Shown: positions 1-64,000 of the stretch, piece by piece
Layout of the letters: each line of letters begins with the position of its first letter
Position numbering within the stretch: position 1 is the stretch's first letter
The notes under the pieces: model-generated
The model's input: only the letters and a program-made list of their open reading frames with translations
The model's database searches: none
Told to the model about the DNA's origin: nothing
Assembly (NCBI RefSeq): GCF_014750655.1
Contig: NZ_JABBXD010000005.1
Coordinates: forward strand, 186,001-250,000
Reading direction: 5' to 3'
DNA length: 64,000 bases
From: Salinimonas profundi
GTDB taxonomy: Bacteria > Pseudomonadota > Gammaproteobacteria > Enterobacterales > Alteromonadaceae
Position numbers and translations under genes: made by a program

Positions 1-297
1 CTGGTTTTTGCATTTTCTCTTTAATAACCATTCAGCTTTTTTGTCTAGGCATCGATTTGCACAAGCATTCCAACAGAACCACCATTTTCCTACTACTTTT
101 CTGCAGACTATACAAATAAATACTGCACGCCAAAAAGTTTCTCTTACTTTAAGAAATTCAAGTTTAGCTGACTATCTACCTCATCTAAAAATATTGACCC
201 AAAGTTCAGTTACTTTTGGCCTCAAGCACTTATAAGTTTATTCCGCTATCGTTCATCTGATTAGCAGAATATTGGGATCTATCAAAAGGAAAATTGA
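1..297. other. left-edge region, no gene supported
   Basis: A/T-rich sequence at the window edge. One frame on the plus strand is open from the edge to a stop at 233-235, so it could be the tail of a gene lying to the left. The translation has no motif I recognise and no ribosome site. A TATAAG hexamer at 230-235 could be the -10 box of the small gene that follows, but no convincing -35 accompanies it. Confidence 0.25.
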
Positions 298-471
298 ATG
301 AGAGAACTTACTTTCGACGAAGCAAATAATGTCTGCGGTGGAATAGTGGCGCTTTATTGGGTAGGAGTAGGTGCAGTATGGGCTTATCGTTCATATAAAA
401 CAGTGCGGTTTGTTTCGCAAGCAATGGCTGGAGACGCCTTGTACGGCGGTGCAAAGTCAATGATTCCATAA
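298..471 (+). CDS. double-glycine-leader microcin/bacteriocin-like peptide precursor
   Basis: A 57-codon gene. Its first 15 residues, MRELTFDEANNVCGG, align position by position with the microcin V (CvaC) leader MRTLTLNELDSVSGG, sharing M1, R2, L4, T5, E8, V12, G14 and G15. This is the signal that C39-peptidase ABC exporters cleave after GG. The predicted mature part is 42 residues: a hydrophobic glycine-rich start (IVALYWVGVGAVWAY) that could span a membrane, a cationic stretch (R31, K34, R37), and a GDALYGGAKSMIP tail. The core has no cysteine. AAGGA at 286-290 lies seven bases before the ATG, and a hairpin terminator starts nine bases after the stop. I infer an exported antimicrobial or signalling peptide. 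The exporter is not in this window. The leader and gene signals are seen directly; activity is inference. Confidence 0.75.
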   Translation: MRELTFDEANNVCGGIVALYWVGVGAVWAYRSYKTVRFVSQAMAGDALYGGAKSMIP

Positions 472-479
472 TTGTACAA

Positions 480-508
480 GCGTACGGCCAAATCCGTACG
501 CGCTTTTT
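480..508 (+). terminator. rho-independent terminator after the GG-leader peptide gene
   Basis: Perfect 8-bp stem GCGTACGG / CCGTACGC (480-487 and 494-501) with a six-base loop, followed by GC and five T at 504-508. It begins nine bases after the small gene's stop, so the peptide appears to be transcribed as its own short unit. It also makes a TTG start at 472 unlikely for the next gene. Confidence 0.7.
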
Positions 509-519
509 GGCGTGTAAAG

Positions 520-822
520 ATGCGTATAAATGAGTGTCACTGTCCGTGCTGCGACAGTCAGGTAAGACTACGAGCAAAATTAAGGCTAATGGTACATGAA
601 ACAATCACATGCCATTGCTGTGAAGCTACGTTAGTCGTTAGTATTTTTTCAGCTGTGCTCGCAACCTGCTTATTAGGTGTACCCGCCTGGCTGTTATTCG
701 ATGAGCTCCTGACAGCTACTGATATCCACAAATATGTGAAGCTCTTTTTAGGCTTCAGCGTGTGTATGTGTGCGGCGCGACTTGGCTTTCCATTCTCCAC
801 TCTTATCCAGGTCAGGCGCTGA
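520..822 (+). CDS. small zinc-ribbon membrane protein (possible immunity partner)
   Basis: A 100-residue protein not assignable to a named family. The N-terminus has paired cysteines (CHCPCC near residues 6-11 and CHCC near 30-33), spaced like a zinc ribbon. Two hydrophobic segments follow (from about LVVSIFSAVLATCLLGVPAW, and about YVKLFLGFSVCMCAARLGF), giving a two-helix membrane protein with a cytosolic metal site. I chose ATG 520 because an upstream TTG at 472 would place the terminator hairpin inside the coding region. The ribosome site is weak. Its place directly after a GG-leader peptide, and its two helices, resemble the small membrane immunity proteins of class II microcins, but that is positional inference. 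It could equally be an unrelated small membrane protein. Confidence 0.5.
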   Translation: MRINECHCPCCDSQVRLRAKLRLMVHETITCHCCEATLVVSIFSAVLATCLLGVPAWLLFDELLTATDIHKYVKLFLGFSVCMCAARLGFPFSTLIQVRR

Positions 823-978
823 TATTCAAAATAAACAACTGTAGTTCCGTTCTCACTATCCTCTCAGGCTCTTTCAACCGACATCTTCCTGACTTAGTAC
901 TTTTACCTGACTGACCGGGACTTTGTGTTATTTGCATTAACATAAGGTGTTATACGAAAATTATACGGAGGGAAAGCT

Positions 979-1194
979 TTGCTATGTAAGTCATCACTTC
1001 AGCGTAACGATAGAGCGAATATAGGATTGACTATAAAATTGTATTCACTACCATTGACGCTGCTTATTACTACACCTGCTCATGCTCGGAGAGACGCCAT
1101 GCTAGGTATGATTTTTACGGTCGTTTTTATTGTTATTATGCTGGTTTTATACTGGATAATCGTCGCCGAGGTAGGTAAAAAAGATAAAAGCTGA
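979..1194 (+). CDS. tiny membrane protein of unknown function
   Basis: A 71-codon frame starting at TTG, with a strong GGAGGG ribosome site at 967-972. It reads as a signal-like stretch (LYSLPLTLLITTPAHA) followed by a single membrane helix (LGMIFTVVFIVIMLVLYWII) and a charged tail ending GKKDKS. An alternative start at ATG 1099, preceded by GGAGAG at 1088-1093, would give a 31-residue single-helix protein. Both ribosome sites look usable, so the true start is open. It sits in the same orientation as the GG-leader peptide and zinc-ribbon protein and may belong with them. No family recognised. Confidence 0.4.
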   Translation: MLCKSSLQRNDRANIGLTIKLYSLPLTLLITTPAHARRDAMLGMIFTVVFIVIMLVLYWIIVAEVGKKDKS

Positions 1195-1389
1195 GCTATC
1201 TCCTGCTGTTAACGTTATTAACCCAGCCTCGTTAAGAGTATGCAGTCCGGCCGCGGCACTCACTCGAGAGCCCGGTCAGCGTGTAGAGTCATATACAACT
1301 GAAACTCACCGCTAACGTACCGTTCTTTTAATATTCCCAGCCCCCAGCTCTACAAAAAATTTACCATAATCCCGACCAGACATCGGCAA

Positions 1390-2301
1390 TTACCAACTCG
1401 CTTTAGCGTCGCTCTGATAGCCTCGCCAGACAAAGCCCACGCCCAGGCTGTAGGTAATATCTTTTTCGAACAACGGGCTTTCTTCATTGCTCGCGCCGTG
1501 GTGAAACTGCATTGAAGCGCCAACAAAGCCACGCAAATTTTTCATGACAGGAAAAGCCAGACTCGCTGACAGTTCAGCGCCAAGGTACCCTCCCCCGGCG
1601 TTATAAGCAGACCTGAATCCAGTCTCGTATTCGGGTGCAACCTAGTAAAAATAATCGTGTAATTTTTCAGTTGCCCATGTCATTCGGGCGGCAAGGTTAA
1701 AGCCGGTATCAGGCGTGAATACACCGCGCTGCTGATACCGTAATGTTGGCTCGAAGACGTAGCCTCTGGCATCGATATGACCAAAGTCTGTGGAAAATAC
1801 TGCTCTTGTCTGTAGCTGTGCATTGAGTCGCGCATTTCCCCCACCGTTAAACGAATAGTCTTTGATTTTATAGATCAGTTGCGGTCCTACCTCGAACAAG
1901 TAATCCAGTTCAGGCATGCCTTCGCGCACGGTGTTATCTTCGCTGTCTGCAGCAAATGCGCCACCAAAGCTGATATCAAGCTCCAGCTTCTGATTTTCTA
2001 TAAAAACAGCGCGGGCACCGCCCTGCCCGCCAATACGAAAGATATCGCCTCTGTATATTGCATAGGGTAATGCTAACGCCACCGTGTTTCGCTCGCCGGA
2101 TGCAGGATAATTTGGCACCTCAATCACGCCACCACCTACACCCACCTCCCACAGCGGCTGCTTCTCATTTAACGCTTCAAATCCGGTCAAATTACGATTT
2201 GGTGAAGTATCAACCGCCTCATCTTGTGGATGGGCAAAGCCCGGGCGGCTGACCAATAACAATAAAGTAAAAAGAATAAGGTATTGTGAATGCCTGAACA
2301 C
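1390..2301 (-). pseudogene. MipA/OmpV-family outer-membrane protein interrupted by an amber codon
   Basis: A MipA/OmpV-like beta-barrel gene of 303 codons including one in-frame TAG at 1642-1644. It starts at GTG 2301 (AGGG ribosome site), with a signal peptide ending about GFAHP. The first 219 residues show family features such as ALPYAIYRGD and LHDYFY. After the TAG the same frame continues for 83 residues (VAPEYETGFRSAYNAG... GVGFVWRGYQSDAKASW) to TAA at 1390-1392, which is the normal C-terminal part of the family. A single base change from GAG would make the amber. Without readthrough or a suppressor the product lacks its last strands and should not insert as a barrel. No other lesion seen, so the event looks recent, or it is a sequencing error. 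Confidence 0.75.
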
Positions 2302-2432
2302 GGATAACCCTGATGAAAGAGAGTGAAAATTCAGTTTAGCGGTAGCGCCAGATGATTAATAGTTACCTGTTAGTAATCTGTCAGGCGAATGCTACCATGT
2401 ACTTTCGCATCGTTCAGGTTTTATGCCATCGC

Positions 2433-2978
2433 TTATGCTTTCCAGAAGCACAGCGTATTAAACCCAAGATACTTTTTGACCTGATAAACGCCCAACAGAT
2501 TTTGTGATGCAACACCACAGGCATAGGCAATGGCCGCCCCTATCACGCCAAAGTATGGAATTAAAATAATGCCTAAACCTACGCTCAGAATACCCGCGAT
2601 AACGACATTATCGCGTACTTTGGTTTCGTTGCCGGTCATGCTAAGTAAATAGCCTACTGAACCGGTAGCAATATTCACAAACTGACCGATGGTCATAATC
2701 ATCAACGCTGTGGCGGCCGCGGTGAATGCCTCGCCGAACATACTCATTAACCATTCCGGGAAAAGCAGTATGAAGAGTGTTACCGGCACAGAAACCAGAA
2801 GCATAATCCGAACAGATAACAGTGCCGTGCGCCTGATGCCATCAATATCACCCAGTGCATGCATAGCAGCAAATTTGGGTGCCACGATGGTATTAACCGC
2901 AAACAGAATAAAGCTTGTCAGCATTGCCGTTCGCTGTGCGGTAGCAAGATGGATAATGCGGTCGATGAGCGCCCGCAC
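2433..2978 (-). pseudogene. C-terminal fragment of an oligosaccharide flippase (Wzx/MATE-like)
   Basis: 181 codons resembling the last 40 percent of polysaccharide-biosynthesis flippases, which are usually over 400 residues. Motifs include TSFILFAVNTIVAPKFA, a PEWLMSMFG loop and several membrane helices up to GVYQVKKYLGF. The frame begins at a GTG, with a stop 18 bases upstream, and the first dozen residues do not read like the family, so the N-terminal half is missing. Intact family members move lipid-linked sugars across the inner membrane; this fragment probably does not. No other polysaccharide gene lies nearby, which fits a relic. Confidence 0.6.
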
Positions 2979-2993
2979 TACAACACCGGCTCG

Positions 2994-3173
2994 TCAGTGA
3001 ACTAATCCGGGGAACGAGTGCAATTTTACGTATTCTGTAGTGCCATTTATTGTTGGTTCTGTAACCAACGAAGCATCATGACAAAGTAAGAAATACCAAC
3101 TCAAAGCATGCCAGCCAATGACGCCTGGTAATGCTGCGCCAACGGTTTTATTGTCATTGCCATATTGATTCAC
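2994..3173 (-). other. possible gene fragment of 59 codons
   Basis: Open frame from GTG 3173 to TGA 2994-2996, just upstream of the flippase fragment. The translation (for example GAALPGVIGWHALSWYF) looks protein-like, but I recognise no family and see no clear ribosome site. It may be a leftover from the event that removed the flippase N-terminus, or chance. Confidence 0.2.
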
Positions 3174-3224
3174 GCTTTCAAATGCAATAGGTTAGCGCGC
3201 AACTGATGGCAATAGAGTAGTGAC

Positions 3225-4097
3225 ATGTTTCAACTGGTGGCAGTTACCCTGTTATGGGCATTTTCGTTTTCGTTGATAGGTGAGTATCTGGCCGGCAGTG
3301 TCGACAGTTATTTTTCAGTACTTACCCGTGTGCTGCTTGCCGCTCTGGTGTTTCTGCCTTTTATAAAGTTTTCAGTATTAACCACATCTCAAAAGCTTAT
3401 TCTGGCCTTACTTGGCGCGGTCCAGTTAGGCGTCATGTATATCTTCTTCTATCACGCATTTTTGTATTTGTCGGTCCCGGAAGTCCTTCTGTTTACTATC
3501 ATTACACCGTTATATGTTGCTGTCCTTAACGACGCTCTGTTCTTTCGATTTACGCCGTTTCATATTGTCTGTGCATTGATTGCGATGGGCGGCGCAGCCG
3601 TTATTCGTTTTCAGGGCGTAAGTACCAACTTCTGGACTGGCTTTTTTATCGTACAGGGCGCCAATATTTGCTTTGCGCTTGGTCAGGTAGGCTATCGTAA
3701 GTTGGTCGCAAGCTTTACAGCACCGGTAGCCCACCATCAGATATTCGGCTGGTTTTATCTTGGTGCGCTGGCCATTGCATTACCCGCCTTTTTTCTTTTC
3801 GGTAATCACAGCCAGCTTCCGACGACCACTACACAATGGAGCGTACTTGCCTGGCTTGGAGTGGTAGCGTCGGGATTAGGGTATTACTTCTGGAATCAGG
3901 GCGCGCTGAAGGTGTCTGCAGGAACACTGGCGATCATGAACAATGCACTGATTCCTGCAGGACTGCTGGTAAATCTGCTGCTATGGCAAAAGGACGTTGA
4001 TTTACCCCGCCTGTTATTGGGAGGAAGTATCATCGCCTTAGCATTGTGGCTGTCTCATCGTCACAACGAAAGAAATCGCAAGCCTGCTGTCTACTGA
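3225..4097 (+). CDS. EamA-family (DMT superfamily) transporter
   Basis: A 290-residue inner-membrane protein with about ten hydrophobic helices in two EamA repeats (roughly residues 1-125 and 135-280). Family signs are VTLLWAFSFSLIGEYL at the start, an AAVIRFQG helix end closing repeat one, and ASGLGYYFWNQGALKVSAG in repeat two. The length is normal for the family. EamA proteins export or import small metabolites and amino acids; the substrate cannot be read from sequence. The ribosome site is weak. It stands alone, converging on the DUF6314 gene. Confidence 0.8.
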   Translation: MFQLVAVTLLWAFSFSLIGEYLAGSVDSYFSVLTRVLLAALVFLPFIKFSVLTTSQKLILALLGAVQLGVMYIFFYHAFLYLSVPEVLLFTIITPLYVAVLNDALFFRFTPFHIVCALIAMGGAAVIRFQGVSTNFWTGFFIVQGANICFALGQVGYRKLVASFTAPVAHHQIFGWFYLGALAIALPAFFLFGNHSQLPTTTTQWSVLAWLGVVASGLGYYFWNQGALKVSAGTLAIMNNALIPAGLLVNLLLWQKDVDLPRLLLGGSIIALALWLSHRHNERNRKPAVY

Positions 4098-4123
4098 CAA
4101 GCGTCGTGCGCGACTATGACCTG

Positions 4124-4570
4124 TTACAAGGGTGCGTAGTGACTAACCATGGTGTAATCCTTGCGAGGCCCCTTTACCTGCCATACCGATTCCCACACAG
4201 GCCAACGAGTAAAATCATAGGTCACCTTATAAAGATCATTGCCGCACAGGTGCTCAGCGTAAGGCTTGTCGGCAGAAAAGCTGTGAAAGAATCGCTTGTC
4301 AGCAAAATACACATCAATTTGCCCATTCAGGCCGTTTCGCCAAATATAGATCCGCTCAGCGTGTATCGTTTTGCTATTCGCCAGGGTCACCCGCCCTGAC
4401 TCTCTATATTCCAACTGAGCGTCCGATTCACTTAGAACCGCTTCACCGCTAAACGTGGTTATGCCGCCTGTATGTTCCTGAATATCCCGTGTCAGACGCC
4501 ATTTACCGACGAACTCAGTCAGACTAATACGCCCCATCTTCGGGCCGGTATTGGCAGCGGGCGTTGTCAT
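4124..4570 (-). CDS. DUF6314-like protein
   Basis: About 148 residues from ATG 4570; an upstream TTG (4609) and an internal ATG (4537) are also possible and none has a clear ribosome site. It reads as a small beta-rich cytosolic protein with the pattern F-G-K-W-x-L-x-R near its start, then a GEAVLSES stretch, an ERIYIWR segment, YFADKRFFHSF, and an HLCGNDLY then VKGPRKDY ending. I associate this arrangement with DUF6314, whose biochemical role is unknown. It follows GH43 in the same orientation, so the two may be co-transcribed past a weak terminator. Confidence 0.55.
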   Translation of the reverse strand: MTTPAANTGPKMGRISLTEFVGKWRLTRDIQEHTGGITTFSGEAVLSESDAQLEYRESGRVTLANSKTIHAERIYIWRNGLNGQIDVYFADKRFFHSFSADKPYAEHLCGNDLYKVTYDFTRWPVWESVWQVKGPRKDYTMVSHYAPL

Positions 4571-4712
4571 ACTGTGACGGTTAGTTTTGCTCAATCTTGC
4601 CACTATCAATGAATCAGTTTGAACAGACTATAAAAGTATGAGAGAAGTAAGGCAATCTCGAGTGTGGTTGTGTAACAAAAGCTTTTCAGCCGGCAATGAT
4701 CCTTTAAACACA

Positions 4713-4752
4713 AAAATTAAAAGAAGGGCGTGGTTTTTCATCCCCCACCCTT
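4713..4752 (-). terminator. likely terminator of the GH43 gene
   Basis: Read on the minus strand, AAGGGTGG pairs with CCACGCCCTT across a two-base bulge, then CTTTTAATTTTTG follows. It lies a few bases beyond the GH43 stop. Confidence 0.45.
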
Positions 4753-4760
4753 TTCAGGCA

Positions 4761-5762
4761 CTAATACAACTCGAACACCGGCTTGCCCTGCTCGTCAAAG
4801 TTAACTTCCAGCATCCGGGCATGGCGGTTAGGATCGTAAAGCGGGTCCTTCACAATTTCCTCATGAGGCCGGGTATCGGTTTTGGGCACTACCGCCGGAT
4901 CGCCTACGGCTTCTTCATAATCTCTGGCGTGATAAATACACAATGGGGTTTTGTCATCTTCAGCCACAGTGAAACAGTTGTGACCAGGGCCATAGATTTT
5001 CTTTGCAGTATCGGTTTCAAGCACCGGATGGCGCGTTTTTGTCCACGAATTCCGGTCGAGAAGATCGGCATTTTCATCAGCTTCCATATAGCCCATGCAA
5101 TAGCAGGCACCTGTCGCGCTGGCTGAGAAAGTGATAAAAATCTTGCCATCATGTTTTATGACTGCAGGGCCTTCATTGACCCAGAAATCTATCCGCTCCC
5201 AGTCATAATCGGGCGTTGTCAGCATAAACTGTACTGTTTTTAGTTTGATGGGCGATGCCATCTCAGCCAGATAAAGGTTTGAAGCAGCGAATTGCCCTCC
5301 GGTTTTTTCGGCCCAGCAAAAATAGCGTTTGCCCTTGTTTTCAAAAATTGTGGCATCCAGAGAGAAATCGGTAAATGACTTATCGTCACCCTCTGCAGCC
5401 TGCATCATGCCCAGTTCCTGCCATTCGTCATTGAGGGGATCCTGGCCTTTGCATTCGAGCACATAAGGACGCAGTGCCCAGATATCTTCTTCCTCGCTGG
5501 CGGCAAAATAAATGTACCATTTACCATCCAGATAATGGATTTCCGGGGCCCAGATGTGGCGACTCATCGGCCCACTATCATGCTTGAACCAGATATCAAC
5601 AGTCTGGGCGTCTTGCAACCCTTCCAGCGTTTTAGACTTTCGAAGCTCGATACGGTCGTAAGTAGGTACTGAACCAGTAAAGTAGTAATACCCATCTGTA
5701 TGCTTATGAACAAATGGATCGGCTCTCTGCTCTACCAGAGGGCTGTTTGTTTTATTGGTCAT
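4761..5762 (-). CDS. glycoside hydrolase family 43 (arabinofuranosidase/xylosidase-like)
   Basis: A 333-residue protein that looks like a single five-bladed beta-propeller GH43 enzyme. The three acidic residues of the family are visible: D15 in RADPF (general base), D136 in SLDATIF (pKa modulator) and E197 in NEGPA (general acid). Other family motifs are HIWAPEIHYLDGKWYIYF (69-86) and IYGPGHNCF. There is no signal peptide, so it should act in the cytoplasm on imported short oligosaccharides, probably releasing arabinose or xylose from plant- or alga-type hemicellulose. It resembles the exo-arabinofuranosidase branch but substrate is not proven. It is divergent from two exported esterases that could remove acyl groups from such glycans. 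Confidence 0.8.
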   Translation of the reverse strand: MTNKTNSPLVEQRADPFVHKHTDGYYYFTGSVPTYDRIELRKSKTLEGLQDAQTVDIWFKHDSGPMSRHIWAPEIHYLDGKWYIYFAASEEEDIWALRPYVLECKGQDPLNDEWQELGMMQAAEGDDKSFTDFSLDATIFENKGKRYFCWAEKTGGQFAASNLYLAEMASPIKLKTVQFMLTTPDYDWERIDFWVNEGPAVIKHDGKIFITFSASATGACYCMGYMEADENADLLDRNSWTKTRHPVLETDTAKKIYGPGHNCFTVAEDDKTPLCIYHARDYEEAVGDPAVVPKTDTRPHEEIVKDPLYDPNRHARMLEVNFDEQGKPVFELY

Positions 5763-5813
5763 TATTCACCCTTAATTGACGTTGAGTTGTATTTTAAAAA
5801 GTGGGATACGCCC

Positions 5814-5843
5814 CGTATACTCACAACCGCGTACCCAGTCAAT
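5814..5843 (-). promoter_or_regulatory. candidate promoter of the GH43 gene
   Basis: On the minus strand TTGACT (complement of 5838-5843) is followed after 18 bases by TATACG (complement of 5814-5819), about 50 bases before the GH43 start. Confidence 0.35.
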
Positions 5844-6084
5844 ATTAACATATTATACTATAATTTCTTAACAAACAGATTGTCTAGTTGGAAGTGCCAT
5901 TGCATTTTCCATTTTAGTGTACCTGATCAAACGTTATTGATACGGGATGTTCACTACAGATAGTTATTAGTAGAACAGCTAAACACACAATGCTCCTTAT
6001 CTCAGTCCAACTGTTTATCTATCTTCTGTTGCGAAAAAGGCCCATCCATTGACGCTGTATAAGCATTAGTGCTCGAAGTTGATC

Positions 6085-6119
6085 TTGACGACACAACCTG
6101 ACATATTGTTAATACAATA
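6085..6119 (+). promoter_or_regulatory. candidate promoter with an overlapping palindromic operator
   Basis: TTGACG (6085-6090) and GTTAAT (6108-6113) are 17 bases apart and precede the esterase gene at 6168. The -10 lies inside a perfect inverted repeat, TATTGT-TAAT-ACAATA (6104-6119). This looks like the operator of a dimeric repressor; the TTGT/ACAA arms are GntR-like. The regulator is not in the neighbourhood. Confidence 0.45.
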
Positions 6120-6167
6120 ATACATAGATGTGTAATTTATTGTTTTTATGTCAAGAGGACCAGCCCG

Positions 6168-7028
6168 ATGAAAACGGCAAGTGCACTACTTTTATACTGT
6201 TTGACGTTTTCAGTCACCGCAGAGGTTCTGGATAAAAAAACCATCGACAACGGTGGATCGGGCCCGTTCAAAGCTATCGCCGCCAGTGAATCCAGTCTTC
6301 CTGATTATGTGGTATACCGACCTAAAGACCTGCAATCTGTAGCAAAAAAACAGCAAGCATTGCCGTTGATCGTTTTCGCAAATGGTGGCTGCAAGGATAC
6401 CTCCTATCCTTTTGAACGCATGCTTTCAGAAGTCGCCTCTCACGGGTACCTGGTTGTAGCACTTGGCTCAATGCAGCGCCGTCTGGATGACCGCACATTA
6501 AATAAGTCGCCCAATCAACAAATGCCTCAGGCTATCGACTGGGCACAATCACAAAATCAAACAGCGTCCAGCGCTTACTTTAATAAAATAGATATGGCGC
6601 ATGTTGCATTTGCCGGTCAATCCTGTGGTGGTGCCCAGGTACTGGCAATGGCCGATGATCCTCGTGTTACCAGCTACCTGATGTTTAATTCGGGCATCGG
6701 CGACATGACCATGGCAGAAGCTGACCAAGAATCTCTTCAACAATTACACACGCCAACGCTCTACCTTATTGGCGGTGAATCCGATGTCGCGTACGAAAAT
6801 GCGCTGAAAGATTACCAGCGTATTACCAGGGTTCCCGTTGCCTTCGCCAACGCTGTCAACGCCGGACACTCCGGTACGTTTGAAGAGCCCAATGGCGGCG
6901 CTTTTGCACAAATGGCGCTTAAATGGCTCGATTGGCAACTGAAAAGTAAAAATGAAAATTCAGCGGTTTTTCTAAAAAGTGATTTGAGTGCATTCCCGGA
7001 CTGGACGATGAAATCGAAAAACTTTTGA
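6168..7028 (+). CDS. exported alpha/beta hydrolase (esterase-like)
   Basis: A 286-residue protein with a short signal peptide (cleavage near SVTAE). Alpha/beta-hydrolase features are an oxyanion region in FANGGCKDTSYPF, the nucleophile elbow GQSCGG (Ser about 160), an acid candidate in GGESDVAY and the catalytic His in NAGHSGTF. This is typical of small periplasmic or secreted esterases; the substrate is not evident. AGAGGA precedes the ATG at a good distance. A type-B carboxylesterase follows 69 bases downstream in the same direction, so both are probably one operon and may deacylate polysaccharide fragments used by the divergent GH43 enzyme. That link is inference from position. Confidence 0.75.
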   Translation: MKTASALLLYCLTFSVTAEVLDKKTIDNGGSGPFKAIAASESSLPDYVVYRPKDLQSVAKKQQALPLIVFANGGCKDTSYPFERMLSEVASHGYLVVALGSMQRRLDDRTLNKSPNQQMPQAIDWAQSQNQTASSAYFNKIDMAHVAFAGQSCGGAQVLAMADDPRVTSYLMFNSGIGDMTMAEADQESLQQLHTPTLYLIGGESDVAYENALKDYQRITRVPVAFANAVNAGHSGTFEEPNGGAFAQMALKWLDWQLKSKNENSAVFLKSDLSAFPDWTMKSKNF

Positions 7029-7097
7029 GATGATCAATAAGCCTCTCCCCGATAAAGAGGGAAAGGTCAATAAATGCCCTCCTGAAGGATAAGCGCA

Positions 7098-8693
7098 ATG
7101 AACGCATGCGGATGCCAAACAAAAACACGACCTGTCATAAGTATTTTTCTACTGCTTTTCTCTGTATTAGCCTGCCATTCGGCTATGGCGGCATTCATGG
7201 ATGAGGTCACGGTAGAGGAAGGTAAACTTAAAGGCACTGTAGAGAAGAATATCGCTATCTACAAAGGCGTACCTTTTGCTCGTCCGCCGGTGGGCGAATT
7301 ACGCTGGAAAGCCCCACAGCCTGCGCAACACTGGAACGGCGTGAAGACAGCTCAAGCTTATGCGCCTGCGCCGATGCAGGCGGGCGAGCCGCCTTCTGGA
7401 AAAAGTGAAGATTGTCTGTATTTGAATATTTGGACACCCGCCACGTCACCTGATGACGATATCCCTGTTTTTGTATGGATTTATGGAGGAGGATTTAGCT
7501 TTGGTGCATCATCTGATCCTATCTTCGATGGCCGAGCGTTGGCTAATAAAGGCGTTATTGTGGTAAGCATCGCTTACCGTGTCGGTCAGTTGGGTTTTCT
7601 TGCTCATCCGGAACTCTCCGCGGAAAGCCCGCATGGTGTTTCAGGTAACTACGGCATCCTGGACCAGATAGCTGCGCTAAAGTGGATAAAGAAAAATATC
7701 AGTCAGTTTGGCGGTAATCCGGATAATATTACTATAGCCGGCGAGTCCGCCGGGGGAATATCTGTAAGTATGCTTTCCGCATCCCCACTAGCAAAAGGAC
7801 TTTTTGAAAAAGCAATTTCGCAAAGCGGTGGATCTTTTGGCCCGCCTCGCGAGGTGAATTATCCGGGTGAAAATATGTCACTGCTGGAACAGGCAGAGTC
7901 AGAAGGCAAAGAGTACGTCAAACAGTTTGGCACGACGTCCATCGACGCACTACGAAAAATGGATGCAGAAACGTTTATTCCGCAAGGCTGGTCTTTACCA
8001 GGCGGATGGCCGATTATTGACGGCTATGTCATTCCCGATGACCAGTATACACTTTATCAGCAGGGTAAATTTAACGATACCCCAGTACTCATAGGATACA
8101 ACTCAGATGAAGGCCTCAGTTTTGTCAGAGATCCCGATCCCCAACACTTTATAGAGGGCATGGATCAAAGGTTTGACAAGTTTTCATCAAAACTAATAAA
8201 TGCGTATTCCATATCACGTGAAGCAGTGACACGTAACGCCCGTAATCTGGTACGGGACGCAGCTTTTGGTTGGCACACCTGGAGCTGGGCTAAGCTGCAA
8301 ACTGCACATGGCAATAGTGACGCTTATCTGTACTATTTTGACCAGCGACCGAATCATTCGAAAGGATCGGAAAACTCCAACGAAGGCTCTGCGCACGGCC
8401 AGGAAATTGCGTACGTCTTTAAACACCTGGATGAAAGCAATCCCGATATTGAAAAGCATGCGTTGGAACTTTCAGAATCAATGGCCACTTACTGGACGAA
8501 CTTTGTAAAGTCAGGTAATCCAAATGGAGCGGACCTTCCACAATGGCCTGTGTTTGAACCTGGCTCACCGACAGTCATGCACTTCAATGATATCCCCAAG
8601 ACTGGTCCTGTGGCCGACATCAACGCGTTGAAGGTGTTGGACGATTATTTTGAATGGCGTCGCACTGGCGATGGCAGGAAATTGCAACGCTAA
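7098..8693 (+). CDS. carboxylesterase type B family protein
   Basis: 531 residues with a signal peptide (hydrophobic SIFLLLFSVLACHSAMAA). It carries the full type-B carboxylesterase set: IYKGVPFARPPVGELRW near the N-terminus, SEDCLYLNIW, the oxyanion loop YGGGFSFG, nucleophile elbow GESAGG, an acid residue in NSDEGLSF and catalytic His in SAHGQEIAYVF. Length is normal. The reaction is hydrolysis of carboxylic esters, probably in the periplasm or outside the cell. AAGGAT is correctly placed before ATG 7098. A cysteine in LACHSA could suggest a lipoprotein, but the box is not convincing because no small residue precedes it properly. Confidence 0.85.
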   Translation: MNACGCQTKTRPVISIFLLLFSVLACHSAMAAFMDEVTVEEGKLKGTVEKNIAIYKGVPFARPPVGELRWKAPQPAQHWNGVKTAQAYAPAPMQAGEPPSGKSEDCLYLNIWTPATSPDDDIPVFVWIYGGGFSFGASSDPIFDGRALANKGVIVVSIAYRVGQLGFLAHPELSAESPHGVSGNYGILDQIAALKWIKKNISQFGGNPDNITIAGESAGGISVSMLSASPLAKGLFEKAISQSGGSFGPPREVNYPGENMSLLEQAESEGKEYVKQFGTTSIDALRKMDAETFIPQGWSLPGGWPIIDGYVIPDDQYTLYQQGKFNDTPVLIGYNSDEGLSFVRDPDPQHFIEGMDQRFDKFSSKLINAYSISREAVTRNARNLVRDAAFGWHTWSWAKLQTAHGNSDAYLYYFDQRPNHSKGSENSNEGSAHGQEIAYVFKHLDESNPDIEKHALELSESMATYWTNFVKSGNPNGADLPQWPVFEPGSPTVMHFNDIPKTGPVADINALKVLDDYFEWRRTGDGRKLQR

Positions 8694-8742
8694 TCACGCT
8701 GACGAGTCTGATACATCGCTTAAGTAGTAAAAGTGATGACGG

Positions 8743-8759
8743 AACGCTCATTGAGCGTT
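8743..8759. terminator. 17-bp palindrome after the esterase gene
   Basis: AACGCTCA and TGAGCGTT are perfect arms around one T, 50 bases after the stop. No T-run follows, so it is a weak or rho-assisted terminator or an mRNA 3' end hairpin. Confidence 0.35.
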
Positions 8760-8889
8760 TATAACGTACTTTAAATAGCCACGCGCACACTCTCATATCC
8801 GGACAGGCTAGTAAGTGTCATTATGAATATTGTAAAACTGTACTGTGATTGATAGGAAAAGTCGGTAGGTGTGTTTGCAGATTACGAAG

Positions 8890-8909
8890 CGCGGGCGTAA
8901 AAGCCCGCG
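8890..8909 (-). terminator. hairpin after the small beta-barrel gene
   Basis: Seven-base stem CGCGGGC / GCCCGCG with a six-base loop, beginning seven bases past the stop of the minus-strand gene. There is no clear T tract. Confidence 0.4.
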
Positions 8910-8915
8910 TTACCG

Positions 8916-9512
8916 TTAGAAGCTATAACGGATATTAGCGCCGGTAAACGAAAAGTCGTCTAGCTTTTCGTAAGTCGCACCAATTGCAATTGACGGCGTT
9001 ATATAAAATGTCGCGCCAGCTTCGATACCTGTGTCGCCCGTATCGTCCAGCTCAATATGCTTAGCGATTACCGATAGCTCAAGTTGATCAATGACCATAG
9101 AACGGACACCTGCTGCGATCCCGAAACCGCTTTCATCATCACCTATAGAACCACCCGCACCGGAAGCTTCCACATCAAGATTTTCAAAGCTGGCAACACC
9201 AAAGACATCAGTACTTCTGGTAACGCTGTAACGGTAACCTATTCCCGCAGAAAACTGACTCATATCAAGATCGATTCCCATCTCATCATCGCTTAAATCG
9301 CGGTAAGAAGCGGTAAGGAAAAAGTTTTCGCCTATTGAAGTTGCGCCTTTAACGCTAAAGCCAGCCGGTTCGAATTCATCAAGACCGTCGATATCTGTTG
9401 TCTGATAACCAACTTCAGCATAGTTCCATGTGGGGCCGTTAGAAAACGGTTGCGCAGAGATTGCATTGAAAGAAAAGCTGGCGATTGCCATTGCAAGTAA
9501 AGTGCGTTTCAT
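8916..9512 (-). CDS. small outer-membrane beta-barrel protein
   Basis: 198 residues with a signal peptide cleaved near AISAQ. The rest alternates hydrophobic and polar residues in about eight strands (for example WNYAEVGYQTTDID, FFLTASYRDLS, FSAGIGYRYSV, IAIGATYEKLDDF) and ends in aromatic Phe (IRYSF), the usual barrel end. It looks like an OmpA-transmembrane/OmpW-sized barrel with no periplasmic domain. Acidic turns fit a marine organism. Function unknown; such proteins often work as small pores or surface proteins. Confidence 0.65.
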   Translation of the reverse strand: MKRTLLAMAIASFSFNAISAQPFSNGPTWNYAEVGYQTTDIDGLDEFEPAGFSVKGATSIGENFFLTASYRDLSDDEMGIDLDMSQFSAGIGYRYSVTRSTDVFGVASFENLDVEASGAGGSIGDDESGFGIAAGVRSMVIDQLELSVIAKHIELDDTGDTGIEAGATFYITPSIAIGATYEKLDDFSFTGANIRYSF

Positions 9513-9956
9513 CCGAGTATAATCCTTATAAATACCAGGTTGTCATAATTTGACAGGCGCACTCTAGACGTAAATTAAAGGTTTTAGAAGCTTAAACTGG
9601 TATTAAAATGCATACCTTTATATTTTACGTGGTTATTCTCTATCTTTGCCAGGCAATATAGTCGGCCATTCACTGGTGCTGTGCGATTCAATCTGTCATT
9701 ACGGACGAATTTGAAAATACAAAAGTGTGGTTTTCACTTTATCCAATGATTTTTTCTTGCTCAAGATTGACAGACATGGAAAACCTGGACTTTTGATCAT
9801 TGCTTATAGCCTCCCGATTGGGAATACTGTGTGAAGACATCATTTCCGTTACTTTTGACGCGTCACATCTATGCAACGCGGATAATGCTTGTTAATCACA
9901 GAGCCGGGAGTACATGGAAACAAATAGTACAAACCAAATTATGACAGGGAGACGTC
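9513..9956. other. intergenic region between two divergent exported proteins
   Basis: 444 bases with no gene supported. An inverted repeat TGTCA-TAATT-TGACA (9541-9555) lies about 30 bases upstream of the beta-barrel start and may be part of its promoter region. The rest up to the GGGAG ribosome site of the next gene shows nothing I recognise. Confidence 0.35.
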
Positions 9957-10520
9957 ATGAAGATATATAAGTCTATCTTAGTTTTTGTTATCGCCGGAGT
10001 CATCTTAAGCTTTACTCGTGACGCTGAGGCGCAAAATACCTCAAATACAAAAGATAATGGCAACGCAGAACGCATTCAGGTAATAGGAAAACGCCCTCTC
10101 TCATTACTAAAAGAAGAGTTTATGCTCGCCCAGTATGCGCTTTTTGACACGTTTAACACGCTTATGGAAGACCCGGATATGCACTATGTTTGCACCCGGG
10201 AAAAGCGTAAGGGCTCGAACACCCGACAAAAAGTGTGTCGTGATGCGTTTGATATCCGAATTCGACGTGAACTGTTGCAGGAATACAGTGCCCGTCCGGG
10301 GGACACTATGGAGAATCTGATGTTAGGCAGTGCATCTGCACAGTTAGGCTCAGAAGAGCTAGACACACTTAAGGCGAAAAAGCTGTCCCTGATTAAAAAG
10401 CTTTATGCAGAAAATGCCCGCTTTCGTGATAGTTTCGTAGAAATGGTGACTGCAAAGCAAAAATACGAGGCTTCTCATCAAGCCGCATTTGGTGCTGCAA
10501 GCAAGTTTGCTCAAAACTGA
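9957..10520 (+). CDS. secreted or periplasmic protein of unknown function
   Basis: 187 residues with a signal peptide cleaved near AEAQN. The mature start has RIQVIGKRP, which resembles the short I-x-V-x-G-x-R stretch at the start of TonB receptor plugs, but no barrel follows. The remainder is mostly helical and charged, with two cysteines (YVCTREKRKG and QKVCRDAF) that could form a disulfide, and a coiled-coil-like stretch in the C-terminal third. GGGAGA precedes the start. No named family recognised. It converges on the CadC-like regulator gene. Confidence 0.6.
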   Translation: MKIYKSILVFVIAGVILSFTRDAEAQNTSNTKDNGNAERIQVIGKRPLSLLKEEFMLAQYALFDTFNTLMEDPDMHYVCTREKRKGSNTRQKVCRDAFDIRIRRELLQEYSARPGDTMENLMLGSASAQLGSEELDTLKAKKLSLIKKLYAENARFRDSFVEMVTAKQKYEASHQAAFGAASKFAQN

Positions 10521-10534
10521 TGGGCTAAGCTTTC

Positions 10535-10558
10535 GCGCTGTATGAACAGCGCCAGTTT
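10535..10558 (+). terminator. terminator between convergent genes
   Basis: GCGCTGT / ACAGCGC stem with an ATGA loop (10535-10552), followed on the plus strand by CAGTTT. It sits 15 bases after the stop of the upstream gene. Confidence 0.5.
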
Positions 10559-12863
10559 ATTTGTATGCTGCTTCTACCTGCTCGCGCTGCTGCGCCCTTT
10601 GAATGGTGAATTGCTGATACTGTTGTTTCAAATTACCCTTTAATTGCAATGTGCTTAAGTCTGGCAACACCCACATGTATGACCACCATGGTTTGTCGCC
10701 GGGCGCAACGTTTACTGTCTGAAATGTTTCTGCCTGCTGGCTAGCGGCTAGCAGTGGGTAAACAGGCGGAATTTGTAGCCGCGCATCGCTGAATGAATGT
10801 TGTGACTTGAAAAAGACATCGTTACCAGACAGCGCGGCGAAGGCAGAAACAATATCTTTGTTCAGATGGTTCAGCTGCTGTCCGTCTATCGTTGATATAC
10901 CGTAGCGTAATGCAATCTGTTCGACACCTTCTTCGGATAAATCCTGCTGAAGATATAACGATGTTAACAACGGCATTAAAGTAAAGATTCGGTTATCCAG
11001 TAGCTTCACGTTTATTAATAATTGGCGCGCAATCTCAGGCTTTTGATGATGATACCCAAAGCGCGTAAAATTTTTCCAGAACCGTGCGTCGACCGAATCA
11101 CCGAACAGTGTTGCGGTTTGCCTGAAATACGCATCAGCTTTTTCTGGCATTTCTAACTCAAGGTAAAGGAGTCCGGTAAAAGCGTTATTAACCGGTGACG
11201 CATTATCTATATCCAGACATATCTGCATACTCTGGATAGCGTCTTTGACCTGGCCAGAGGCAAATAACGTTTTGGCCTTCCATACATACGCCCAGGTGTA
11301 ACTTTTATCAACATCAATCGCAGTATTTGCGGCTTCTAGTGCCTGTGCATATTGCCCCCGATGAAAATAGACTATCGCGAGATTAACATTTATCCAGGGG
11401 GACAGCGGATCGGCCTGTCTGGCCTTTTGTGCTAATTCAAGTGCTTGATCATACTGGTTCTGCGCAAGTCGCAATTCAGAGTACAGATACAGGGCCGTGC
11501 TGTCCTGAGCATTTTTACCAAGTACCTTATTCAGCGCCGATTCGGCCTTTGTAAACGCCTGCCCGGTAGTCGATAAAATAGCGGTTGCTAACAGTGCGTT
11601 TCGCTCGTCAGGATTCAGGGCCAGCGCCTTATTTATGGCCCACTGAGCTTTTTGGGTGGCCTCGTCAGGCTGCAGATAAGCATCATGAAAATTGTACCGT
11701 GCATAAATGTAAGCCAGACTGCCATAGGCCTGAGCGTATTCAGGATCAGATTCAATGGCTTGATGAAATGCTGCACTGGCCTGCATAAACCATTCACTGG
11801 TCTTGCCATTCATAAGCCAGTATTTGCCTCTCATGTAGGCCTGGTAAGCTGCCACTGACGTACTGTTGGCAGGTTCTTTCTCCGCAGCTAATGGCGAAGC
11901 ATCTGGCTGCAGGTACTGTTTTACCTGTTTGGCAACATTGTGTGTGATCTGAGGTAATGAAACAGCCTCCCCCTCGTAAGAATGCGACCACAATGTCTCA
12001 TCACGTTTTGCATCAATAAGACGATAAACCACCTTGAACGTGTCAGCCCGCTGTGCGATTGACCCCTCAATCAGATACTCGACATCCAGTGCCCGCGCTA
12101 TTTCGGTCGGCGCGTCATAATTGTCAGCCTGAGCAAACGTGGAATAACGAGAGGGGACACGAAGTCCTTTTAAACCGGACAACGCCCCCTGAAGCTCCTC
12201 TGATAACCCCTGTGCAAGATATTCTGTTTGTTTGTTATTACCAATAGGTGCTAACGGCAATACTGCTACCGATTTTACCTGTGATGGTGACGTATCAGGC
12301 TCTTTGGAGCTGAACCAAAGGAAGATGAGCACAACCACACACAACACCTCAATCAGCATAATAAGCGATTTACGCTGGCTACGAACAGTTACTCTCGCAT
12401 CATCGGTGGTCGAACCGGTATTGTCAGCCTCTTGTGCAATAATTTCCTGCGATACAATTTCTGTATTGCCAGGCGATATTACCTGAGCGTCATCTGTCTG
12501 GATGTTTGCCGGCGCATCTTCCGAATGAGACGCTTCTTTTTGTGCGTCTTCAGCGAGCGTTACTCGTGCGTTGAGCCGATACCCTTTTTTGGGCACGGTC
12601 TGTATAAGCGTTCTTAATTTACTGTCATCAAACACATTACGAAGCTGCGAAATAATACGGGTGAGCGCCTCATCCACCACCACCCGGTTTCCCCAGGCAG
12701 TTTCCAGTAAATATTGTCGGCTTACTGTTTTTTCTGCATGCTCCGCCAGCGCCAGCAGCACCTGCATCGCCTTGGGCTCAACATGCCGTTTGACGCCTTC
12801 ACTGGTAACAGTATTGTCATCAGGATCGATCGAAAAATGATTAATTTTAAATTTTTCGTGCAC
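10557..12863 (-). CDS. CadC/ToxR-like membrane regulator with TPR repeats
   Basis: 768 residues in three parts. Residues 1-102 are an OmpR-type winged helix (PKAMQVLLALAEH, LLETAWGNRVVVDEALTR, and the closing VPKKGYRLNA). One membrane helix lies at about 166-184. The periplasmic part starts with a domain of the kind found in TolB/FlgO-like and CadC-related proteins (AVLPLAPIGNNKQTEYLAQGL, then the YLIEGSI strand, about 195-345) and continues with several tetratricopeptide repeats (about 355-620). It should bind DNA while anchored in the inner membrane and sense a periplasmic signal through its TPR part. Targets are unknown; the divergent small TPR-like gene at 13076 is the obvious candidate. 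Confidence 0.8.
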   Translation of the reverse strand: MHEKFKINHFSIDPDDNTVTSEGVKRHVEPKAMQVLLALAEHAEKTVSRQYLLETAWGNRVVVDEALTRIISQLRNVFDDSKLRTLIQTVPKKGYRLNARVTLAEDAQKEASHSEDAPANIQTDDAQVISPGNTEIVSQEIIAQEADNTGSTTDDARVTVRSQRKSLIMLIEVLCVVVLIFLWFSSKEPDTSPSQVKSVAVLPLAPIGNNKQTEYLAQGLSEELQGALSGLKGLRVPSRYSTFAQADNYDAPTEIARALDVEYLIEGSIAQRADTFKVVYRLIDAKRDETLWSHSYEGEAVSLPQITHNVAKQVKQYLQPDASPLAAEKEPANSTSVAAYQAYMRGKYWLMNGKTSEWFMQASAAFHQAIESDPEYAQAYGSLAYIYARYNFHDAYLQPDEATQKAQWAINKALALNPDERNALLATAILSTTGQAFTKAESALNKVLGKNAQDSTALYLYSELRLAQNQYDQALELAQKARQADPLSPWINVNLAIVYFHRGQYAQALEAANTAIDVDKSYTWAYVWKAKTLFASGQVKDAIQSMQICLDIDNASPVNNAFTGLLYLELEMPEKADAYFRQTATLFGDSVDARFWKNFTRFGYHHQKPEIARQLLINVKLLDNRIFTLMPLLTSLYLQQDLSEEGVEQIALRYGISTIDGQQLNHLNKDIVSAFAALSGNDVFFKSQHSFSDARLQIPPVYPLLAASQQAETFQTVNVAPGDKPWWSYMWVLPDLSTLQLKGNLKQQYQQFTIQRAQQREQVEAAYK

Positions 12864-13075
12864 GTCAACGCTTCCAGCTAATCAAAAACATAAATAAATT
12901 CAAAACATTACCAAACCTTAGAAAACCATTAGCTTTTACGCACGCAATCATCAGGCAGGTTAAACTGTGTCACACCATACTCATTTGCACGGTGACTCAC
13001 AATCATAGCTGATGCTTTTACGCTATTGGCTGATTGATGAACTCGCTACCAATTACAACATGTTGAGGAATGGTT

Positions 13076-13558
13076 ATGAAATTACCCGGTCGCAAGTTAT
13101 TAATCAGTAGCTTTCTTGCTGCATCTGTCTGTGCAGTCCCTTCAGCGCTTGCAAGTGCAGGCCACTCCAGCCTACAGCTGAAAACCAGTGTTGAGGATGT
13201 AAATGGCGTTAGAGAAATTGAATCAGGTAACTACGAATCCGGCATTCGCAAAACCCACGCCGCGTTGGCGAAAACGTCGGTCGGTTCACGCCGGGCGCCG
13301 CTGCTGAACAACCTGTGTGTCGCGCATATTGCCAGCGGTGATACCGCCTCGGCAGAATCAGTATGTGACCAGGCTGTGGATACTGCCAACAATAAAGCAA
13401 TAGCACTGAATAATCGTGCGATACTTAAGTGCACCAGTGGTGAGCCGGCTGGGTGTCATCAGGACCTAAAACAGGCAAACGCGCTGGCATCACATAATCA
13501 TCTGATAAGTAAAAACTTCGCGCTTGTTGCTGATAGCCCGCTGGTTGTAAAGCAATAA
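13076..13558 (+). CDS. periplasmic TPR-like protein
   Basis: 160 residues from ATG 13076, chosen because GAGGA at 13065-13069 is six bases away; ATG 13070 would be too close. A signal peptide ends near ALASAG. The body holds about two TPR-like helical hairpins (GVREIESGNYESGIRKTHAAL, shortened here, and LNNRAILKCTSGEPAGCHQDL type), with four cysteines that may pair. It is divergent from the CadC-like regulator, which also carries TPRs, so it is a plausible target or partner. No known family name. Confidence 0.6.
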   Translation: MKLPGRKLLISSFLAASVCAVPSALASAGHSSLQLKTSVEDVNGVREIESGNYESGIRKTHAALAKTSVGSRRAPLLNNLCVAHIASGDTASAESVCDQAVDTANNKAIALNNRAILKCTSGEPAGCHQDLKQANALASHNHLISKNFALVADSPLVVKQ

Positions 13559-13570
13559 CATCCTTTATCC

Positions 13571-13601
13571 GCCCGGCATTCAAATGATGTCGGGCTTCTT
13601 T
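13571..13601 (+). terminator. rho-independent terminator
   Basis: GCCCGGCAT / ATGTCGGGC stem (one G-U pair) with a seven-base loop, then TTCTTT. It begins 13 bases after the TPR-like gene's stop. Confidence 0.6.
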
Positions 13602-13756
13602 CACACTTGCGTATTTAGCGTTTCCTTTACCTTCTCTTCCCTCCTCTCTTTTAAAAAATTAACACTTTTTTACTCTTTAAATAACATATTGTTTGTATAT
13701 AGTAAGAAATAGAGCGGCATGCTCTTAAGGGAAACTGATTTTAAGGAACAATGATT

Positions 13757-14920
13757 ATGCGAACCAGGTATCTGTGTTTACTTTCCGCGATGTTTTTTTC
13801 AGCCTCTGCGTTTACAGCGGAGTCAGCATTACCCACCCCATTTAAGGGGGCTACCGCAAATTCAAAGCTCGAGGTGAGCTACGATGACCTTAACGCTTTT
13901 CTGGATGCTGAAGTTCTGGTTATAGGCCGTTCGACCCGGGAAAAAGCGACACGACAAGTGACGACCGGTACACTCATGCGCTCTCGGGTAAATCGTCTTA
14001 CTGCATTAGAGGCGAATCGCTTTCATTTTGAATCGCTAAGTGATGAAAAGGTCAGCGATATGCTCGTCACGTTAAAGGAAAGTCTGGAAAATTTACCTGA
14101 CGAAGTCCCTTTATCACTGCTTTCCAGAGATGAGCAACTTGCGTACTGGCTTAATCTGTACAACTTCACCATGCTGCATGAAATCGCTAAACGGCAGCTT
14201 TCAGGCAGCCTGAAGGACGATCTTGGTTATGATGATAATGGCAGACTACTCAATGACAAGGTTCTGACTGTGGCGGGCCAGGAACTCAGCCTTAACGATA
14301 TTCAGTTTACTATCCTGAAGGAAAAATATGACGAGCCCGTAGTCATTTACGGGTTATTTCAGGGCAATATTGGTGGCCCCAGCATTCGTGACGAAGCCTA
14401 CACTGGTAAGCGGGTATGGCGTCAGCTGGAAGATAACGCCATGGAATTTATAAACTCAAACCGTGGCACTTACTATGATGGTAAAATTTCTGTGTTTTAT
14501 GAGCACAGTATGCCATTTTTCGATAACGATAAGAAAAAGCTTAAAACGCATTTACTTAATTACATAGATGAAGACCGCTACTACGACGAAGTTGAATCTG
14601 CTGATGATCTTGAATTCGCTATGAGCGACTGGCAAATCGCCGATCTGACTGGTGGGGCACGATCGTATGGCGGTTCGGTAATGAATAACAGTGCAGCGCT
14701 GATGGACTCTGTACGGTCAGCCCAACAACAAGTCGCAGGCAATGTCCAGAACTCGCTTGCTGATACGCTTGTGGAGCAATCACCTATTGCCAGAAGATTT
14801 TCACCTGCACAGCTTGAGTTGCTAAATAATATGAAAGTGAAATACAAGATCAATAACGGTTCGGTTGAGGTCAAAGATATTTCAGAAGAGGAAGCACGAA
14901 AGAAATCTGAATCTCAATAA
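13757..14920 (+). CDS. DUF547 domain protein, first of a tandem pair
   Basis: 387 residues from ATG 13757 (AAGGA nine bases upstream; ATG 13751 is the alternative). A signal peptide ends near AFTAES. The DUF547 domain covers about 130-265: DEQLAYWLNLYNFTM, VLTVAGQELSLNDIQFTIL, then GNIGGPSIRDEAYTG and FINSNRGTYYDG. DUF547 is a papain-like-fold domain of unknown function, seen in exported bacterial proteins. A C-terminal tail of some 60 residues ends in SVEVKDISEEEARKK. The gene at 15140 is a full-length paralogue with the same tail. Each copy has its own terminator, so they are probably separate transcripts. Confidence 0.75.
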   Translation: MRTRYLCLLSAMFFSASAFTAESALPTPFKGATANSKLEVSYDDLNAFLDAEVLVIGRSTREKATRQVTTGTLMRSRVNRLTALEANRFHFESLSDEKVSDMLVTLKESLENLPDEVPLSLLSRDEQLAYWLNLYNFTMLHEIAKRQLSGSLKDDLGYDDNGRLLNDKVLTVAGQELSLNDIQFTILKEKYDEPVVIYGLFQGNIGGPSIRDEAYTGKRVWRQLEDNAMEFINSNRGTYYDGKISVFYEHSMPFFDNDKKKLKTHLLNYIDEDRYYDEVESADDLEFAMSDWQIADLTGGARSYGGSVMNNSAALMDSVRSAQQQVAGNVQNSLADTLVEQSPIARRFSPAQLELLNNMKVKYKINNGSVEVKDISEEEARKKSESQ

Positions 14921-14931
14921 GCTGATGTTGC

Positions 14932-14971
14932 GTTGTCACTTACCATCAGGTGAGTGACAACTCACTTTTTC
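14932..14971 (+). terminator. strong rho-independent terminator
   Basis: A 13-bp stem with one wobble pair, GTTGTCACTTACC / GGTGAGTGACAAC around an ATCA loop (14932-14961), followed by TCAC and five T. It begins 12 bases after the first DUF547 gene. Confidence 0.75.
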
Positions 14972-15139
14972 TCCGCCATTATTCCCGCCGTATTTTCGTT
15001 TTCCGTGGCTTCGGATAGGCCTGTAAAAACAGTACTTTCCATCCCCATTGCTTTAGTAGTTCAATTTTTGTTCTCACAGTGTATGATGAAATTTACTTTT
15101 TCGTAACTGATGCCGGAATATCCATAACAAGGAGTTCAC

Positions 15140-16324
15140 ATGAAACCGATATATTTAGCACTCGCCCTGTCACTGGCCAGTCCATTTACCTTTGCTGCGG
15201 AAGAAAAGCTACCCGAGCCATTCCAGGGCGCTAAGGAGGATTCAAATCTGGAAGTCAGCTACGATGATTTGGACGCCTTTCTGAAAGCAGAGGTATTGGT
15301 GGTGGGTCGCTCCACCCGCAAAAAAGTCTCCCGGCAGGCCACAACGGGTACCCGGATGCGTTCCCGGATAAACAGGCTTACCGCGCTAGAGGGAAACAGG
15401 TTTCATTTCGAGTCGTTGCAGGATGAAGAGGTTATGGACGTTTTGACAACGCTGAAGGAAAGTCTGGAGGTTTTACCCTCTCAAATCCCGCTTTCAATGC
15501 TTCCCAGAGATGAGCAACTGGCTTACTGGTTGAATCTGTATAACTTTACAATGATATACGAGATTGGCCAGCGTGAGCTCAATGGTAGCCTTCAGGATGC
15601 GTTGGCTTACGGGGATGAGAGCCCCCTTTTACATGATAAGGTGCTTACCGTTGCCGGCGAAAAGCTAAGTCTGCACGATATCCAGTTTACTATTTTAAAA
15701 GAAAAGTATGAGGAACCTGTTGTTATTTACGGGTTGTTTCAGGGAAACATCGGTGGCCCCAGCATTCGTGATGAAGCATATACAGGCAACCGGGTATGGC
15801 GCCAACTGGAAGATAACGCAGTTGAATTTATAAATTCTAATCGCGGTACTTACTATGACGGAGAGATATCGGTTTATTACAAACACAATCTGCCCTTCTT
15901 TGATAATGACAAAACCAAATTGAAAACCCATATCCTGAATTATGTTGACGATGACCGGTATTATGAACAAATCGAAAATGCCCGCGAGCTGGAGTTTGAA
16001 ATGAGCGACTGGCAGATTGCAGATTTGACTGGCGGCGCACGCAATTATGGCGGTTCAGCAATGATAAATAGTGCTGCATTGTTGGATGCCGTGCGTTCAG
16101 AGCAGATGTTATATAACGAAGGTGGCGGTGCAGGTATGACTGGTATAGAGACTTCGCTGGACCAGTCAATGGTACAAAAGGCCCGGATGGCTACCCGATT
16201 CCCTGCCGTGCAGCTTGAGATGTTGCAAAAGCTAAAAGTACAGCACGAGATGAATCGCGGCTCGGTGGATGTTAAAGACATTTCAGAGGAAGAAGCGAAG
16301 TCGCGCGACAAAGACGACAACTAA
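15140..16324 (+). CDS. DUF547 domain protein, second of a tandem pair
   Basis: 394 residues, AAGGAG ribosome site, signal peptide ending near FTFAAE. It aligns with the preceding gene along its whole length, with identical blocks such as DEQLAYWLNLYNFTM, GNIGGPSIRDEAYTG, FINSNRGTYYDG and the tail VDVKDISEEEA. The most divergent parts are the signal peptide, the segment around residues 160-180, and the region near 320-350, where this copy carries a glycine-rich insert (EGGGAGMTG). This is a tandem duplication that has had time to diverge at the DNA level. Role unknown. Confidence 0.75.
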   Translation: MKPIYLALALSLASPFTFAAEEKLPEPFQGAKEDSNLEVSYDDLDAFLKAEVLVVGRSTRKKVSRQATTGTRMRSRINRLTALEGNRFHFESLQDEEVMDVLTTLKESLEVLPSQIPLSMLPRDEQLAYWLNLYNFTMIYEIGQRELNGSLQDALAYGDESPLLHDKVLTVAGEKLSLHDIQFTILKEKYEEPVVIYGLFQGNIGGPSIRDEAYTGNRVWRQLEDNAVEFINSNRGTYYDGEISVYYKHNLPFFDNDKTKLKTHILNYVDDDRYYEQIENARELEFEMSDWQIADLTGGARNYGGSAMINSAALLDAVRSEQMLYNEGGGAGMTGIETSLDQSMVQKARMATRFPAVQLEMLQKLKVQHEMNRGSVDVKDISEEEAKSRDKDDN

Positions 16325-16334
16325 TCCAGAGTCT

Positions 16335-16365
16335 GTATATCGTGGGTGTCCTGCTCACGATATAC
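16335..16365 (+). terminator. 10-bp-stem hairpin after the second DUF547 gene
   Basis: GTATATCGTG / CACGATATAC perfect arms with an 11-base loop, 10 bases after the stop. No T-run follows, so termination is uncertain; the stem is clear. Confidence 0.45.
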
Positions 16366-16691
16366 AATATCATCGCCCCTTTCGTAACGCATCGCTGATG
16401 TTGAAATGCGATTCTTCACTTTGATAATTCTTTTCGCAACTTCTACGATTATTATACCACGATCCGTTTTCATTCACTTCAGACAGACACGTCAGGTAAG
16501 TGCAACCGTACGCCATTCAGAATGGTATAGAATGCAGTCTGTCAACTGTAAGTAGTTGATATTAGTGACCACCTTAAAATGCACACCGTTCAGATTTGAC
16601 TTATCACAACACGCATGTCTTAATGAACAGACTGCAAAAAACGCAACACATTGATTTTTAGATATATTTAAAATTTAATAAGGATCCTCTC
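16366..16691. other. intergenic region upstream of the response-regulator gene
   Basis: About 325 bases with no gene. It ends in an A/T-rich stretch and AAGGAT, the ribosome site of the response regulator. No operator or promoter that I can support. Confidence 0.35.
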
Positions 16692-17300
16692 ATGACCACG
16701 CCTTCCAAGGTGTATCTGGTAGATGACGACAAGCTGATTTTAGAGACGCTGGCCAGGATCTTTAATGAGTCCCATTTCTCTGTTCACACCTTCAGTGATA
16801 CCCGTGCCTTCCTGAAAAGCGATATCGATACCCATAATGCCTGTGTCATTCTCGATTTGAATATGCCCTACCATACCGGTCTGGACGTGCTGGCTGCACT
16901 TAAAAAATCACATCCTGGTTTACCGGTACTTATCTATTCGGGAAAAGCCGATGTCATCACCGCCGTGAAAGCCATGGAAGATGGCGCTGTTACGCTTATC
17001 CAAAAGTCCGCAACGCCCGAGCGACTTATCAAAAAAGCACAGGAAGCCATTGTGCAGCGTAAATCACTGCTTCTGGAGCTGGAGCAAACACGCAACGCTA
17101 AAGCGTTAATAGCCCATCTGACCGAGCGTGAACTGGATGTCGCAAAACTGGTCTCAGAAGGCTACTCCGCATCAGAAATTGCCGATAAGTTATATATCAG
17201 TCACCGTACTGTCGAGGCGCACAAATCAAATATATTCAGTAAGCTGGATGTTCATTCTGTGGCATCACTGACGCGCGTGGTACTTCAGGCCGAACGATAA
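16692..17300 (+). CDS. NarL/FixJ-type response regulator
   Basis: 202 residues. The receiver domain covers 1-120 with acidic pocket DDD (11-13), phospho-acceptor D55 in VILDLNMP, and K103 region LIQKSATP. The LuxR-type helix-turn-helix covers about 138-200 (LTERELDVAKLVSEGYSASEIADKLYISHRTVEAHKSNIF, shortened). It would be a DNA-binding output for a sensor kinase; the hybrid kinase at 19476-21581 is the nearest candidate. It precedes the EAL protein by 87 bases in the same direction. The FixJ-like form, where the receiver is followed by a linker helix rich in E, L and R, fits. Confidence 0.85.
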   Translation: MTTPSKVYLVDDDKLILETLARIFNESHFSVHTFSDTRAFLKSDIDTHNACVILDLNMPYHTGLDVLAALKKSHPGLPVLIYSGKADVITAVKAMEDGAVTLIQKSATPERLIKKAQEAIVQRKSLLLELEQTRNAKALIAHLTERELDVAKLVSEGYSASEIADKLYISHRTVEAHKSNIFSKLDVHSVASLTRVVLQAER

Positions 17301-17387
17301 TGGCTGCCGCCTAATTTACGTAATTTCCCGAATACATTGTTGTGCGGATGTTCTCTATATTTCAGCCTCTCGTAAAAAGGGGTGAAA

Positions 17388-19499
17388 ATGTCCGCAAAAG
17401 TGCTTGTTCTGGATGATGATAAGATTATCCGGCTTTCATTGTTCCATGCCCTCACGAAAGAAGGGTTTGCCTGTTCGGCCTGTGCAAGTATCGTTGAGCT
17501 GATTAAAGCTAGTCGTGCGCTAAATCCTGACGTAATCCTGGTTGATCTCTGTCTGGGTGCCGAAGATGGACTGGATGCATTTTCAGCGCTGGCAGAACAT
17601 AACAGCGCGGCAAAAATTATTGTTATCAGTGGCGCCGATATGGATGTTATCGATGCCGCCTGTCAGGCTGCATCTGCCCAGGGCCTGGATGTTGCCGGCA
17701 TGCTTAAAAAGCCTTTTGCATTAAAATCACTGGTTCAGCTTATCCGGGAAGCCACATCAGCAGATGCCAGGCGCGTCTGTGGTCAAACCAATACTGACAG
17801 GTCAGTGACAGACGGGGATCTTCACCAGGCAATTCTGAATCGTGAGTTATCACTGGAATTTCAGCCCAAATTAGATATCCATACTCAGTCACTGGCTGGC
17901 GCAGAGGTACTTTGTCGGTGGCATAGTGAAAAGTTCGGCACTATTGCACCTGATGTGTTTATTCCGATGGCTGAACGCAGCAACAGTATTATTGCCCTGA
18001 CGGAATATGTGCTTATCAGCGCTATCCAGTGGCTGTCCGAATTTTTGAAGATAAAATCCCGTTACCCGGCCGGGCTGGTGAGCCAGGACTTTCACCTGTC
18101 TATCAACATATCTGGACTGTCATTAAATGATACTAACTTCTTAAATAAACTGGACACCCTGATTGGCGATTACCGTGTGCAGCCTTCGCACCTTATGCTG
18201 GAGATGAGCGAATCAGTCGCTATCGGTCAGCATGCTGTCGCCCCGGAGATACTGACCCGCCTGCGACTTAGAGGTTATCGCCTGGCGGTGGACGATATTG
18301 GCAGTGGGCTGGCGTCTATTGAGCAGTTGGTCAGATTGCCCTTCTCAGAGCTTAAAATCCATCGGCGATTTGTCACAACGACAACGAGCGCTTATGAGTC
18401 ATCACTCATTACCAGTACACTGGTTAAGCTGGGTCAGGGGCTGGGATTAAATGTCACTGCCGTGGGCGTTGAAGATGCCGATACCGTGGCAATGCTGGAA
18501 CAAATAGACTGTCAGTTTGCGCAAGGTTTCCACTTTGCACCTGCATTGACGCCGGATGCTTTTTCGCAGTGGCTGACCAAACATGCCAGTGAACAGCTGC
18601 CCTACCGCATCGCTACCCTTCGTGCGATGAAACCTCACCCGTCACAACCTGAAGACAGGTTCGACCGACTTGTAAGGTTAATCAGTCGTATTTTTAATAT
18701 GCCTGTCTGTGGCATCGCTGTACTTGAAGAAACGCACTGTTATCTGAAAGCAAAAATCGGTCTGAATGCCGAAACGATGCCAGTTGGCAGCGCACTGTGT
18801 TACCGCTTACTGCCGGACACCGACAGCATTATTATTCCTGACCTTTTAAGAGACGAACATGCTGCCGGCACATCACTGGTAAATGCCCGGCCTCCTTACA
18901 GATTGTTTGTATCCCATGCGGTGCGGGCAAACAACGGCTGTATATTGGGAAGTGTCTTTGCCGCCGATCGTACACCCGGGAACTGGACGGATAAACAGGA
19001 ATCAACGCTGAAAATGATCGTACGCGTTGTGGAAAAAGAATTTCACTATAATGCTGCGGCCAGTCTTGACGCCGTGAGCCAGATAAGTCACAACGACGCC
19101 TTTACCCGCCGCGCTGATGCGCTGGTTCACATTGCAGCCGGTGCTGAGCATGCTGTGCACGTGGTAAAAATCACAGCGCTTTCCTACCAGGTGACAGTAG
19201 ATGATGTGATTCAACGAATCAGCAAAATGGCCAGAAGTATTCTTTTTGACGCTGACGACCTTGGGCGCACTGGCGAGACGCAGGTAACTGCACTATTTAT
19301 CGGCCGCCGCAAGGACGAAGTCATAAAGCTGTTGGTAAAAGCGGAGCTGGAGTTAAAAGATATTGAACAGCAGTCACCGATGATCGACAGCCTGCGCATT
19401 ACGCATTATTCGCCAGATGCTATGTTTGGCGATAGTCTGCAACATATTTTCTGTCAGCCTGAAAAAGCGCGCTCATCACATATCATTATTCGTAGCTGA
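17388..19499 (+). CDS. REC-EAL-GAF protein with degenerate GGDEF-like end (c-di-GMP signalling)
   Basis: 703 residues from ATG 17388 (an overlapping GTG at 17382 lies inside the AAAAAGGGG ribosome site). Domains in order: receiver 1-125 with D53 (LVDLCLG); EAL domain about 145-395; GAF-like about 420-560; GGDEF-like about 575-690. In the EAL part the signature reads AEVLCRW (EVL rather than EAL), SINISG, EMSESV, DDIGSG (instead of DDFG), LKIHRRF and AVGVED. Metal-binding acids are mostly kept, so phosphodiesterase activity on c-di-GMP is plausible. The last domain has DDLGRTGETQV in place of GGDEF and should be inactive. Its 3' end overlaps the convergent kinase gene by 24 bases. Confidence 0.8.
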   Translation: MSAKVLVLDDDKIIRLSLFHALTKEGFACSACASIVELIKASRALNPDVILVDLCLGAEDGLDAFSALAEHNSAAKIIVISGADMDVIDAACQAASAQGLDVAGMLKKPFALKSLVQLIREATSADARRVCGQTNTDRSVTDGDLHQAILNRELSLEFQPKLDIHTQSLAGAEVLCRWHSEKFGTIAPDVFIPMAERSNSIIALTEYVLISAIQWLSEFLKIKSRYPAGLVSQDFHLSINISGLSLNDTNFLNKLDTLIGDYRVQPSHLMLEMSESVAIGQHAVAPEILTRLRLRGYRLAVDDIGSGLASIEQLVRLPFSELKIHRRFVTTTTSAYESSLITSTLVKLGQGLGLNVTAVGVEDADTVAMLEQIDCQFAQGFHFAPALTPDAFSQWLTKHASEQLPYRIATLRAMKPHPSQPEDRFDRLVRLISRIFNMPVCGIAVLEETHCYLKAKIGLNAETMPVGSALCYRLLPDTDSIIIPDLLRDEHAAGTSLVNARPPYRLFVSHAVRANNGCILGSVFAADRTPGNWTDKQESTLKMIVRVVEKEFHYNAAASLDAVSQISHNDAFTRRADALVHIAAGAEHAVHVVKITALSYQVTVDDVIQRISKMARSILFDADDLGRTGETQVTALFIGRRKDEVIKLLVKAELELKDIEQQSPMIDSLRITHYSPDAMFGDSLQHIFCQPEKARSSHIIIRS

Positions 19500-21581
19500 G
19501 TCCGCCGTGTTCAGAGCCTGATTAACGTGTGCTAACAGGCTCTGAGTGGAAAACGGCTTTTGTAAAAAAAACCAGCGCTCAGAGTTGCTCCTTTTGTTAC
19601 CCACAAAGCCTGACGTTACCAGAATGCGCAGTGCAGGATGCGTCGTTTGTACCCACTCAGCAAGCTCAAAGCCCGATAGCGCGCCGGGCATTACAACGTC
19701 TGTCAGCACCAGGTCGATGTCAGCTTTAGCGTCCAGTACTTTCAGTGCGTCTTCTGCGGTTTCTGCCTGAATAACCCGGTATCCTTCTTTCTGCAATGTA
19801 GAGGTTGTGCTTTCACGCACCAGTTCATCATCCTCTACCAGCAATATGGTTGTCCCTCTGGTGGGTTGAAGAGGCTTTGCTGGTAAGCGTTTGTTGCCCG
19901 ACGCACAGGTTGGCAAAACCATATGGACTGTCGTTCCTCTGCCTGCCATAGAGTTGATATGCATGTTGCCGCCAGACTGGCGTACAAACCCAAACACCAT
20001 ACTTAACCCTAACCCTGTGCCTTTATCGCTGGTTTTGGTCGTAAAGAACGGCTCTAAAACCCGATCCAGCACATCCTGAGCAATCCCCTCACCATCATCT
20101 TTCACAGAAATGTGCACTGTGTCGCCGGCAATACCAAACAATTTTTTGTGGCCGGATTTCTCCAGCCGGATAGTAATTCTGCCGCCATCAGGCATTGCAT
20201 CTCTGGAGTTCAGGCATAAATTTACCAGCGCATTCTGTAGCTGTCCCGGGTCGACCCTAACCCACAGCGGCTGGTCAGGTCGCTGAAAGGTTAGCTGGTA
20301 CTTCTCGCCAAGGGTGCGTGCCAGCATTTCGACAGATTCGTCGATCAACTCCTCGACAAGAGTCACCTCAGGCTGTAGCTGCTGCTTACTGGCAAATGCC
20401 AGCAGTCGCTGGTTCAGGCGTGCCCCACGCTCTGCAGCGCGCATAATCAGGGTCATCATTCGGGCCAGATCCGGCGCGTCCTGTAACCGACCAATCAGAT
20501 GACGGGTGTTAATCAAAATGACGGTCAGCAGATTATTGAAATCGTGAGCAACGCCACCAGTCAGCTGTCCCAACGACTCCATTTTCTGTGCCTGAAACAG
20601 CCGATAATCAATATCCCGCTTCTCGGTAACATCACGACTGATTGATGCCATGAAATCCGGCTTACGGCCTGGCTCTTCGTGTTGCTCCTTCCAGATTGGA
20701 AACATTCGCCCCTCTATCCACCGGGTTTGTCCGTCAGGCCGAACAATACGACATTTAAAATCGCGCGGGCTCTGGCGCGCTTCTGTGCGAGCCTTTTCTA
20801 CAGCGTCGATATCGTCAGGATGCACCAGCTTTCGCCAGGCTGATTTTTGGTTCAGAACGGCTTTGGCATCGCGCCCGACCATCTTGCTGAAAGCCTGAGA
20901 CACATAAAGCGCTTTCTCACTATCAAATGTTTCAAGCCAAAAGACATCATCTGTATTTTGTAATAACCGCAAAAAGCGCTGCTCGCTAAGTTGCAGACTT
21001 GAACTAAGTGCAAAACGGTATCGTTCTGAACGAAATAACGCCAGTCCGAGAAACGCCAAAAGAACACTGCTTAATACAATGATAACCATAAACCAGTGAC
21101 GCTGCTGAACACGGCGTTTTTCCAGGCTTTCGGCCAATTGACGTTCAATACGATCTGCCTGACTTGAAATCTGATAGATTTCTTCGCGAAACTCCGCATC
21201 TACCCTGTCTCCGCTCTCAACCAGTGTGTTGAGCTTGAGTGACATCTCCTTCACGTTTTTCAACATGTCCTGAGAGCTACTTTGATTGTTGAGCCGGTGT
21301 GCGATGCTCTGGTATTCGCTTAACGCCTGCGTAATCAGAGCCATACCAACGCGTCGCTGCCACGGACTCTCAGCCTCGCCGCTAAGCGCGAAGTGCATCA
21401 GGCCATTAGTAAAATCGCTTTCAGCCTGTTCAATGGCATAGACCATGGAAACCCGATAATCGACCTCCTTTTCGCGTATGTGAAATATTACTGCGGTTGC
21501 TATGGATATAATCAGCATGGCCGGGACAATCAGTAATATCCAGCGACTTTTATCCTGCAAATAGCGCAATGAGAGTCTCAT
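19476..21581 (-). CDS. membrane hybrid sensor histidine kinase (PAS-HisKA-HATPase-REC)
   Basis: 701 residues from ATG 21581, whose ATGA overlaps the stop of the upstream binding-protein gene. Membrane helices lie at about 14-34 and 163-184, with a helical periplasmic part between (CHASE3-like in look). A PAS domain covers 201-320 (VHPDDIDAVEKAR). The phospho-acceptor is H346 in GVAHDFNNLL, the ATPase domain about 430-555 (NLCLNSRDAM N-box, DDGEGI, GTGLGLSMVFG), and a C-terminal receiver with D in LVLTDVVMP. Probably senses through the co-encoded lipoprotein and passes phosphate to the NarL-type or EAL regulator nearby. Partners are inferred from position. Confidence 0.85.
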   Translation of the reverse strand: MRLSLRYLQDKSRWILLIVPAMLIISIATAVIFHIREKEVDYRVSMVYAIEQAESDFTNGLMHFALSGEAESPWQRRVGMALITQALSEYQSIAHRLNNQSSSQDMLKNVKEMSLKLNTLVESGDRVDAEFREEIYQISSQADRIERQLAESLEKRRVQQRHWFMVIIVLSSVLLAFLGLALFRSERYRFALSSSLQLSEQRFLRLLQNTDDVFWLETFDSEKALYVSQAFSKMVGRDAKAVLNQKSAWRKLVHPDDIDAVEKARTEARQSPRDFKCRIVRPDGQTRWIEGRMFPIWKEQHEEPGRKPDFMASISRDVTEKRDIDYRLFQAQKMESLGQLTGGVAHDFNNLLTVILINTRHLIGRLQDAPDLARMMTLIMRAAERGARLNQRLLAFASKQQLQPEVTLVEELIDESVEMLARTLGEKYQLTFQRPDQPLWVRVDPGQLQNALVNLCLNSRDAMPDGGRITIRLEKSGHKKLFGIAGDTVHISVKDDGEGIAQDVLDRVLEPFFTTKTSDKGTGLGLSMVFGFVRQSGGNMHINSMAGRGTTVHMVLPTCASGNKRLPAKPLQPTRGTTILLVEDDELVRESTTSTLQKEGYRVIQAETAEDALKVLDAKADIDLVLTDVVMPGALSGFELAEWVQTTHPALRILVTSGFVGNKRSNSERWFFLQKPFSTQSLLAHVNQALNTADSATNNDM

Positions 21582-22384
21582 AGTGTGTAGCACCGGTCGT
21601 AATCGGAGGCGGTATCAACTGTCGACATACCCGCCTGGTGCAGTGCCATTTTCACGTCTTGTTGATGGCTGATAAATGACTGGGCTGCATTCCATCGCGC
21701 AACCAGCCCCGTGTTTTGCTTTTTAATAACAAACGCTGATATTTGTCTGTTTTGCAAAAATCCGTCGCCGTTTTTAATCTGATAGCGTTCAGGGGTTTCG
21801 TGCAGCACCTTCATCAGCGTTGGTCGTGTCATCACCAGTAAATCAGCCCGGCCTGATTTAAGTGCTAATAAGCTCAGCCTGATATCTTCCACCGATAACA
21901 AGGACCCGGACTGATGATGCTGTTGCAATATTGATTCTTCTGACGAACCATTAATCACAACAAACTGCAGGTCCTGTGAGGCAATTGGCGTTTGTGGCAC
22001 ATAATTCTGATTATCATTGCGCCATAACACCGCAGTGTCTGATTGTGATAATGGCATAGAAAAACACAAGTTCTGTTCAATCCGGGATTGGGTTACTGCC
22101 ATCCCGGCGGCGATAACATCTATGCGGTTATTGATAAGCGCAGGGATAAGCTTGTCAAAGGACAGTAACACCCATTTGACCTTATCTATACCCATCTGCT
22201 GTACAACCTGACGAGCAACATCCGGGTAGATACCTTTTACCTTCCCCGCCTCATCTATGTACGAATAAGGCGGTTCGTGGGTATACCCAATTGTAAGCGT
22301 AGCGGGAGCCGGGTCAGGTTTGCAGCCCGACAGCATAGTGACCGCTATCAGAAAACATAGTCGAATGACCGTCGAAATAAGCAT
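21578..22384 (-). CDS. periplasmic solute-binding lipoprotein (SBP_bac_3 family)
   Basis: 268 residues. A lipoprotein signal with lipobox LSGC (Cys21) is followed by a family-3 solute-binding domain: LTIGYTHEPPYSYIDEAGKVKGIYPDV, VDVIAAGMAVT in the form IDVIAAGM, then FVVINGSSEESIL and ADLLVMTRP. These proteins bind amino acids or similar solutes. There is no ABC permease next to it. It overlaps the kinase start by four bases (ATGA), as expected for a translationally coupled pair, so it most likely serves as the sensory input of that kinase, like the built-in binding domains of EvgS/BvgS kinases, but as a separate protein. Confidence 0.8.
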   Translation of the reverse strand: MLISTVIRLCFLIAVTMLSGCKPDPAPATLTIGYTHEPPYSYIDEAGKVKGIYPDVARQVVQQMGIDKVKWVLLSFDKLIPALINNRIDVIAAGMAVTQSRIEQNLCFSMPLSQSDTAVLWRNDNQNYVPQTPIASQDLQFVVINGSSEESILQQHHQSGSLLSVEDIRLSLLALKSGRADLLVMTRPTLMKVLHETPERYQIKNGDGFLQNRQISAFVIKKQNTGLVARWNAAQSFISHQQDVKMALHQAGMSTVDTASDYDRCYTL

Positions 22385-22716
22385 TAATACAGGCTCTACC
22401 TATTTTGATAGCCCGCCAATGTACTTTCCGGTCTGCGTCAGACCTATTCGTAAAATTACGTAAATGTTTATTTTAGAAAGACAATTACAGGCAGTGAGTG
22501 GGATTTTGAAAAAAGTTGCATGTAGTGGTAGCGCAGCATACTTTGAAAAATAAACGCAGCGCGAACGTTGCTGACTGCCCAAAGCGTAGATCAGGTTTAC
22601 ACAATTTCAAGGAAGAACGAGAGATTTTTTATATTCTACTGTCGGCTCCGGTCAGAGCAGGCGTTGGCATGTTAATCAAAAAACAACAGTAAGATTGATG
22701 AAGTACTTTCTATGTC
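22385..22716. other. intergenic region upstream of the binding-protein gene
   Basis: About 330 bases between the binding-protein start and the pilin-operon terminator. No gene seen. It must hold the promoter of the kinase operon, but I could not pick out reliable -35/-10 boxes. Confidence 0.35.
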
Positions 22717-22759
22717 AAAAAAGACGCCCCGTTTAATCACAAAGATACAAGCGGGGCGT
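22717..22759 (-). terminator. rho-independent terminator of the minor-pilin operon
   Basis: On the minus strand ACGCCCCG and CGGGGCGT form a perfect eight-base stem around a 20-base loop, followed by CTTTTTT. It starts eight bases after the last pilin gene's stop. Confidence 0.75.
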
Positions 22760-22766
22760 ACAAGCG

Positions 22767-24845
22767 TTAAATCTGCGTCAGCTCAATAATCAGACTGTAT
22801 TCCTGATTAGACGTTGCATTCAAGCCGGTGCTCAATGAAATCCGGTCAGCTTCCACAATGGTGCCATCCGGGTACTGCACTTTCAGCGTGACATTGAAGT
22901 AATTTTTCTCAAACGCAAAGATAATGTCGCCTTTCCAGTTTTCTGACATATTTTCGCAACTAAAGAACGGTGTCGATTTCCCTTTAGGGATCGTAATTGG
23001 GCAATTAAACTGCGACGGTGAGTTAGTAATTGTCAGATTAGACAGATCAACATAGCTGGCCTTTTTGCTGTTATTGGTTTCACAGGGTTGCGTTTCACCA
23101 TTTAGCGTAATCAGGCAGTTGATATTACCAATCAGTGCAAAGAATTTTTCTGATGCGGCCTTACTGTTTACCGTCACCAGCAGCGAATTATCCAGCTTAC
23201 CGCCCAAAAAGTAGGTGGGAGAAATACCCGGTGTACCCGTGATACCTGCGTTATAGCCCATGGCAAAATTGGTAATAGCCGTGGTTCCGTCACTTAATGC
23301 TTCGACCCGGCCCCGGCTGTAGGTGCCGTAAAAATCGTTCACCGGATCAAGAATCGTTTGAATATTTTCATTAGTTACCGTGGCAATAGCCGAATATTTT
23401 GAACTCCACTGGGACAATAACGTCAGGTTGACATCATAAAATGGTGCGTAGGCTTTCCAGTCCTCCTTGCCGGCCTCGATCATCGCTTTAAGTGCCTGCT
23501 TGTGGCTGGCAGTCATTCTGTCCAGATAAATACCGCGCGAAATTAACTGCTGACCACCGGGACCCATTGTAATAGAGCGGTCGGTCGGTTTGGTGGGTGT
23601 CCCCTCGCCCTGTACGCTGGCGGCTATCGCGGCTTCAGTATAGGCGGTGTAGTTGGTCAGAGTCTGGGTATCCAGCAAATATCTGTCACTGAACTGAATA
23701 ACGTCCAGCAACTGCCAGTCCGGATACATCTGAAAATAGCCATCTACACGCTTAAACCGACATACCTCATCGTAAGCATCGCCCACTGATGAAGCCGGCA
23801 GGAAACTGCCATCATTCATCCGCTTATAGTGGCCGTGTGGCTTGCCGCCTTCTTTGCGATAGTATTGCTCTTGTTCGACCATTGCCGGTGTATCATGATG
23901 GTCGCGGCAACAGGTATTACAGATAGCAGGCTGCTGACTACCGTCAGCATTACCGGTTTGTTTTTCTATCTTTTCACCGGGTTTAACCACCAACTCACTA
24001 CCATCGTAGTCGGTCATACTGGGTGTGTAGCCATCACCTGAGCCGGCCAGCGTGCACGAACAATTTACAGTTAAAAAATCTTCCTGCTCCAGTTTGTCAG
24101 TCTGATCGGGCAGATTGATATAACGGATGGTTTCAAACTGGACAAGGTTGTTGTCACCCTGCTTATCAATATCCGGTACCGGCTTACTGGTTTCGATACT
24201 TTCGCCATTACCCAGTTCGTAGGAAATTACATCAGGTGCCAGACCGGGTGTGTACGCCACCTTGGGCTGATTCTTGGCACCGTCTGACTCGTTATTGGCC
24301 TGAAAGCTTCTGGCTAACAAAACCGGAGCTACATTGCCTTCGACCGCAATGGATTTTGTCTCACCCTGTGGATCAGTCCAGCTGACATTGACCGTCACGA
24401 TTTTCTGCCCGGGAACATCCGGGGCGGGCACCGGTATGCCAATGTCGCCTTCTGTTAACCAGGTGTCCGGCACGCCGTCACTGTCTGTATCGGTATAAAA
24501 CTGATTCTCAACCGCCCAGGTTCTGGTAAAGGTGTAAGTTTTAGTGGCATCAGTTTTTATGTCCACCACCACACTTCCGGCATTCAGACCGCCGCCGGCA
24601 TCGTCGCCGATATCGTTGTATGCCGGCAGACCGGCGGTGGTGCGCAACACATCAAACTGACGCAAATCGTCCAGTTTTTCCTGTGCAAGCTGCAAGGCCA
24701 CCTGACGTAAGTTAAGTTTGGCATCGCTGCGCATATATTCGGTTTGCAGGGTGACAAAGCCTGTAACACCCAACATGATAATTAACGAAGCGATTAATAC
24801 TTCTACCAGAGAGAACCCTTTAATATTTTTTTTATGGCTTATCAC
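22767..24845 (-). CDS. PilV-like minor pilin with a very long C-terminal extension
   Basis: 692 residues. The N-terminus is a type III prepilin signal, IKG then FSLVEVLIASLIIMLGVTGF, with the conserved Glu5, so it should be cut by PilD and enter the pilus or its initiation complex. The first 180 residues read like PilV. Typical PilV proteins are under 200 residues; here about 500 more follow with no domain I recognise. The extension has a cysteine-rich part (NCSCTLAG, CNTCCRDHHD, later VCRFKR) that could bind metal or form disulfides. It is the last gene of the operon, where PilY1 is often found; no PilY1 is present in the window. Confidence 0.65.
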   Translation of the reverse strand: MISHKKNIKGFSLVEVLIASLIIMLGVTGFVTLQTEYMRSDAKLNLRQVALQLAQEKLDDLRQFDVLRTTAGLPAYNDIGDDAGGGLNAGSVVVDIKTDATKTYTFTRTWAVENQFYTDTDSDGVPDTWLTEGDIGIPVPAPDVPGQKIVTVNVSWTDPQGETKSIAVEGNVAPVLLARSFQANNESDGAKNQPKVAYTPGLAPDVISYELGNGESIETSKPVPDIDKQGDNNLVQFETIRYINLPDQTDKLEQEDFLTVNCSCTLAGSGDGYTPSMTDYDGSELVVKPGEKIEKQTGNADGSQQPAICNTCCRDHHDTPAMVEQEQYYRKEGGKPHGHYKRMNDGSFLPASSVGDAYDEVCRFKRVDGYFQMYPDWQLLDVIQFSDRYLLDTQTLTNYTAYTEAAIAASVQGEGTPTKPTDRSITMGPGGQQLISRGIYLDRMTASHKQALKAMIEAGKEDWKAYAPFYDVNLTLLSQWSSKYSAIATVTNENIQTILDPVNDFYGTYSRGRVEALSDGTTAITNFAMGYNAGITGTPGISPTYFLGGKLDNSLLVTVNSKAASEKFFALIGNINCLITLNGETQPCETNNSKKASYVDLSNLTITNSPSQFNCPITIPKGKSTPFFSCENMSENWKGDIIFAFEKNYFNVTLKVQYPDGTIVEADRISLSTGLNATSNQEYSLIIELTQI

Positions 24846-24855
24846 GTCAGTACTC

Positions 24856-25989
24856 CTAAAAATCCCGCCAGCTTCCCGGTACGATGGCTACCCGCTGAAA
24901 GGCATCACTTAGGCGTAGCCCCTGCAGTACCTCAGCATCGTAAACCGAGTTATAGGTACCGCCGGAGTTCCCCACCGGATGGTTCGATGCAACCACGCCA
25001 TTGACCCGCGCGCTACCGACCATATCAATGTCAAAATCTGCCACCGTTGTAGGCTTGCGGAACGGAAAGACCATGCCATTAATTTGCGCACCACCGTTCA
25101 TTCTTAAATTTCCATCAGCAACAACCAGTACTACCGGATCATCCGGGCTGCCGATGATAGTATTTGAATTCACCGTGCAATCGCCATCAACCCATAACAA
25201 CCCGGTGGAAGACGGCCCCAGTGTGCTGCAGTCGGTGAGTCTGAGATCCGCATCGGCGCGCAGTGTGGGCCATTCAGCTTCCGGAATATTGAAAAGGTAT
25301 TCCATCATATCTGGCGGAAAGTTAACGTCATCATCAAGAATATCGAGGTCTTTAAAGCCTTTCTCAGAGTATGGCGAACCTGAACAGTTGCCATCCCTGA
25401 ACTCCTGCAATCCACAAGTGGTTCCGCTTCCACTTTGCATATTCACCGGCTTATCCGTCCAAATAGAAAGAGGAACGCCCTCACCACCGCCATTAGGATT
25501 AGCAACCACTTCAAAGTTACCGCTTACACCCAGGCCACCCGCTACAATGAGCGGTACATCCGGGGGATTGGCCAGTACCGAATACTGAATGACCTGCTGC
25601 TGTTGATCGACCGTAGACAAGGTGTCAGGCGACATGCCCCGGGCGGTCAATGTGACCAGTTGCAACACGGTGGATTCCCGGGTGATGGTCTGTCTGACAC
25701 CCTGCACACTATAGCTGCCCTGCCCAGGCAAGGAACCTGTAATTGCCGTGCCATCCCAACCCGGATCTTCGGTTAATCGGCTAATGGCGCGCGCCAGTCC
25801 GGCTTCAGCACTGCTGAAAGCCAGCTGATAATTCTGTGCATTAAGAATAATTTTATGTTCGAACGATTTGACCCGACCCGTGGACAAGGTGACTAATGTA
25901 ACCAGTATCAGTAACAGCAAGACTGCGGTAAGCATCATCGCGCCGCGCTGTTGAGCCGGTCTGGCGAAGGTAACCGTACTATCCATCAT
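24856..25989 (-). CDS. pilX: PilX-like minor pilin assembly protein
   Basis: 377 residues. The N-terminus, QQRGAMMLTAVLLLLILVTL followed by an alpha-helical YQLAFSSAEAGLARAISRL region, is that of PilX N-terminal-domain proteins, which have no Glu5. The C-terminal two thirds is beta-rich with a few cysteines (STLGPS, FRDGNCSG). It overlaps the PilW stop by 11 bases and precedes the PilV-like gene by 10 bases, so the four genes form a tight operon. It likely acts with PilV and PilW in priming or tipping the type IV pilus. Longer than typical PilX. Confidence 0.7.
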   Translation of the reverse strand: MMDSTVTFARPAQQRGAMMLTAVLLLLILVTLVTLSTGRVKSFEHKIILNAQNYQLAFSSAEAGLARAISRLTEDPGWDGTAITGSLPGQGSYSVQGVRQTITRESTVLQLVTLTARGMSPDTLSTVDQQQQVIQYSVLANPPDVPLIVAGGLGVSGNFEVVANPNGGGEGVPLSIWTDKPVNMQSGSGTTCGLQEFRDGNCSGSPYSEKGFKDLDILDDDVNFPPDMMEYLFNIPEAEWPTLRADADLRLTDCSTLGPSSTGLLWVDGDCTVNSNTIIGSPDDPVVLVVADGNLRMNGGAQINGMVFPFRKPTTVADFDIDMVGSARVNGVVASNHPVGNSGGTYNSVYDAEVLQGLRLSDAFQRVAIVPGSWRDF

Positions 25990-26608
25990 AATTTCTCACC
26001 AGTACTTCAGTTGTGAACTGACGCGATATATCCGTGTTGGCCGCAAGTTCAGCCTGAAGGTTTATTGTAATTGATGTGGTTGGAATATTATTGCTCAGCG
26101 TCTGGCCCATGGTGAACGACAGACCCTGTATCTGAACAATGTCGCTGTCAGTCAGAGGGAGCCAGCCATCCTGCGTACAGGACAGATTATTCTGGCGCAT
26201 TTCAACCGTCTGTCCACGCAACCTGTAACCAAAACTTTCGCTGTTGCCGGTGGTGTCCAGAACGCCGTTGTCATTCGCATCATAAGAAAAAAGAATGCAG
26301 CTACCGGCAGCTTCGCCGGTATATGCACTGATAACCAGTGAATCAGAGAAATCAGACGGGTTGGCAGTGGGATCGGTGAGCATCGCCACCGTGTCGCCAG
26401 AGTACCCCGCTCGTCTGATATCTCGCTGCAAAAGGGAGAGGACCATAGAAGATTCTTCATTTACCCGGGCGCTTTTCAAAAGATTCACGTTCACGCCCAC
26501 GCCATATCCCACCAGCGACCCTAACGCGGTCAGGGCAGCCACACCCAGCGCCATACCTATCATTAACTCAACAAGAGTAAAGCCGCGATGTGAAGCTAGC
26601 TTGCGCAT
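25979..26608 (-). CDS. pilW: PilW-like minor pilin
   Basis: 209 residues with a prepilin N-terminus, HRG then FTLVELMIGMAL, with Glu5 conserved. The downstream helix runs into NEESSMVLSLLQRDIRRAGYSG, a hallmark of PilW. Two cysteines (AGSCILF, NLSCTQDG) are placed as in minor pilins with a C-terminal disulfide. It overlaps FimT by 13 bases. Role: minor pilin in the type IV pilus initiation complex at the inner membrane. Confidence 0.75.
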   Translation of the reverse strand: MRKLASHRGFTLVELMIGMALGVAALTALGSLVGYGVGVNVNLLKSARVNEESSMVLSLLQRDIRRAGYSGDTVAMLTDPTANPSDFSDSLVISAYTGEAAGSCILFSYDANDNGVLDTTGNSESFGYRLRGQTVEMRQNNLSCTQDGWLPLTDSDIVQIQGLSFTMGQTLSNNIPTTSITINLQAELAANTDISRQFTTEVLVRNYDG

Positions 26609-27120
26609 GGTGGATAATCTCCCAACTCGCCAGAGACGACACAGATGTGCACCCTGCCGACTTCGTTAAGGTTAATACGAACGGTATCGGTACCATTGGA
26701 AAAGCTTGCCGAGCCACTGTTATTCAGGGTCAGGCCCCGGGTACCATCAAACGATGTCTGATTATCGGTACCAAAGGTAAGAGCAGGCAGCGTGATGCCC
26801 GGAAAATCCTGCGCGCGCAGGACATTTTCAACACCGTCGACTGTGCAGCTGTTCGCGACCGCACAATCACAATCGGTCTGATCGGTGGTGCCCACACACC
26901 AGTTCTGACCAGCCGTAAAATCGACCTGAATATCCGAGGATTGACGCACCGCATGGCTACGTGCCTGCTGCATCCCGAAATACACATTTTCAACTGCACC
27001 GGATAGTGCTGCACTGCGCTGGACACCGGATATCGTCGGCGCGCCAAGTGTAACGACGATGGCAACGATAGCGACTGCTATCATGAGTTCCAGCAAAGAC
27101 AGCCCTTTTTGATTACTCAC
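26596..27120 (-). CDS. fimT: FimT/GspH-like minor pilin
   Basis: 174 residues, prepilin N-terminus NQKG then LSLLELMIAVAIVAIVV (Leu at +1, Glu5 present). The following stretch, VYFGMQQARSHAVRQSSDIQV, matches GspH/FimT proteins. Four or more cysteines near NWCVGTTDQTDCDCAV are unusual for the family and could form disulfides. It is the first gene of the minor-pilin operon. FimT proteins in other gammaproteobacteria are minor pilins, and some bind DNA for natural transformation; that role is not shown here. Confidence 0.75.
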   Translation of the reverse strand: MSNQKGLSLLELMIAVAIVAIVVTLGAPTISGVQRSAALSGAVENVYFGMQQARSHAVRQSSDIQVDFTAGQNWCVGTTDQTDCDCAVANSCTVDGVENVLRAQDFPGITLPALTFGTDNQTSFDGTRGLTLNNSGSASFSNGTDTVRINLNEVGRVHICVVSGELGDYPPCAS

Positions 27121-27272
27121 CCTGACACCTATACCTTCGGATAAATCCTGAAACCTTATTCCAGCGGAATGTGGTCTATGCTCTGTGTTCCCAAAAAAGA
27201 AACATTCAGGTTCTTAGGAAGTATACTAAGCGAAATTTTTCCTAACCTAAGTATTAGAAGTGATGTTCACGT

Positions 27273-27659
27273 ATGAAGCACGCAAAGTTCAAAAAACAGG
27301 GTGGTGGCTGGACGCTGGTCGAGCTGATGATTGTTGTCGCTATAGCAGGAATTATTGCAACCATTGCGATCCCCAGTTACCAGTCTCATGTCACCAGCGC
27401 CAGACGGGCTGAAGCACAAAACGCGTTGTTGCAGCTAAAATTGCAGCAGGAATCCTACAGGCTTGAGAATACCAGCTATGCTGCGACCAGTGAAATTGGT
27501 ATACCCACTTCTGAATTTTATACCTTCACGGTAAGTAACGTAACAGCCACAACGTATACACTAAACGCCGCAGCAAAAGGTGGGCAATCGGGCGATACGG
27601 GATGTACATCGCTAAGTCTTGATCAGTCTATGAATAAGTTACCTGCTGGCTGCTGGTAA
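27273..27659 (+). CDS. pilE: PilE-like type IV pilin
   Basis: 128 residues. Prepilin signal KKQGGG is followed by WTLVELMIVVAIAGIIATIAIPSY, with Glu5 conserved but Trp at +1, where Phe or Met is usual. The body is short, with a C-terminal cysteine pair (TGCTSLS and PAGCW) forming the usual D-region disulfide. This is the PilE-type minor pilin of the FimT-PilV-PilW-PilX-PilE set; here it is transcribed away from the rest across a 150-base divergent region. No upstream gene in its direction. Confidence 0.75.
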   Translation: MKHAKFKKQGGGWTLVELMIVVAIAGIIATIAIPSYQSHVTSARRAEAQNALLQLKLQQESYRLENTSYAATSEIGIPTSEFYTFTVSNVTATTYTLNAAAKGGQSGDTGCTSLSLDQSMNKLPAGCW

Positions 27660-27683
27660 CCAGACACGGGGCAGATGACAATA

Positions 27684-27702
27684 GCGCTGGCATTGCCAGC
27701 GC
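27684..27702. terminator. 19-bp palindrome between convergent genes
   Basis: GCGCTGGCA and TGCCAGCGC are perfect arms around one T. It lies 25 bases after pilE and 12 bases after the end of the convergent lipoprotein gene, as for a shared terminator hairpin, but without a T tract. Confidence 0.4.
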
Positions 27703-27713
27703 CGCATGATGGA

Positions 27714-28058
27714 TTAATCAGCACGGGTATAGGTTAATGTTACACCCATCTGGCCAATTTCCAGGTTGTCCTCGTCATTGATCTCAAACACCTGCTCCTC
27801 ACCCTCTTTGGCGAAAACCAGATAATTTTTGCCACCACTTTCACGAGTGAAGATTTCATCGACCTGATTACGCTGACCATTTGCTTCGATGTAATCTTCG
27901 CCGATGACGAGCGTGCCGCCACCGGTCTGATTAATCAGCTTTTCCAGCATGGCGTTATCTGAGGTTGCTTTCCATGTCCCTTCGTAACCGTGACCGCCAC
28001 ATGCAGATAACAACCCTGCCAATAGCCCGGCAATTACTATTTTCCCTGCTTTCATCAT
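27714..28058 (-). CDS. small lipoprotein of unknown function
   Basis: 114 residues from ATG 28058, which has AAGGAA four bases upstream; an earlier ATG at 28070 overlaps that site. The signal peptide ends in lipobox LSAC with GGHGYEGTWKA after it. The mature part is a short beta-rich domain (GTLVIGEDYIEANGQ, KNYLVFAKEGEEQVFEI) of the lipocalin-like size found in small bacterial lipoproteins. Charge is strongly negative. No name assigned; outer-membrane localisation is likely because the residue after Cys is Gly, not Asp. Confidence 0.6.
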   Translation of the reverse strand: MMKAGKIVIAGLLAGLLSACGGHGYEGTWKATSDNAMLEKLINQTGGGTLVIGEDYIEANGQRNQVDEIFTRESGGKNYLVFAKEGEEQVFEINDEDNLEIGQMGVTLTYTRAD

Positions 28059-28206
28059 TGTTTCCTTCATTTGTCATTTCCTGCGCAAACAAACCATTGC
28101 GCTTATTCTTAGTAAGGAAATCATACAAATCTCAGGGCTGATTGAACAGCATTAATGTGCCCAGAACCGGTGCGGCGCTCCGCTCGAGGGTCAGAACGAA
28201 CGTGGG

Positions 28207-29124
28207 TTACCCCTGAGACTGCATAAACGCCATGGCCTTTTTAAGAAATTTTTCGCCCTGCTCGCCACCAGCCTTTAATGCTTTCTGACCATCTGCATTT
28301 TCGATAGCCTCAATGTGCGACCGGATGACTTCTGGTTGCTGCTCTGCTTCCGGCAGGAATATCCCGTCAGTCTCCATCATGCGGGCGACGGAGTAGCCAC
28401 CCACACCTGCACACAAAATCATGCGGTTCGGCGCGTCCTTATCACACAGGGTCAGGGCGCCGGCGGTGACAGCCTCGGTTGTCAGAAGCGCGAAAACCTC
28501 CGCCGGCATAATATCCTCAGTCATTCGCGTTCCGGCGGTGGGTGCCAGCGCGTTGACTCTGATGCCATGCTTCGCCCCTTCAAGAACCAGCGTGTTCATC
28601 AGTCCAATGACCGCCATTTTGGCCGCACCATAATTGGCCTGACCGAAATTACCATAAAGACCACTTGATGATGTGGTCATCACGATACGCCCGTACTGCT
28701 GCTCGCGCATAATATCCCACACAGCTTTGGTACAGTTGACCGACCCCATGACATGCACATCCATCACGGTCTTAAAATCATCAAGGTCCATTTTGGCAAA
28801 GGACTTATCACGCAATATGCCGGCGTTATTAATGAGGATATCCACCCGACCCCAGGCGTCCATCGCCTGACTGACCATCTGCTGCACCTGCCCGAAGTCG
28901 GCCACATTGGCACCATTGGCTATTGCCTGCCCACCCGCTTCTTTTATCTGCGCGACAACTGCCTCAGCGGCGGCAGATGAACCGCCAGTGCCGTCGCGCG
29001 CACCGCCAAAATCGTTAACCACCACCTTTGCGCCTCGCGCGGCCAGTGCTAACGCATGCGTCTTACCTAGTCCGTTGCCGGCACCTGTTACAATGGCAAC
29101 CTGCCCTTCATATGAAATTGTCAT
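28207..29124 (-). CDS. short-chain dehydrogenase, 3-hydroxyacyl-CoA dehydrogenase type
   Basis: 305 residues. Classical SDR: cofactor motif TGAGNGLG (13-20), NNAG (99-102), catalytic Y165 and K169 with Ser at 152-154. The insert GGARDGTGGSSAAAEAVV after the second strand is characteristic of the (3R)-hydroxyacyl-CoA dehydrogenase domain of peroxisomal multifunctional enzyme type 2 and its bacterial relatives. It overlaps the MaoC hydratase start by one base, and MFE-2 in eukaryotes fuses exactly these two activities, so together they probably perform hydration and dehydrogenation in a beta-oxidation branch. NAD is likely because an Asp follows strand two (VVNDFG). Confidence 0.85.
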   Translation of the reverse strand: MTISYEGQVAIVTGAGNGLGKTHALALAARGAKVVVNDFGGARDGTGGSSAAAEAVVAQIKEAGGQAIANGANVADFGQVQQMVSQAMDAWGRVDILINNAGILRDKSFAKMDLDDFKTVMDVHVMGSVNCTKAVWDIMREQQYGRIVMTTSSSGLYGNFGQANYGAAKMAVIGLMNTLVLEGAKHGIRVNALAPTAGTRMTEDIMPAEVFALLTTEAVTAGALTLCDKDAPNRMILCAGVGGYSVARMMETDGIFLPEAEQQPEVIRSHIEAIENADGQKALKAGGEQGEKFLKKAMAFMQSQG

Positions 29125-29603
29125 TACCTTTCCTGCTTATTATTGGTGTCAGTGACCTGCACGCCAATCCACTGTGCTATCAGCGCAGGTTTATCACTGC
29201 CTTCCAGCTCAATGGTAATGTCATAGGTCACAAAAAACTGGCCCGGTTTGTGTTCATTGACGTCCACCACGGTAGCATGGCAGCGAATGCGGCTGTCTAC
29301 CTTAACCGGTGTGATAAACCTTACTTTGTTCAACCCATAGTTGATGCCCATCACCGCGCCTTTCACCTGAAGTCCAAAAGACTGCGCAAAATAAGACAGC
29401 ATGGATAAGCTTAAAAAGCCATGGGCAATGGTACCACCAAACGGGGTTTGCGCCGCTTTATCAGGATCAACATGAATAAACTGATGATCGTGCGTGCAGT
29501 CTGCAAAACAATCAATCTGAGACTGAGTGATGGTGAACCAGTCCGTTACGGGTAACGCTTTACCGGCGCTGGCCAGTAAATCATCCTGAGAGACAATCTG
29601 CAT
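29124..29603 (-). CDS. MaoC-like (R)-specific enoyl-CoA hydratase
   Basis: 159 residues, a single hot-dog domain. The hydratase-2 motif is visible as THDHQFIHVDPDKA, with catalytic D39 and H44, and GTIAHGFLSLSML following. The reaction is hydration of trans-2-enoyl-CoA to (R)-3-hydroxyacyl-CoA in the cytoplasm. It sits between the acyl-CoA dehydrogenase (20 bases upstream) and the SDR (overlap), so the three genes carry out three successive beta-oxidation steps. Substrate chain length or branching is not known. Confidence 0.85.
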   Translation of the reverse strand: MQIVSQDDLLASAGKALPVTDWFTITQSQIDCFADCTHDHQFIHVDPDKAAQTPFGGTIAHGFLSLSMLSYFAQSFGLQVKGAVMGINYGLNKVRFITPVKVDSRIRCHATVVDVNEHKPGQFFVTYDITIELEGSDKPALIAQWIGVQVTDTNNKQER

Positions 29604-29623
29604 GATGGGTGAATCTCCTTTGA

Positions 29624-31429
29624 TTAAAACCAGTCAGGTTGCATATCATAATTGGTGGTATCCAGGTTACGCACCAGCGCGGCCCAGTGATTTATTTCCG
29701 GCAGTTCGCTGATGAAGAAAAACCGCATCGCCTGGAGTTTACCGTGATAAAAGGCCTCGTCGCTTTCATGGAGATCCTGTTGAACTGCCTTGTGCGCCAC
29801 CAGTCCCTGCTTTAGCCACATCCAGGCAATCACCACATGACCAAACACGTCCAGGTATTTCACTGAGTTTGAAAACGCCGCATCAATATTCATTGACTGG
29901 GATGCCCCCATCACGGCTTGTGTGGTGACATCCAATGTTTCAAGTGCCTGCTCCAACGTTGCGGCATACTCACTGAGCGCTGCAACCGCGCCGGCTTCAG
30001 CGATGCTCTTTTTAATTGCGCTGACACAGGCTTTATAACCTGCAAATTGATTGCGGGGAACTTTACGTCCCAGTAAGTCCATGGACTGAATGCCTGTTGT
30101 CCCTTCATGGATCGGATTTAACCGGTTTTCGCGATAAAACATTTCCACCGGATGTTCGTTGGTATACCCCGCGCCCCCTAACACCTGAATAGCATAATGA
30201 TTGGCTTTCAGCCCGTACTCAGACGGCCAGGTTTTAATAATAGGCGTAAGAAAGTCCAACAGCTGATGCGCGTCCTTTCGCTGCTGTACATCAGGGGCCG
30301 TTTTTTCATCATCGTGTAACCTGGCACCAAACAGGCACAATGCCAGTGCACCTTCGGCGTAGGCCTTTTGTGCCAGCAGCATCCTTTTTACATCACTGTG
30401 CTCAATAATGTTAACCGGCGTGGAATTAGGGTCTTTTTCTGCCAGTAACCTGCCCTGGGGACGCTCTTTGGCGTAGTTCAGCGAATACTGATAGCCGGCC
30501 AGCGCCATCACTGCGGCACCGGTACCTACAAAAAGCCGCGCTTCGTTCATCATATGGAACATATAACTGAGCCCCATATTTTCCTCGCCGACCAGATACC
30601 CGACAGCGCCGTCTTTCTCACCGAAGCTCAGTGATGTAGAGGTGATCGCGTGACCGCCCATTTTATGAAATAGCCCGGCCAGCGCGACATCATTACGCTC
30701 GCCGATGGTGCCATCATCAGTCACCAAAAACTTAGGCACGATGAATAGCGAAATACCTTTGGTTCCCTTGGGTGCGCCCTGCACCCGCGCCAATACCAGG
30801 TGCACAATATTGTCAGCCAAATCGTGATCGCCGCCGGAGATATAAATTTTATTGCCGGTAATGCGGTAGCTGCCGTCGTCCTGTCGCACGGCTTTTGTAA
30901 TCAGATCGGCCAGTCCGGATCCTGCGCCCGGTTCGGTCATTGCCATCGTGCCGGTAAAGCGGCCCGCCCGCATTGGTTTAACCCATTTTTCGATTTGCGC
31001 GGCAGTACCGTGCGCTTCAATCAGATTGGCATTGGCGTTGGTCAGGGTGGTGTATCCCATGGTACTCATACCTGCCGCAGTCAAATGTGTGCTCAGCGCA
31101 CACGCGATGGTAGAGGGTAGCTGCATACCGCCCAAATCAAAGTCAGCAGTCGCCGATGCCAGCCCGGCATCAATCACCGCCTGCATGGCCGTTTTAATCT
31201 CCGGGATCAGGTGTGCATCCTTACCATCGTATTCAGGCTTTATCAGATCGGTCTTCTGCCGGATGGGTAACAAATGCTTATCGGCCACATTGATGGCTGT
31301 TTCCATGGCAGCATCAAATGTCTCGCGACTATGCTCACTAAAACGCTCCCGCCGGGTCAGCGACTCAGCGTCTAACAATTCGTACAACATGAATGCGATA
31401 TCACGCTCATTAAGTAACGATGCAGCCAT
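29624..31429 (-). CDS. acyl-CoA dehydrogenase with C-terminal domain
   Basis: 601 residues, larger than classic 380-residue ACADs and like the FadE5/long-form family with an extra N-terminal helix region and a C-terminal four-helix extension. Motifs: TGTMAMTEPGAGSGLADL (FAD side), KIYISGGDHD, GLFHKMGGHAITST, the VLGGAGYTNEHPVEMFYREN segment with LNPIHEGTTGIQSMD, which holds the catalytic Glu region. It takes the first alpha,beta-dehydrogenation step using FAD and hands electrons to ETF. First gene of the operon running to the MaoC hydratase and SDR, and divergent from the MmyB-like regulator. Confidence 0.85.
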   Translation of the reverse strand: MAASLLNERDIAFMLYELLDAESLTRRERFSEHSRETFDAAMETAINVADKHLLPIRQKTDLIKPEYDGKDAHLIPEIKTAMQAVIDAGLASATADFDLGGMQLPSTIACALSTHLTAAGMSTMGYTTLTNANANLIEAHGTAAQIEKWVKPMRAGRFTGTMAMTEPGAGSGLADLITKAVRQDDGSYRITGNKIYISGGDHDLADNIVHLVLARVQGAPKGTKGISLFIVPKFLVTDDGTIGERNDVALAGLFHKMGGHAITSTSLSFGEKDGAVGYLVGEENMGLSYMFHMMNEARLFVGTGAAVMALAGYQYSLNYAKERPQGRLLAEKDPNSTPVNIIEHSDVKRMLLAQKAYAEGALALCLFGARLHDDEKTAPDVQQRKDAHQLLDFLTPIIKTWPSEYGLKANHYAIQVLGGAGYTNEHPVEMFYRENRLNPIHEGTTGIQSMDLLGRKVPRNQFAGYKACVSAIKKSIAEAGAVAALSEYAATLEQALETLDVTTQAVMGASQSMNIDAAFSNSVKYLDVFGHVVIAWMWLKQGLVAHKAVQQDLHESDEAFYHGKLQAMRFFFISELPEINHWAALVRNLDTTNYDMQPDWF

Positions 31430-31512
31430 ACTTTCCTCATTGCGCCGGTGGCGCGGTTGGTAATCTCAGGTTTAACGCGTGAGCGTATTGTTGCGCTGCC
31501 AGACAACAGATA

Positions 31513-31528
31513 ACATGACCTGTCATGT
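31513..31528. promoter_or_regulatory. 16-bp palindrome, probable operator of the MmyB-like regulator
   Basis: ACATGAC-CT-GTCATGT is a perfect inverted repeat in the 155-base region between the divergent acyl-CoA dehydrogenase and XRE regulator genes. Its size and place are those of an autoregulatory operator for a dimeric HTH protein. Binding is inferred. Confidence 0.5.
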
Positions 31529-31584
31529 CGGGTAGGTGATTGACTATCTGTACAACCGTTGAAAATCTGCAGCAGGTAATACTG

Positions 31585-32427
31585 ATGACATCCGCTTTTT
31601 ACGCTGATCCCCCCTCACCGTTTTCCGGGTTGCTTCGCTTCTGGCGCAGCGTTCACCAGATTAGTCAGGAAGAGCTGGCCTTTCGGACCGGCTCGTCAGC
31701 CAGACACCTGAGCCGGCTGGAAAATGGTCATGTATCGCCCAGCCTTGAGATGGTCGAAGCTATCGCTGGCGCGCTGGGCATGCTTGAGAGAGACAGTAAC
31801 CACTTACTTATTGCCGCAGGGTTCAAGGCCCATGGCAAGAAGACCACGTTCTGTGCACCGGATTTGAAATGGTTACGCAAGGCGATGACGCTGACGCTGC
31901 GCGCACTCGATCCCCACCCGACCGTGTTAATTGATGGCGCCGGCGATATTCTGATGGTAAATAAAAGCTGGGTGGCGTTTTACAGCCGGTTAGTGGGTAA
32001 GCACCACCTTGCCCGTGTTACTAACCATTTCGATTTACTGTTTAGTCTGCACGATGCCACCTCAGGCTCAAAAGCCTATACCGATGCCCTGTGCCTGATA
32101 TTGATGAGTATTCAGCAGGATGTGTTGCTTACGCAGGATACCGACATGCAGCGTCGACTCAGGCGATTATGCGCGACGCCCGGCTTACCAGATGACTGGG
32201 CCAGACGCGCCGCACAACTGGATCCGATGGCCAGCTTTCGGGTTGAACTGCGTGTTGATGATTCGCTTGAGCGATTCTTCAGTGTTAGTCAGACGGTAGG
32301 CGCCATGGGGCCGACAGCGTATGTCTCAGAGCCCCGGCTTACCATTAACACGCTTTATCCTGAGACATCCGTATTGCTCTCGCCGGCAGATGCAAACCAC
32401 AATTCGCACCCGCTGTTACCGGAATAG
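31585..32427 (+). CDS. XRE-family regulator with MmyB-like ligand-binding domain
   Basis: 280 residues from ATG 31585 (AGCAGG eight bases upstream). The N-terminal helix-turn-helix (LLRFWRSVHQISQEELAFRTGSSARHLSRLENGHVSPS, shortened) is followed by a PAS-like MmyB ligand-binding domain (about 105-265: DPHPTVLIDGAGDILMVNKSW, SFRVELRVDDSLERFF and a closing LTINTLYPET). MmyB-type domains bind fatty acids or acyl groups in characterised relatives. Divergent to the beta-oxidation operon and followed by acyl-CoA ligase and AidB-like genes in the opposite strand, it is likely the local repressor or activator of fatty-acid catabolism. Confidence 0.8.
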   Translation: MTSAFYADPPSPFSGLLRFWRSVHQISQEELAFRTGSSARHLSRLENGHVSPSLEMVEAIAGALGMLERDSNHLLIAAGFKAHGKKTTFCAPDLKWLRKAMTLTLRALDPHPTVLIDGAGDILMVNKSWVAFYSRLVGKHHLARVTNHFDLLFSLHDATSGSKAYTDALCLILMSIQQDVLLTQDTDMQRRLRRLCATPGLPDDWARRAAQLDPMASFRVELRVDDSLERFFSVSQTVGAMGPTAYVSEPRLTINTLYPETSVLLSPADANHNSHPLLPE

Positions 32428-32454
32428 GCCTCAGAGCCTTTAAGCGTTTGTCAT

Positions 32455-34011
32455 CTAGCGCTTGCGCAGTTCCCGGCGCAAAATTTTGCCCACCGTGGAT
32501 TTTGGCAACTCTTCAAGCACTTCAATGTGTTTGGGTACCTTGTAATTGGTCAGATGCTCACGACAGAATTCCCGTAATGCGTCTTCTGTCACCGACTCGC
32601 TGACTGTGACAAATGCTTTTACCGCCTCACCGGTCTTGTCATCGGCTTCGCCTACCACAGCCGCCTCCATGACGGCCGGGTGTTCGCTAAGTACATCCTC
32701 CACTTCGTTGGGAAAGACGTTAAAGCCTGAAACAATAATCATATCCTTCAGTCTGTCGACGATTTTCACATTGCCATTACTTTGAATCAGTCCCATGTCA
32801 CCGGTTTTAAACCAGCCGTCTATCATCACTTTGCAGGTTTCATCGTCACGTTGCCAGTACCCTTTCATCACCTGCGGGCCTTTTACCACCAGCTCACCGA
32901 CCTCGCCTTCAGCCACCGGCTTATCATGTTCATCCCAGGCCGCTACCTGTGTTTGCTCCAGCGGCTTACCGACCGTGCCAAGCTCTTCTTCACCAAACAC
33001 ATTAAATGACACCACCGGCGACGTTTCAGACAGACCATAGCCTTCGGTAATGGCACATCCGGTCACGTCTTCCCATAAATGTGCTGCCGAATGTGTGAGT
33101 GCCGCGCCGCCGGATAACGTAATTTTCAGGTTACTGAAATCAATGTCTTTAAATCCGGGATGCTGACATAAACCCACAAACAATGTGTTGATGCCGGCAA
33201 TTCCCTTAAAGGGCAACGCTTTAATCGCATTGACGAAGCTATCCATATCTCGCGGATTGGGTATCAGCAAGTTTGCTTCGCCCATCCCGAACAACCCAAT
33301 CATATTCACGGTAAATGCATAGATGTGGTACAGCGGCAACGGGCAGACAAACACGCCTTCGCTTTGCTGGCATCGTGCTTCCAGGCGCGCCGCCATTTGT
33401 CCGGCGTTTGCCAGTAAGTTACCGTGTGAGAGTACGGCACCTTTAGAGACGCCGGTCGTTCCACCGGTATACTGCAACACGGCAGTGTCATCACGCTGCG
33501 CCTGACTGGGTGTGAAATCATTCAGCGTCTCACCCGTGCTCAGCGCCTGCGTGAAGCAATGGTAGGTATCATGAGGTGTCGAGAGCTGTATAAAGTCCGC
33601 GGCGCTCGTCACCAATACCTGTTCAATGCCGGTTTCATCACGAATTTGTTCAAGTTTGGGTAATAGGTCGCTAAGAATCACAATGGCTTTTGCGCCGGAA
33701 TCTGTGAACTGATGACGCATTTCTCTGGGTGTATACAACGGGTTGGTATTGACCACCACCAGCCCAAGTCTGACCGCCGCATACATGGCCACCGGATACT
33801 GAATCAGGTTGGGCAACTGAATGACAATACGGTCACCGGCTTTTAACCCCATTTCATGCTCAAAGTAGCGTGCCAGATGCGTCGCGTGTTTATCCAGTTC
33901 ATCGTACAACATTGACTGGCCCAGACACCGATAAGCCAAACGCCCTTCATAGCGGTTAAACCGGTCATCGATAAATTCGCGTAAATTGGCATAGTTTTCA
34001 TTAACTGACAT
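32455..34011 (-). CDS. long-chain-fatty-acid--CoA ligase family enzyme
   Basis: 518 residues of the ANL superfamily. Motifs: P-loop-like YTGGTTGVSKGAVLSH (about 178-193), GYGLSETSPV, and DGWFKTGDMGLI with the hinge; the C-terminal lysine motif PKSTVGKILRREL is complete. It activates a carboxylic acid as acyl-adenylate and then acyl-CoA. Length is shorter than FadD (560) and close to medium/branched-chain ligases. It follows the AidB-like gene by one base and probably is co-transcribed with it. Substrate not known. Confidence 0.85.
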   Translation of the reverse strand: MSVNENYANLREFIDDRFNRYEGRLAYRCLGQSMLYDELDKHATHLARYFEHEMGLKAGDRIVIQLPNLIQYPVAMYAAVRLGLVVVNTNPLYTPREMRHQFTDSGAKAIVILSDLLPKLEQIRDETGIEQVLVTSAADFIQLSTPHDTYHCFTQALSTGETLNDFTPSQAQRDDTAVLQYTGGTTGVSKGAVLSHGNLLANAGQMAARLEARCQQSEGVFVCPLPLYHIYAFTVNMIGLFGMGEANLLIPNPRDMDSFVNAIKALPFKGIAGINTLFVGLCQHPGFKDIDFSNLKITLSGGAALTHSAAHLWEDVTGCAITEGYGLSETSPVVSFNVFGEEELGTVGKPLEQTQVAAWDEHDKPVAEGEVGELVVKGPQVMKGYWQRDDETCKVMIDGWFKTGDMGLIQSNGNVKIVDRLKDMIIVSGFNVFPNEVEDVLSEHPAVMEAAVVGEADDKTGEAVKAFVTVSESVTEDALREFCREHLTNYKVPKHIEVLEELPKSTVGKILRRELRKR

Positions 34012-34012
34012 T

Positions 34013-35710
34013 CTATTTTGTCTCCTGATTGTGGGACGTATTTATTTTTGAGCGGTCTGCCGCGGGCATTGCCCGCCGCACAATAGCGCCGGCATCTATG
34101 TGCGAGGGCAATGTGCCATACTGATGAAACTGCTGTGGATCAAGGCGCGAACTGACAAAGGCGTGCGCGATCTCTGCCTCTCCGTAAATGATCAATGTGG
34201 CCGCCTGCCAGCACAGTGCCAGCATTTCCATTAACCGGCGCGCGTTGACTTCCAGATTGGCGGTATCGGCCATGATTGTCACGGCACTCTCCAGGGCCTG
34301 GTCGTACAATGAATAGCGACCTTTTGCCTGGCTGAGTTCTGACAGTAATGCTGCCAGCGTATCAGGCTCACGTTTAAGCACTCTTAACAGGTCCAGACAC
34401 TGCACATTGCCGGAGCCTTCCCAGATAGCATTGACCGGCGCTTCGCGATACAGTCTGCTGGTTACATTGTCCTGAACATAGCCCACGCCACCGATGCATT
34501 CCATGGCCTCATAGGTATGTTGTACAGCCTGCTTGCAAATCCAGTATTTTCCAATTGCCGTAGCGCTTCTGACCAGCGAGGCTTCCTGGGGTTCACTAAG
34601 GTTATCCAGCGCCCGGGATATACGGAAACTGATAGCCAGCGCAGCTTCTGACTCCAGCGCCAGATCGGCCAGCACATTCATCATTAGTGGTTGTTCATGC
34701 AGCGGCTTACCGAACGCCGCACGTCCAGCGGTATGCCAAATCGCCTCTTTAGTTGCCTGCGCCATAAGGGCCGCAGAACCTAGCATACAATCGTACCGGG
34801 TCAGCGCGACCATCTGTATGATGGTATTGATGCCCTTGCCTTCTTCACCCAACAGCCAGCCGTGGGCGTTGCGAAACTCTATCTCTGAACTGGCATTGGA
34901 CTTATTGCCCAGCTTGTCTTTCAGACGCTGTATGAGTATTGGATTTTTAGTGCCATCTTCGCGCCAGCGGGGTACCAGAAAACACGACAACCGATCATCA
35001 CACTGCGCCAGGACCAGAAATGCGTCACTCATGGGGGCGCTGCAAAACCATTTATGACCGGTTAGGGTGTAAAGCTGGCCAGGACCGGCATTATCCACAG
35101 GCACAGCACGCGTCGTGTTCGCTCTGACATCGCTGCCGCCCTGTTTTTCTGTCATCGCCATACCGATGGTAACGCCCTCTTTTTCATACCAGGGCCGGTT
35201 GCTGCCGTCATACACCCCGGATAAGATTTTGGGTAGCCAGCGTCCGGCGACATCGGGTTGAACAGAGATGGCCGGCACAGCGGCGAACGTCATGGTAAGC
35301 GGACAACCAGAGCCGGGATCGGCATGGGTGTGCAAATAGGCCATTGCACCGCGTATTACATGCGCGCCGGCTTGTTCTGATGTCCAGGGTAAGCTGCAAT
35401 GTCCCTGACCGATGGCATGAGCCATAAGCTGATGATAAGCAGGATGGTAAATTACCTCATCGACACGCTGACCAAAGCGATTATGCGGTTCAAACTCCGG
35501 CGCATGACGATTGGCCAGAAAGCCGGCTTCCTGTAATGTGTGACCGATATGATGGCCAAACCCGGTCAGGCGATCAACACCTTCTTTGCCACCAAACTGA
35601 TTGACCCAATACTGCAAAATGCTATCTGCATCAAAGGCATTGTAGTTCGCCAATGGAGCAGGCTGATTAAACACACTGTGCGTATCGTAGTGAAAAACCG
35701 GTTGCGCCAT
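34013..35710 (-). CDS. AidB-like acyl-CoA dehydrogenase
   Basis: 565 residues from ATG 35710, with AGGGAGA just upstream (a longer frame to 35746 lacks a ribosome site). The start HSVFNQPAPLANYNAFDAD matches the E. coli AidB beginning (HTVFNQP-PL-N). Other motifs: MAMTEKQGGSDVR, GHKWFCSAPMSDAFLVLAQ, VRSATAIGKYWICKQA, and MECIGGVGYV with APVNAIWEGSGNVQ. AidB proteins bind FAD and DNA and have low isovaleryl-CoA dehydrogenase activity; in E. coli AidB protects against alkylation. In this locus, with an acyl-CoA ligase behind it, a metabolic dehydrogenase role is likelier. Confidence 0.8.
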   Translation of the reverse strand: MAQPVFHYDTHSVFNQPAPLANYNAFDADSILQYWVNQFGGKEGVDRLTGFGHHIGHTLQEAGFLANRHAPEFEPHNRFGQRVDEVIYHPAYHQLMAHAIGQGHCSLPWTSEQAGAHVIRGAMAYLHTHADPGSGCPLTMTFAAVPAISVQPDVAGRWLPKILSGVYDGSNRPWYEKEGVTIGMAMTEKQGGSDVRANTTRAVPVDNAGPGQLYTLTGHKWFCSAPMSDAFLVLAQCDDRLSCFLVPRWREDGTKNPILIQRLKDKLGNKSNASSEIEFRNAHGWLLGEEGKGINTIIQMVALTRYDCMLGSAALMAQATKEAIWHTAGRAAFGKPLHEQPLMMNVLADLALESEAALAISFRISRALDNLSEPQEASLVRSATAIGKYWICKQAVQHTYEAMECIGGVGYVQDNVTSRLYREAPVNAIWEGSGNVQCLDLLRVLKREPDTLAALLSELSQAKGRYSLYDQALESAVTIMADTANLEVNARRLMEMLALCWQAATLIIYGEAEIAHAFVSSRLDPQQFHQYGTLPSHIDAGAIVRRAMPAADRSKINTSHNQETK

Positions 35711-35960
35711 AAATCTCCCTGTGTGGTCAGATGTCTTTCTACTCAACCAATTTACCCGACATTAACATGGATTTCACACCTTTTCGTGCAAGCGGTGTTT
35801 AGCGAATGCGCGGCTACTCACCACAAGCTGCTTGCCGAGGTGATTCACTAAGTGATTCGTTTTATCTTTGCCGCATACACAGAAAAAATTGTCGTCGGGG
35901 ACGCTTTTTTACCTAAGAATCTTTATAATCGCCGCCTTTATTCACCATCAGAGTTCCCCC

Positions 35961-36731
35961 ATGTTGCGCGCTTGTTTACTCGTCACGGCCTTTTGTTTTT
36001 CATTATCTGCAACTGCCACCACCTGGAGTGAAACGGAATTTCATTTACAGCAGGGCAAGCTGAACCAACCATATGCATCCACACCCGGCACCGACGCAGA
36101 TACCACCATTGTTACTTTCCAGCATGCCAGTGGCTGGGAATACGGCGGCAACTTTTTATTCTTTGATTACGCCAGGACCGATGATGGCGATGAGCTATAT
36201 GCAGAGTGGTATCCCTTTTTCAGTAGCAGTACGTTGTTTGACGTAAAGTATGATGGCGCTATCAGTGATATAGGTATGGTCCTGGGCGTCAATGCTGCGC
36301 CAGATGCTGATGTACTGAAGTACCTGCCCGGCGTGCAAATCAACTGGAATATCCCGGGCTTTGCCTTTTTCAATACGCTCTTCACAGCCTATATTGATGA
36401 TAGTAAAGGGTTGGTTTCAGGCGGCGCGCCAACCGAGGATGACAGTTATATGATTGATGCGGCCTGGCGGTATCCAATAAAAACCGGCCAACAGCACTGG
36501 TCGGTAGAAGGTCATGCTGAATACATTTCAGGCAGGGACACCGAAATTCCCGGTGTCGCAGCGAAAGACTGGGTGCTGGCGCAGGTACAGCTTCGCTGGG
36601 ATGCCGGCCACGCGCTATTTGACAAAAAGGACACGGTTTTCGTGGGTATTGAATATCAATACTGGAACAACAAGCTGGGCACCGATGAAGATGAAAGTGT
36701 CGCGCAACTGCTAGCCGTGTGGCGGCTTTAA
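35961..36731 (+). CDS. Tsx-like nucleoside channel / outer-membrane barrel
   Basis: 256 residues from ATG 35961, where the signal peptide MLRACLLVTAFCFSLSATA begins; a longer frame to 35868 exists but its extra 31 residues do not fit a signal peptide. The ribosome site is weak. Features of the Tsx family are TEFHLQQGKLNQPY, an ATTIVTFQHASGWEYGGNFLFFDYA type strand, and YAEWYPFFSSSTLF, ending WRL with an aromatic W. Tsx proteins are small barrels admitting nucleosides. The substrate is by family only. Confidence 0.6.
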   Translation: MLRACLLVTAFCFSLSATATTWSETEFHLQQGKLNQPYASTPGTDADTTIVTFQHASGWEYGGNFLFFDYARTDDGDELYAEWYPFFSSSTLFDVKYDGAISDIGMVLGVNAAPDADVLKYLPGVQINWNIPGFAFFNTLFTAYIDDSKGLVSGGAPTEDDSYMIDAAWRYPIKTGQQHWSVEGHAEYISGRDTEIPGVAAKDWVLAQVQLRWDAGHALFDKKDTVFVGIEYQYWNNKLGTDEDESVAQLLAVWRL

Positions 36732-36878
36732 GGCATTATTATTTCGGCTTAGGATCAGTGCCAATAAAAATAAGTTGTTCATAGGGTCACGAATTTTTCT
36801 CACACTTTTCCTTTACCTGCGTGTCGCTTCAGGCTACAAACACGCTTTGTCATTCGGTAGTTTAAAGGACAACACGTC

Positions 36879-38189
36879 ATGCCAGTGATTGATAATTGGC
36901 TTGCCAACGCAAAGCAGCACGCAGCGCGTGTGCAGGATGCTGTGCTCAGCACAGAGTTTTTATATCAGCTGTTGCTAATTCTTGGAATTTACCTGGTTGC
37001 TTATCTGGTTGCCAGTCAGGTACGCAAAGCCGTTCCCTTCATGCGTCGCCCTGAAAGCCAGCGCTTCCACTCGCTACAAATGCTGGGTTATCGGCTGGGA
37101 ACCATGCTATTTCCCCTGATCACCGTTTTCTTATTGTTGCTTACCACGCGACTGGGAAATTTATTTCAGCTTGATGCCTGGGTGCTGGATGTGGCGCTGG
37201 TGCTGGCGGTTCTGATCTTTTTGAATAATTGCATTAAAAGCTTTGTAGCCAATGCCATCATTGCTGCATTCATGCGTTATATTGGTCTGCCCATTGTCTT
37301 TTTACACCTTATTGGCGTATTGCCTACCGTCATCGCGGCGCTTGAATCTATCTCCATATCGGTAGGGAATATCGAGCTGTCGGCTTATGGCATTCTGCGG
37401 GTGCTGATTTTCGGTGCCTTGCTGTTCTGGCTGGGCCGCGCATCCAATACCGTGGGCAAAGACATTATCCGTAATCAAAAATCACTGGATATTGCCACCA
37501 AAGAGGTGTTTGCCAAACTGTTTGAGGTGGCTGTCTTCTGCGTCATCTTTTTACTTTTGCTCAATATTATGGGTATCAACCTGACAGCCCTGGCGGTGTT
37601 TGGTGGTGCGTTAGGTGTTGGTCTTGGACTTGGCTTACAAAGTATCGCTTCAAACTTTATATCCGGCATCATCATCTTGCTGGATCGTTCGCTGACCGTA
37701 GGCGACTACGTAGAACTGGAGGATGGCAGTAAAGGGTTTGTCCGGGAATTTAAAATGCGCTACGCCATTTTAGAAACCTACGATGGTAAAGATATTCTTG
37801 TTCCGAATGAAAAATTCATCAGTGCTCTGCTGATCAACTGGACGCATAAGGATCCGAAGCAGCGCTACCGCATTGATTTTAGCGTGGCCTATGAAACGGA
37901 TATAAGAGCCATGGTCGAAATTATTAAAGAGGCGGTGGCAGAGCACCCACAGGTATTAAGTGGTGAGGACGTGCCTATTGAGGAGCGACCGGATTGCGAA
38001 ATCGACAGTTTTGGCGATTCAGGTGTAAATATGTTCGTGGAGTTTTGGATGGAGGGCATTGATGATGGCAGGAACCGTGTCGGCGGCGACCTCTTATTAC
38101 TGATCTTTGAAACACTTCGCGAGCACAATATCACCATTCCGTTCCCGCAACGTGAGGTGCGTATACTCTCCGACGAACAAACCCGATAA
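36879..38189 (+). CDS. small-conductance mechanosensitive channel (MscS family)
   Basis: 436 residues. Five or so N-terminal membrane helices (30-50, 75-100, 105-125, 135-165, 170-190) precede the pore helix and beta domain: GGALGVGLGLGLQSIASNFISGIIILLDRSLTVGDYVE. The glycine/alanine pattern of the pore helix and the following soluble domain (KILVPNEKFI type DILVPNEKFI) are typical. It opens under membrane tension during osmotic downshock. It is longer than E. coli MscS (286) because of extra helices. AGGACA ribosome site; own terminator. Confidence 0.85.
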   Translation: MPVIDNWLANAKQHAARVQDAVLSTEFLYQLLLILGIYLVAYLVASQVRKAVPFMRRPESQRFHSLQMLGYRLGTMLFPLITVFLLLLTTRLGNLFQLDAWVLDVALVLAVLIFLNNCIKSFVANAIIAAFMRYIGLPIVFLHLIGVLPTVIAALESISISVGNIELSAYGILRVLIFGALLFWLGRASNTVGKDIIRNQKSLDIATKEVFAKLFEVAVFCVIFLLLLNIMGINLTALAVFGGALGVGLGLGLQSIASNFISGIIILLDRSLTVGDYVELEDGSKGFVREFKMRYAILETYDGKDILVPNEKFISALLINWTHKDPKQRYRIDFSVAYETDIRAMVEIIKEAVAEHPQVLSGEDVPIEERPDCEIDSFGDSGVNMFVEFWMEGIDDGRNRVGGDLLLLIFETLREHNITIPFPQREVRILSDEQTR

Positions 38190-38194
38190 TTTTC

Positions 38195-38222
38195 AGGGGC
38201 TGGCTTCCAGCCCCCTGCTTTT
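38195..38222 (+). terminator. rho-independent terminator after the MscS gene
   Basis: GGGGCTGG / CCAGCCCC stem with a three-base loop (38196-38214), then CTGCTTTT. It begins seven bases after the stop. Confidence 0.75.
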
Positions 38223-38546
38223 GTTCCCTGACCACATGTGACTAAGGTAAACGTCCATCCCGTTTATTTTTTGTGCTACCACATCTGTTTTTAGCGCCTT
38301 AATTTTGCTTAATGACAAAATTTAAATGTAGATAATTTAACAACTCATTATAAAAACCGCCTTTATTTTCATTTCAAATCAGTAACTTGAATAATTGTTA
38401 ATTGATTGTTAATGGTTTAAACCTGATTCTTCACATATTACACAGTAATTCTCATTTTACTTGGTCAGCGATTTTGCTATCCTTTTGCGGCGAATTTTTT
38501 AACTGCTGTTTTTTTGTTCAGTTCTCGTATGCAGAGTGAGTGGTAG
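38223..38546. other. A/T-rich intergenic region
   Basis: About 325 bases without a gene, unusually rich in T and A, with runs such as TTTTTTT at 38509-38515. It must hold the promoter of the next small gene. No operator recognised. Confidence 0.35.
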
Positions 38547-38963
38547 ATGTCCTTTTTGACTTCTTTGATGACAACCCGGAAACAAGCGCAGCTTGGCCAG
38601 AAAGCGAGTGCGGTCACGCATTGGCTGTGTAAAGGTGTGGGTGCCGCTTTGTTTATTTCTGCGTTGAACATTGCACTGCTGTTGTGCGGTGCGCTGGCTG
38701 ACTCTACCGATGTAGTATCGGCAGTGATTGAAAACCCGTTTATTGGCCCTGTGACTGTTGCCTCACTGGGCATGCTGGTAGCGTGCAAAGCAATTTATCG
38801 CGCTTTTCGTAATGCTATATTTGGCGACCTGTTTAAATACGCACCGGCGCGTCGCGCGGGTGTCATATCCAGTAAGTCTTCGCTTACTCATACCGAATTT
38901 GCCGTAAGTCAACGTGTTCGTTTATCGCATGGCTCACGCGCGCCCCCTTTAAGTTTCACTTAG
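38547..38963 (+). CDS. small membrane protein of unknown function
   Basis: 138 residues with two predicted membrane helices (about 30-50: GVGAALFISALNIALLLCGAL; about 64-84: FIGPVTVASLGMLVACKAIY, cut here). The C-terminus is basic and polar (RRAGVISSKSSL). No recognisable motif. It lies alone upstream of the cyo operon, in the same direction and 155 bases away, so it may be an unrelated gene. I do not assign a function. Confidence 0.5.
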   Translation: MSFLTSLMTTRKQAQLGQKASAVTHWLCKGVGAALFISALNIALLLCGALADSTDVVSAVIENPFIGPVTVASLGMLVACKAIYRAFRNAIFGDLFKYAPARRAGVISSKSSLTHTEFAVSQRVRLSHGSRAPPLSFT

Positions 38964-39027
38964 CATTTTGACCTGTTGACGGTTGACACTGTCAGCAAGC
39001 CGAAAGGCGGGTGAACTTAAACTAGCT

Positions 39028-39051
39028 GGGAACTACCTTAAGGTACTTCCC
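39028..39051. promoter_or_regulatory. 24-bp near-perfect palindrome in the cyo leader
   Basis: GGGAACTACCTT and AAGGTACTTCCC are complementary arms with one mismatch and no spacer, 67 bases before the cyoA start codon. In RNA this is a strong hairpin; in DNA it could be a dimer operator. A CCTG...CAGG pairing follows at 39069-39087. Confidence 0.45.
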
Positions 39052-39118
39052 GAATCTGAGCGTCGTCCTGTCACCGGGGCGGCAGGATAGTAAACCTCTG
39101 GGTTGTAGGAAAATTCCT

Positions 39119-40069
39119 TTGCTTATTCGTAACCTTTGTACAATTGCTCTTACCGCCGTCGTGCTGACACTAGCAGGTTGTAGTGGCGGAGTACTCGACC
39201 CGAAAGGACAGGTTGGTGTTGAAGAAAAGTGGCTGATCATTATCTGTACACTTTTAATGCTGATTGTTGTTCTTCCGGTTATCGTGTTGACTCTCTACTT
39301 CGCCTGGAAGTATCGCGCCAGTCGGGATTTTGAAGTTTATACACCTAAATGGGCTCATTCGACGAAAATCGAAGCAGCGGTCTGGTCTATTCCAGTACTG
39401 ATTATCGTTGTTCTGGGCGTTATCACGTGGAAATCCACTCACGCATTAGACCCTTACAAGCCGCTTGAAGGCAAAGGCGAACATATGACCGTGGAAGTGG
39501 TTTCATTGAACTGGAAGTGGCTGTTTATTTATCCTGAACAGGGTATCGCAACAGTTAATGAGCTTGTATTCCCGGCCGACAAGCCGGTGGCGTTCAAGAT
39601 CACCTCTGAAGGTACGATGAATTCGTTCTTCATTCCTCAATTAGGTAGTCAGATTTATTCAATGGCCGGTATGGAAACCAAGCTACACCTGATTGCTGAT
39701 GAGCCGGGTACTTACGAAGGTTTCTCAGCAAACTACAGTGGTAAAGGCTTTACCGGAATGAGCTTTGACGCGATTGCTACACCAACCAACGAAGATTTCG
39801 ATGCGTGGGTGGAAAAAGTAAAACGCGAAGGTGGCGAGCTTGATTCAGCCTCTTACGAAGCACTGACTGAACCGACTGAATTTCACCCGGTGGAATACTT
39901 TGCTGATGTGAAGGATGGCTTGTTCCACGACATCATCATGAAGTTCATGAAGGACCACGGTGAAATGAACTACTACAGCAAACCTGAAAATGCGGTCCAG
40001 GGGCAGCACGAAGCAGCGCAACATAACGCGCAGCATATAGGCGCTCATGAAACAGAGGCCGAGGAGTAA
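39119..40069 (+). CDS. cyoA: cytochrome bo3 ubiquinol oxidase subunit II
   Basis: 316 residues from TTG 39119, with AGGA ten bases upstream. The signal has lipobox LAGC (Cys21), as in E. coli CyoA. Two membrane helices follow (about 39-61 and 85-104). The periplasmic cupredoxin domain (about 125-225) includes [21 protein letters not shown] and [19 protein letters not shown]. It has none of the CuA-binding Cys ligands, so it is a quinol, not cytochrome c, oxidase. First gene of cyoABCDE. The unusual start codon and upstream palindrome may affect translation. Confidence 0.95.
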
Positions 40070-40071
40070 TC

Positions 40072-42060
40072 ATGTCTTTGTTAGGTAAATTATCTATCGA
40101 AGCCGTCCCGTATCATGATCCGATTATCATGAGTACGTTGACGGTGGTGGCAATTCTGGGTGTGGTTATTGCCGGCCTGGTCACCAAATACAAGAAGTGG
40201 GGCGTTCTTTGGAACGACTGGATCACTTCTATTGACCATAAACGCTTAGGCGTTATGTATATCATTCTTGCACTTATCATGCTGCTGCGTGGCTTTGCCG
40301 ACGCTATCATGATGCGGTCGCAACTGGCGCTTGCTACAAACGGATCTGAGGGCTATCTGCCCCCTGAACATTACGACCAGATCTTCACCGCTCACGGTGT
40401 CATTATGATCATCTTCATGGCCATGCCGTTCATGGTCGGCCTGATGAACATCATACTGCCGCTGCAAATTGGTGCGCGTGATGTGGCATTCCCGTTCTTG
40501 AACAACCTGAGCTTCTGGCTGACAGCCGGTGGTGCGATTCTGATCAACCTGTCTCTTGGTTTGGGTGAATTTGCCAAAACCGGTTGGGTTGCCTATCCGC
40601 CGCTTTCTGGTCTGGACTACAGTCCGGGGGTGGGTGTTGACTACTACATATGGGCCTTGCAGATATCCGGACTCGGTACGCTACTGACGGCAGTTAACTT
40701 CCTGGTTACTGTTGCTAAGATGCGTGCACCGGGTATGAAACTGATGCAAATGCCTATTTTCACCTGGACATGTACCTGGGGTAACATCCTGATTGCTGCG
40801 TCGTTCCCTATTCTGACTGCAGTACTGGCCATGCTGACACTTGATCGTTACATGGATTTCCACTTCTTCACTAATGAAGCCGGTGGTAACTCTATGATGT
40901 ACATCAACCTGTTCTGGGCGTGGGGTCACCCTGAAGTTTATATTCTGGTTCTGCCAGCATTCGGTATTTTCTCAGAAATCATCTCTACCTTTACCGGTAA
41001 GCGTTTGTTTGGCTATAAATCTATGGTTTATGCCAGTGGTGCTATTGCGATTCTTGGCTTCGTGGTGTGGTTGCACCATTTCTTCACCATGGGTTCCAGT
41101 GCCAACGTCAACGCCTTCTTCGGGATAATGACGATGATTATCGCGGTGCCGACGGGTGTGAAACTGTTTAACTGGATTTTCACACTGTATCGCGGCCGCT
41201 TGCACATCACTACGCCGGTGCTTTGGACATTAGGCTTTATGGTGACATTCACCATTGGTGGTATGACCGGCGTGCTGCTGGCTATCCCTGGTGCTGACTA
41301 TGTGCTGCATAACAGTCTGTTCCTGATTGCTCACTTCCATAACACAATCATTGGTGGTGCAGTATTTGGCTATCTGGCTGGCTTCTCCTACTGGTTCCCG
41401 AAAGCTATTGGCTTCAAGCTGGACGAGAAGTGGGGTAAAGCAGCGTTCTGGTGCTGGCAAATCGGCTTCCTGCTTGCGTTTATGCCACTATACGTACTGG
41501 GCTTCCTGGGTATGACTCGTCGCCTGAACTCAACAGATAACCCAGATTGGAATATCTGGCTTTACATTGCTGCCTTTGGCGCAGTGGTTATCGCCTTCGG
41601 TATTCTGTCTCAGGTCATCCAGTTGGTTGTGAGCTTCATGAAGCGTGAAGAGCTGGATGATAAAACTGGCGATCCGTGGAATGGACACACGCTTGAGTGG
41701 TCAACCGCGTCACCGCCTCAGTTTTACAACTTTGCTAAAATCCCGCATGTCAAAGACATTGATACATGGACTGACATGAAAGAAGAAGGTGAAGCTTATA
41801 AGCGCTACGAAAGCTATGAGCCAATCCATATGCCGAAGAATACGTCTGCCGGTGTCACGATGAGTGCCAGCCTGACTATCTTCTGCTTCGCAATGATTTG
41901 GCATATCTGGTGGCTGGCAGTAGTTGGTCTGGTCAGTGCTATCGGTTTCTTCATCAAGCGCTGCTATACCAAAGACGTGGATTACTACGTGCAGCCTGAC
42001 GAGATTAAGAAAATCGAGGATGAACATTTGAAAAATGCGCCAAAAGAGGTAACAGCATGA
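40072..42060 (+). CDS. cyoB: cytochrome bo3 ubiquinol oxidase subunit I
   Basis: 662 residues, the heme-copper catalytic subunit with about 15 helices. Ligands visible: [11 protein letters not shown] (low-spin heme), [17 protein letters not shown] (CuB His plus the cross-linked Tyr), HHFFTMG (two CuB His), and HFHNTIIGG (heme ligands). It reduces O2 to water with electrons from ubiquinol and pumps protons. Starts two bases after the cyoA stop. Length matches E. coli (663). Confidence 0.97.
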
Positions 42061-42692
42061 GTTCAATTCCATCAAGCTTAAACCCGAACAGTGATGTGGG
42101 AGGTCATGGCGACGGCCATGACCACGAACATCACGATACTGGCGGGAATACCATTTTTGGTTTCTGGCTGTATTTGATGACTGACTGTTTGTTGTTTGCA
42201 TCGTTTTTTGCAACCTACGCAGTGCTTTATATGAACACCGCTGGCGGTGTGTCTGGTGCAGATATATTCGAGCTGGACTTTGTTGCTGTGGAAACCGCAG
42301 CCCTGCTGTTAAGCAGTATTACGTTTGGCTTCGCGATGATAGCTGCGCATGCACAGAAGAAGGCCCTGACGCTGACTTGGTTGGGTGTCACCTTTGCCTT
42401 TGGTGCTACGTTCATCGGGATGGAAATCTATGAATTCCATCATCTTATCGTAAATGGTAACGGACCAGGCGAAAGCGCGTTCTTAACCGCGTTTTTCTCA
42501 CTGGTTGGTTTACACGGTATGCACGTTAGTGCCGGCCTTATCTGGATGACCATTATGATCATCGAGGTGCTTCGTCGCGGTTTGGGCAATCAGACAGTTA
42601 CTCGTCTGAGCTGCCTGAGCCTGTTCTGGCACTTCCTTGATATTGTCTGGATTTGTGTATTTACCGTTGTGTATCTGATGGGAGCAATGTAA
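42057..42692 (+). CDS. cyoC: cytochrome bo3 ubiquinol oxidase subunit III
   Basis: 211 residues with five membrane helices. N-terminal histidine-rich start ([16 protein letters not shown]), then [21 protein letters not shown], and a family-typical [19 protein letters not shown] and [19 protein letters not shown]. It stabilises the oxidase complex. Overlaps cyoB by four bases (ATGA). Confidence 0.95.
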
Positions 42693-43048
42693 TGAGTCAC
42701 AGTCATTCGCATTCCACCACCCCCGGCCAGGCTGAAGCACATTCAGCCGACCACGGTGATGTTAAATCGTATGTTATTGGCTTCGTACTGTCTGTCATTC
42801 TTACCGCTATCCCTTTTTGGGCAGTGATGGAAGGTGACCTGTCGAAATCAACAACAATCTGGACAGTTGTAGTTACTGCAGTGGTTCAGCTGTGGGTACA
42901 CCTGAAGTTCTTCCTTCATTTGAACTTTGTTACTGAAGACGGACGTGCAAGTACGTTCTCGTTCCTTTTCAGTGCATTGGTTATTGTGATGATCGTGGGA
43001 CTGTCCATTTGGATTATTTACGAATCCAACGCGATGATGATGTACTAG
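42692..43048 (+). CDS. cyoD: cytochrome bo3 ubiquinol oxidase subunit IV
   Basis: 118 residues. The start is ATG 42692, overlapping the cyoC stop by one base (TAATG); a longer frame upstream lies inside cyoC. Histidine-rich N-terminus ([10 protein letters not shown]), then three helices with KSYVIGFVLSVILTAIPFW and VVQLWVHLKFFLHLN, as in E. coli CyoD. It helps assemble the complex. Confidence 0.93.
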   Translation: MSHSHSHSTTPGQAEAHSADHGDVKSYVIGFVLSVILTAIPFWAVMEGDLSKSTTIWTVVVTAVVQLWVHLKFFLHLNFVTEDGRASTFSFLFSALVIVMIVGLSIWIIYESNAMMMY

Positions 43049-43099
43049 CCCTCGGGCTGGTACATTATTTGTGCAGAAGTATCTGGAGAAACTGAATAG

Positions 43100-43987
43100 A
43101 TGTTCCGACGTTATTTACAAGTGACCAAGCCCGGTATCATCATGGGCAATCTTATCTCTGTTGCCGGCGGCTTTTTACTGGCCTCACGCGGCGACGTTGA
43201 CGGATTGCTGATGATTGCGACCATCATCGGGTTGTCGCTGGTTGTGGCATCCGGCTGTGCAATTAATAACTGCATTGACCGGGATATTGATGCCAGAATG
43301 CAGCGTACCAAAACCCGTGTCACGGTAACTGGCGAGATGTCGCTTAAAGCAGCATTAGCACATGGGGTGGTATTAGGAATTGCCGGATTTGCATTACTGG
43401 CTATATTCACTAATGCCGTCGCTGTATTTTTTGCTGCGCTGGGATACGTGGTTTATGTAGGTATCTACAGCTTGTATATGAAACGGAATTCAGTTTACGG
43501 CACGCTCGTGGGCAGCCTTTCCGGCGCCGTCCCGCCAGTTGTGGGTTACTGCGCGGTCACGGCACAATTCGATGCAGGCGCGGCAATTTTGTTGCTAATG
43601 TTCAGCCTGTGGCAAATGCCCCACTCGTATGCTATCGCTATATTTCGGTACAAAGATTATGAGGCTGCCAATATACCGGTACTACCGGTAGAAAAAGGCA
43701 TTGAGCGCGCCAAGCTGCATATAGTGCTTTACATTGCCGTGTATGCATTGGTGACGATGCTGTTACCGTTAGGCGGCTACACTGGCCTTGGCTTTATGGC
43801 AGTAGCAGCAACCACCAGCATTTGGTGGTTGGTGATGGCATTACGTGGTTACCGCAGCGATGTGGATGTTAATGGCTGGGCCCGTCAGGTCTTCGGGTTT
43901 TCCATTCTTAACATTACTATTCTGAGCGTTGCTATGGCGGTGGATTATCACACCGTTGCGCCTCAACTGTTCGTATTTAGTTTATAA
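43100..43987 (+). CDS. cyoE: protoheme IX farnesyltransferase (heme O synthase)
   Basis: 295 residues, UbiA-type prenyltransferase. First Asp-rich motif [18 protein letters not shown] and the second [17 protein letters not shown] are both present. It converts heme B to heme O for subunit I. Fifth gene of the operon, 51 bases after cyoD, with ATG 43100 after GGAG. A strong terminator follows directly. Confidence 0.95.
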
Positions 43988-43990
43988 AAA

Positions 43991-44013
43991 AGGCTCCCTC
44001 GGGAGCCTTTTTT
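43991..44013. terminator. bidirectional terminator after cyoE
   Basis: AGGCTCC / GGAGCCT stem around CTCG, flanked by AAAAA on the left and TTTTTT on the right, so it can end both cyoE and the convergent small gene. Confidence 0.8.
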
Positions 44014-44302
44014 AATCCTCCACGACCTCAAACTTTCGAATCTCCGTATTCTCGACAATGTCTTCTGCCTGCGCCGTAAAGCGATTAAAGTGCCCGGCAT
44101 TGAAATGCGCTTCCAGGGCCTCATCGCTTTCCCATAGCTCGCTTAAAATCAGTTCAACCTGCTTACCCACTTTGCGTTGCAGTAAATCATAACGCTGACA
44201 CCCGTCTTCCTGTCTGGAATGAAACTGCAGCGTTTTTAGCGCACTGATGAGATGCTCTTCATTATCCTCAGTACAGTGCAACGTCGCGATAACCGCGATC
44301 AT
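44012..44302 (-). CDS. antibiotic-biosynthesis-monooxygenase (YgiN-like) domain protein
   Basis: 96 residues, a single ABM domain: MIAVIATLHC start, SRQEDGCQRYDLLQ and WESDEALEAHFNAGHFNRF, the pattern shared by YgiN quinol monooxygenases and related dimeric alpha+beta barrel proteins. It might act on quinols, but no catalytic residue is diagnostic. Its position next to a quinol oxidase operon is suggestive only. Confidence 0.75.
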   Translation of the reverse strand: MIAVIATLHCTEDNEEHLISALKTLQFHSRQEDGCQRYDLLQRKVGKQVELILSELWESDEALEAHFNAGHFNRFTAQAEDIVENTEIRKFEVVED

Positions 44303-44388
44303 GATTGCCTCCTTACCAGTAATAGTTAATCTACACAGGTTTATACGGCTGGCTGCGCTTTACGATTGCTAACGGGAGTGTCTTTTTC

Positions 44389-45558
44389 TTAATCGTAGGA
44401 TGACAGATAATAACGGGCTATCAGAGGCAGGTTGGCACTGCCAAGTAGCTGCGCCTGATCTCCAAGGCTACCGCTATAAAACACTGGCTTTTTCACGCCG
44501 CGCCAATCACCGCTATCCAGACTCGCTGCGATCCGTTCCACAATCAACGCTTTGAAATAAGGTGCCATGCTACCATCGATGATTATATTGCCCGCATCGT
44601 GGATAGCCTGGGCGATAATGCTGGCCTGCACAAGCGCCTGGGTAGCGTCATCCAGCCAGTTATCCACCTTTTTACGTATCTCAGGTGGCAGTGCATGAAT
44701 ATCAGATTGCAGGGTTTCCCAGTCTGTTTGTCGTAAGTCCTTGCGTAATTGATTCAGCGATGCAAATTCAAGTAATTGGCCGACCTTCCCGTTGACACTT
44801 ACAGGAAGCGAGCCCAGCGCGCCCGCATTGCCGGTGCGTCCTTCAATCACCTGCCCATTGAGGACAATTCCCCCGCCGATAAAGGCACCAATATGAAAGT
44901 AGGTAAAGCTGTCTTTGACAGGCAGTTTGCCAAACAGTAACTCCGCCGAGCATGCGGCAGTATCATCATTACACAAATAGACAGGCAGCTGGCAACGCTC
45001 TGCCATCGCCACCTTGATATCAAAATCGCGCCAGTGCTCAAGCTCACTATCAGATGCTGAAGATTGCGGCCACTGCCACAACGCGAACGGCATTACAATG
45101 CCCATGCCGGCTACGCGTTCCCTGCCGCTTTCAGGCAAACACGAGTAAAGCAAGGCAAGGTTGTTTTCAACAAAATCCAGCACCCCGCCGGGTGTGGGCG
45201 CCGTCACGGGCTGTTCAATGCAATGCCGTACGTTTCCGCAAAAATCGATGATTGTCAGGACCAGGCGCTGGCGGCCAATCTTCAGACCAATAGAAAACGC
45301 ACCGTGGGGATCCAAGCTGAATGGCACCCGGGGCTGGCCCTTGCTGCCTTTTACAGGCTGACCGGCTTGTAACAGGCCGGCCTCTTCAAGCCGATTGATG
45401 ATAATTGTGGCAGATTGCGCGGAAAGCCCTGTTTTGCGGGCAATCTCAGCTTTAGGTAATGGCCCGTTTGTCCTGATGAGCGTGAGCACGTAGCGCTCAT
45501 TGGCGTGACGAATCCGGCTTTGACCTTTTGCAATTTCCCTTATCGTTTCAAACATCAA
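44389..45558 (-). CDS. ROK-family transcriptional regulator
   Basis: 389 residues. An N-terminal winged HTH (about 18-75: YVLTLIRTNGPLPKAEIARKTGLS, shortened, and IIINRLEEAGLL) is fused to a ROK sugar-kinase-like domain. The kinase-type Asp region is kept as NDDTAACSAELLFG, and GAFIGGGIVLNGQV follows. The usual zinc-binding cysteine cluster (CxCGxxGCxE) is absent: the corresponding region reads GALGSLPVSVNGKVGQLLEF. It is divergent from the sugar permease/kinase operon and probably represses it in the absence of sugar. Confidence 0.85.
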   Translation of the reverse strand: MMFETIREIAKGQSRIRHANERYVLTLIRTNGPLPKAEIARKTGLSAQSATIIINRLEEAGLLQAGQPVKGSKGQPRVPFSLDPHGAFSIGLKIGRQRLVLTIIDFCGNVRHCIEQPVTAPTPGGVLDFVENNLALLYSCLPESGRERVAGMGIVMPFALWQWPQSSASDSELEHWRDFDIKVAMAERCQLPVYLCNDDTAACSAELLFGKLPVKDSFTYFHIGAFIGGGIVLNGQVIEGRTGNAGALGSLPVSVNGKVGQLLEFASLNQLRKDLRQTDWETLQSDIHALPPEIRKKVDNWLDDATQALVQASIIAQAIHDAGNIIIDGSMAPYFKALIVERIAASLDSGDWRGVKKPVFYSGSLGDQAQLLGSANLPLIARYYLSSYD

Positions 45559-45713
45559 TAATGTGTCCTGAATATACTTCTACTGGCTATGTGGAGCAGC
45601 GCAAACAAATAACCGGACTCCGTATAATTTTTTAAGTAAACAAAGTTGATTTAATAATTCAATTTTTACATACTGGCGGCAAATTGTTAACAGTTAAACG
45701 AAGGCTGGCTGAT

Positions 45714-47009
45714 TTGAACAACACCGCCCCCGCCCTGATCCCTGCCGGTAACAGAATTCAGTTTATTCTGCTTGCTCTGTGTTTTGCAGCATGGGGAACG
45801 GCTGCCAACATGACTGATCCGCTGGTCAGCGTATTTAGCAAAACATTCAGCATGAGCGCATTACAGTCTGCACTTGTGCAGTTTTCCTATTATGGCGCTT
45901 ACTTCTGTCTGGCTATTCCGGCCGCGCTGATTAACAAAGTATTTTCGTTTAAAACGGGAATGTTAATGGGTCTGGGAATGGCCTGCACGGGTGCCTTTCT
46001 TTTTTATCCAGCCAGTCAGGCCATGACTTACGGGTATTTTCTGGCTGCCTTGTTCATTTTAGCTGGCGGGCTATCTATTCTAGAAACGTCGGCCAACCCC
46101 TATGTAATGAAACTGGGCAGCGAAGCAACCGCTACCCGAAGACTGAATCTGGCCCAGGCGTTTAACCCTCTGGGTACGAATCTGGGCGTATTTCTGGCGG
46201 CGACGCTAATTCTGCCAAACTTAAGCAGTGCCAATGCAGCAGCCAGAGCGACAATGAATCAGATGCAACTTAATGAGGTGGTAAGTGCCGAGCTTAATGC
46301 AGTAATGACCCCCTATGTAGGAATGGCGGGATTTCTGGCATTACTCTGGATTGCATTTGCTCTGTGCCGACCAGGCGTGTCATCAGCGCATAGTGAAAAA
46401 GCGCTAGTGACAGAAAGTATGGGCCGTCTGCTACGCCTGCCACATTATCGCTTTGGCGTCGCTGCCCAGTTTTTTAATGTTGGTGCGCAAACCTGCATGT
46501 GGACGTTTACAATTCAATATGTGATGAAAGCACTTTCAGCAGATGAAGTTACCGGCGGTCACGTACTGCAGTACAGCATGATCCTGTTTCTGATTTCACG
46601 ATTTGTTATGACCTGGCTGATGGGACGGTATTCCCCATCCCGCCTTCTGGCTCTGATGAGTGCTACCGCCATTGCACTATGTCTTGTTGTTATCATGAGT
46701 CTGAATGTGACTGGAGTTATTGCATTGATTTTAGTGTCTGGTTGTCTCTCACTCATGTTTCCCACAATTTATGCGCTATCCTTACACGGACTGGGTGATG
46801 ATGCGAAGCTTGGTGCTGCCGGTCTGGTGATGGCTATTCTCGGAGGCGCTCTGTTTCCAATGTTGCAAGCGTATGTAATGGATACTTCGGGTGTCGGAAC
46901 ATCGTTTATCATCCCCGCGGGGTGCTTTGCATTTATTACTACTTACGCCTGCTACATCATTAAAACGCAGGGCAACGTTTCGGTAACCCACAATGAAAAG
47001 AGGACGTGA
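45714..47009 (+). CDS. FHS-family sugar:H+ symporter (FucP/FruP-like)
   Basis: 431 residues from TTG 45714, which has AAGG nine bases upstream; TTG 45684 is the alternative start and lacks a good site. Twelve helices in the FucP/GluP pattern: AAWGTAANMTDPLVSVFSKTF, GGLSILETSANPYVMKLG and LNLAQAFNPLGTNLGVFLAA. These are FHS-family signatures. The last residues overlap the kinase start by one base (TGATG). With a downstream fructokinase, fructose or a related ketose is the probable substrate; inference. Confidence 0.85.
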   Translation: MNNTAPALIPAGNRIQFILLALCFAAWGTAANMTDPLVSVFSKTFSMSALQSALVQFSYYGAYFCLAIPAALINKVFSFKTGMLMGLGMACTGAFLFYPASQAMTYGYFLAALFILAGGLSILETSANPYVMKLGSEATATRRLNLAQAFNPLGTNLGVFLAATLILPNLSSANAAARATMNQMQLNEVVSAELNAVMTPYVGMAGFLALLWIAFALCRPGVSSAHSEKALVTESMGRLLRLPHYRFGVAAQFFNVGAQTCMWTFTIQYVMKALSADEVTGGHVLQYSMILFLISRFVMTWLMGRYSPSRLLALMSATAIALCLVVIMSLNVTGVIALILVSGCLSLMFPTIYALSLHGLGDDAKLGAAGLVMAILGGALFPMLQAYVMDTSGVGTSFIIPAGCFAFITTYACYIIKTQGNVSVTHNEKRT

Positions 47010-47968
47010 TGCAAATACTATGTTTAGGTGAAGTACTAGTTGATATGCTGGGTCAAGACGTAGAACAAAACGGTGAATCCAGCCGTATGTTCCGTCCTTA
47101 TGCCGGTGGCGCCCCTGCCAATGTTGCCGTCGCTGTGGCAAAACTTGGCGGCAGCAGTGCTCTGATATCTAAAGTAGGTAACGACAGCTTCGGTAAAATG
47201 CTGGTGACGACACTAAAAAGCTACGAGGTAGATGACCGGTTTATTGCCACCAGTGAAGGAAAAACAGCGCTGGCCTTTGTTGACCTGGATGAACAGGGAG
47301 AGCGAACCTTCGATTTCTATGTGGAAAATGCTGCCCATAAGGATATTACAAATGACGATGTCGAGAATGTAGCGCTGGATCAGCAGACGCTTCTTCACCT
47401 TTGTTCGGGCTCTTTTTCGACCGCTGGTCTGCGTACATCAACCACCACATTGATTCAGCGCGCGCACTCCTGCGATGCCCCGCTGTGCATGGACATCAAT
47501 TTTCGTCCGGGATTTTGGCAGGATCCGACCCAGGCGCCGGCGATCATTGATAACGCAGCCAGACAAATGAATATCATCAAAGCCAGCCACGAAGAGCTTG
47601 AGGCTCTGTATGGTGAGCATGCCAGCGATAAAGTGCAGCAATGGCATGAGGCCGGCGTGGCCCTCATTCTTATCACAGATGGCGGACAGCCAGTCTCCTA
47701 CATCAGTACTGCCTCATCCGGCAGCTTCGCCGTACCAGCCACATCCGTCAAAGATACCACTGCGGCTGGCGATGCATTTATAGGTGGGCTTCTGTATCAG
47801 CTTGCAGCATCGGTTTCTGGCGGCGCGCAGCTGGAAACGTTTTTAAGCGATAATGACAATATTGTGATGTTACTGGATGTGGCTACCCGTTGTGGCGCTG
47901 TCGCAGTATCCCGGTTTGGCGCATTTGATGCCCTCCCCTCACGCGCAGACATTATCAGTACCGACTAA
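47009..47968 (+). CDS. PfkB-family sugar kinase (fructokinase-like)
   Basis: 319 residues from ATG 47009 with AAGAGGA four bases away. The ribokinase-family first signature is FRPYAGGAPANVAVAVAKLGG and the second is KDTTAAGDAFIGGLLYQL, where the catalytic Asp is present but the preceding Gly of the usual GAGD is Ala. LGEVLVDMLG at the start and DINFRPGFW are typical of fructokinases (ScrK/CscK). It phosphorylates the sugar delivered by the symporter. Downstream hairpin ends the operon. Confidence 0.85.
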   Translation: MQILCLGEVLVDMLGQDVEQNGESSRMFRPYAGGAPANVAVAVAKLGGSSALISKVGNDSFGKMLVTTLKSYEVDDRFIATSEGKTALAFVDLDEQGERTFDFYVENAAHKDITNDDVENVALDQQTLLHLCSGSFSTAGLRTSTTTLIQRAHSCDAPLCMDINFRPGFWQDPTQAPAIIDNAARQMNIIKASHEELEALYGEHASDKVQQWHEAGVALILITDGGQPVSYISTASSGSFAVPATSVKDTTAAGDAFIGGLLYQLAASVSGGAQLETFLSDNDNIVMLLDVATRCGAVAVSRFGAFDALPSRADIISTD

Positions 47969-47985
47969 CCCTTTTTTACTTACTT

Positions 47986-48015
47986 CCGGTGCAAAACTGC
48001 AACATCGTGCACCGG
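47986..48015 (+). terminator. hairpin after the fructokinase gene
   Basis: CCGGTGCA / TGCACCGG perfect arms with a 14-base loop, 17 bases after the stop; followed by ATAAAC, not a T-run. Confidence 0.4.
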
Positions 48016-48251
48016 ATAAACATCTGCCATTTTAATCTTTCAGCTTCGGGCGCACAGTTTTTTGCGTCTCCTCGCGTCGACCCATCCCCTATACCATCTG
48101 GCCTGACGTACTGTTTCTTTTACTAAGTAAGAATACGTAGACGCGTGTAAAAACATTTTTGCATACCCTTTGCATACAGTTGCAGCAGACAATTTTTTCG
48201 TATCTGTTTTTTGTAGTAAAGCAGCGTTTTGTAAAAGAATCAGGATGACAT

Positions 48252-48806
48252 ATGGCGTCTTACAAGGGTAAAAATATCGATTTTATAGTGGCAACTGACG
48301 AGGATGACGAAGGAGCATTATCCAGGGTATCGGCAATATCTTCCTCTTTTCCTATGGCAAAGATTATTGTCGTTGATAGCTCAGGTGATGCCCACAAGTC
48401 TCAGTCCCGTTTACGTGAAACCCTGTCATTGCTTGGTAAAAAAGCACACTATGTAGCTTGCGACAAACAATGCCGTTATACCTGTTATCAAAAAGCACTG
48501 GATTGCCTGGAAGGTGATTATGTCGCCTTTCGCACAGATAACGGTATGATAGATGAAGCGTTAACTGCGCTTGGTTTTGGTGAAGGATTTGAAGAAGATA
48601 TCCTTATTACCCACCCGGCGATTCGCGTTACAGCTGAAAATCAGAACACCCCAGCAGAAACCATTGAGGCGATGCTGTTTAAGCGCACATTCGTAGAGCA
48701 GACAAATGCATTTGCCAATCCGGATAGTTTTGATGAAAAATCATTTATCACCAAGGCATTGCGCGCTGCAAACTGGCGCATGGAGCCGTCTTTCAGAGCA
48801 GCATAA
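48252..48806 (+). CDS. protein of unknown function, faintly glycosyltransferase-like
   Basis: 184 residues. Alternating strands and helices, with FIVATDEDDEGALSRVSAISSSFP, AKIIVVDSSGDAHKS, and YQKALDCLEGDYVAFRTDNG, resemble the nucleotide-sugar half of a GT-A fold, with a DxD-like DED near the start. Several cysteines occur close together (VACDKQCRYTCYQK). No clear family name. It has its own ribosome site (AGGATGAC) and a shared terminator with the TonB receptor on the other strand. I do not assign a function. Confidence 0.5.
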   Translation: MASYKGKNIDFIVATDEDDEGALSRVSAISSSFPMAKIIVVDSSGDAHKSQSRLRETLSLLGKKAHYVACDKQCRYTCYQKALDCLEGDYVAFRTDNGMIDEALTALGFGEGFEEDILITHPAIRVTAENQNTPAETIEAMLFKRTFVEQTNAFANPDSFDEKSFITKALRAANWRMEPSFRAA

Positions 48807-48824
48807 GTCACTCAGACAGCCAAT

Positions 48825-48853
48825 AAAAAAGCCGGCGTTTTGCCGGCTTTTTT
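48825..48853. terminator. bidirectional terminator
   Basis: GCCGGC / GCCGGC stem with GTTTT loop, flanked by six A and six T; serves both the unknown gene and the convergent TonB receptor. Confidence 0.8.
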
Positions 48854-48868
48854 GCATTTGGATGAAAA

Positions 48869-51718
48869 TTACATCTTATAGCTGATTGTCACATAGCCAA
48901 AGCGACCAATGTTGTCGTAAGCTGCGTCGCCGCTTCCCGTGCCGGTGGTTCCCAGCGGTAGGGCGCGATTAAACAGATTATCGACTCCGACTGATGCACT
49001 AATGCCGTTTTTAAAGTTGTAACCCACTGTCACGTCAGTAATCGCGTAGGACGCATAGGTCATACGGCTGCTTGGGTTAGGGTTCAGTGCCAGAGCCTGA
49101 TTATCGTAAAGATTCACTTCATCGATAAAGCGTGTTTTCCAGCTCGCTTCCCAGTCACCGCGATCATAGTTCAGGCTGAATGTTCCCTGCCATGTGGCTT
49201 CACCATCCGTGCCTGCATACTGATAAAAGTCTTCAGGATCATCCTGGAAGGGGAACTCTTTACGCTCATCCAGATAAGTGGCAATGATGTTGGTGCGAAA
49301 TGCGCCGCCCAGTGCATCAAAGTCATAGCCGAATTCAAAATCCACACCTTCAGCTTCCTGACCGGCAAGGTTCAGTGCATAACTGCGGATTAACGTCACC
49401 TCACCCACATCGTTGCGGGTAATGAGATTACAGTATTCATTGTTAATCCCATTCTGCGAATCGACACAGCGATTAAGAATAGTTTGCGCACCCACTGTTG
49501 AGATAGCATCAGTCAGCTCGATCTTCCAGTAATCCACCGTTGCCGTGAATCCTTCAAACCACGCTGGTGTATACACCAGGCCTAATGTCTCCGACGTTGA
49601 TTGCTCAGCACCCAGCTCGCGGTTTCCGCCCGTTTCACCTTCCAGCGTCTGAGAGTCATAGTTGGAGTTAAATCCGGCAGGAATGCCTAACGCTGCACAA
49701 TTGGTGCGTCGTTGTTCACTGTCTTCCAGTTCTGCCAGATTAACCTCGCGACATGGATCATCGACTCTGAAGAAAGTTTGGCTTGCTTCACCAAACAGCT
49801 CTCCGATGTTAGGCGCACGCAGCGCTGATGAACGGGTTGCACGCATACGAAGATCGTCGACAATTTCCCAGTCCAGACCCAGCTTCCAGCTGGTCGCATT
49901 GCCGATAGACGTGTAATCTGCAATACGGATGGCACCATCCACTGTCATCATATTGATGCCAGGCAGATCAGCCAGTACAGGGACTGTCAACTCGGTGAAA
50001 ACTTCTGATACCTCATAATATCCGCGATCTTCACCCAGCGCGTTAAAGAAAGTGCCCGCAGCATTTTCCGGTTCGTTAATCTGGCTTTCTTCTTTGCGGT
50101 ATTCAACACCGGCAGCGAAGCCAACATACCCGGCTGGTAGCTCATAAATGCCTGAATTAGACACTGAGCCGCCCACGTTATATTGTTCAATTTTGCTGGT
50201 ACCGACAGACGTAGTATTGATGTAATCAATAGCTGCATCGCTTGGCGCTCCGAAGCCCATGATATTGACAGGGACACATCCGGCTGCGCGTGCATCTTCG
50301 TCAGCACACACAATCTGACCATCTACTTCAACGGCGTTAAGCGCATTAAAGTAATTTGCCATGATCATGTTATTGCTGTTAGCGCGCTCAAGCTCAGTCT
50401 TACCATAATTGATAAACGCCTCGTATTCCCAGTAGTCATTGAAGACACCTTCTACGCCAAGAACAATACGGGTTGTTTCACGTTCATCATTTTCAGTGCG
50501 TCGGCCCAGATCGGTCATCATGCGATTGACCATGATGCTGTCGAGGCCCTGCTCGTCCATGTATTGCGCTACGGAATCATCCAGAAAGGCATTTTCACGA
50601 CTGATAGTATTTTGCGGGTCGAAGAAGAAAAACGCAGGTTGTCCCAGGCTTTCTGCGCGGGTCCGTGCATATTTTGCCTGCGCATAAATCTGCGTGCTGT
50701 CGTTAAGATCGTAGTTACCCTTAATATTAAAGTTTGTACGATCGAAGGCCGGTTGTAAGTCAGTAAACTGTCGCAGATTGAAAAAATCACACGGCCCGGC
50801 GCAGGAGAGTTCGTCGACACTGTCGCCTAAATACACCTCTTTGAGCGAACCATCACTGTTAAACGTTTTATCGTAACCCGCACCAAAAACACCTTTATTG
50901 TTCAGCGCGTAATAGCCGGCATTGGGGGTGTAGATGTTGTCCGGATAATCCAGTGAGTTAAGCTGTTCTTCGGTCCGTTCCTGACCAAAAATGCTGGCAT
51001 AGCTCATGTTGCGATATGAGGTGGCAGTCCAGGGATTATCCAGCGCATTCAGGCGGTTCTGACTGCTGTATTCAGCGGCGACGGCAATATTGCCGCGGTC
51101 ATTGTCAAAATTCAGACCATAGGACGCCTGATATTTTTCATTTTTATAATCATTATCGTTGGCGTAGCCGCGGGTCGCGCTAATATCAAAGCCTTCAATA
51201 TTCTTCTTAAGAACGAAGTTAACGACACCCGTTACCGCGTCAGCGCCATACACCGCTGATGCGCCACCGGTAATAATTTCTACGCGCTCTATCCAGGATG
51301 TTGGAATAGTATTGGTATCTACAGACGCGGTCCCAGCCGAGCTTGAAACGTGGCGTTTACCGTCAACCAGCACCAGCGTGCGATCAGTTCCCATCCCACG
51401 CAGATCCAGAATATTAAGCCCTGCAGTGCCAATATACTGGCCCGAGTTTGCCAGAGAATAGGTGTTCGCCAGCGCAGGTAATTCGTTAAGCACTTCACCG
51501 ATATTCATGGCACCGGTATTTAACAGTGACTCACCGCTTAATACGGTGACCGGAGATGGCGCGATGGCGCCCTGACGTGAAATTCTTGAACCTGTGACCT
51601 GAATTTTTTCAACCGCAGCATCCTGCTGCGCAGTGTCCTGTTGTGCAAAGGCAACACCTGTCGACAGTGCAACACTGCCGACCATTGCCATTTGCACAGC
51701 ATAAGCAATTTTTTTCAT
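48869..51718 (-). CDS. TonB-dependent outer-membrane receptor
   Basis: 949 residues from ATG 51718 (AGGA seven bases upstream; the TTG two codons earlier is unlikely). The signal peptide ends near VAFAQQ. The plug shows EKIQVTGSRISRQG, then LNELPALANTYSLANSG and DRTLVLVDGKRHV with the GASAVYGADAVTGVVNFVLKK region. The barrel closes with VGYNFKNGISASVGVDNLFNRALP and GYVTISYKM. Barrel Cys pairs (CAGPC, CADEDARAAGC, DPCREV) suggest loop disulfides. Ligand unknown; carbohydrate or peptide uptake is common among this Alteromonadales type. It is alone in its transcript. Confidence 0.9.
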   Translation of the reverse strand: MKKIAYAVQMAMVGSVALSTGVAFAQQDTAQQDAAVEKIQVTGSRISRQGAIAPSPVTVLSGESLLNTGAMNIGEVLNELPALANTYSLANSGQYIGTAGLNILDLRGMGTDRTLVLVDGKRHVSSSAGTASVDTNTIPTSWIERVEIITGGASAVYGADAVTGVVNFVLKKNIEGFDISATRGYANDNDYKNEKYQASYGLNFDNDRGNIAVAAEYSSQNRLNALDNPWTATSYRNMSYASIFGQERTEEQLNSLDYPDNIYTPNAGYYALNNKGVFGAGYDKTFNSDGSLKEVYLGDSVDELSCAGPCDFFNLRQFTDLQPAFDRTNFNIKGNYDLNDSTQIYAQAKYARTRAESLGQPAFFFFDPQNTISRENAFLDDSVAQYMDEQGLDSIMVNRMMTDLGRRTENDERETTRIVLGVEGVFNDYWEYEAFINYGKTELERANSNNMIMANYFNALNAVEVDGQIVCADEDARAAGCVPVNIMGFGAPSDAAIDYINTTSVGTSKIEQYNVGGSVSNSGIYELPAGYVGFAAGVEYRKEESQINEPENAAGTFFNALGEDRGYYEVSEVFTELTVPVLADLPGINMMTVDGAIRIADYTSIGNATSWKLGLDWEIVDDLRMRATRSSALRAPNIGELFGEASQTFFRVDDPCREVNLAELEDSEQRRTNCAALGIPAGFNSNYDSQTLEGETGGNRELGAEQSTSETLGLVYTPAWFEGFTATVDYWKIELTDAISTVGAQTILNRCVDSQNGINNEYCNLITRNDVGEVTLIRSYALNLAGQEAEGVDFEFGYDFDALGGAFRTNIIATYLDERKEFPFQDDPEDFYQYAGTDGEATWQGTFSLNYDRGDWEASWKTRFIDEVNLYDNQALALNPNPSSRMTYASYAITDVTVGYNFKNGISASVGVDNLFNRALPLGTTGTGSGDAAYDNIGRFGYVTISYKM

Positions 51719-52307
51719 CTTCAATTCCTAAAGTTTTATTAATTTTTCCACAAAGACTTATGCAGAATTCTTTATTTCTTATTATTTAAAGGCAGACACA
51801 TTTTAATGATTATTAGATATAAAACTCAACAAATTATACTTTTTTGAATGAAAAACATCCGTAAACATTAATTTAATCGAAATTTATTATTTAAGAAAAT
51901 CTAATTTGCTCAACGAATAATCAATACGTTTTACTGAATTTAAAAAAGCTCGTCAGCCCAGCATAAACGTACCGCAACGGTAAGACACATGGCGTTTTCA
52001 AAAAAGCTTAAAAGTTACTAAAACGGCAATAAAAATTGAGTATTAATAAGAAAATAATAAGAGAAACCCTATGAACTAATTACAAATACAATGAACTTTA
52101 TTCAGTTAACATTATGTTAAAAGTGTAATTGGAATTTTTAAATTAATACAAAAGCATTAGTTTTGATAATTTTTTAATCAAGACTTGTTTGTTTTTAAAT
52201 CAGAATTAGCGGGCATACATTTTGATTGAGTTTCTAATGTAGTTTTCATGAATTAGTTATCAATGCAGATGACTATTTTCATCACATATTTTGCCAGGAG
52301 GACACAT
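51719..52307. other. long A/T-rich divergent intergenic region
   Basis: About 590 bases, almost entirely A/T, between the TonB receptor and the OmpA-like gene, including promoters for both. No gene or clear operator. AAAAAAGCTTAAAAG and other A/T tracts may bend DNA or attract H-NS-like proteins, which is only a suggestion. Confidence 0.35.
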
Positions 52308-52907
52308 ATGAATACTTCAACAAAATTATCAGCAACACTTTCAGCTACGCTGTTAACTGCAGGACTAACTTCAGCTAACGCGATGGCACAAGTTACCGAG
52401 AATACGCTTCAAAAACACGAAGGCGTTTATGTAGGCGGTAACTACGGGTATTTGAAAGTAGATGGTCAGGATGACTTTGATGACGACAATGATGTCTGGC
52501 AAGGGCTGGTCGGCTACCGCTTTAATCGCTACATCGCGATTGAAGGAAGCTATATCGATTTTGGCGACTACGGTTCAAGTCTCGCTAATGCGGATACCGA
52601 CGGGTATACAGCCGCCATTAAAGGCATGCTGCCAATCAGTGAAAACTTTGCGCTTTTTGTGAAGGGCGGACAGTTATGGTGGGAAAGTGACTACGCCATA
52701 AATGAATTCGGCGGCAGCTTTGATGATGAAAGTCTGTTCATTGGCGCCGGTGTTAATTATGCCATTACACGCAATTTGAGCGTAAATGCCGAATACACCA
52801 TATATGACGCTGACCTGGACGCTGACGAATTTTCTGAAAATATAGACGATGCAGACTTTGATACTGACCTGAAACAGGCCAGTCTGGGTATCGAATACCG
52901 GTTCTGA
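52308..52907 (+). CDS. OmpA-like outer-membrane beta-barrel
   Basis: 199 residues from ATG 52308 with AGGAGGA a few bases upstream (the longer frame to 52263 is unlikely). Signal peptide ends near NAMAQV. Eight-strand barrel features: GVYVGGNYGYLKVDG, LVGYRFNRYIAIEGSYIDFG, LFIGAGVNYAITRNLSVNAEY and C-terminal LGIEYRF ending in Phe. Long acidic loops (DDFDDDNDV, DADLDADEF) resemble calcium-binding repeats. No periplasmic OmpA domain follows. Function unknown. A terminator ends the transcript. Confidence 0.75.
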   Translation: MNTSTKLSATLSATLLTAGLTSANAMAQVTENTLQKHEGVYVGGNYGYLKVDGQDDFDDDNDVWQGLVGYRFNRYIAIEGSYIDFGDYGSSLANADTDGYTAAIKGMLPISENFALFVKGGQLWWESDYAINEFGGSFDDESLFIGAGVNYAITRNLSVNAEYTIYDADLDADEFSENIDDADFDTDLKQASLGIEYRF

Positions 52908-52939
52908 TCCCAAATTATCTAGTAATGATTAAAGTCAGT

Positions 52940-52965
52940 AAAAAGGCCCAGAGAGGGCCTTTTTT
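52940..52965. terminator. bidirectional terminator
   Basis: AGGCCC / GGGCCT stem with an AGAGA loop flanked by AAAA and TTTTTT, between convergent OmpA-like and LysR genes. Confidence 0.75.
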
Positions 52966-53878
52966 ATGCTGAGATGCTCTTGGATGACACATCGTCAAAC
53001 CAACTTCTAAGATTCACGATAGCAGCCTGTGTCTTTGCCGCAATGCTGTCACGCTGCGGTGTGACCGCATAGACGTCATAACTTCCCATGTGCCAGTCTG
53101 GTAGCAGCTGAACAAGCTTGCCACTGCGCAGGTGATGCCTGACTTCTGGTTCAGGCAGAAGTGCGTACCCGAAGCCGTCAAGAGTAAGCTGAATGACCGC
53201 CTGCATGTTGTTAACACGTACACGCGGAGTATGAAGTTCGGTGGCAGCACCGGATGGCAAATGCGTAATTTGGGTAAACCTGCGACTGACGGCATTGTGC
53301 GCTACATAACTGTAGGCCTGTAACTCGTCAGGATGTTTAGCTTTCTCTACCGCCAAAGGATGTTGAGAATCTACACACATAACCAAATCCCATTTGGCCA
53401 GATGGCGTGCGATTAGGTTCGAAGAAGAAAGCGGCCCAATACAGATGGCAAGATCAGCGCCGGTAGCAATAATATCTACCGGATCATCAGTCAGCGTCAG
53501 GTCAATTTCAATCTCACCAAACTCTTCAATTAGCTGTTTTATAGGCCGGCTAAGCAAACCGCCGCCAAAACCAATGGGAGCGATCAATTTTAGCTGGCCG
53601 CTCGGGGTGTTCTGTAATCTTTCTAACTGGCGCTGCGCTTCTTCGGCTGTTGCCAGTAGTTGCTTGGCCGTTGTGTAATAAATTTGACCGGCTTCAGTCA
53701 GCGTCTGCTTACGCGTACTGCGATTAAACAGCGACAAGCCGATATCCTGTTCCAGCTTTGCAATTTGCTGCGAGACTGCTGATGCCGTCATATTGAGCTG
53801 AAGTGCTGCCTGGCTCATACTTCCTGTTTCAACGGTTCTGGCCAGAACCTGCAAGGCTTTTGTCAGCTTACTGTTCAT
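52964..53878 (-). CDS. LysR-family transcriptional regulator
   Basis: 304 residues. N-terminal winged HTH (1-60: VETGSMSQAALQLNMTASAVSQQIAKLE, cut here; FNRSTRKQTLTEAG) and a C-terminal effector domain (GQLKLIAPIGFGGGLLS onward). The HTH differs from the usual by Met/Gln-rich helix 2, but the pattern is clear. Effector unknown. It is divergent from the Fur-box-linked gene pair and may regulate it; LysR proteins usually regulate the neighbouring divergent gene. Confidence 0.9.
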   Translation of the reverse strand: MNSKLTKALQVLARTVETGSMSQAALQLNMTASAVSQQIAKLEQDIGLSLFNRSTRKQTLTEAGQIYYTTAKQLLATAEEAQRQLERLQNTPSGQLKLIAPIGFGGGLLSRPIKQLIEEFGEIEIDLTLTDDPVDIIATGADLAICIGPLSSSNLIARHLAKWDLVMCVDSQHPLAVEKAKHPDELQAYSYVAHNAVSRRFTQITHLPSGAATELHTPRVRVNNMQAVIQLTLDGFGYALLPEPEVRHHLRSGKLVQLLPDWHMGSYDVYAVTPQRDSIAAKTQAAIVNLRSWFDDVSSKSISA

Positions 53879-53947
53879 TTTTTAAGTTTCCCTTACTTAA
53901 CCTTTAAGTATTTTAACATTGCCCGATCTGCGCGCTAACTTTACCAT

Positions 53948-53968
53948 AAATGAGAATAAATATCATTT
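53948..53968 (+). promoter_or_regulatory. predicted Fur box
   Basis: A 21-bp imperfect palindrome: AAA-TGAGAAT-A-AATATCA-TTT, close to the Fur consensus 7-1-7 TGATAAT-n-ATTATCA with two mismatches. It lies at the -35 side of a TATAAT -10 at 53988-53993, upstream of the PepSY gene. Iron-repressed control is the expected outcome. Confidence 0.6.
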
Positions 53969-54079
53969 AGCTTTGTAACAAGATTTGTATAATGAGAATA
54001 CGCTGTTTAGACCAATGCACTCTGCAATTTTACGATGAAACGAACACATCGTTAGTCCAATGGTTACTCAGAGGCTACG

Positions 54080-55150
54080 ATGACAACTAAACGTCGCCGC
54101 AGTAAATGGTGGGATCTGCGCACCTGGCACTGGATCAGCTCGGCAATTTGTCTGGCGGGTCTCTTGCTGTTTGCCGTGACAGGTATCACTTTGAATCACG
54201 CTTCGAGTATCGAATCCCAGCCTGTTGTCACCAGCGTGGAGAAAACGCTTCCCGATGCGCTGATCAAGACAGTAAAACGGGCGCGAAACGGTGACACCCT
54301 ACCCCGCGGCTTTAGCCGCTGGATGACGGACAACACCAACGTCGACCCCGGCCTGTTTCGCTTACAATGGAGTGACTATGAGCTCTATGGCAGCCGCGCC
54401 GGACCAGGTGAAAACAGCTGGTTTAGTGTCGATCTGGAAAGCGGCACTGTCTCCTACGAAAGTACTGCGCGGGGAATGGTCGCGTTTTTCAACGATTTAC
54501 ATAAAGGCCGGAACACCGGCTTCTGGTGGAAAATGTTCATAGATGCTTTCAGTATCGCAACATTACTTTTCAGCCTGACCGGACTGTGGTTATTAAAGCG
54601 CTATGCCAGAGGGCGCGCTTCAACCTGGCCTCTGGTTATAGCTGGTGTTGGAATTCCCGCCCTGCTTCTGATTATGAGCACCGCTGCACATGCCGCATCC
54701 GGTAAATTATCAGTTACCACGCCCCGCCAGCAGGTAGCGGAATACCATAATCCCTACCTTGCCATATGGCTGGCGGACGCCAGGCATACAAAGGTGATGA
54801 ATATCAAAGTGATGTATGACGTAGCCATGGACAATGATAAAGGCGAAAAGTGGCTCAAAGATCTGCGTTTGTGGTGGCGACGCAGTGGGCGGTCAACCGC
54901 GCTTCCCGTTGATGGTGTGACTGGCGCAACCCGACCTTCCGGCACAATGTCCATCAGCCTGTCTGGCCACATGCAGGATCTCGCATCCCTTGAAGCAGGC
55001 GAATATTTCATCTTTGTTGAGGCCGCCAGAGAACTGGGTGGCCGGGAACTGGTAAAGCTTCCACTGACGCTACCGCTCACCGCGCCGCTGACGGTAACAC
55101 GTAGCGGTAATCACGAGCTGGGCAATATAACCCTTACTATGGAGCCATAA
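54080..55150 (+). CDS. PepSY-associated membrane protein fused to a DUF2271 domain
   Basis: 356 residues. Residues 1-200 are a PepSY-TM-type membrane protein: DLRTWHWISSAICLAGLLLFAVTGITLNH (cut), a periplasmic PepSY-like part, and DLHKGRNTGFWWKMFIDAF then a second helix LWLLKRY. After a further helix, residues about 210-356 form a DUF2271 domain (PYLAIWLADAR, LRLWWRRSG, TGATRPSGT). PepSY-TM and DUF2271 are often separate neighbours in iron-regulated clusters; here they are fused. Likely involved in periplasmic iron/flavin or reductase handling during iron uptake, by association. DUF4198 follows and the Fur box lies upstream. Confidence 0.75.
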   Translation: MTTKRRRSKWWDLRTWHWISSAICLAGLLLFAVTGITLNHASSIESQPVVTSVEKTLPDALIKTVKRARNGDTLPRGFSRWMTDNTNVDPGLFRLQWSDYELYGSRAGPGENSWFSVDLESGTVSYESTARGMVAFFNDLHKGRNTGFWWKMFIDAFSIATLLFSLTGLWLLKRYARGRASTWPLVIAGVGIPALLLIMSTAAHAASGKLSVTTPRQQVAEYHNPYLAIWLADARHTKVMNIKVMYDVAMDNDKGEKWLKDLRLWWRRSGRSTALPVDGVTGATRPSGTMSISLSGHMQDLASLEAGEYFIFVEAARELGGRELVKLPLTLPLTAPLTVTRSGNHELGNITLTMEP

Positions 55151-55153
55151 ACA

Positions 55154-55987
55154 TTGAGATTAACACACGCTGCTTTCACATTTACTTTCGTAACTGCTAT
55201 AACACTGTTAAGTGCGCAGGCCTTTGCGCATCGTGTCTGGGTAAAGCCCAATACTACCGTGGTTTCCGGTGACCAGGCATGGATAACCTTTGATGCGGCC
55301 GTTGCCAACGGTATTTTCGACCCTGACCATTTTGCTTATCCGTTAGAGCGATTAAACGCTCAGGGGCCGGATGGCCAGTCCGTATCACTTCAAAACCGCG
55401 CTACATTAAAGTATCGCAGTGTTTTTGATCTACACTTACAGCAGGAAGGCACCTATCGGGTTTACAGTACCAGCCATTCATTAATGGCATTTTGGCAGGA
55501 TAAAGACGGAAACCGACAAATGTGGCCTGGCCGCGGCGAAACCGGCACCAAAGAAGCACTCTTAAACTCAGTTCCTATGGATGCCAGGGATCTGAATATC
55601 GTGGATATGTCCCGTCGCGTAGAAACCTATGTCACATTAGGCGCGCCTGGTGATATTGCAAAAAGCGACGACAACAAAGGGTTGTGGCTGAATTTCGAGG
55701 GCCATCCCAACGACTTATACACTCAAGAGCCCAACCAGCTCAGTTTCTATTTTAATAACGAACGCGCTGAGGGCGTCAGTGTCACACTGGTTCGCGAAGG
55801 ACAACGATATCGCGATACCAATGATTCGCAGACGTTTCAAAGTGATGCCAACGGGAACGTTGAGATAACGTTTAAGCATCCTGGCATGTATTGGCTGGAA
55901 GCACAGTACAGTGATTCAAAGGCCAATGCACCGGTCAATGAGCGACGCGGTAGTTACGTCGTTGTTCTGGAAGTACTGCCCCTTTAA
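55154..55987 (+). CDS. DUF4198 periplasmic protein
   Basis: 277 residues from TTG 55154, with GGAG inside the last codons of the PepSY gene, so translation is coupled. Signal peptide ends near AFAHRV. The DUF4198 pattern is HRVWVKPNTTVVSGDQAWITFDAAVANG, EGTYRVYSTSHSLMAFWQ and the closing ITFKHPGMYWLEAQY. Family members sit beside iron or nickel uptake systems and TonB receptors and may bind metals or metallophores. Likely part of the Fur-regulated pair. Confidence 0.8.
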   Translation: MRLTHAAFTFTFVTAITLLSAQAFAHRVWVKPNTTVVSGDQAWITFDAAVANGIFDPDHFAYPLERLNAQGPDGQSVSLQNRATLKYRSVFDLHLQQEGTYRVYSTSHSLMAFWQDKDGNRQMWPGRGETGTKEALLNSVPMDARDLNIVDMSRRVETYVTLGAPGDIAKSDDNKGLWLNFEGHPNDLYTQEPNQLSFYFNNERAEGVSVTLVREGQRYRDTNDSQTFQSDANGNVEITFKHPGMYWLEAQYSDSKANAPVNERRGSYVVVLEVLPL

Positions 55988-56254
55988 AGAATTTTTAGCA
56001 CCCGTAGCCACTTTCCCCCGCCTGGTTTTGGGTGCGCCCTTTCAGACCGACAACGGGCTGGGAAAATTATACAATCAGGCTGACGGTTTCACCCGCCTTG
56101 ACGCCAACAACGCAATTACCTGTCTTTCCATTCAAATAAAAACACATATATTACATGCAGTTACAAAAACACAAACTGCCATTTCTCATGGAGCAATTCT
56201 TGCACTGCAACTCTCATATTTGTTTAATCGCGACGTAGAGAGTCAGGAGGCGTC

Positions 56255-58441
56255 ATGTCGGCATCAGCGTCGATTTTTCAACAGGGAGAGAATTGCTGGG
56301 TAAGTAGTAAAGCAAGCTACGCGGCTCCGCTAATTGATTGCGCTAATTACTATAAAGCGCTGCATTCCTCTATTGTAAAAGCAAAACACTCAATCTTTAT
56401 TGTAGGCTGGGACATAGACAGCCGAATCCGTCTTATTCGTGGTGACGACGAGGCGAACAGTGAAGCCCCGTCCGTTATCAGTGAACTGCTCGCCTGGAAA
56501 GCTGAGCAAAATCCTGACCTGAAAGTCTATCTGTTGCGCTGGGACTCATCCCTGGCGTTCTTTGCACAGCGTGAAATGTGGGCGAAAGAAGTCTGGGATG
56601 AAAATACACCTGATAATGTGGAAACGGTGCTTGATGATACGATTCCCATGGGGGGCAGTCAGCACCAGAAGATCGTCATTATCGATGATGAAGTTGTGTT
56701 TTCAGGCGGTATGGATGTGTCTACCAATCGCTGGGATACCCGTGATCACCCCGTTGAATCTCAAGAGCGTGATGGCCCTGACGGTGAATACGGACCACTA
56801 CATGATGTTCAGGCCGTTTATTCCGGCCCTTTAGTGAAAGAATTTGCTGAGCTGGTGCGCTGGCGCTGGTTACGGGTTGCAGAATCAAACCCTATTAATT
56901 TTCGTGACGACGCCCGTATCAATCTTGATGACGGCCTGCCTGATGCCTGGCCGGATGATTATGAGCCCTGGTTTGAAAATGTAGATTGCGCGCTGGCGCG
57001 GACGATTCCATTTATGGATGAAGTAGAGCCGGTACAGGAAGTACGGAATATGTTGCTTGATTTAATCAATCAGGCTGAACGCGTTATCTATATTGAGAAT
57101 CAATTTACCAGCCGTCAGGAAATTGCCGAGGCGCTCAATAAACGTCTTAAAACCTGTCCGGAACTAAATGTCATCGTCGTAAGTTCTTATGAACCCAAAG
57201 GGCGCTTTGAATGTGAAGCGTTCTGGGCAAGTCGCATAGAATTTAAAAAGATATTATTTAAAGATATCGACCCGGACAGAGTAATTATGACCTATTCCTC
57301 CATTACGGATGAGCAAGGTCGTTCTGCCTACAAGCGTATTCACTCCAAAGTCATGACGATTGACGATAAGTATCTTGTCATTGGCTCTTCAAATCTCAGT
57401 AACCGCTCAATGACACTGGATACGGAAATCGATACCGTGTATTACGGCAATGACGAGCATAATGCCGGACAAATTGCGCGAGTTCGCGATGATTTGTTGG
57501 CAGAGCATAGCGGTCGGAATGTTGAGTCAACCGCCGTATTGATGAAAAAAGAGAATCCGGCACGAGCGCTAATGACAGGCCAGTTGGCTCACGGCTATGT
57601 GCTCACGCAGGTTAATGACGAAATCTTTACCGACCCATCCTCAGATAACTTGTTTCGCTCTTTATCAGACCCTGAAGAGCCACTCATTGCAATGCCAACT
57701 ATGGACGGTTCTTCTATGCCTGTACGTAACCCCCGTCGCCGGACCATTATGATTGGTCTTGGTATACTCGTTATCGCTGTGTTGGGTGGCCTGATGTATT
57801 GGGCAAGTCAGGCAATACCGTGGCTGAATGCAGATAGTATCAACGCATTTTTAGAAGAAAGTCGAGGAACCTACTTCGCATTGCCTACCGTGCTGCTTGT
57901 ATATCTGGTCGGTGGTATTTTATTTTTCCCTGTCACGGTGTTATCGATTGCGGTAGCTGCCGTTTTCGGCCCGATCTGGGGGCCTATATACGGAATTCTG
58001 GGGGCGCTGCTCAGTTCGGGCGTTATGTTCGGCGTTGGCAAACTACTGGGCAATGCAGGTCTTAAAAAGATAGGCGGGCCGAAAGTTGACGCTGTTGATC
58101 AAAAGCTTAAGAGTAGCGGTGTGGTTGGCGTGGCTGCTATCAGAATGCTACCGATAGCACCGTTTAGCCTGGTTAATCTGGTTGCAGGTATTTCATCCAT
58201 TGGATTGTTCCAATTTTTAATGGGAACGTTTTTGGGAATGTTTCCTCCAATGATTGCTAAGGGCTTGGTGGGTGACTCCATTACGCAGATATTCCGTAAT
58301 CCGTCACCTGAGACTATCTCTTACCTTGCTGGCGGAATAATATTATGGGGACTGATGATTTGGGGCTCTCAGAAATTTGCACGCTGGTATCAGGAACGTA
58401 AACAAAAAGACAAGGCTAAAGCGGAAGAATGTGTCGCATAA
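56255..58441 (+). CDS. phospholipase D-like protein with C-terminal VTT (DedA-like) membrane domain
   Basis: 728 residues. Two HKD motifs: HQKIVIID (H137, K139, D144) and HSKVMTID (H363, K365, D370), as in cardiolipin synthase/PLD enzymes. After about 510, a membrane domain with VTT/SNARE-associated character follows (FPVTVLSIAVAAVFGPIWG, MLPIAPFSLVNLVAGIS, FLMGTFLGMFPPMIAKGLVG). PLD enzymes exchange or hydrolyse phosphodiesters; the combination with VTT suggests phospholipid work at the membrane. The next gene overlaps by 13 bases. In E. coli a PLD enzyme (ClsB) is next to an EEP protein (YbhP); the same pairing here supports a shared pathway. Confidence 0.85.
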   Translation: MSASASIFQQGENCWVSSKASYAAPLIDCANYYKALHSSIVKAKHSIFIVGWDIDSRIRLIRGDDEANSEAPSVISELLAWKAEQNPDLKVYLLRWDSSLAFFAQREMWAKEVWDENTPDNVETVLDDTIPMGGSQHQKIVIIDDEVVFSGGMDVSTNRWDTRDHPVESQERDGPDGEYGPLHDVQAVYSGPLVKEFAELVRWRWLRVAESNPINFRDDARINLDDGLPDAWPDDYEPWFENVDCALARTIPFMDEVEPVQEVRNMLLDLINQAERVIYIENQFTSRQEIAEALNKRLKTCPELNVIVVSSYEPKGRFECEAFWASRIEFKKILFKDIDPDRVIMTYSSITDEQGRSAYKRIHSKVMTIDDKYLVIGSSNLSNRSMTLDTEIDTVYYGNDEHNAGQIARVRDDLLAEHSGRNVESTAVLMKKENPARALMTGQLAHGYVLTQVNDEIFTDPSSDNLFRSLSDPEEPLIAMPTMDGSSMPVRNPRRRTIMIGLGILVIAVLGGLMYWASQAIPWLNADSINAFLEESRGTYFALPTVLLVYLVGGILFFPVTVLSIAVAAVFGPIWGPIYGILGALLSSGVMFGVGKLLGNAGLKKIGGPKVDAVDQKLKSSGVVGVAAIRMLPIAPFSLVNLVAGISSIGLFQFLMGTFLGMFPPMIAKGLVGDSITQIFRNPSPETISYLAGGIILWGLMIWGSQKFARWYQERKQKDKAKAEECVA

Positions 58442-59181
58442 TCAGTTATAACATTCACAGTGGTGTTGGCAGAGACAAAAAACACGACTATCGCCGAATA
58501 GGTAATTTTCTTGCAGAGCGCGATGCTGACATCGTGCTGCTGCAAGAAATGGATACCCGTCCGGCATCACGTAATGTTTCTCAGGATATCCGCGACATTT
58601 GTGCGTCCAATATTTACCAGTTGGTTGCATCTCCAGCACTGACTGAAGAGCACGGTTGGTATGGCAATGCGGTGTTAACCCGTTACCCGGTCATCAGCAA
58701 CGAAACGCTGGATGTGAGTCAATCGGGCTTTCAGCCGCGCAACATCCAAACTGTGGTGCTGCAGACACCCGAGGGGCCCCTGACCGTTGTAAATACACAC
58801 AAGGGACTGAAGAAAAAAGAGCGCCGTTCCCAATTTGCTCTGTTGCATGAATATATCGCGTCGCGATTAGCGGTTAACCCTACCCCTCTGGTACTTGGGG
58901 GCGATTTCAATGAGTGGCAGTTTTTTACCACAGCCTTTAAACAGCTAAATCAAACGCTGAACCAGCATACCGTTGGGGCAACCTTTCCCAGTCAGTTTCC
59001 GCTGTTTTCGCTGGACCGGTTGTGGACTACCGACGACATTAGGGTGAAGCGAATTCGCAAACTAAAAAATGCCCGTACGCGCATTCTATCTGACCACCTG
59101 CCAATACAATTAGATATCATCTTGCCGGAAGCGATAAGTCAGCCTGTTTCACCGGAAGAAAAAATTGTCGCATTCGGTTAA
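58429..59181 (+). CDS. endonuclease/exonuclease/phosphatase family protein (YbhP-like)
   Basis: 250 residues. All EEP motifs: SYNIHSGVGRDKKHD, LLQEMD, NTHKGL, GGDFNEW and the closing SDHLPI. These bind Mg and hydrolyse phosphodiesters in nucleic acids or lipids. It starts inside the PLD gene (overlap 13 bases), so the pair is translationally coupled. E. coli YbhP sits next to clsB and is of this family; a role in phospholipid metabolism is inferred. Confidence 0.85.
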   Translation: MCRIISYNIHSGVGRDKKHDYRRIGNFLAERDADIVLLQEMDTRPASRNVSQDIRDICASNIYQLVASPALTEEHGWYGNAVLTRYPVISNETLDVSQSGFQPRNIQTVVLQTPEGPLTVVNTHKGLKKKERRSQFALLHEYIASRLAVNPTPLVLGGDFNEWQFFTTAFKQLNQTLNQHTVGATFPSQFPLFSLDRLWTTDDIRVKRIRKLKNARTRILSDHLPIQLDIILPEAISQPVSPEEKIVAFG

Positions 59182-59476
59182 TCACTTCACATAACCATCC
59201 TTCTGTCGAAAAATTTTCGTGTTGGTCAGTCAATAAATGGCGTCAAAATTACGACGGTAATATTATAAATATCTGATATTTATAGCGCTCATAAACTGTC
59301 AAAAAATCGCCTTTCAAGATAGTGAAAATTTTTTCACTAATCTCCTTTAAATACTACAGATCTTGTCTATAACTTTATAGAACCTGTCACCGGCTCCGGT
59401 CGGTCAGTACAGCAATGATGCTTATTTTTCGCAAATTCGGAACGCATTAACGGGCCAAGGCCCAACAGGTAGCAAC
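59182..59476. other. intergenic region upstream of the chemotaxis operon
   Basis: About 295 bases, A/T-rich, with the palindrome at 59266-59286 (listed separately) and an ACCGG-CT-CCGGT repeat near 59387-59398. No gene. Promoter not identified with confidence. Confidence 0.4.
59266..59286. promoter_or_regulatory. 21-bp perfect palindrome upstream of the MCP gene
   Basis: TATAAATATC and GATATTTATA are perfect 10-base arms around one T. It lies about 190 bases before the MCP start and 85 after the EEP gene. It may be an operator or an A/T hairpin. Confidence 0.4.
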
Positions 59477-60658
59477 ATGACGAGCGGCAACATCGTAGAT
59501 ATTCATACTGAACAAAACTCCTCCACTTCATCGCTAAACTGGCTGCTTCCCTGTGCAGGTGTTTTCGCAGGTGCAATGCTGGTTTATTTTGGCCTGGCTT
59601 ATATTGCAGTGATATTTACGGCAGTACTGTGTACGCTGGCGCCAGTGAGATTTTTCGCGCCGAAACAAAAAAGCGCACAGACCCATCACGCAGAAACGCA
59701 TCAGCCTGCGCCGACAACATGTGATGTCGCCCCTCTTCAGCGTGAACTGACCACTATTATCTCTACCTGCGAAACTAATCTGAGCGATGTTCTGAGCACT
59801 CAATCCAGCGCCGTAGACACTTTAAGTGCATCGTTTACGACATTGCGTACCATGGTGGGTGAGCAAAACAACTGTATTACCAACCTCATTCATGCAGAGG
59901 CTGATTCAGACGAAATGTACGCTTCGCGTATGCAGCAGTTTGCCGATAGCACTGAGCAATCATTGAATCAGTTCCTGGTTTCTACCGAAGTGATCTCCAA
60001 CGGCACCGGCGTCATCCTTGATAAGGTCAATGTAGTGCACGAAACCATGCCTACGGTCATGAAAGCGCTGGGCGACATTGATGATATTTCGGCACAGACC
60101 AATCTGCTGGCATTGAACGCTGCAATCGAAGCCGCCCGTGCAGGCGAGGCTGGCCGCGGGTTTGCTGTAGTCGCCGACGAAGTTCGCGCGCTGTCAAATC
60201 GCTCTACACAATTTAGCGATGTTATTAAAAAGCAAATTGAAAGTATGAGTGAGCTGATTAACGAGCTGACAAAACATGTGCGTGAACTGGCCTCTCAGGA
60301 CACCAGCTATATTCTTGAGGCCAAGCAGGATATTCAGGCTGAACTGGATCGCATTATTGCCAAGGCGAAAAATGATACACAGACAACACAGAGACTTGAA
60401 ACCATTGGCCAACAGCTGGATAAAGCATTAAGCGACTCTATTCGGGCATTACAATTTGGCGATATCAACGGCCAGAATATTGATTACACGAAAGAGATTC
60501 TGCATACCGTGACGCAAGCCTTACATGCAGGCGATACTCCGGAATCCATTGCCCGGCAGCTCAAAGATTATCATGACCGCGTCTCTGAGCGAGGCCGGCC
60601 CGACCATAATCCGGTGTCATCCACCAGCGTGGATGCCGGAGATATCGAGTTTTTCTGA
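59477..60658 (+). CDS. methyl-accepting chemotaxis-like receptor without periplasmic domain
   Basis: 393 residues. Two closely spaced membrane helices near 17-54 ([19 protein letters not shown], cut) leave no room for a ligand domain outside. A cytoplasmic signalling part follows, with the hairpin tip [44 protein letters not shown] (cut). It must sense internally or through partners and controls CheA through CheW. It is the first gene of the chemotaxis operon; the next gene starts 46 bases on. Confidence 0.85.
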
Positions 60659-60704
60659 CAATCCCCAAATTCAATTATCGTTAATTCATTAATGAGATCC
60701 CCTT

Positions 60705-61070
60705 ATGAGCAAAAAAATACTTGCTGTAGATGACTCTGCCTCAATTCGGCAGGTTGTTGAGATGACACTGAAGTCTGCCGGTTATGACGTGACAACTGCG
60801 CAGGATGGTCAGGACGCACTGGACCAGTGTAAGTTCAATCGCTTCGATTTTGTTCTTACTGATCAGAACATGCCCAGAATGGATGGCCTGACGCTCATTC
60901 GTGAGCTTCGCAAAATGAGCGCGTATGCGCGCACCCCCATCGTAGTGCTGACAACCGAGGCAGGTGAAAGCATGAAGACACAAGGCAAGGCGGCGGGTGC
61001 TACGGGGTGGATGGTGAAACCTTTTGACCCTGACAAGCTGCTTACCGTGACCAGTAAAGTTTTAAGCTAG
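60705..61070 (+). CDS. CheY-like single-domain response regulator
   Basis: 121 residues, a stand-alone receiver. Acidic pocket VDD (8-10), phospho-acceptor D53 in LTDQNMPRMDG, Thr in LTTEAGES, Lys in MVKPFDP. No output domain, so it acts by protein contact, as CheY or a phosphate sink. It is followed 13 bases later by the CheA gene. AGATCC... ribosome site GAGAT is poor. Confidence 0.9.
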   Translation: MSKKILAVDDSASIRQVVEMTLKSAGYDVTTAQDGQDALDQCKFNRFDFVLTDQNMPRMDGLTLIRELRKMSAYARTPIVVLTTEAGESMKTQGKAAGATGWMVKPFDPDKLLTVTSKVLS

Positions 61071-61083
61071 GATATAGCCGCTT

Positions 61084-62997
61084 ATGTCTATTGATATTGA
61101 GCAGTTCCACAGTGTGTTCTTTGAGGAAAGTCAGGAACACCTGGATAACATGGAACAACTGTTGATGGCGCTGGATGTTGATGTTCCCGATGCTGAGCAG
61201 CTCAACAGCATCTTTCGCGCTGCGCATTCGATCAAGGGCGGAAGCGGTATTTTCGGCTTTGACGCACTTGGCGACGTGACACATGTTATGGAAAACCTGC
61301 TCGACAAAGCCCGAAACGGCGTGTTTAGCATGACCGTTGAAACCGTCGACTTGCTGCTTGAAATAATAGACGTATTAAAACAGATCCTTGAGGCCTACCG
61401 GGACCAGTCTGCCCTCCCAGAGCAACGAATAAATGACGCAAAAGCCAGGCTGGAAGCAGCGCTTGCGATACAACAGGATCCAGCCTCCCCCGCTTCGGAA
61501 ACAACAGCATCGTCCAGTGATGACTTCGGCTTTTTCGAACACGACGAGACGGTGGCGAAAAGCGACGATGACGATGCCTTTGGTTTCTTTGAGTCTGACG
61601 TAACCGACAAGCACCCGCCGGTTGACGTATCAAACAATGAAAACGACGGCTTTGGCTTTTTTGAGACCGCTGAAAACACAGACACACCGGTACAGTCAGT
61701 GTCTGACGATTTCGGCTTTTTCGATGCCGGCCAAAAAGCGTCCGCAGCGTCATCAAAAGCACCACAGGCGAAAGCAACCGTTAGCCCGATTAAGCGTGAT
61801 ACAGCACAAAAAGAATCGTCGTCAATTCGCGTTGATACGGCCAAGATTGATGCCATGGTTAATCAGGTCGGTGAGCTTGTTATTACTCAGTCGATGCTAT
61901 CGCTTATTGGTGAGCAAATTGAGGGCGCGCTGGGCGAAAAACTGCAGACTGCGATATCGGAATTACAGCGCAATACGCGGGAGATTCAGGAGTCGGCAAT
62001 GTCCATGCGTATGCTCCCTATCAATATGACATTCAACCGGTTTCCCCGTGTTGTCAGAGACTTATCCTCAAAGCTAAACAAGCAGGTCACACTCAAAATC
62101 GAAGGCGGCGCGACAGAAATTGATAAGTGCATGATTGAGAAGCTGGTTGACCCTCTTACTCATTTGGTCAGAAACAGTATTGACCATGGCATTGAGATGC
62201 CGGAAGTGCGTGAGCAATCCGGTAAAGCTATCGGCGGAACTGTGGTACTTCGGGCCGAGCAAAAAGGCGGCAGTATCGTCATCAGTATTATTGATGATGG
62301 CGCAGGCTTAAGCCGCCAGCGCATTCTTGCAAAAGCGGCAGAAAACGGCCTGAGTGTAAGTGAAGATATGCCGGATTCAGACGTCTGGCAGCTCATTTTT
62401 GAGCCTGGTTTCTCTACTGCTGCTGAAGTCACGGATGTCTCCGGCCGTGGTGTGGGAATGGATGTTGTTCGCCGCAATATTGAAGCGCTGGGCGGACGAA
62501 TTGACATTGAGTCCATAGCTGGTAACGGATCCGCTTTTCATATTCACCTCCCGCTTACCCTGGCTATTGTAGATGGCATAAGCGTCTCAATTGGTGAGCA
62601 GATTTTTGTGGTGCCACTGGCCAATATTATTGAATCCATTCAGCCGACCGAGGCGCAACTGAAGCGACTGGGAAATGACACCCTGCTTTATATTCGGGAC
62701 CAATACTGGCCGCTCATTGCTATTCACGAACTCATGGATGTCGATGATGCGATTACCGATCCGACCCAGGGCATTGTTGTGTTGCTGGAAAGTGGCAAGC
62801 AGCAGTTCGGCATTCAGGTGGATAGCCTGTTAGGTCAGCAGCAGGTCGTAATCAAAAGTCTTGAGCAACATTATCGAAAAGTACCGGGCATATCCGGTGC
62901 CACTATCATGGGGGACGGAAAAGTGGCCATGATTCTGGATGCAGACGCCATCGCAAATCAATGTCGTCCCGACTATCAGGAGGAAATGCAGGCATGA
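61084..62997 (+). CDS. cheA: chemotaxis histidine kinase CheA
   Basis: 637 residues. HPt domain 1-105 with H48 (AAHSIKGGSGIFGF). A long linker 130-245 contains four FGFF repeats (see separate entry) in place of a clear P2 domain. Dimerisation starts at about 245 (SSIRVDTAKIDAMVNQVGEL), the ATPase domain has LVRNSIDHGIE, DDGAGL and GRGVGMDVVRRNIEALGG, and a CheW-like domain closes the protein (LTLAIVDGISVSIGEQIFV to the end). It is the kinase of a chemosensory array; AGGA near 61070 serves as ribosome site. The CheW gene overlaps its stop by ATGA. Confidence 0.92.
   Translation: MSIDIEQFHSVFFEESQEHLDNMEQLLMALDVDVPDAEQLNSIFRAAHSIKGGSGIFGFDALGDVTHVMENLLDKARNGVFSMTVETVDLLLEIIDVLKQILEAYRDQSALPEQRINDAKARLEAALAIQQDPASPASETTASSSDDFGFFEHDETVAKSDDDDAFGFFESDVTDKHPPVDVSNNENDGFGFFETAENTDTPVQSVSDDFGFFDAGQKASAASSKAPQAKATVSPIKRDTAQKESSSIRVDTAKIDAMVNQVGELVITQSMLSLIGEQIEGALGEKLQTAISELQRNTREIQESAMSMRMLPINMTFNRFPRVVRDLSSKLNKQVTLKIEGGATEIDKCMIEKLVDPLTHLVRNSIDHGIEMPEVREQSGKAIGGTVVLRAEQKGGSIVISIIDDGAGLSRQRILAKAAENGLSVSEDMPDSDVWQLIFEPGFSTAAEVTDVSGRGVGMDVVRRNIEALGGRIDIESIAGNGSAFHIHLPLTLAIVDGISVSIGEQIFVVPLANIIESIQPTEAQLKRLGNDTLLYIRDQYWPLIAIHELMDVDDAITDPTQGIVVLLESGKQQFGIQVDSLLGQQQVVIKSLEQHYRKVPGISGATIMGDGKVAMILDADAIANQCRPDYQEEMQA
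61525..61725 (+). repeat. four short FGFF repeats in the CheA linker
   Basis: Residues 148-152, 166-170, 190-194 and 210-214 of the CheA read FGFFE, FGFFE, FGFFE and FGFFD, each preceded by one or more acidic residues (DD, DDDDA, NDG, DD), with 18 to 24 residues from one to the next. The codons differ between copies, so the motif is kept by selection at protein level, not by recent DNA duplication. Confidence 0.85.
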
Positions 62998-63488
62998 ACG
63001 CCGCAGAACAAACGCACTTGCAAACGCAACAGGAGTTTCTCAGCTTCGTGCTGGGCCAGGAGCAATATGCACTGGAAATCACAGCAGTAAAAGAGATTAG
63101 AGGCTATGAGCCTGTGACGAAAATTGCAAATGCTCCTGACTTTATCAAAGGGGTATTGAATCTTCGTGGCGATATCGTTCCGATCATCGACCTGCGAATT
63201 AAATTCAATATTGGTACACCTGTTTATAACGAGTTCACCATTGTCATCATGCTGAATGTGCTTAATCGCATCGTCGGCATAGTGGTGGACGGTGTGTCGG
63301 ATGTTATCCGGCTCAATGATGACGAAATCAGACCGCCACCTGAGTTCGGCGTAGCATTCGATAGCAGATATCTGCAAGGTTTAGCTTCTGTCGAGGAGGA
63401 GATGGTGATCTTAGTCAACATAGAAAGCCTGATATCCAGTAGTGAACTGGGTCTCTTCGACTCCCATAACCAAGCCGGGGATTTATAA
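62994..63488 (+). CDS. cheW: chemotaxis coupling protein CheW
   Basis: 164 residues from ATG 62994, in the CheA stop overlap ATGA, with AGGAGG upstream at 62979-62984. One CheW domain: EFLSFVLGQEQYALEITAVKEIRGYEPVTKI (cut), NAPDFIKGVLNLRGDIVPIIDLR. It links receptors to CheA. It is followed within two bases by the next receptor gene. Confidence 0.92.
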   Translation: MNAAEQTHLQTQQEFLSFVLGQEQYALEITAVKEIRGYEPVTKIANAPDFIKGVLNLRGDIVPIIDLRIKFNIGTPVYNEFTIVIMLNVLNRIVGIVVDGVSDVIRLNDDEIRPPPEFGVAFDSRYLQGLASVEEEMVILVNIESLISSSELGLFDSHNQAGDL

Positions 63489-63489
63489 C

Positions 63490-64000
63490 ATGGGAATGTT
63501 CAAAATATTCAATAACGAGGCAATCAAAGCGCAACAACTTCAGATGTTACGTATTGAGCAATCGTTAGAAGCCACCACCACCTGTATCATGATGGCGGAT
63601 AAAGATCGTAACATCATTTACGCCAATACAGCTGTGCAGCGATTGCTGAAAGAAAGTGAAGAAGAGCTCCAGAAAGTATTGCCAAATTTTTCGGCTGATA
63701 ATTTAGTGGGCCAGAACATCGATCAGTTCCATCGCCATCCGGCGCACCAGCGCGATATTCTGGCGACGCTGAAAGAGCCGATGGTATCTTCCATCACAGT
63801 CGGTACGCTTAACTTTAAGCTGACACTGAATCCCATGTTTGACCACAACAATGACAATATTGGCACCATGGTCGAGTGGGTTGACCAAACAGAGTTGCTG
63901 GTAAAAAGCGGTATGCTCAACGCATTAAGTAACGCGCAGGCACTGGCCGAATATACAGTGGACGGCGAATTCGTAGACTGTAACGACAACTTCTCTATTT
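63490..64000 (+). CDS. PAS-containing chemoreceptor-like protein, cut by window end
   Basis: 170 in-window residues from ATG 63490 (GGGGAT ribosome site at 63477-63482); the frame stays open to the last base. Near the start is an ATTTCIMMADKDRNIIYANTAVQRLL segment typical of a PAS fold, then FHRHPAHQRDILATL, TLNFKLTLNPMFDHNNDNIGTMVEWVDQT (cut). A second PAS begins near ALSNAQALAEYTVDGEFVDCNDNF. This tandem PAS arrangement without membrane helices is typical of soluble aerotaxis/MCP-type receptors. The signalling domain, if present, lies beyond 64000. Confidence 0.7.
   Translation, partial: MGMFKIFNNEAIKAQQLQMLRIEQSLEATTTCIMMADKDRNIIYANTAVQRLLKESEEELQKVLPNFSADNLVGQNIDQFHRHPAHQRDILATLKEPMVSSITVGTLNFKLTLNPMFDHNNDNIGTMVEWVDQTELLVKSGMLNALSNAQALAEYTVDGEFVDCNDNFSI

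Follow-up and report, generated by a model that had tools for sequence, protein, structure and literature searches.

The window, a stretch of 64,000 nucleotides (positions 186001–250000 of contig 5) in the 4.07 Mb, 30-contig genome of Salinimonas profundi, contains near its left end two small adjoining genes (Table 1). The first starts with ATG, is preceded by a ribosome site (AAGGA, 286–290) and encodes a precursor of 57 residues, composed of a 15-residue leader ending in a double glycine (GG) and a 42-residue core that contains no cysteine and is cationic. All of this had been proposed in a sequence-only reading of the DNA, as had a terminator after the peptide gene; indeed, a terminator-like hairpin followed by a T run is present there (480–501, −13.7 kcal/mol, z = −2.68). 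Its pairing is kept in 94.6% of the cells of an alignment of seven sequences, that of the window included, and its covariation consists of one double change, a level reached by 80 of 500 shuffles and hence not above them. The second gene encodes a protein of 100 residues with a zinc ribbon and two hydrophobic helices. This gene, also noted in that reading, is real; we place its start at ATG 520 rather than at TTG 472 because the homologues align from there over 100 residues, with an ATG at this position in eight of the nine aligned loci and a GTG in the ninth.

Table 1. Features of the peptide cassette, in coordinates of the window.
Feature	Positions	Strand	Basis
Cassette common to relatives: peptide and zinc-ribbon genes, the hairpin between them and the conserved upstream region	188..822	+	blastn of neighbourhoods
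Conserved upstream region: inverted repeat and ribosome site	188..297	+	Alignment of nine loci
Peptide precursor, 57 aa	298..471	+	ORF, homologues, purifying selection
Leader, 15 residues, MRELTFDEANNVCGG	298..342	+	Invariant residues across six aligned peptide homologues
Core, 42 residues, predicted mature peptide	343..468	+	dN/dS, net charge +3, pI 9.7
Hairpin and T run between both genes: terminator or attenuator	480..508	+	Folding, alignment
Protein of 100 aa (candidate immunity protein): zinc ribbon (CPCC...CHCC) and two hydrophobic helices	520..822	+	Co-occurrence with the peptide, relatives inside exporter clusters

The conserved region upstream of the peptide gene includes an inverted repeat (GCTAT at 245–249 and TTAGC at 261–265, of the form CGCTAA...TTAGCG in most relatives) and may act as a promoter or operator. 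A scan of 188–297 for sigma-70 promoters gave no promoter-like site, the region is not seen in Neiella, and Rfam gave no match over positions 1–1300 of the window. Farther upstream, a gene for a regulator-like protein of 679 residues with an OmpR-type winged helix (PF00486) ends 341 bp before the peptide gene (L003:5918–7957, +; coordinates with an L prefix refer to the stretches examined, window position 188 being L003:8188). We excluded it from the unit: it lies beside the peptide in the close relative G004 and outside the stretch common to the other relatives. Downstream of the cassette, a 71-codon ORF (979–1194, +) has a signal-like beginning and a single hydrophobic stretch, with no confident family. 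One weak PADLOC match to GajB (0.014) was put down to chance.

Taken alone, the GG-leader pattern would be weak evidence for a gene: in its strict form it has two matches in the window and as many in the reversed window, with 0.2 matches per mononucleotide-shuffled window (20 shuffles), and the second match in the window (54106–54294) is not bacteriocin-like. The peptide ORF stands above chance because it is conserved in relatives and under purifying selection. Between the window and G012, the core shows 14.5 synonymous and 2.5 non-synonymous changes (dN/dS 0.04 over 41 of the 42 codons); between G004 and G012, the counts are 15 and 0. The ORF at 298–471 is a real gene under selection. Its core is more conserved than either its leader (dN/dS 0.20 between the window and G012, with the exception of values of 0.77–1.03 in five of the six comparisons with Neiella) or the zinc-ribbon gene (0.25 between the window and G012), for which the pair G012–G031 is an exception, with one synonymous and five non-synonymous changes.

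The leader is conserved in relatives, M1, E3, L4, E8, G14 and G15 being invariant in all six aligned peptides. The earlier claim that it matches the CvaC leader at all key positions was nevertheless overstated. The double glycine, Val at −4 and Leu at −12 agree with the class II microcin leader, for which hydrophobic residues at −4, −7 and −12 are given in the excerpted text of PMC11494933; at −7, where a hydrophobic residue is expected, the window has Ala. This position reads Ala also in G004, Thr in G012, G031 and G025, Met in G030 and Leu in Neiella. An AlphaFold2 model of the peptide, built on a shallow alignment of four sequences, consists of one helix from residue 6 to residue 55 (mean pLDDT 74, pTM 0.39).

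Strong or clear matches to the peptide were found in ten genomes, including its own, with a broken copy in one of them (G065). Searching with a profile of six homologues, we found strong matches in seven of the 59 genomes of the genus and a weak one in G075; in 394 genomes of the order, again in the own genome and G031, clearly in G486 (Neiella marina), G494 and G791 and weakly in G580; and in 369 genomes sampled across the class, in the own genome together with one weak match only. The named carriers are Alteromonas aquimaris, A. indica, Salinimonas chungwhensis, A. lipotrueiana and N. marina, whose peptide is 60% identical to that of the window. The peptide is absent from the plasmids, phages and viral contigs searched, and the zinc-ribbon protein from the plasmids searched. 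Bacteriocin models gave no match to the window peptide itself. A search of the own genome with PF10439 returned sub-threshold matches only, and nine of 14 control genomes also matched; this search is therefore no census of GG peptides.

The zinc-ribbon gene is linked to the peptide gene. Among the 59 genomes of the genus it occurs in the same seven that carry a strong peptide match, and it is the next gene downstream in all ten genomes with a strong or clear peptide, following the second of two GG peptides in G791. For comparison, a strict GG ORF ending at most 150 bp upstream was found for none of 215 large ORFs in the examined stretches, the patterns used around the zinc-ribbon matches being looser than the strict one of this control. 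Of the 14 matches that a zinc-ribbon profile produced in the order sample, six have a GG peptide directly upstream; five of these six are the peptide family itself and four of the five are rows of the profile, so that the association is partly circular, the profile having been built from such loci. Outside the family, one of 15 weak matches (nine from the order sample, five from the class sample and G072, several lacking CxxC pairs) has GG peptides alongside, namely that in G651. In the 369 class-wide genomes, the profile matched the own genome twice and five others weakly, with no GG-pattern ORF in the 3 kb examined for each of those five. The link between the zinc ribbon and GG peptides outside the family is thin. 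A structure model of the zinc-ribbon protein (pLDDT 60, no significant fold match) was left out of our reasoning because of its low confidence, and a sequence search of the PDB gave weak zinc-finger matches only.

In Neiella, a membrane-fusion protein (MFP) gene and a C39 exporter gene are followed by the peptide and the zinc ribbon; in G791 the order is MFP, exporter, two GG peptides and zinc ribbon; and in G651 it is MFP, two GG peptides, zinc ribbon, a 42-codon ORF and exporter. The G651 peptides are unlike that of the window and match PF10439 (7e-5) and PF17508 (MccV, 1e-3), both below the cut-off. G494 carries the peptide and zinc-ribbon genes, with no exporter among the ORFs of the 16 kb examined. 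G580 has an MFP, two GG peptides, a 61-aa membrane-like ORF and an exporter, and no zinc ribbon. In G075 (L058:6580–7322, −), two overlapping peptides with GG/GS leaders, one of them above the TIGR01847 cut-off, are followed by a 126-aa hydrophobic ORF, 136 bp from a tRNA-Arg; this looks like a two-peptide bacteriocin locus, the zinc ribbon being absent there and the exporter lying elsewhere in the genome.

The Neiella cluster has the same gene order as mcbABCI of Moraxella catarrhalis, in which genes for an HlyD-type MFP, a CvaB-like ABC transporter and a GG peptide precede a small gene; according to the excerpted text of PMC2761928, this last gene was shown to encode the immunity factor. The G065 (L033) copy of the peptide gene is inactivated by loss of the start codon, a stop within the core and a frameshift, but the neighbouring zinc-ribbon gene is intact, which is what a retained immunity gene would show. 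The second G025 cassette has a peptide gene without its start and a frameshifted zinc-ribbon gene. That the peptide serves in competition and the zinc-ribbon protein helps in its export or processing, immunity being provided elsewhere, would account for the fact that this protein accompanies GG peptides of differing sequence, as a helper might, and that similar zinc-ribbon proteins exist without a GG peptide. However, GG peptides in G580, with an exporter, and in G075 and G025, with the exporter elsewhere, have other small hydrophobic ORFs in the same slot and no zinc ribbon, and the G065 zinc-ribbon gene has outlived its peptide gene. A helper role is thus improbable, and immunity is our best reading of the zinc-ribbon partner.

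Further GG-leader peptides lie about 10 kb or less from the cassette in relatives (L028:8905–9210, L033:13920–14228, L032:668–931 and L030:6290–6418); three of the four are glycine-rich, and that of L028 has a small hydrophobic ORF after it. Elsewhere in the own genome, near 565.4 kb of contig C2, a 52-aa GG-leader peptide with two core cysteines (L122:1480–1638, +) is followed by a gene for a 69-aa lipoprotein-like product (L122:1691–1900, +) whose end repeats the motif of the peptide core (NAK.A...CG.G.V..VST.G..CK), as though the peptide were paired with a lipoprotein version of itself.

The unit formed by the peptide and its partner had been put at 298–822 by the sequence-only reading. As a unit it holds, but the part shared with relatives is longer and is mobile. 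By blastn, similarity to the window begins at 188 in G012, G031, G030 and G065 and at 180 and 189 in the two G025 copies, and each of the six alignments closes at 822, where the second gene has its stop codon; G004, a close relative, remains similar far past the cassette. Between the other relatives the similarity extends further: G012 and G031 match each other at 96.5% identity along 896 bp, of which 255 bp lie beyond the second gene. These two have no other similarity in the compared stretches, and their exporters are 52% identical in protein sequence; the cassette therefore moves horizontally. The G012 contig has 143 bp before the match, so that its left flank is little informative.

One G025 cassette is flanked by a tRNA-Leu on one side and a decayed fragment of the same tRNA on the other. 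In the own genome, a tRNA-Leu(CAA) lies 11.4 kb before the cassette (C5:174742–174826; L136:6742–6826), with derived, decayed repeats at 174774–174888 and 179955–180190 (L003:1955–2190), and in G031 the shared stretch begins 300 bp after the end of a tRNA-Phe. G004, G025 and G030 have repeats similar to those of the tRNA-Leu within several kb of their cassettes, and in G031 short pieces precede the cassette. The tRNA-Leu region looks like an insertion hot spot. To the left of the window lie an Mrr-type restriction endonuclease-like gene (L003:3355–4119, +) and an NYN/LOTUS-domain gene (L003:4052–4894, +); a stretch resembling this pair lies about 3 kb from the cassette in G030, on the opposite side.

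The cassette might be a passenger in its own genome, having moved in, no longer being produced and now decaying. The tRNA-Leu and its derived repeats would fit such a history, as would the decayed copies in G065 (peptide) and G025 (second cassette) and the failure to find a sigma-70-like promoter. In addition, the window core departs from the five other aligned sequences at two otherwise invariant positions (D46 for G and G50 for D, a swap without effect on composition), and its leader has a Cys at −3. On the other hand, dN/dS between the window and G004 is 0.13 for the core and 0.16 for the zinc-ribbon gene, and the frame, the leader and the hairpin are all intact in the window. We consider decay of this copy very improbable.

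The sequence-only reading had called for a search of the whole genome for a C39-type exporter. We found one C39-peptidase match, a 718-aa ABC exporter on another contig than the peptide, with the catalytic triad C26/H99/D115 intact and preceded by an HlyD-type gene; TolC is also encoded (E = 3e-113). The catalytic Cys and His are present in all eight exporters compared, the Asp pattern missing that of Neiella, which reads HDPA there. Searching with the N-terminal 274 residues, we matched the exporter in 57 of the 59 genomes of the genus. The two without it, G006 and G019, also lack the peptide, an absence that means little because the carriers number just seven.

On contig C10 the exporter belongs to a graspetide-like cluster (L002:5975–10859, −) comprising ATP-grasp, 62-aa GG precursor, LuxR-family, C39 exporter and HlyD genes. 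The precursor, graspetide-like by its context, ends with GEDGGDLPDLLTQ and has GEDGG near its end; the ATP-grasp ligase matches graspetide models at 2e-36, below their cut-offs, and the LuxR-family gene is an HTH gene. ATP-grasp adjoins the exporter in 14 of 20 further loci of the genus, taken from the 56 other genomes that matched. G030 has kept the exporter and a peptide of the window type, with no ATP-grasp or precursor within 3.4 kb after the exporter. None of the seven neighbouring proteins of the window cassette is an ATP-grasp (Pfam), in contrast to graspetide clusters with a C39 exporter, of which the resident exporter is part. As the local cargo of this exporter is graspetide-like and the exporter is on another contig, export of the window peptide, which we infer it to handle, would occur in trans.

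How close, then, is the cassette to known systems? It had been described as of the microcin V type. The likeness stands: the leader obeys the class II rule of 15–18 residues ending in GG or GA, the own genome encodes a C39 exporter, an MFP and TolC, and a small two-helix partner gene adjoins the peptide gene. Known microcin immunity proteins are likewise small, adjoining and membrane-bound, with no common sequence feature (PMC9746304 and PMC10233263, in excerpt). Membership in the strict sense does not follow, because the precursor of 57 residues is too short (75–120 in verified class II microcins; PMC9746304, in excerpt) and the exporter is unlinked in the own genome, although linked in Neiella and G791. 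Moreover, Ala at −7 and the zinc ribbon of the partner set the cassette apart, and its core is cationic and nearly frozen, whereas the available parts of PMC10233263 and PMC9746304 describe most class II microcins as neutral or anionic and their cores as highly variable. Glycine amounts to 11.9% of the core and 12.3% of the precursor, at the lower edge of the 12–26% given for the class in the text seen of PMC11494933.

The Moraxella system differs in having a larger peptide, McbC (77–101 aa), an immunity protein, McbI, of 74 residues with four predicted helices and no zinc ribbon described in the excerpt (PMC2761928), and a linked exporter. The bacteriocins with GG leaders of Gram-positive bacteria (PF10439, TIGR03949 and TIGR01847) resemble the window peptide in leader type and in their short cationic core, and the tandem pairs of peptides in G791, G651 and G075 are also reminiscent of them; the window, however, has a single peptide that matches none of these models, and the peptides of the relatives fall below the cut-offs, except that of G075 for TIGR01847. 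Finally, the zinc-ribbon protein resembles TIGR04104 (CxxC-20-CxxC putative zinc finger) in having two CxxC pairs spaced by about 20 residues, with a hydrophobic region after them. Four of seven aligned zinc-ribbon proteins match this model weakly, and the window protein gave no match up to E = 1. For the relatives in G651, G791 and G494, E-values run from 3.5e-6 to 6e-5 and bit scores from 23 to 27, the best being 27.3 against a cut-off of 45.

Zinc ribbons are frequently regulatory, and the core is the most conserved part of the pair. Both points would suit a peptide exported by the GG route as a signal or self-acting molecule, in biofilm formation, autolysis or density sensing, with the zinc-ribbon protein as its receptor or regulator. 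GG peptides with such other roles do exist: in the excerpts of the respective papers, gonococcal (Neisseria) Nap peptides mediate autolysis (PMC11798529) and cyanobacterial GG proteins act in biofilm (PMC4997328). The cassette, however, is sporadic (7 of 59 genomes) and mobile, its partner is a small two-helix membrane protein adjoining the peptide, and its sequence includes no histidine kinase; a signalling or self-directed role is therefore unlikely. A small hydrophobic helical peptide with a neighbouring gene could also recall an intracellular toxin–antitoxin-like pair, with the zinc-ribbon protein as antitoxin, but the conserved GG leader and the linkage to C39 exporters in Neiella and G791 make this scarcely credible.

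We favour, with a probability of roughly 0.57, a horizontally mobile cassette that encodes a class II microcin-like peptide and a zinc-ribbon immunity protein and relies on an exporter in trans. The proposal of a GG peptide cassette with a plausible immunity partner is thus supported; two outcomes that the sequence-only reading took as counting against it, a genome devoid of a GG-peptide exporter and relatives devoid of the leader, were looked for and did not appear. The C39-peptidase ABC exporter would cut the leader off the precursor, and the core would leave the cell through the exporter, the HlyD-like adaptor and TolC. Once outside, the cationic helix would act on the inner membrane of related competitors, and the zinc-ribbon protein, a membrane protein with two helices, would shield the producer. 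We infer these steps, and with them the orientation of the partner in the membrane. The hairpin between the genes would reduce expression of the partner relative to the peptide. In Alteromonas, a cassette without its own exporter would borrow the resident C39 exporter, whereas in Neiella and G791 exporter and cassette form a single cluster. A wider proposition is possible and must be held tentatively: the zinc-ribbon two-helix proteins may be an unrecognised immunity family for GG peptides, and the near-universal Alteromonas C39 exporter in the graspetide cluster a shared port for interchangeable mobile peptide–immunity cassettes of about 640 bp.

The cassette belongs to a GG-leader, bacteriocin-like kind that is already known; its zinc-ribbon partner is unusual. 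Two surveys of class II microcins (PMC11494933 and PMC9746304) never mention Alteromonas by name in their main text. In the literature covered, outside which most subscription papers lie, we found nothing tying Alteromonas to a class II microcin with a double glycine or to a double-glycine bacteriocin, and nothing on TIGR04104 by name; zinc ribbons and microcin immunity proteins came up together in a single paper, on Treponema peptides. Microcin immunity proteins are described, in the part of PMC10233263 available, as having no conserved sequence feature to search by; a zinc-ribbon membrane protein recurring next to GG peptides would provide such a searchable handle and also a mechanism open to testing. 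A mobile peptide–immunity cassette that relies on a resident exporter would be missed by screens that demand a linked one.
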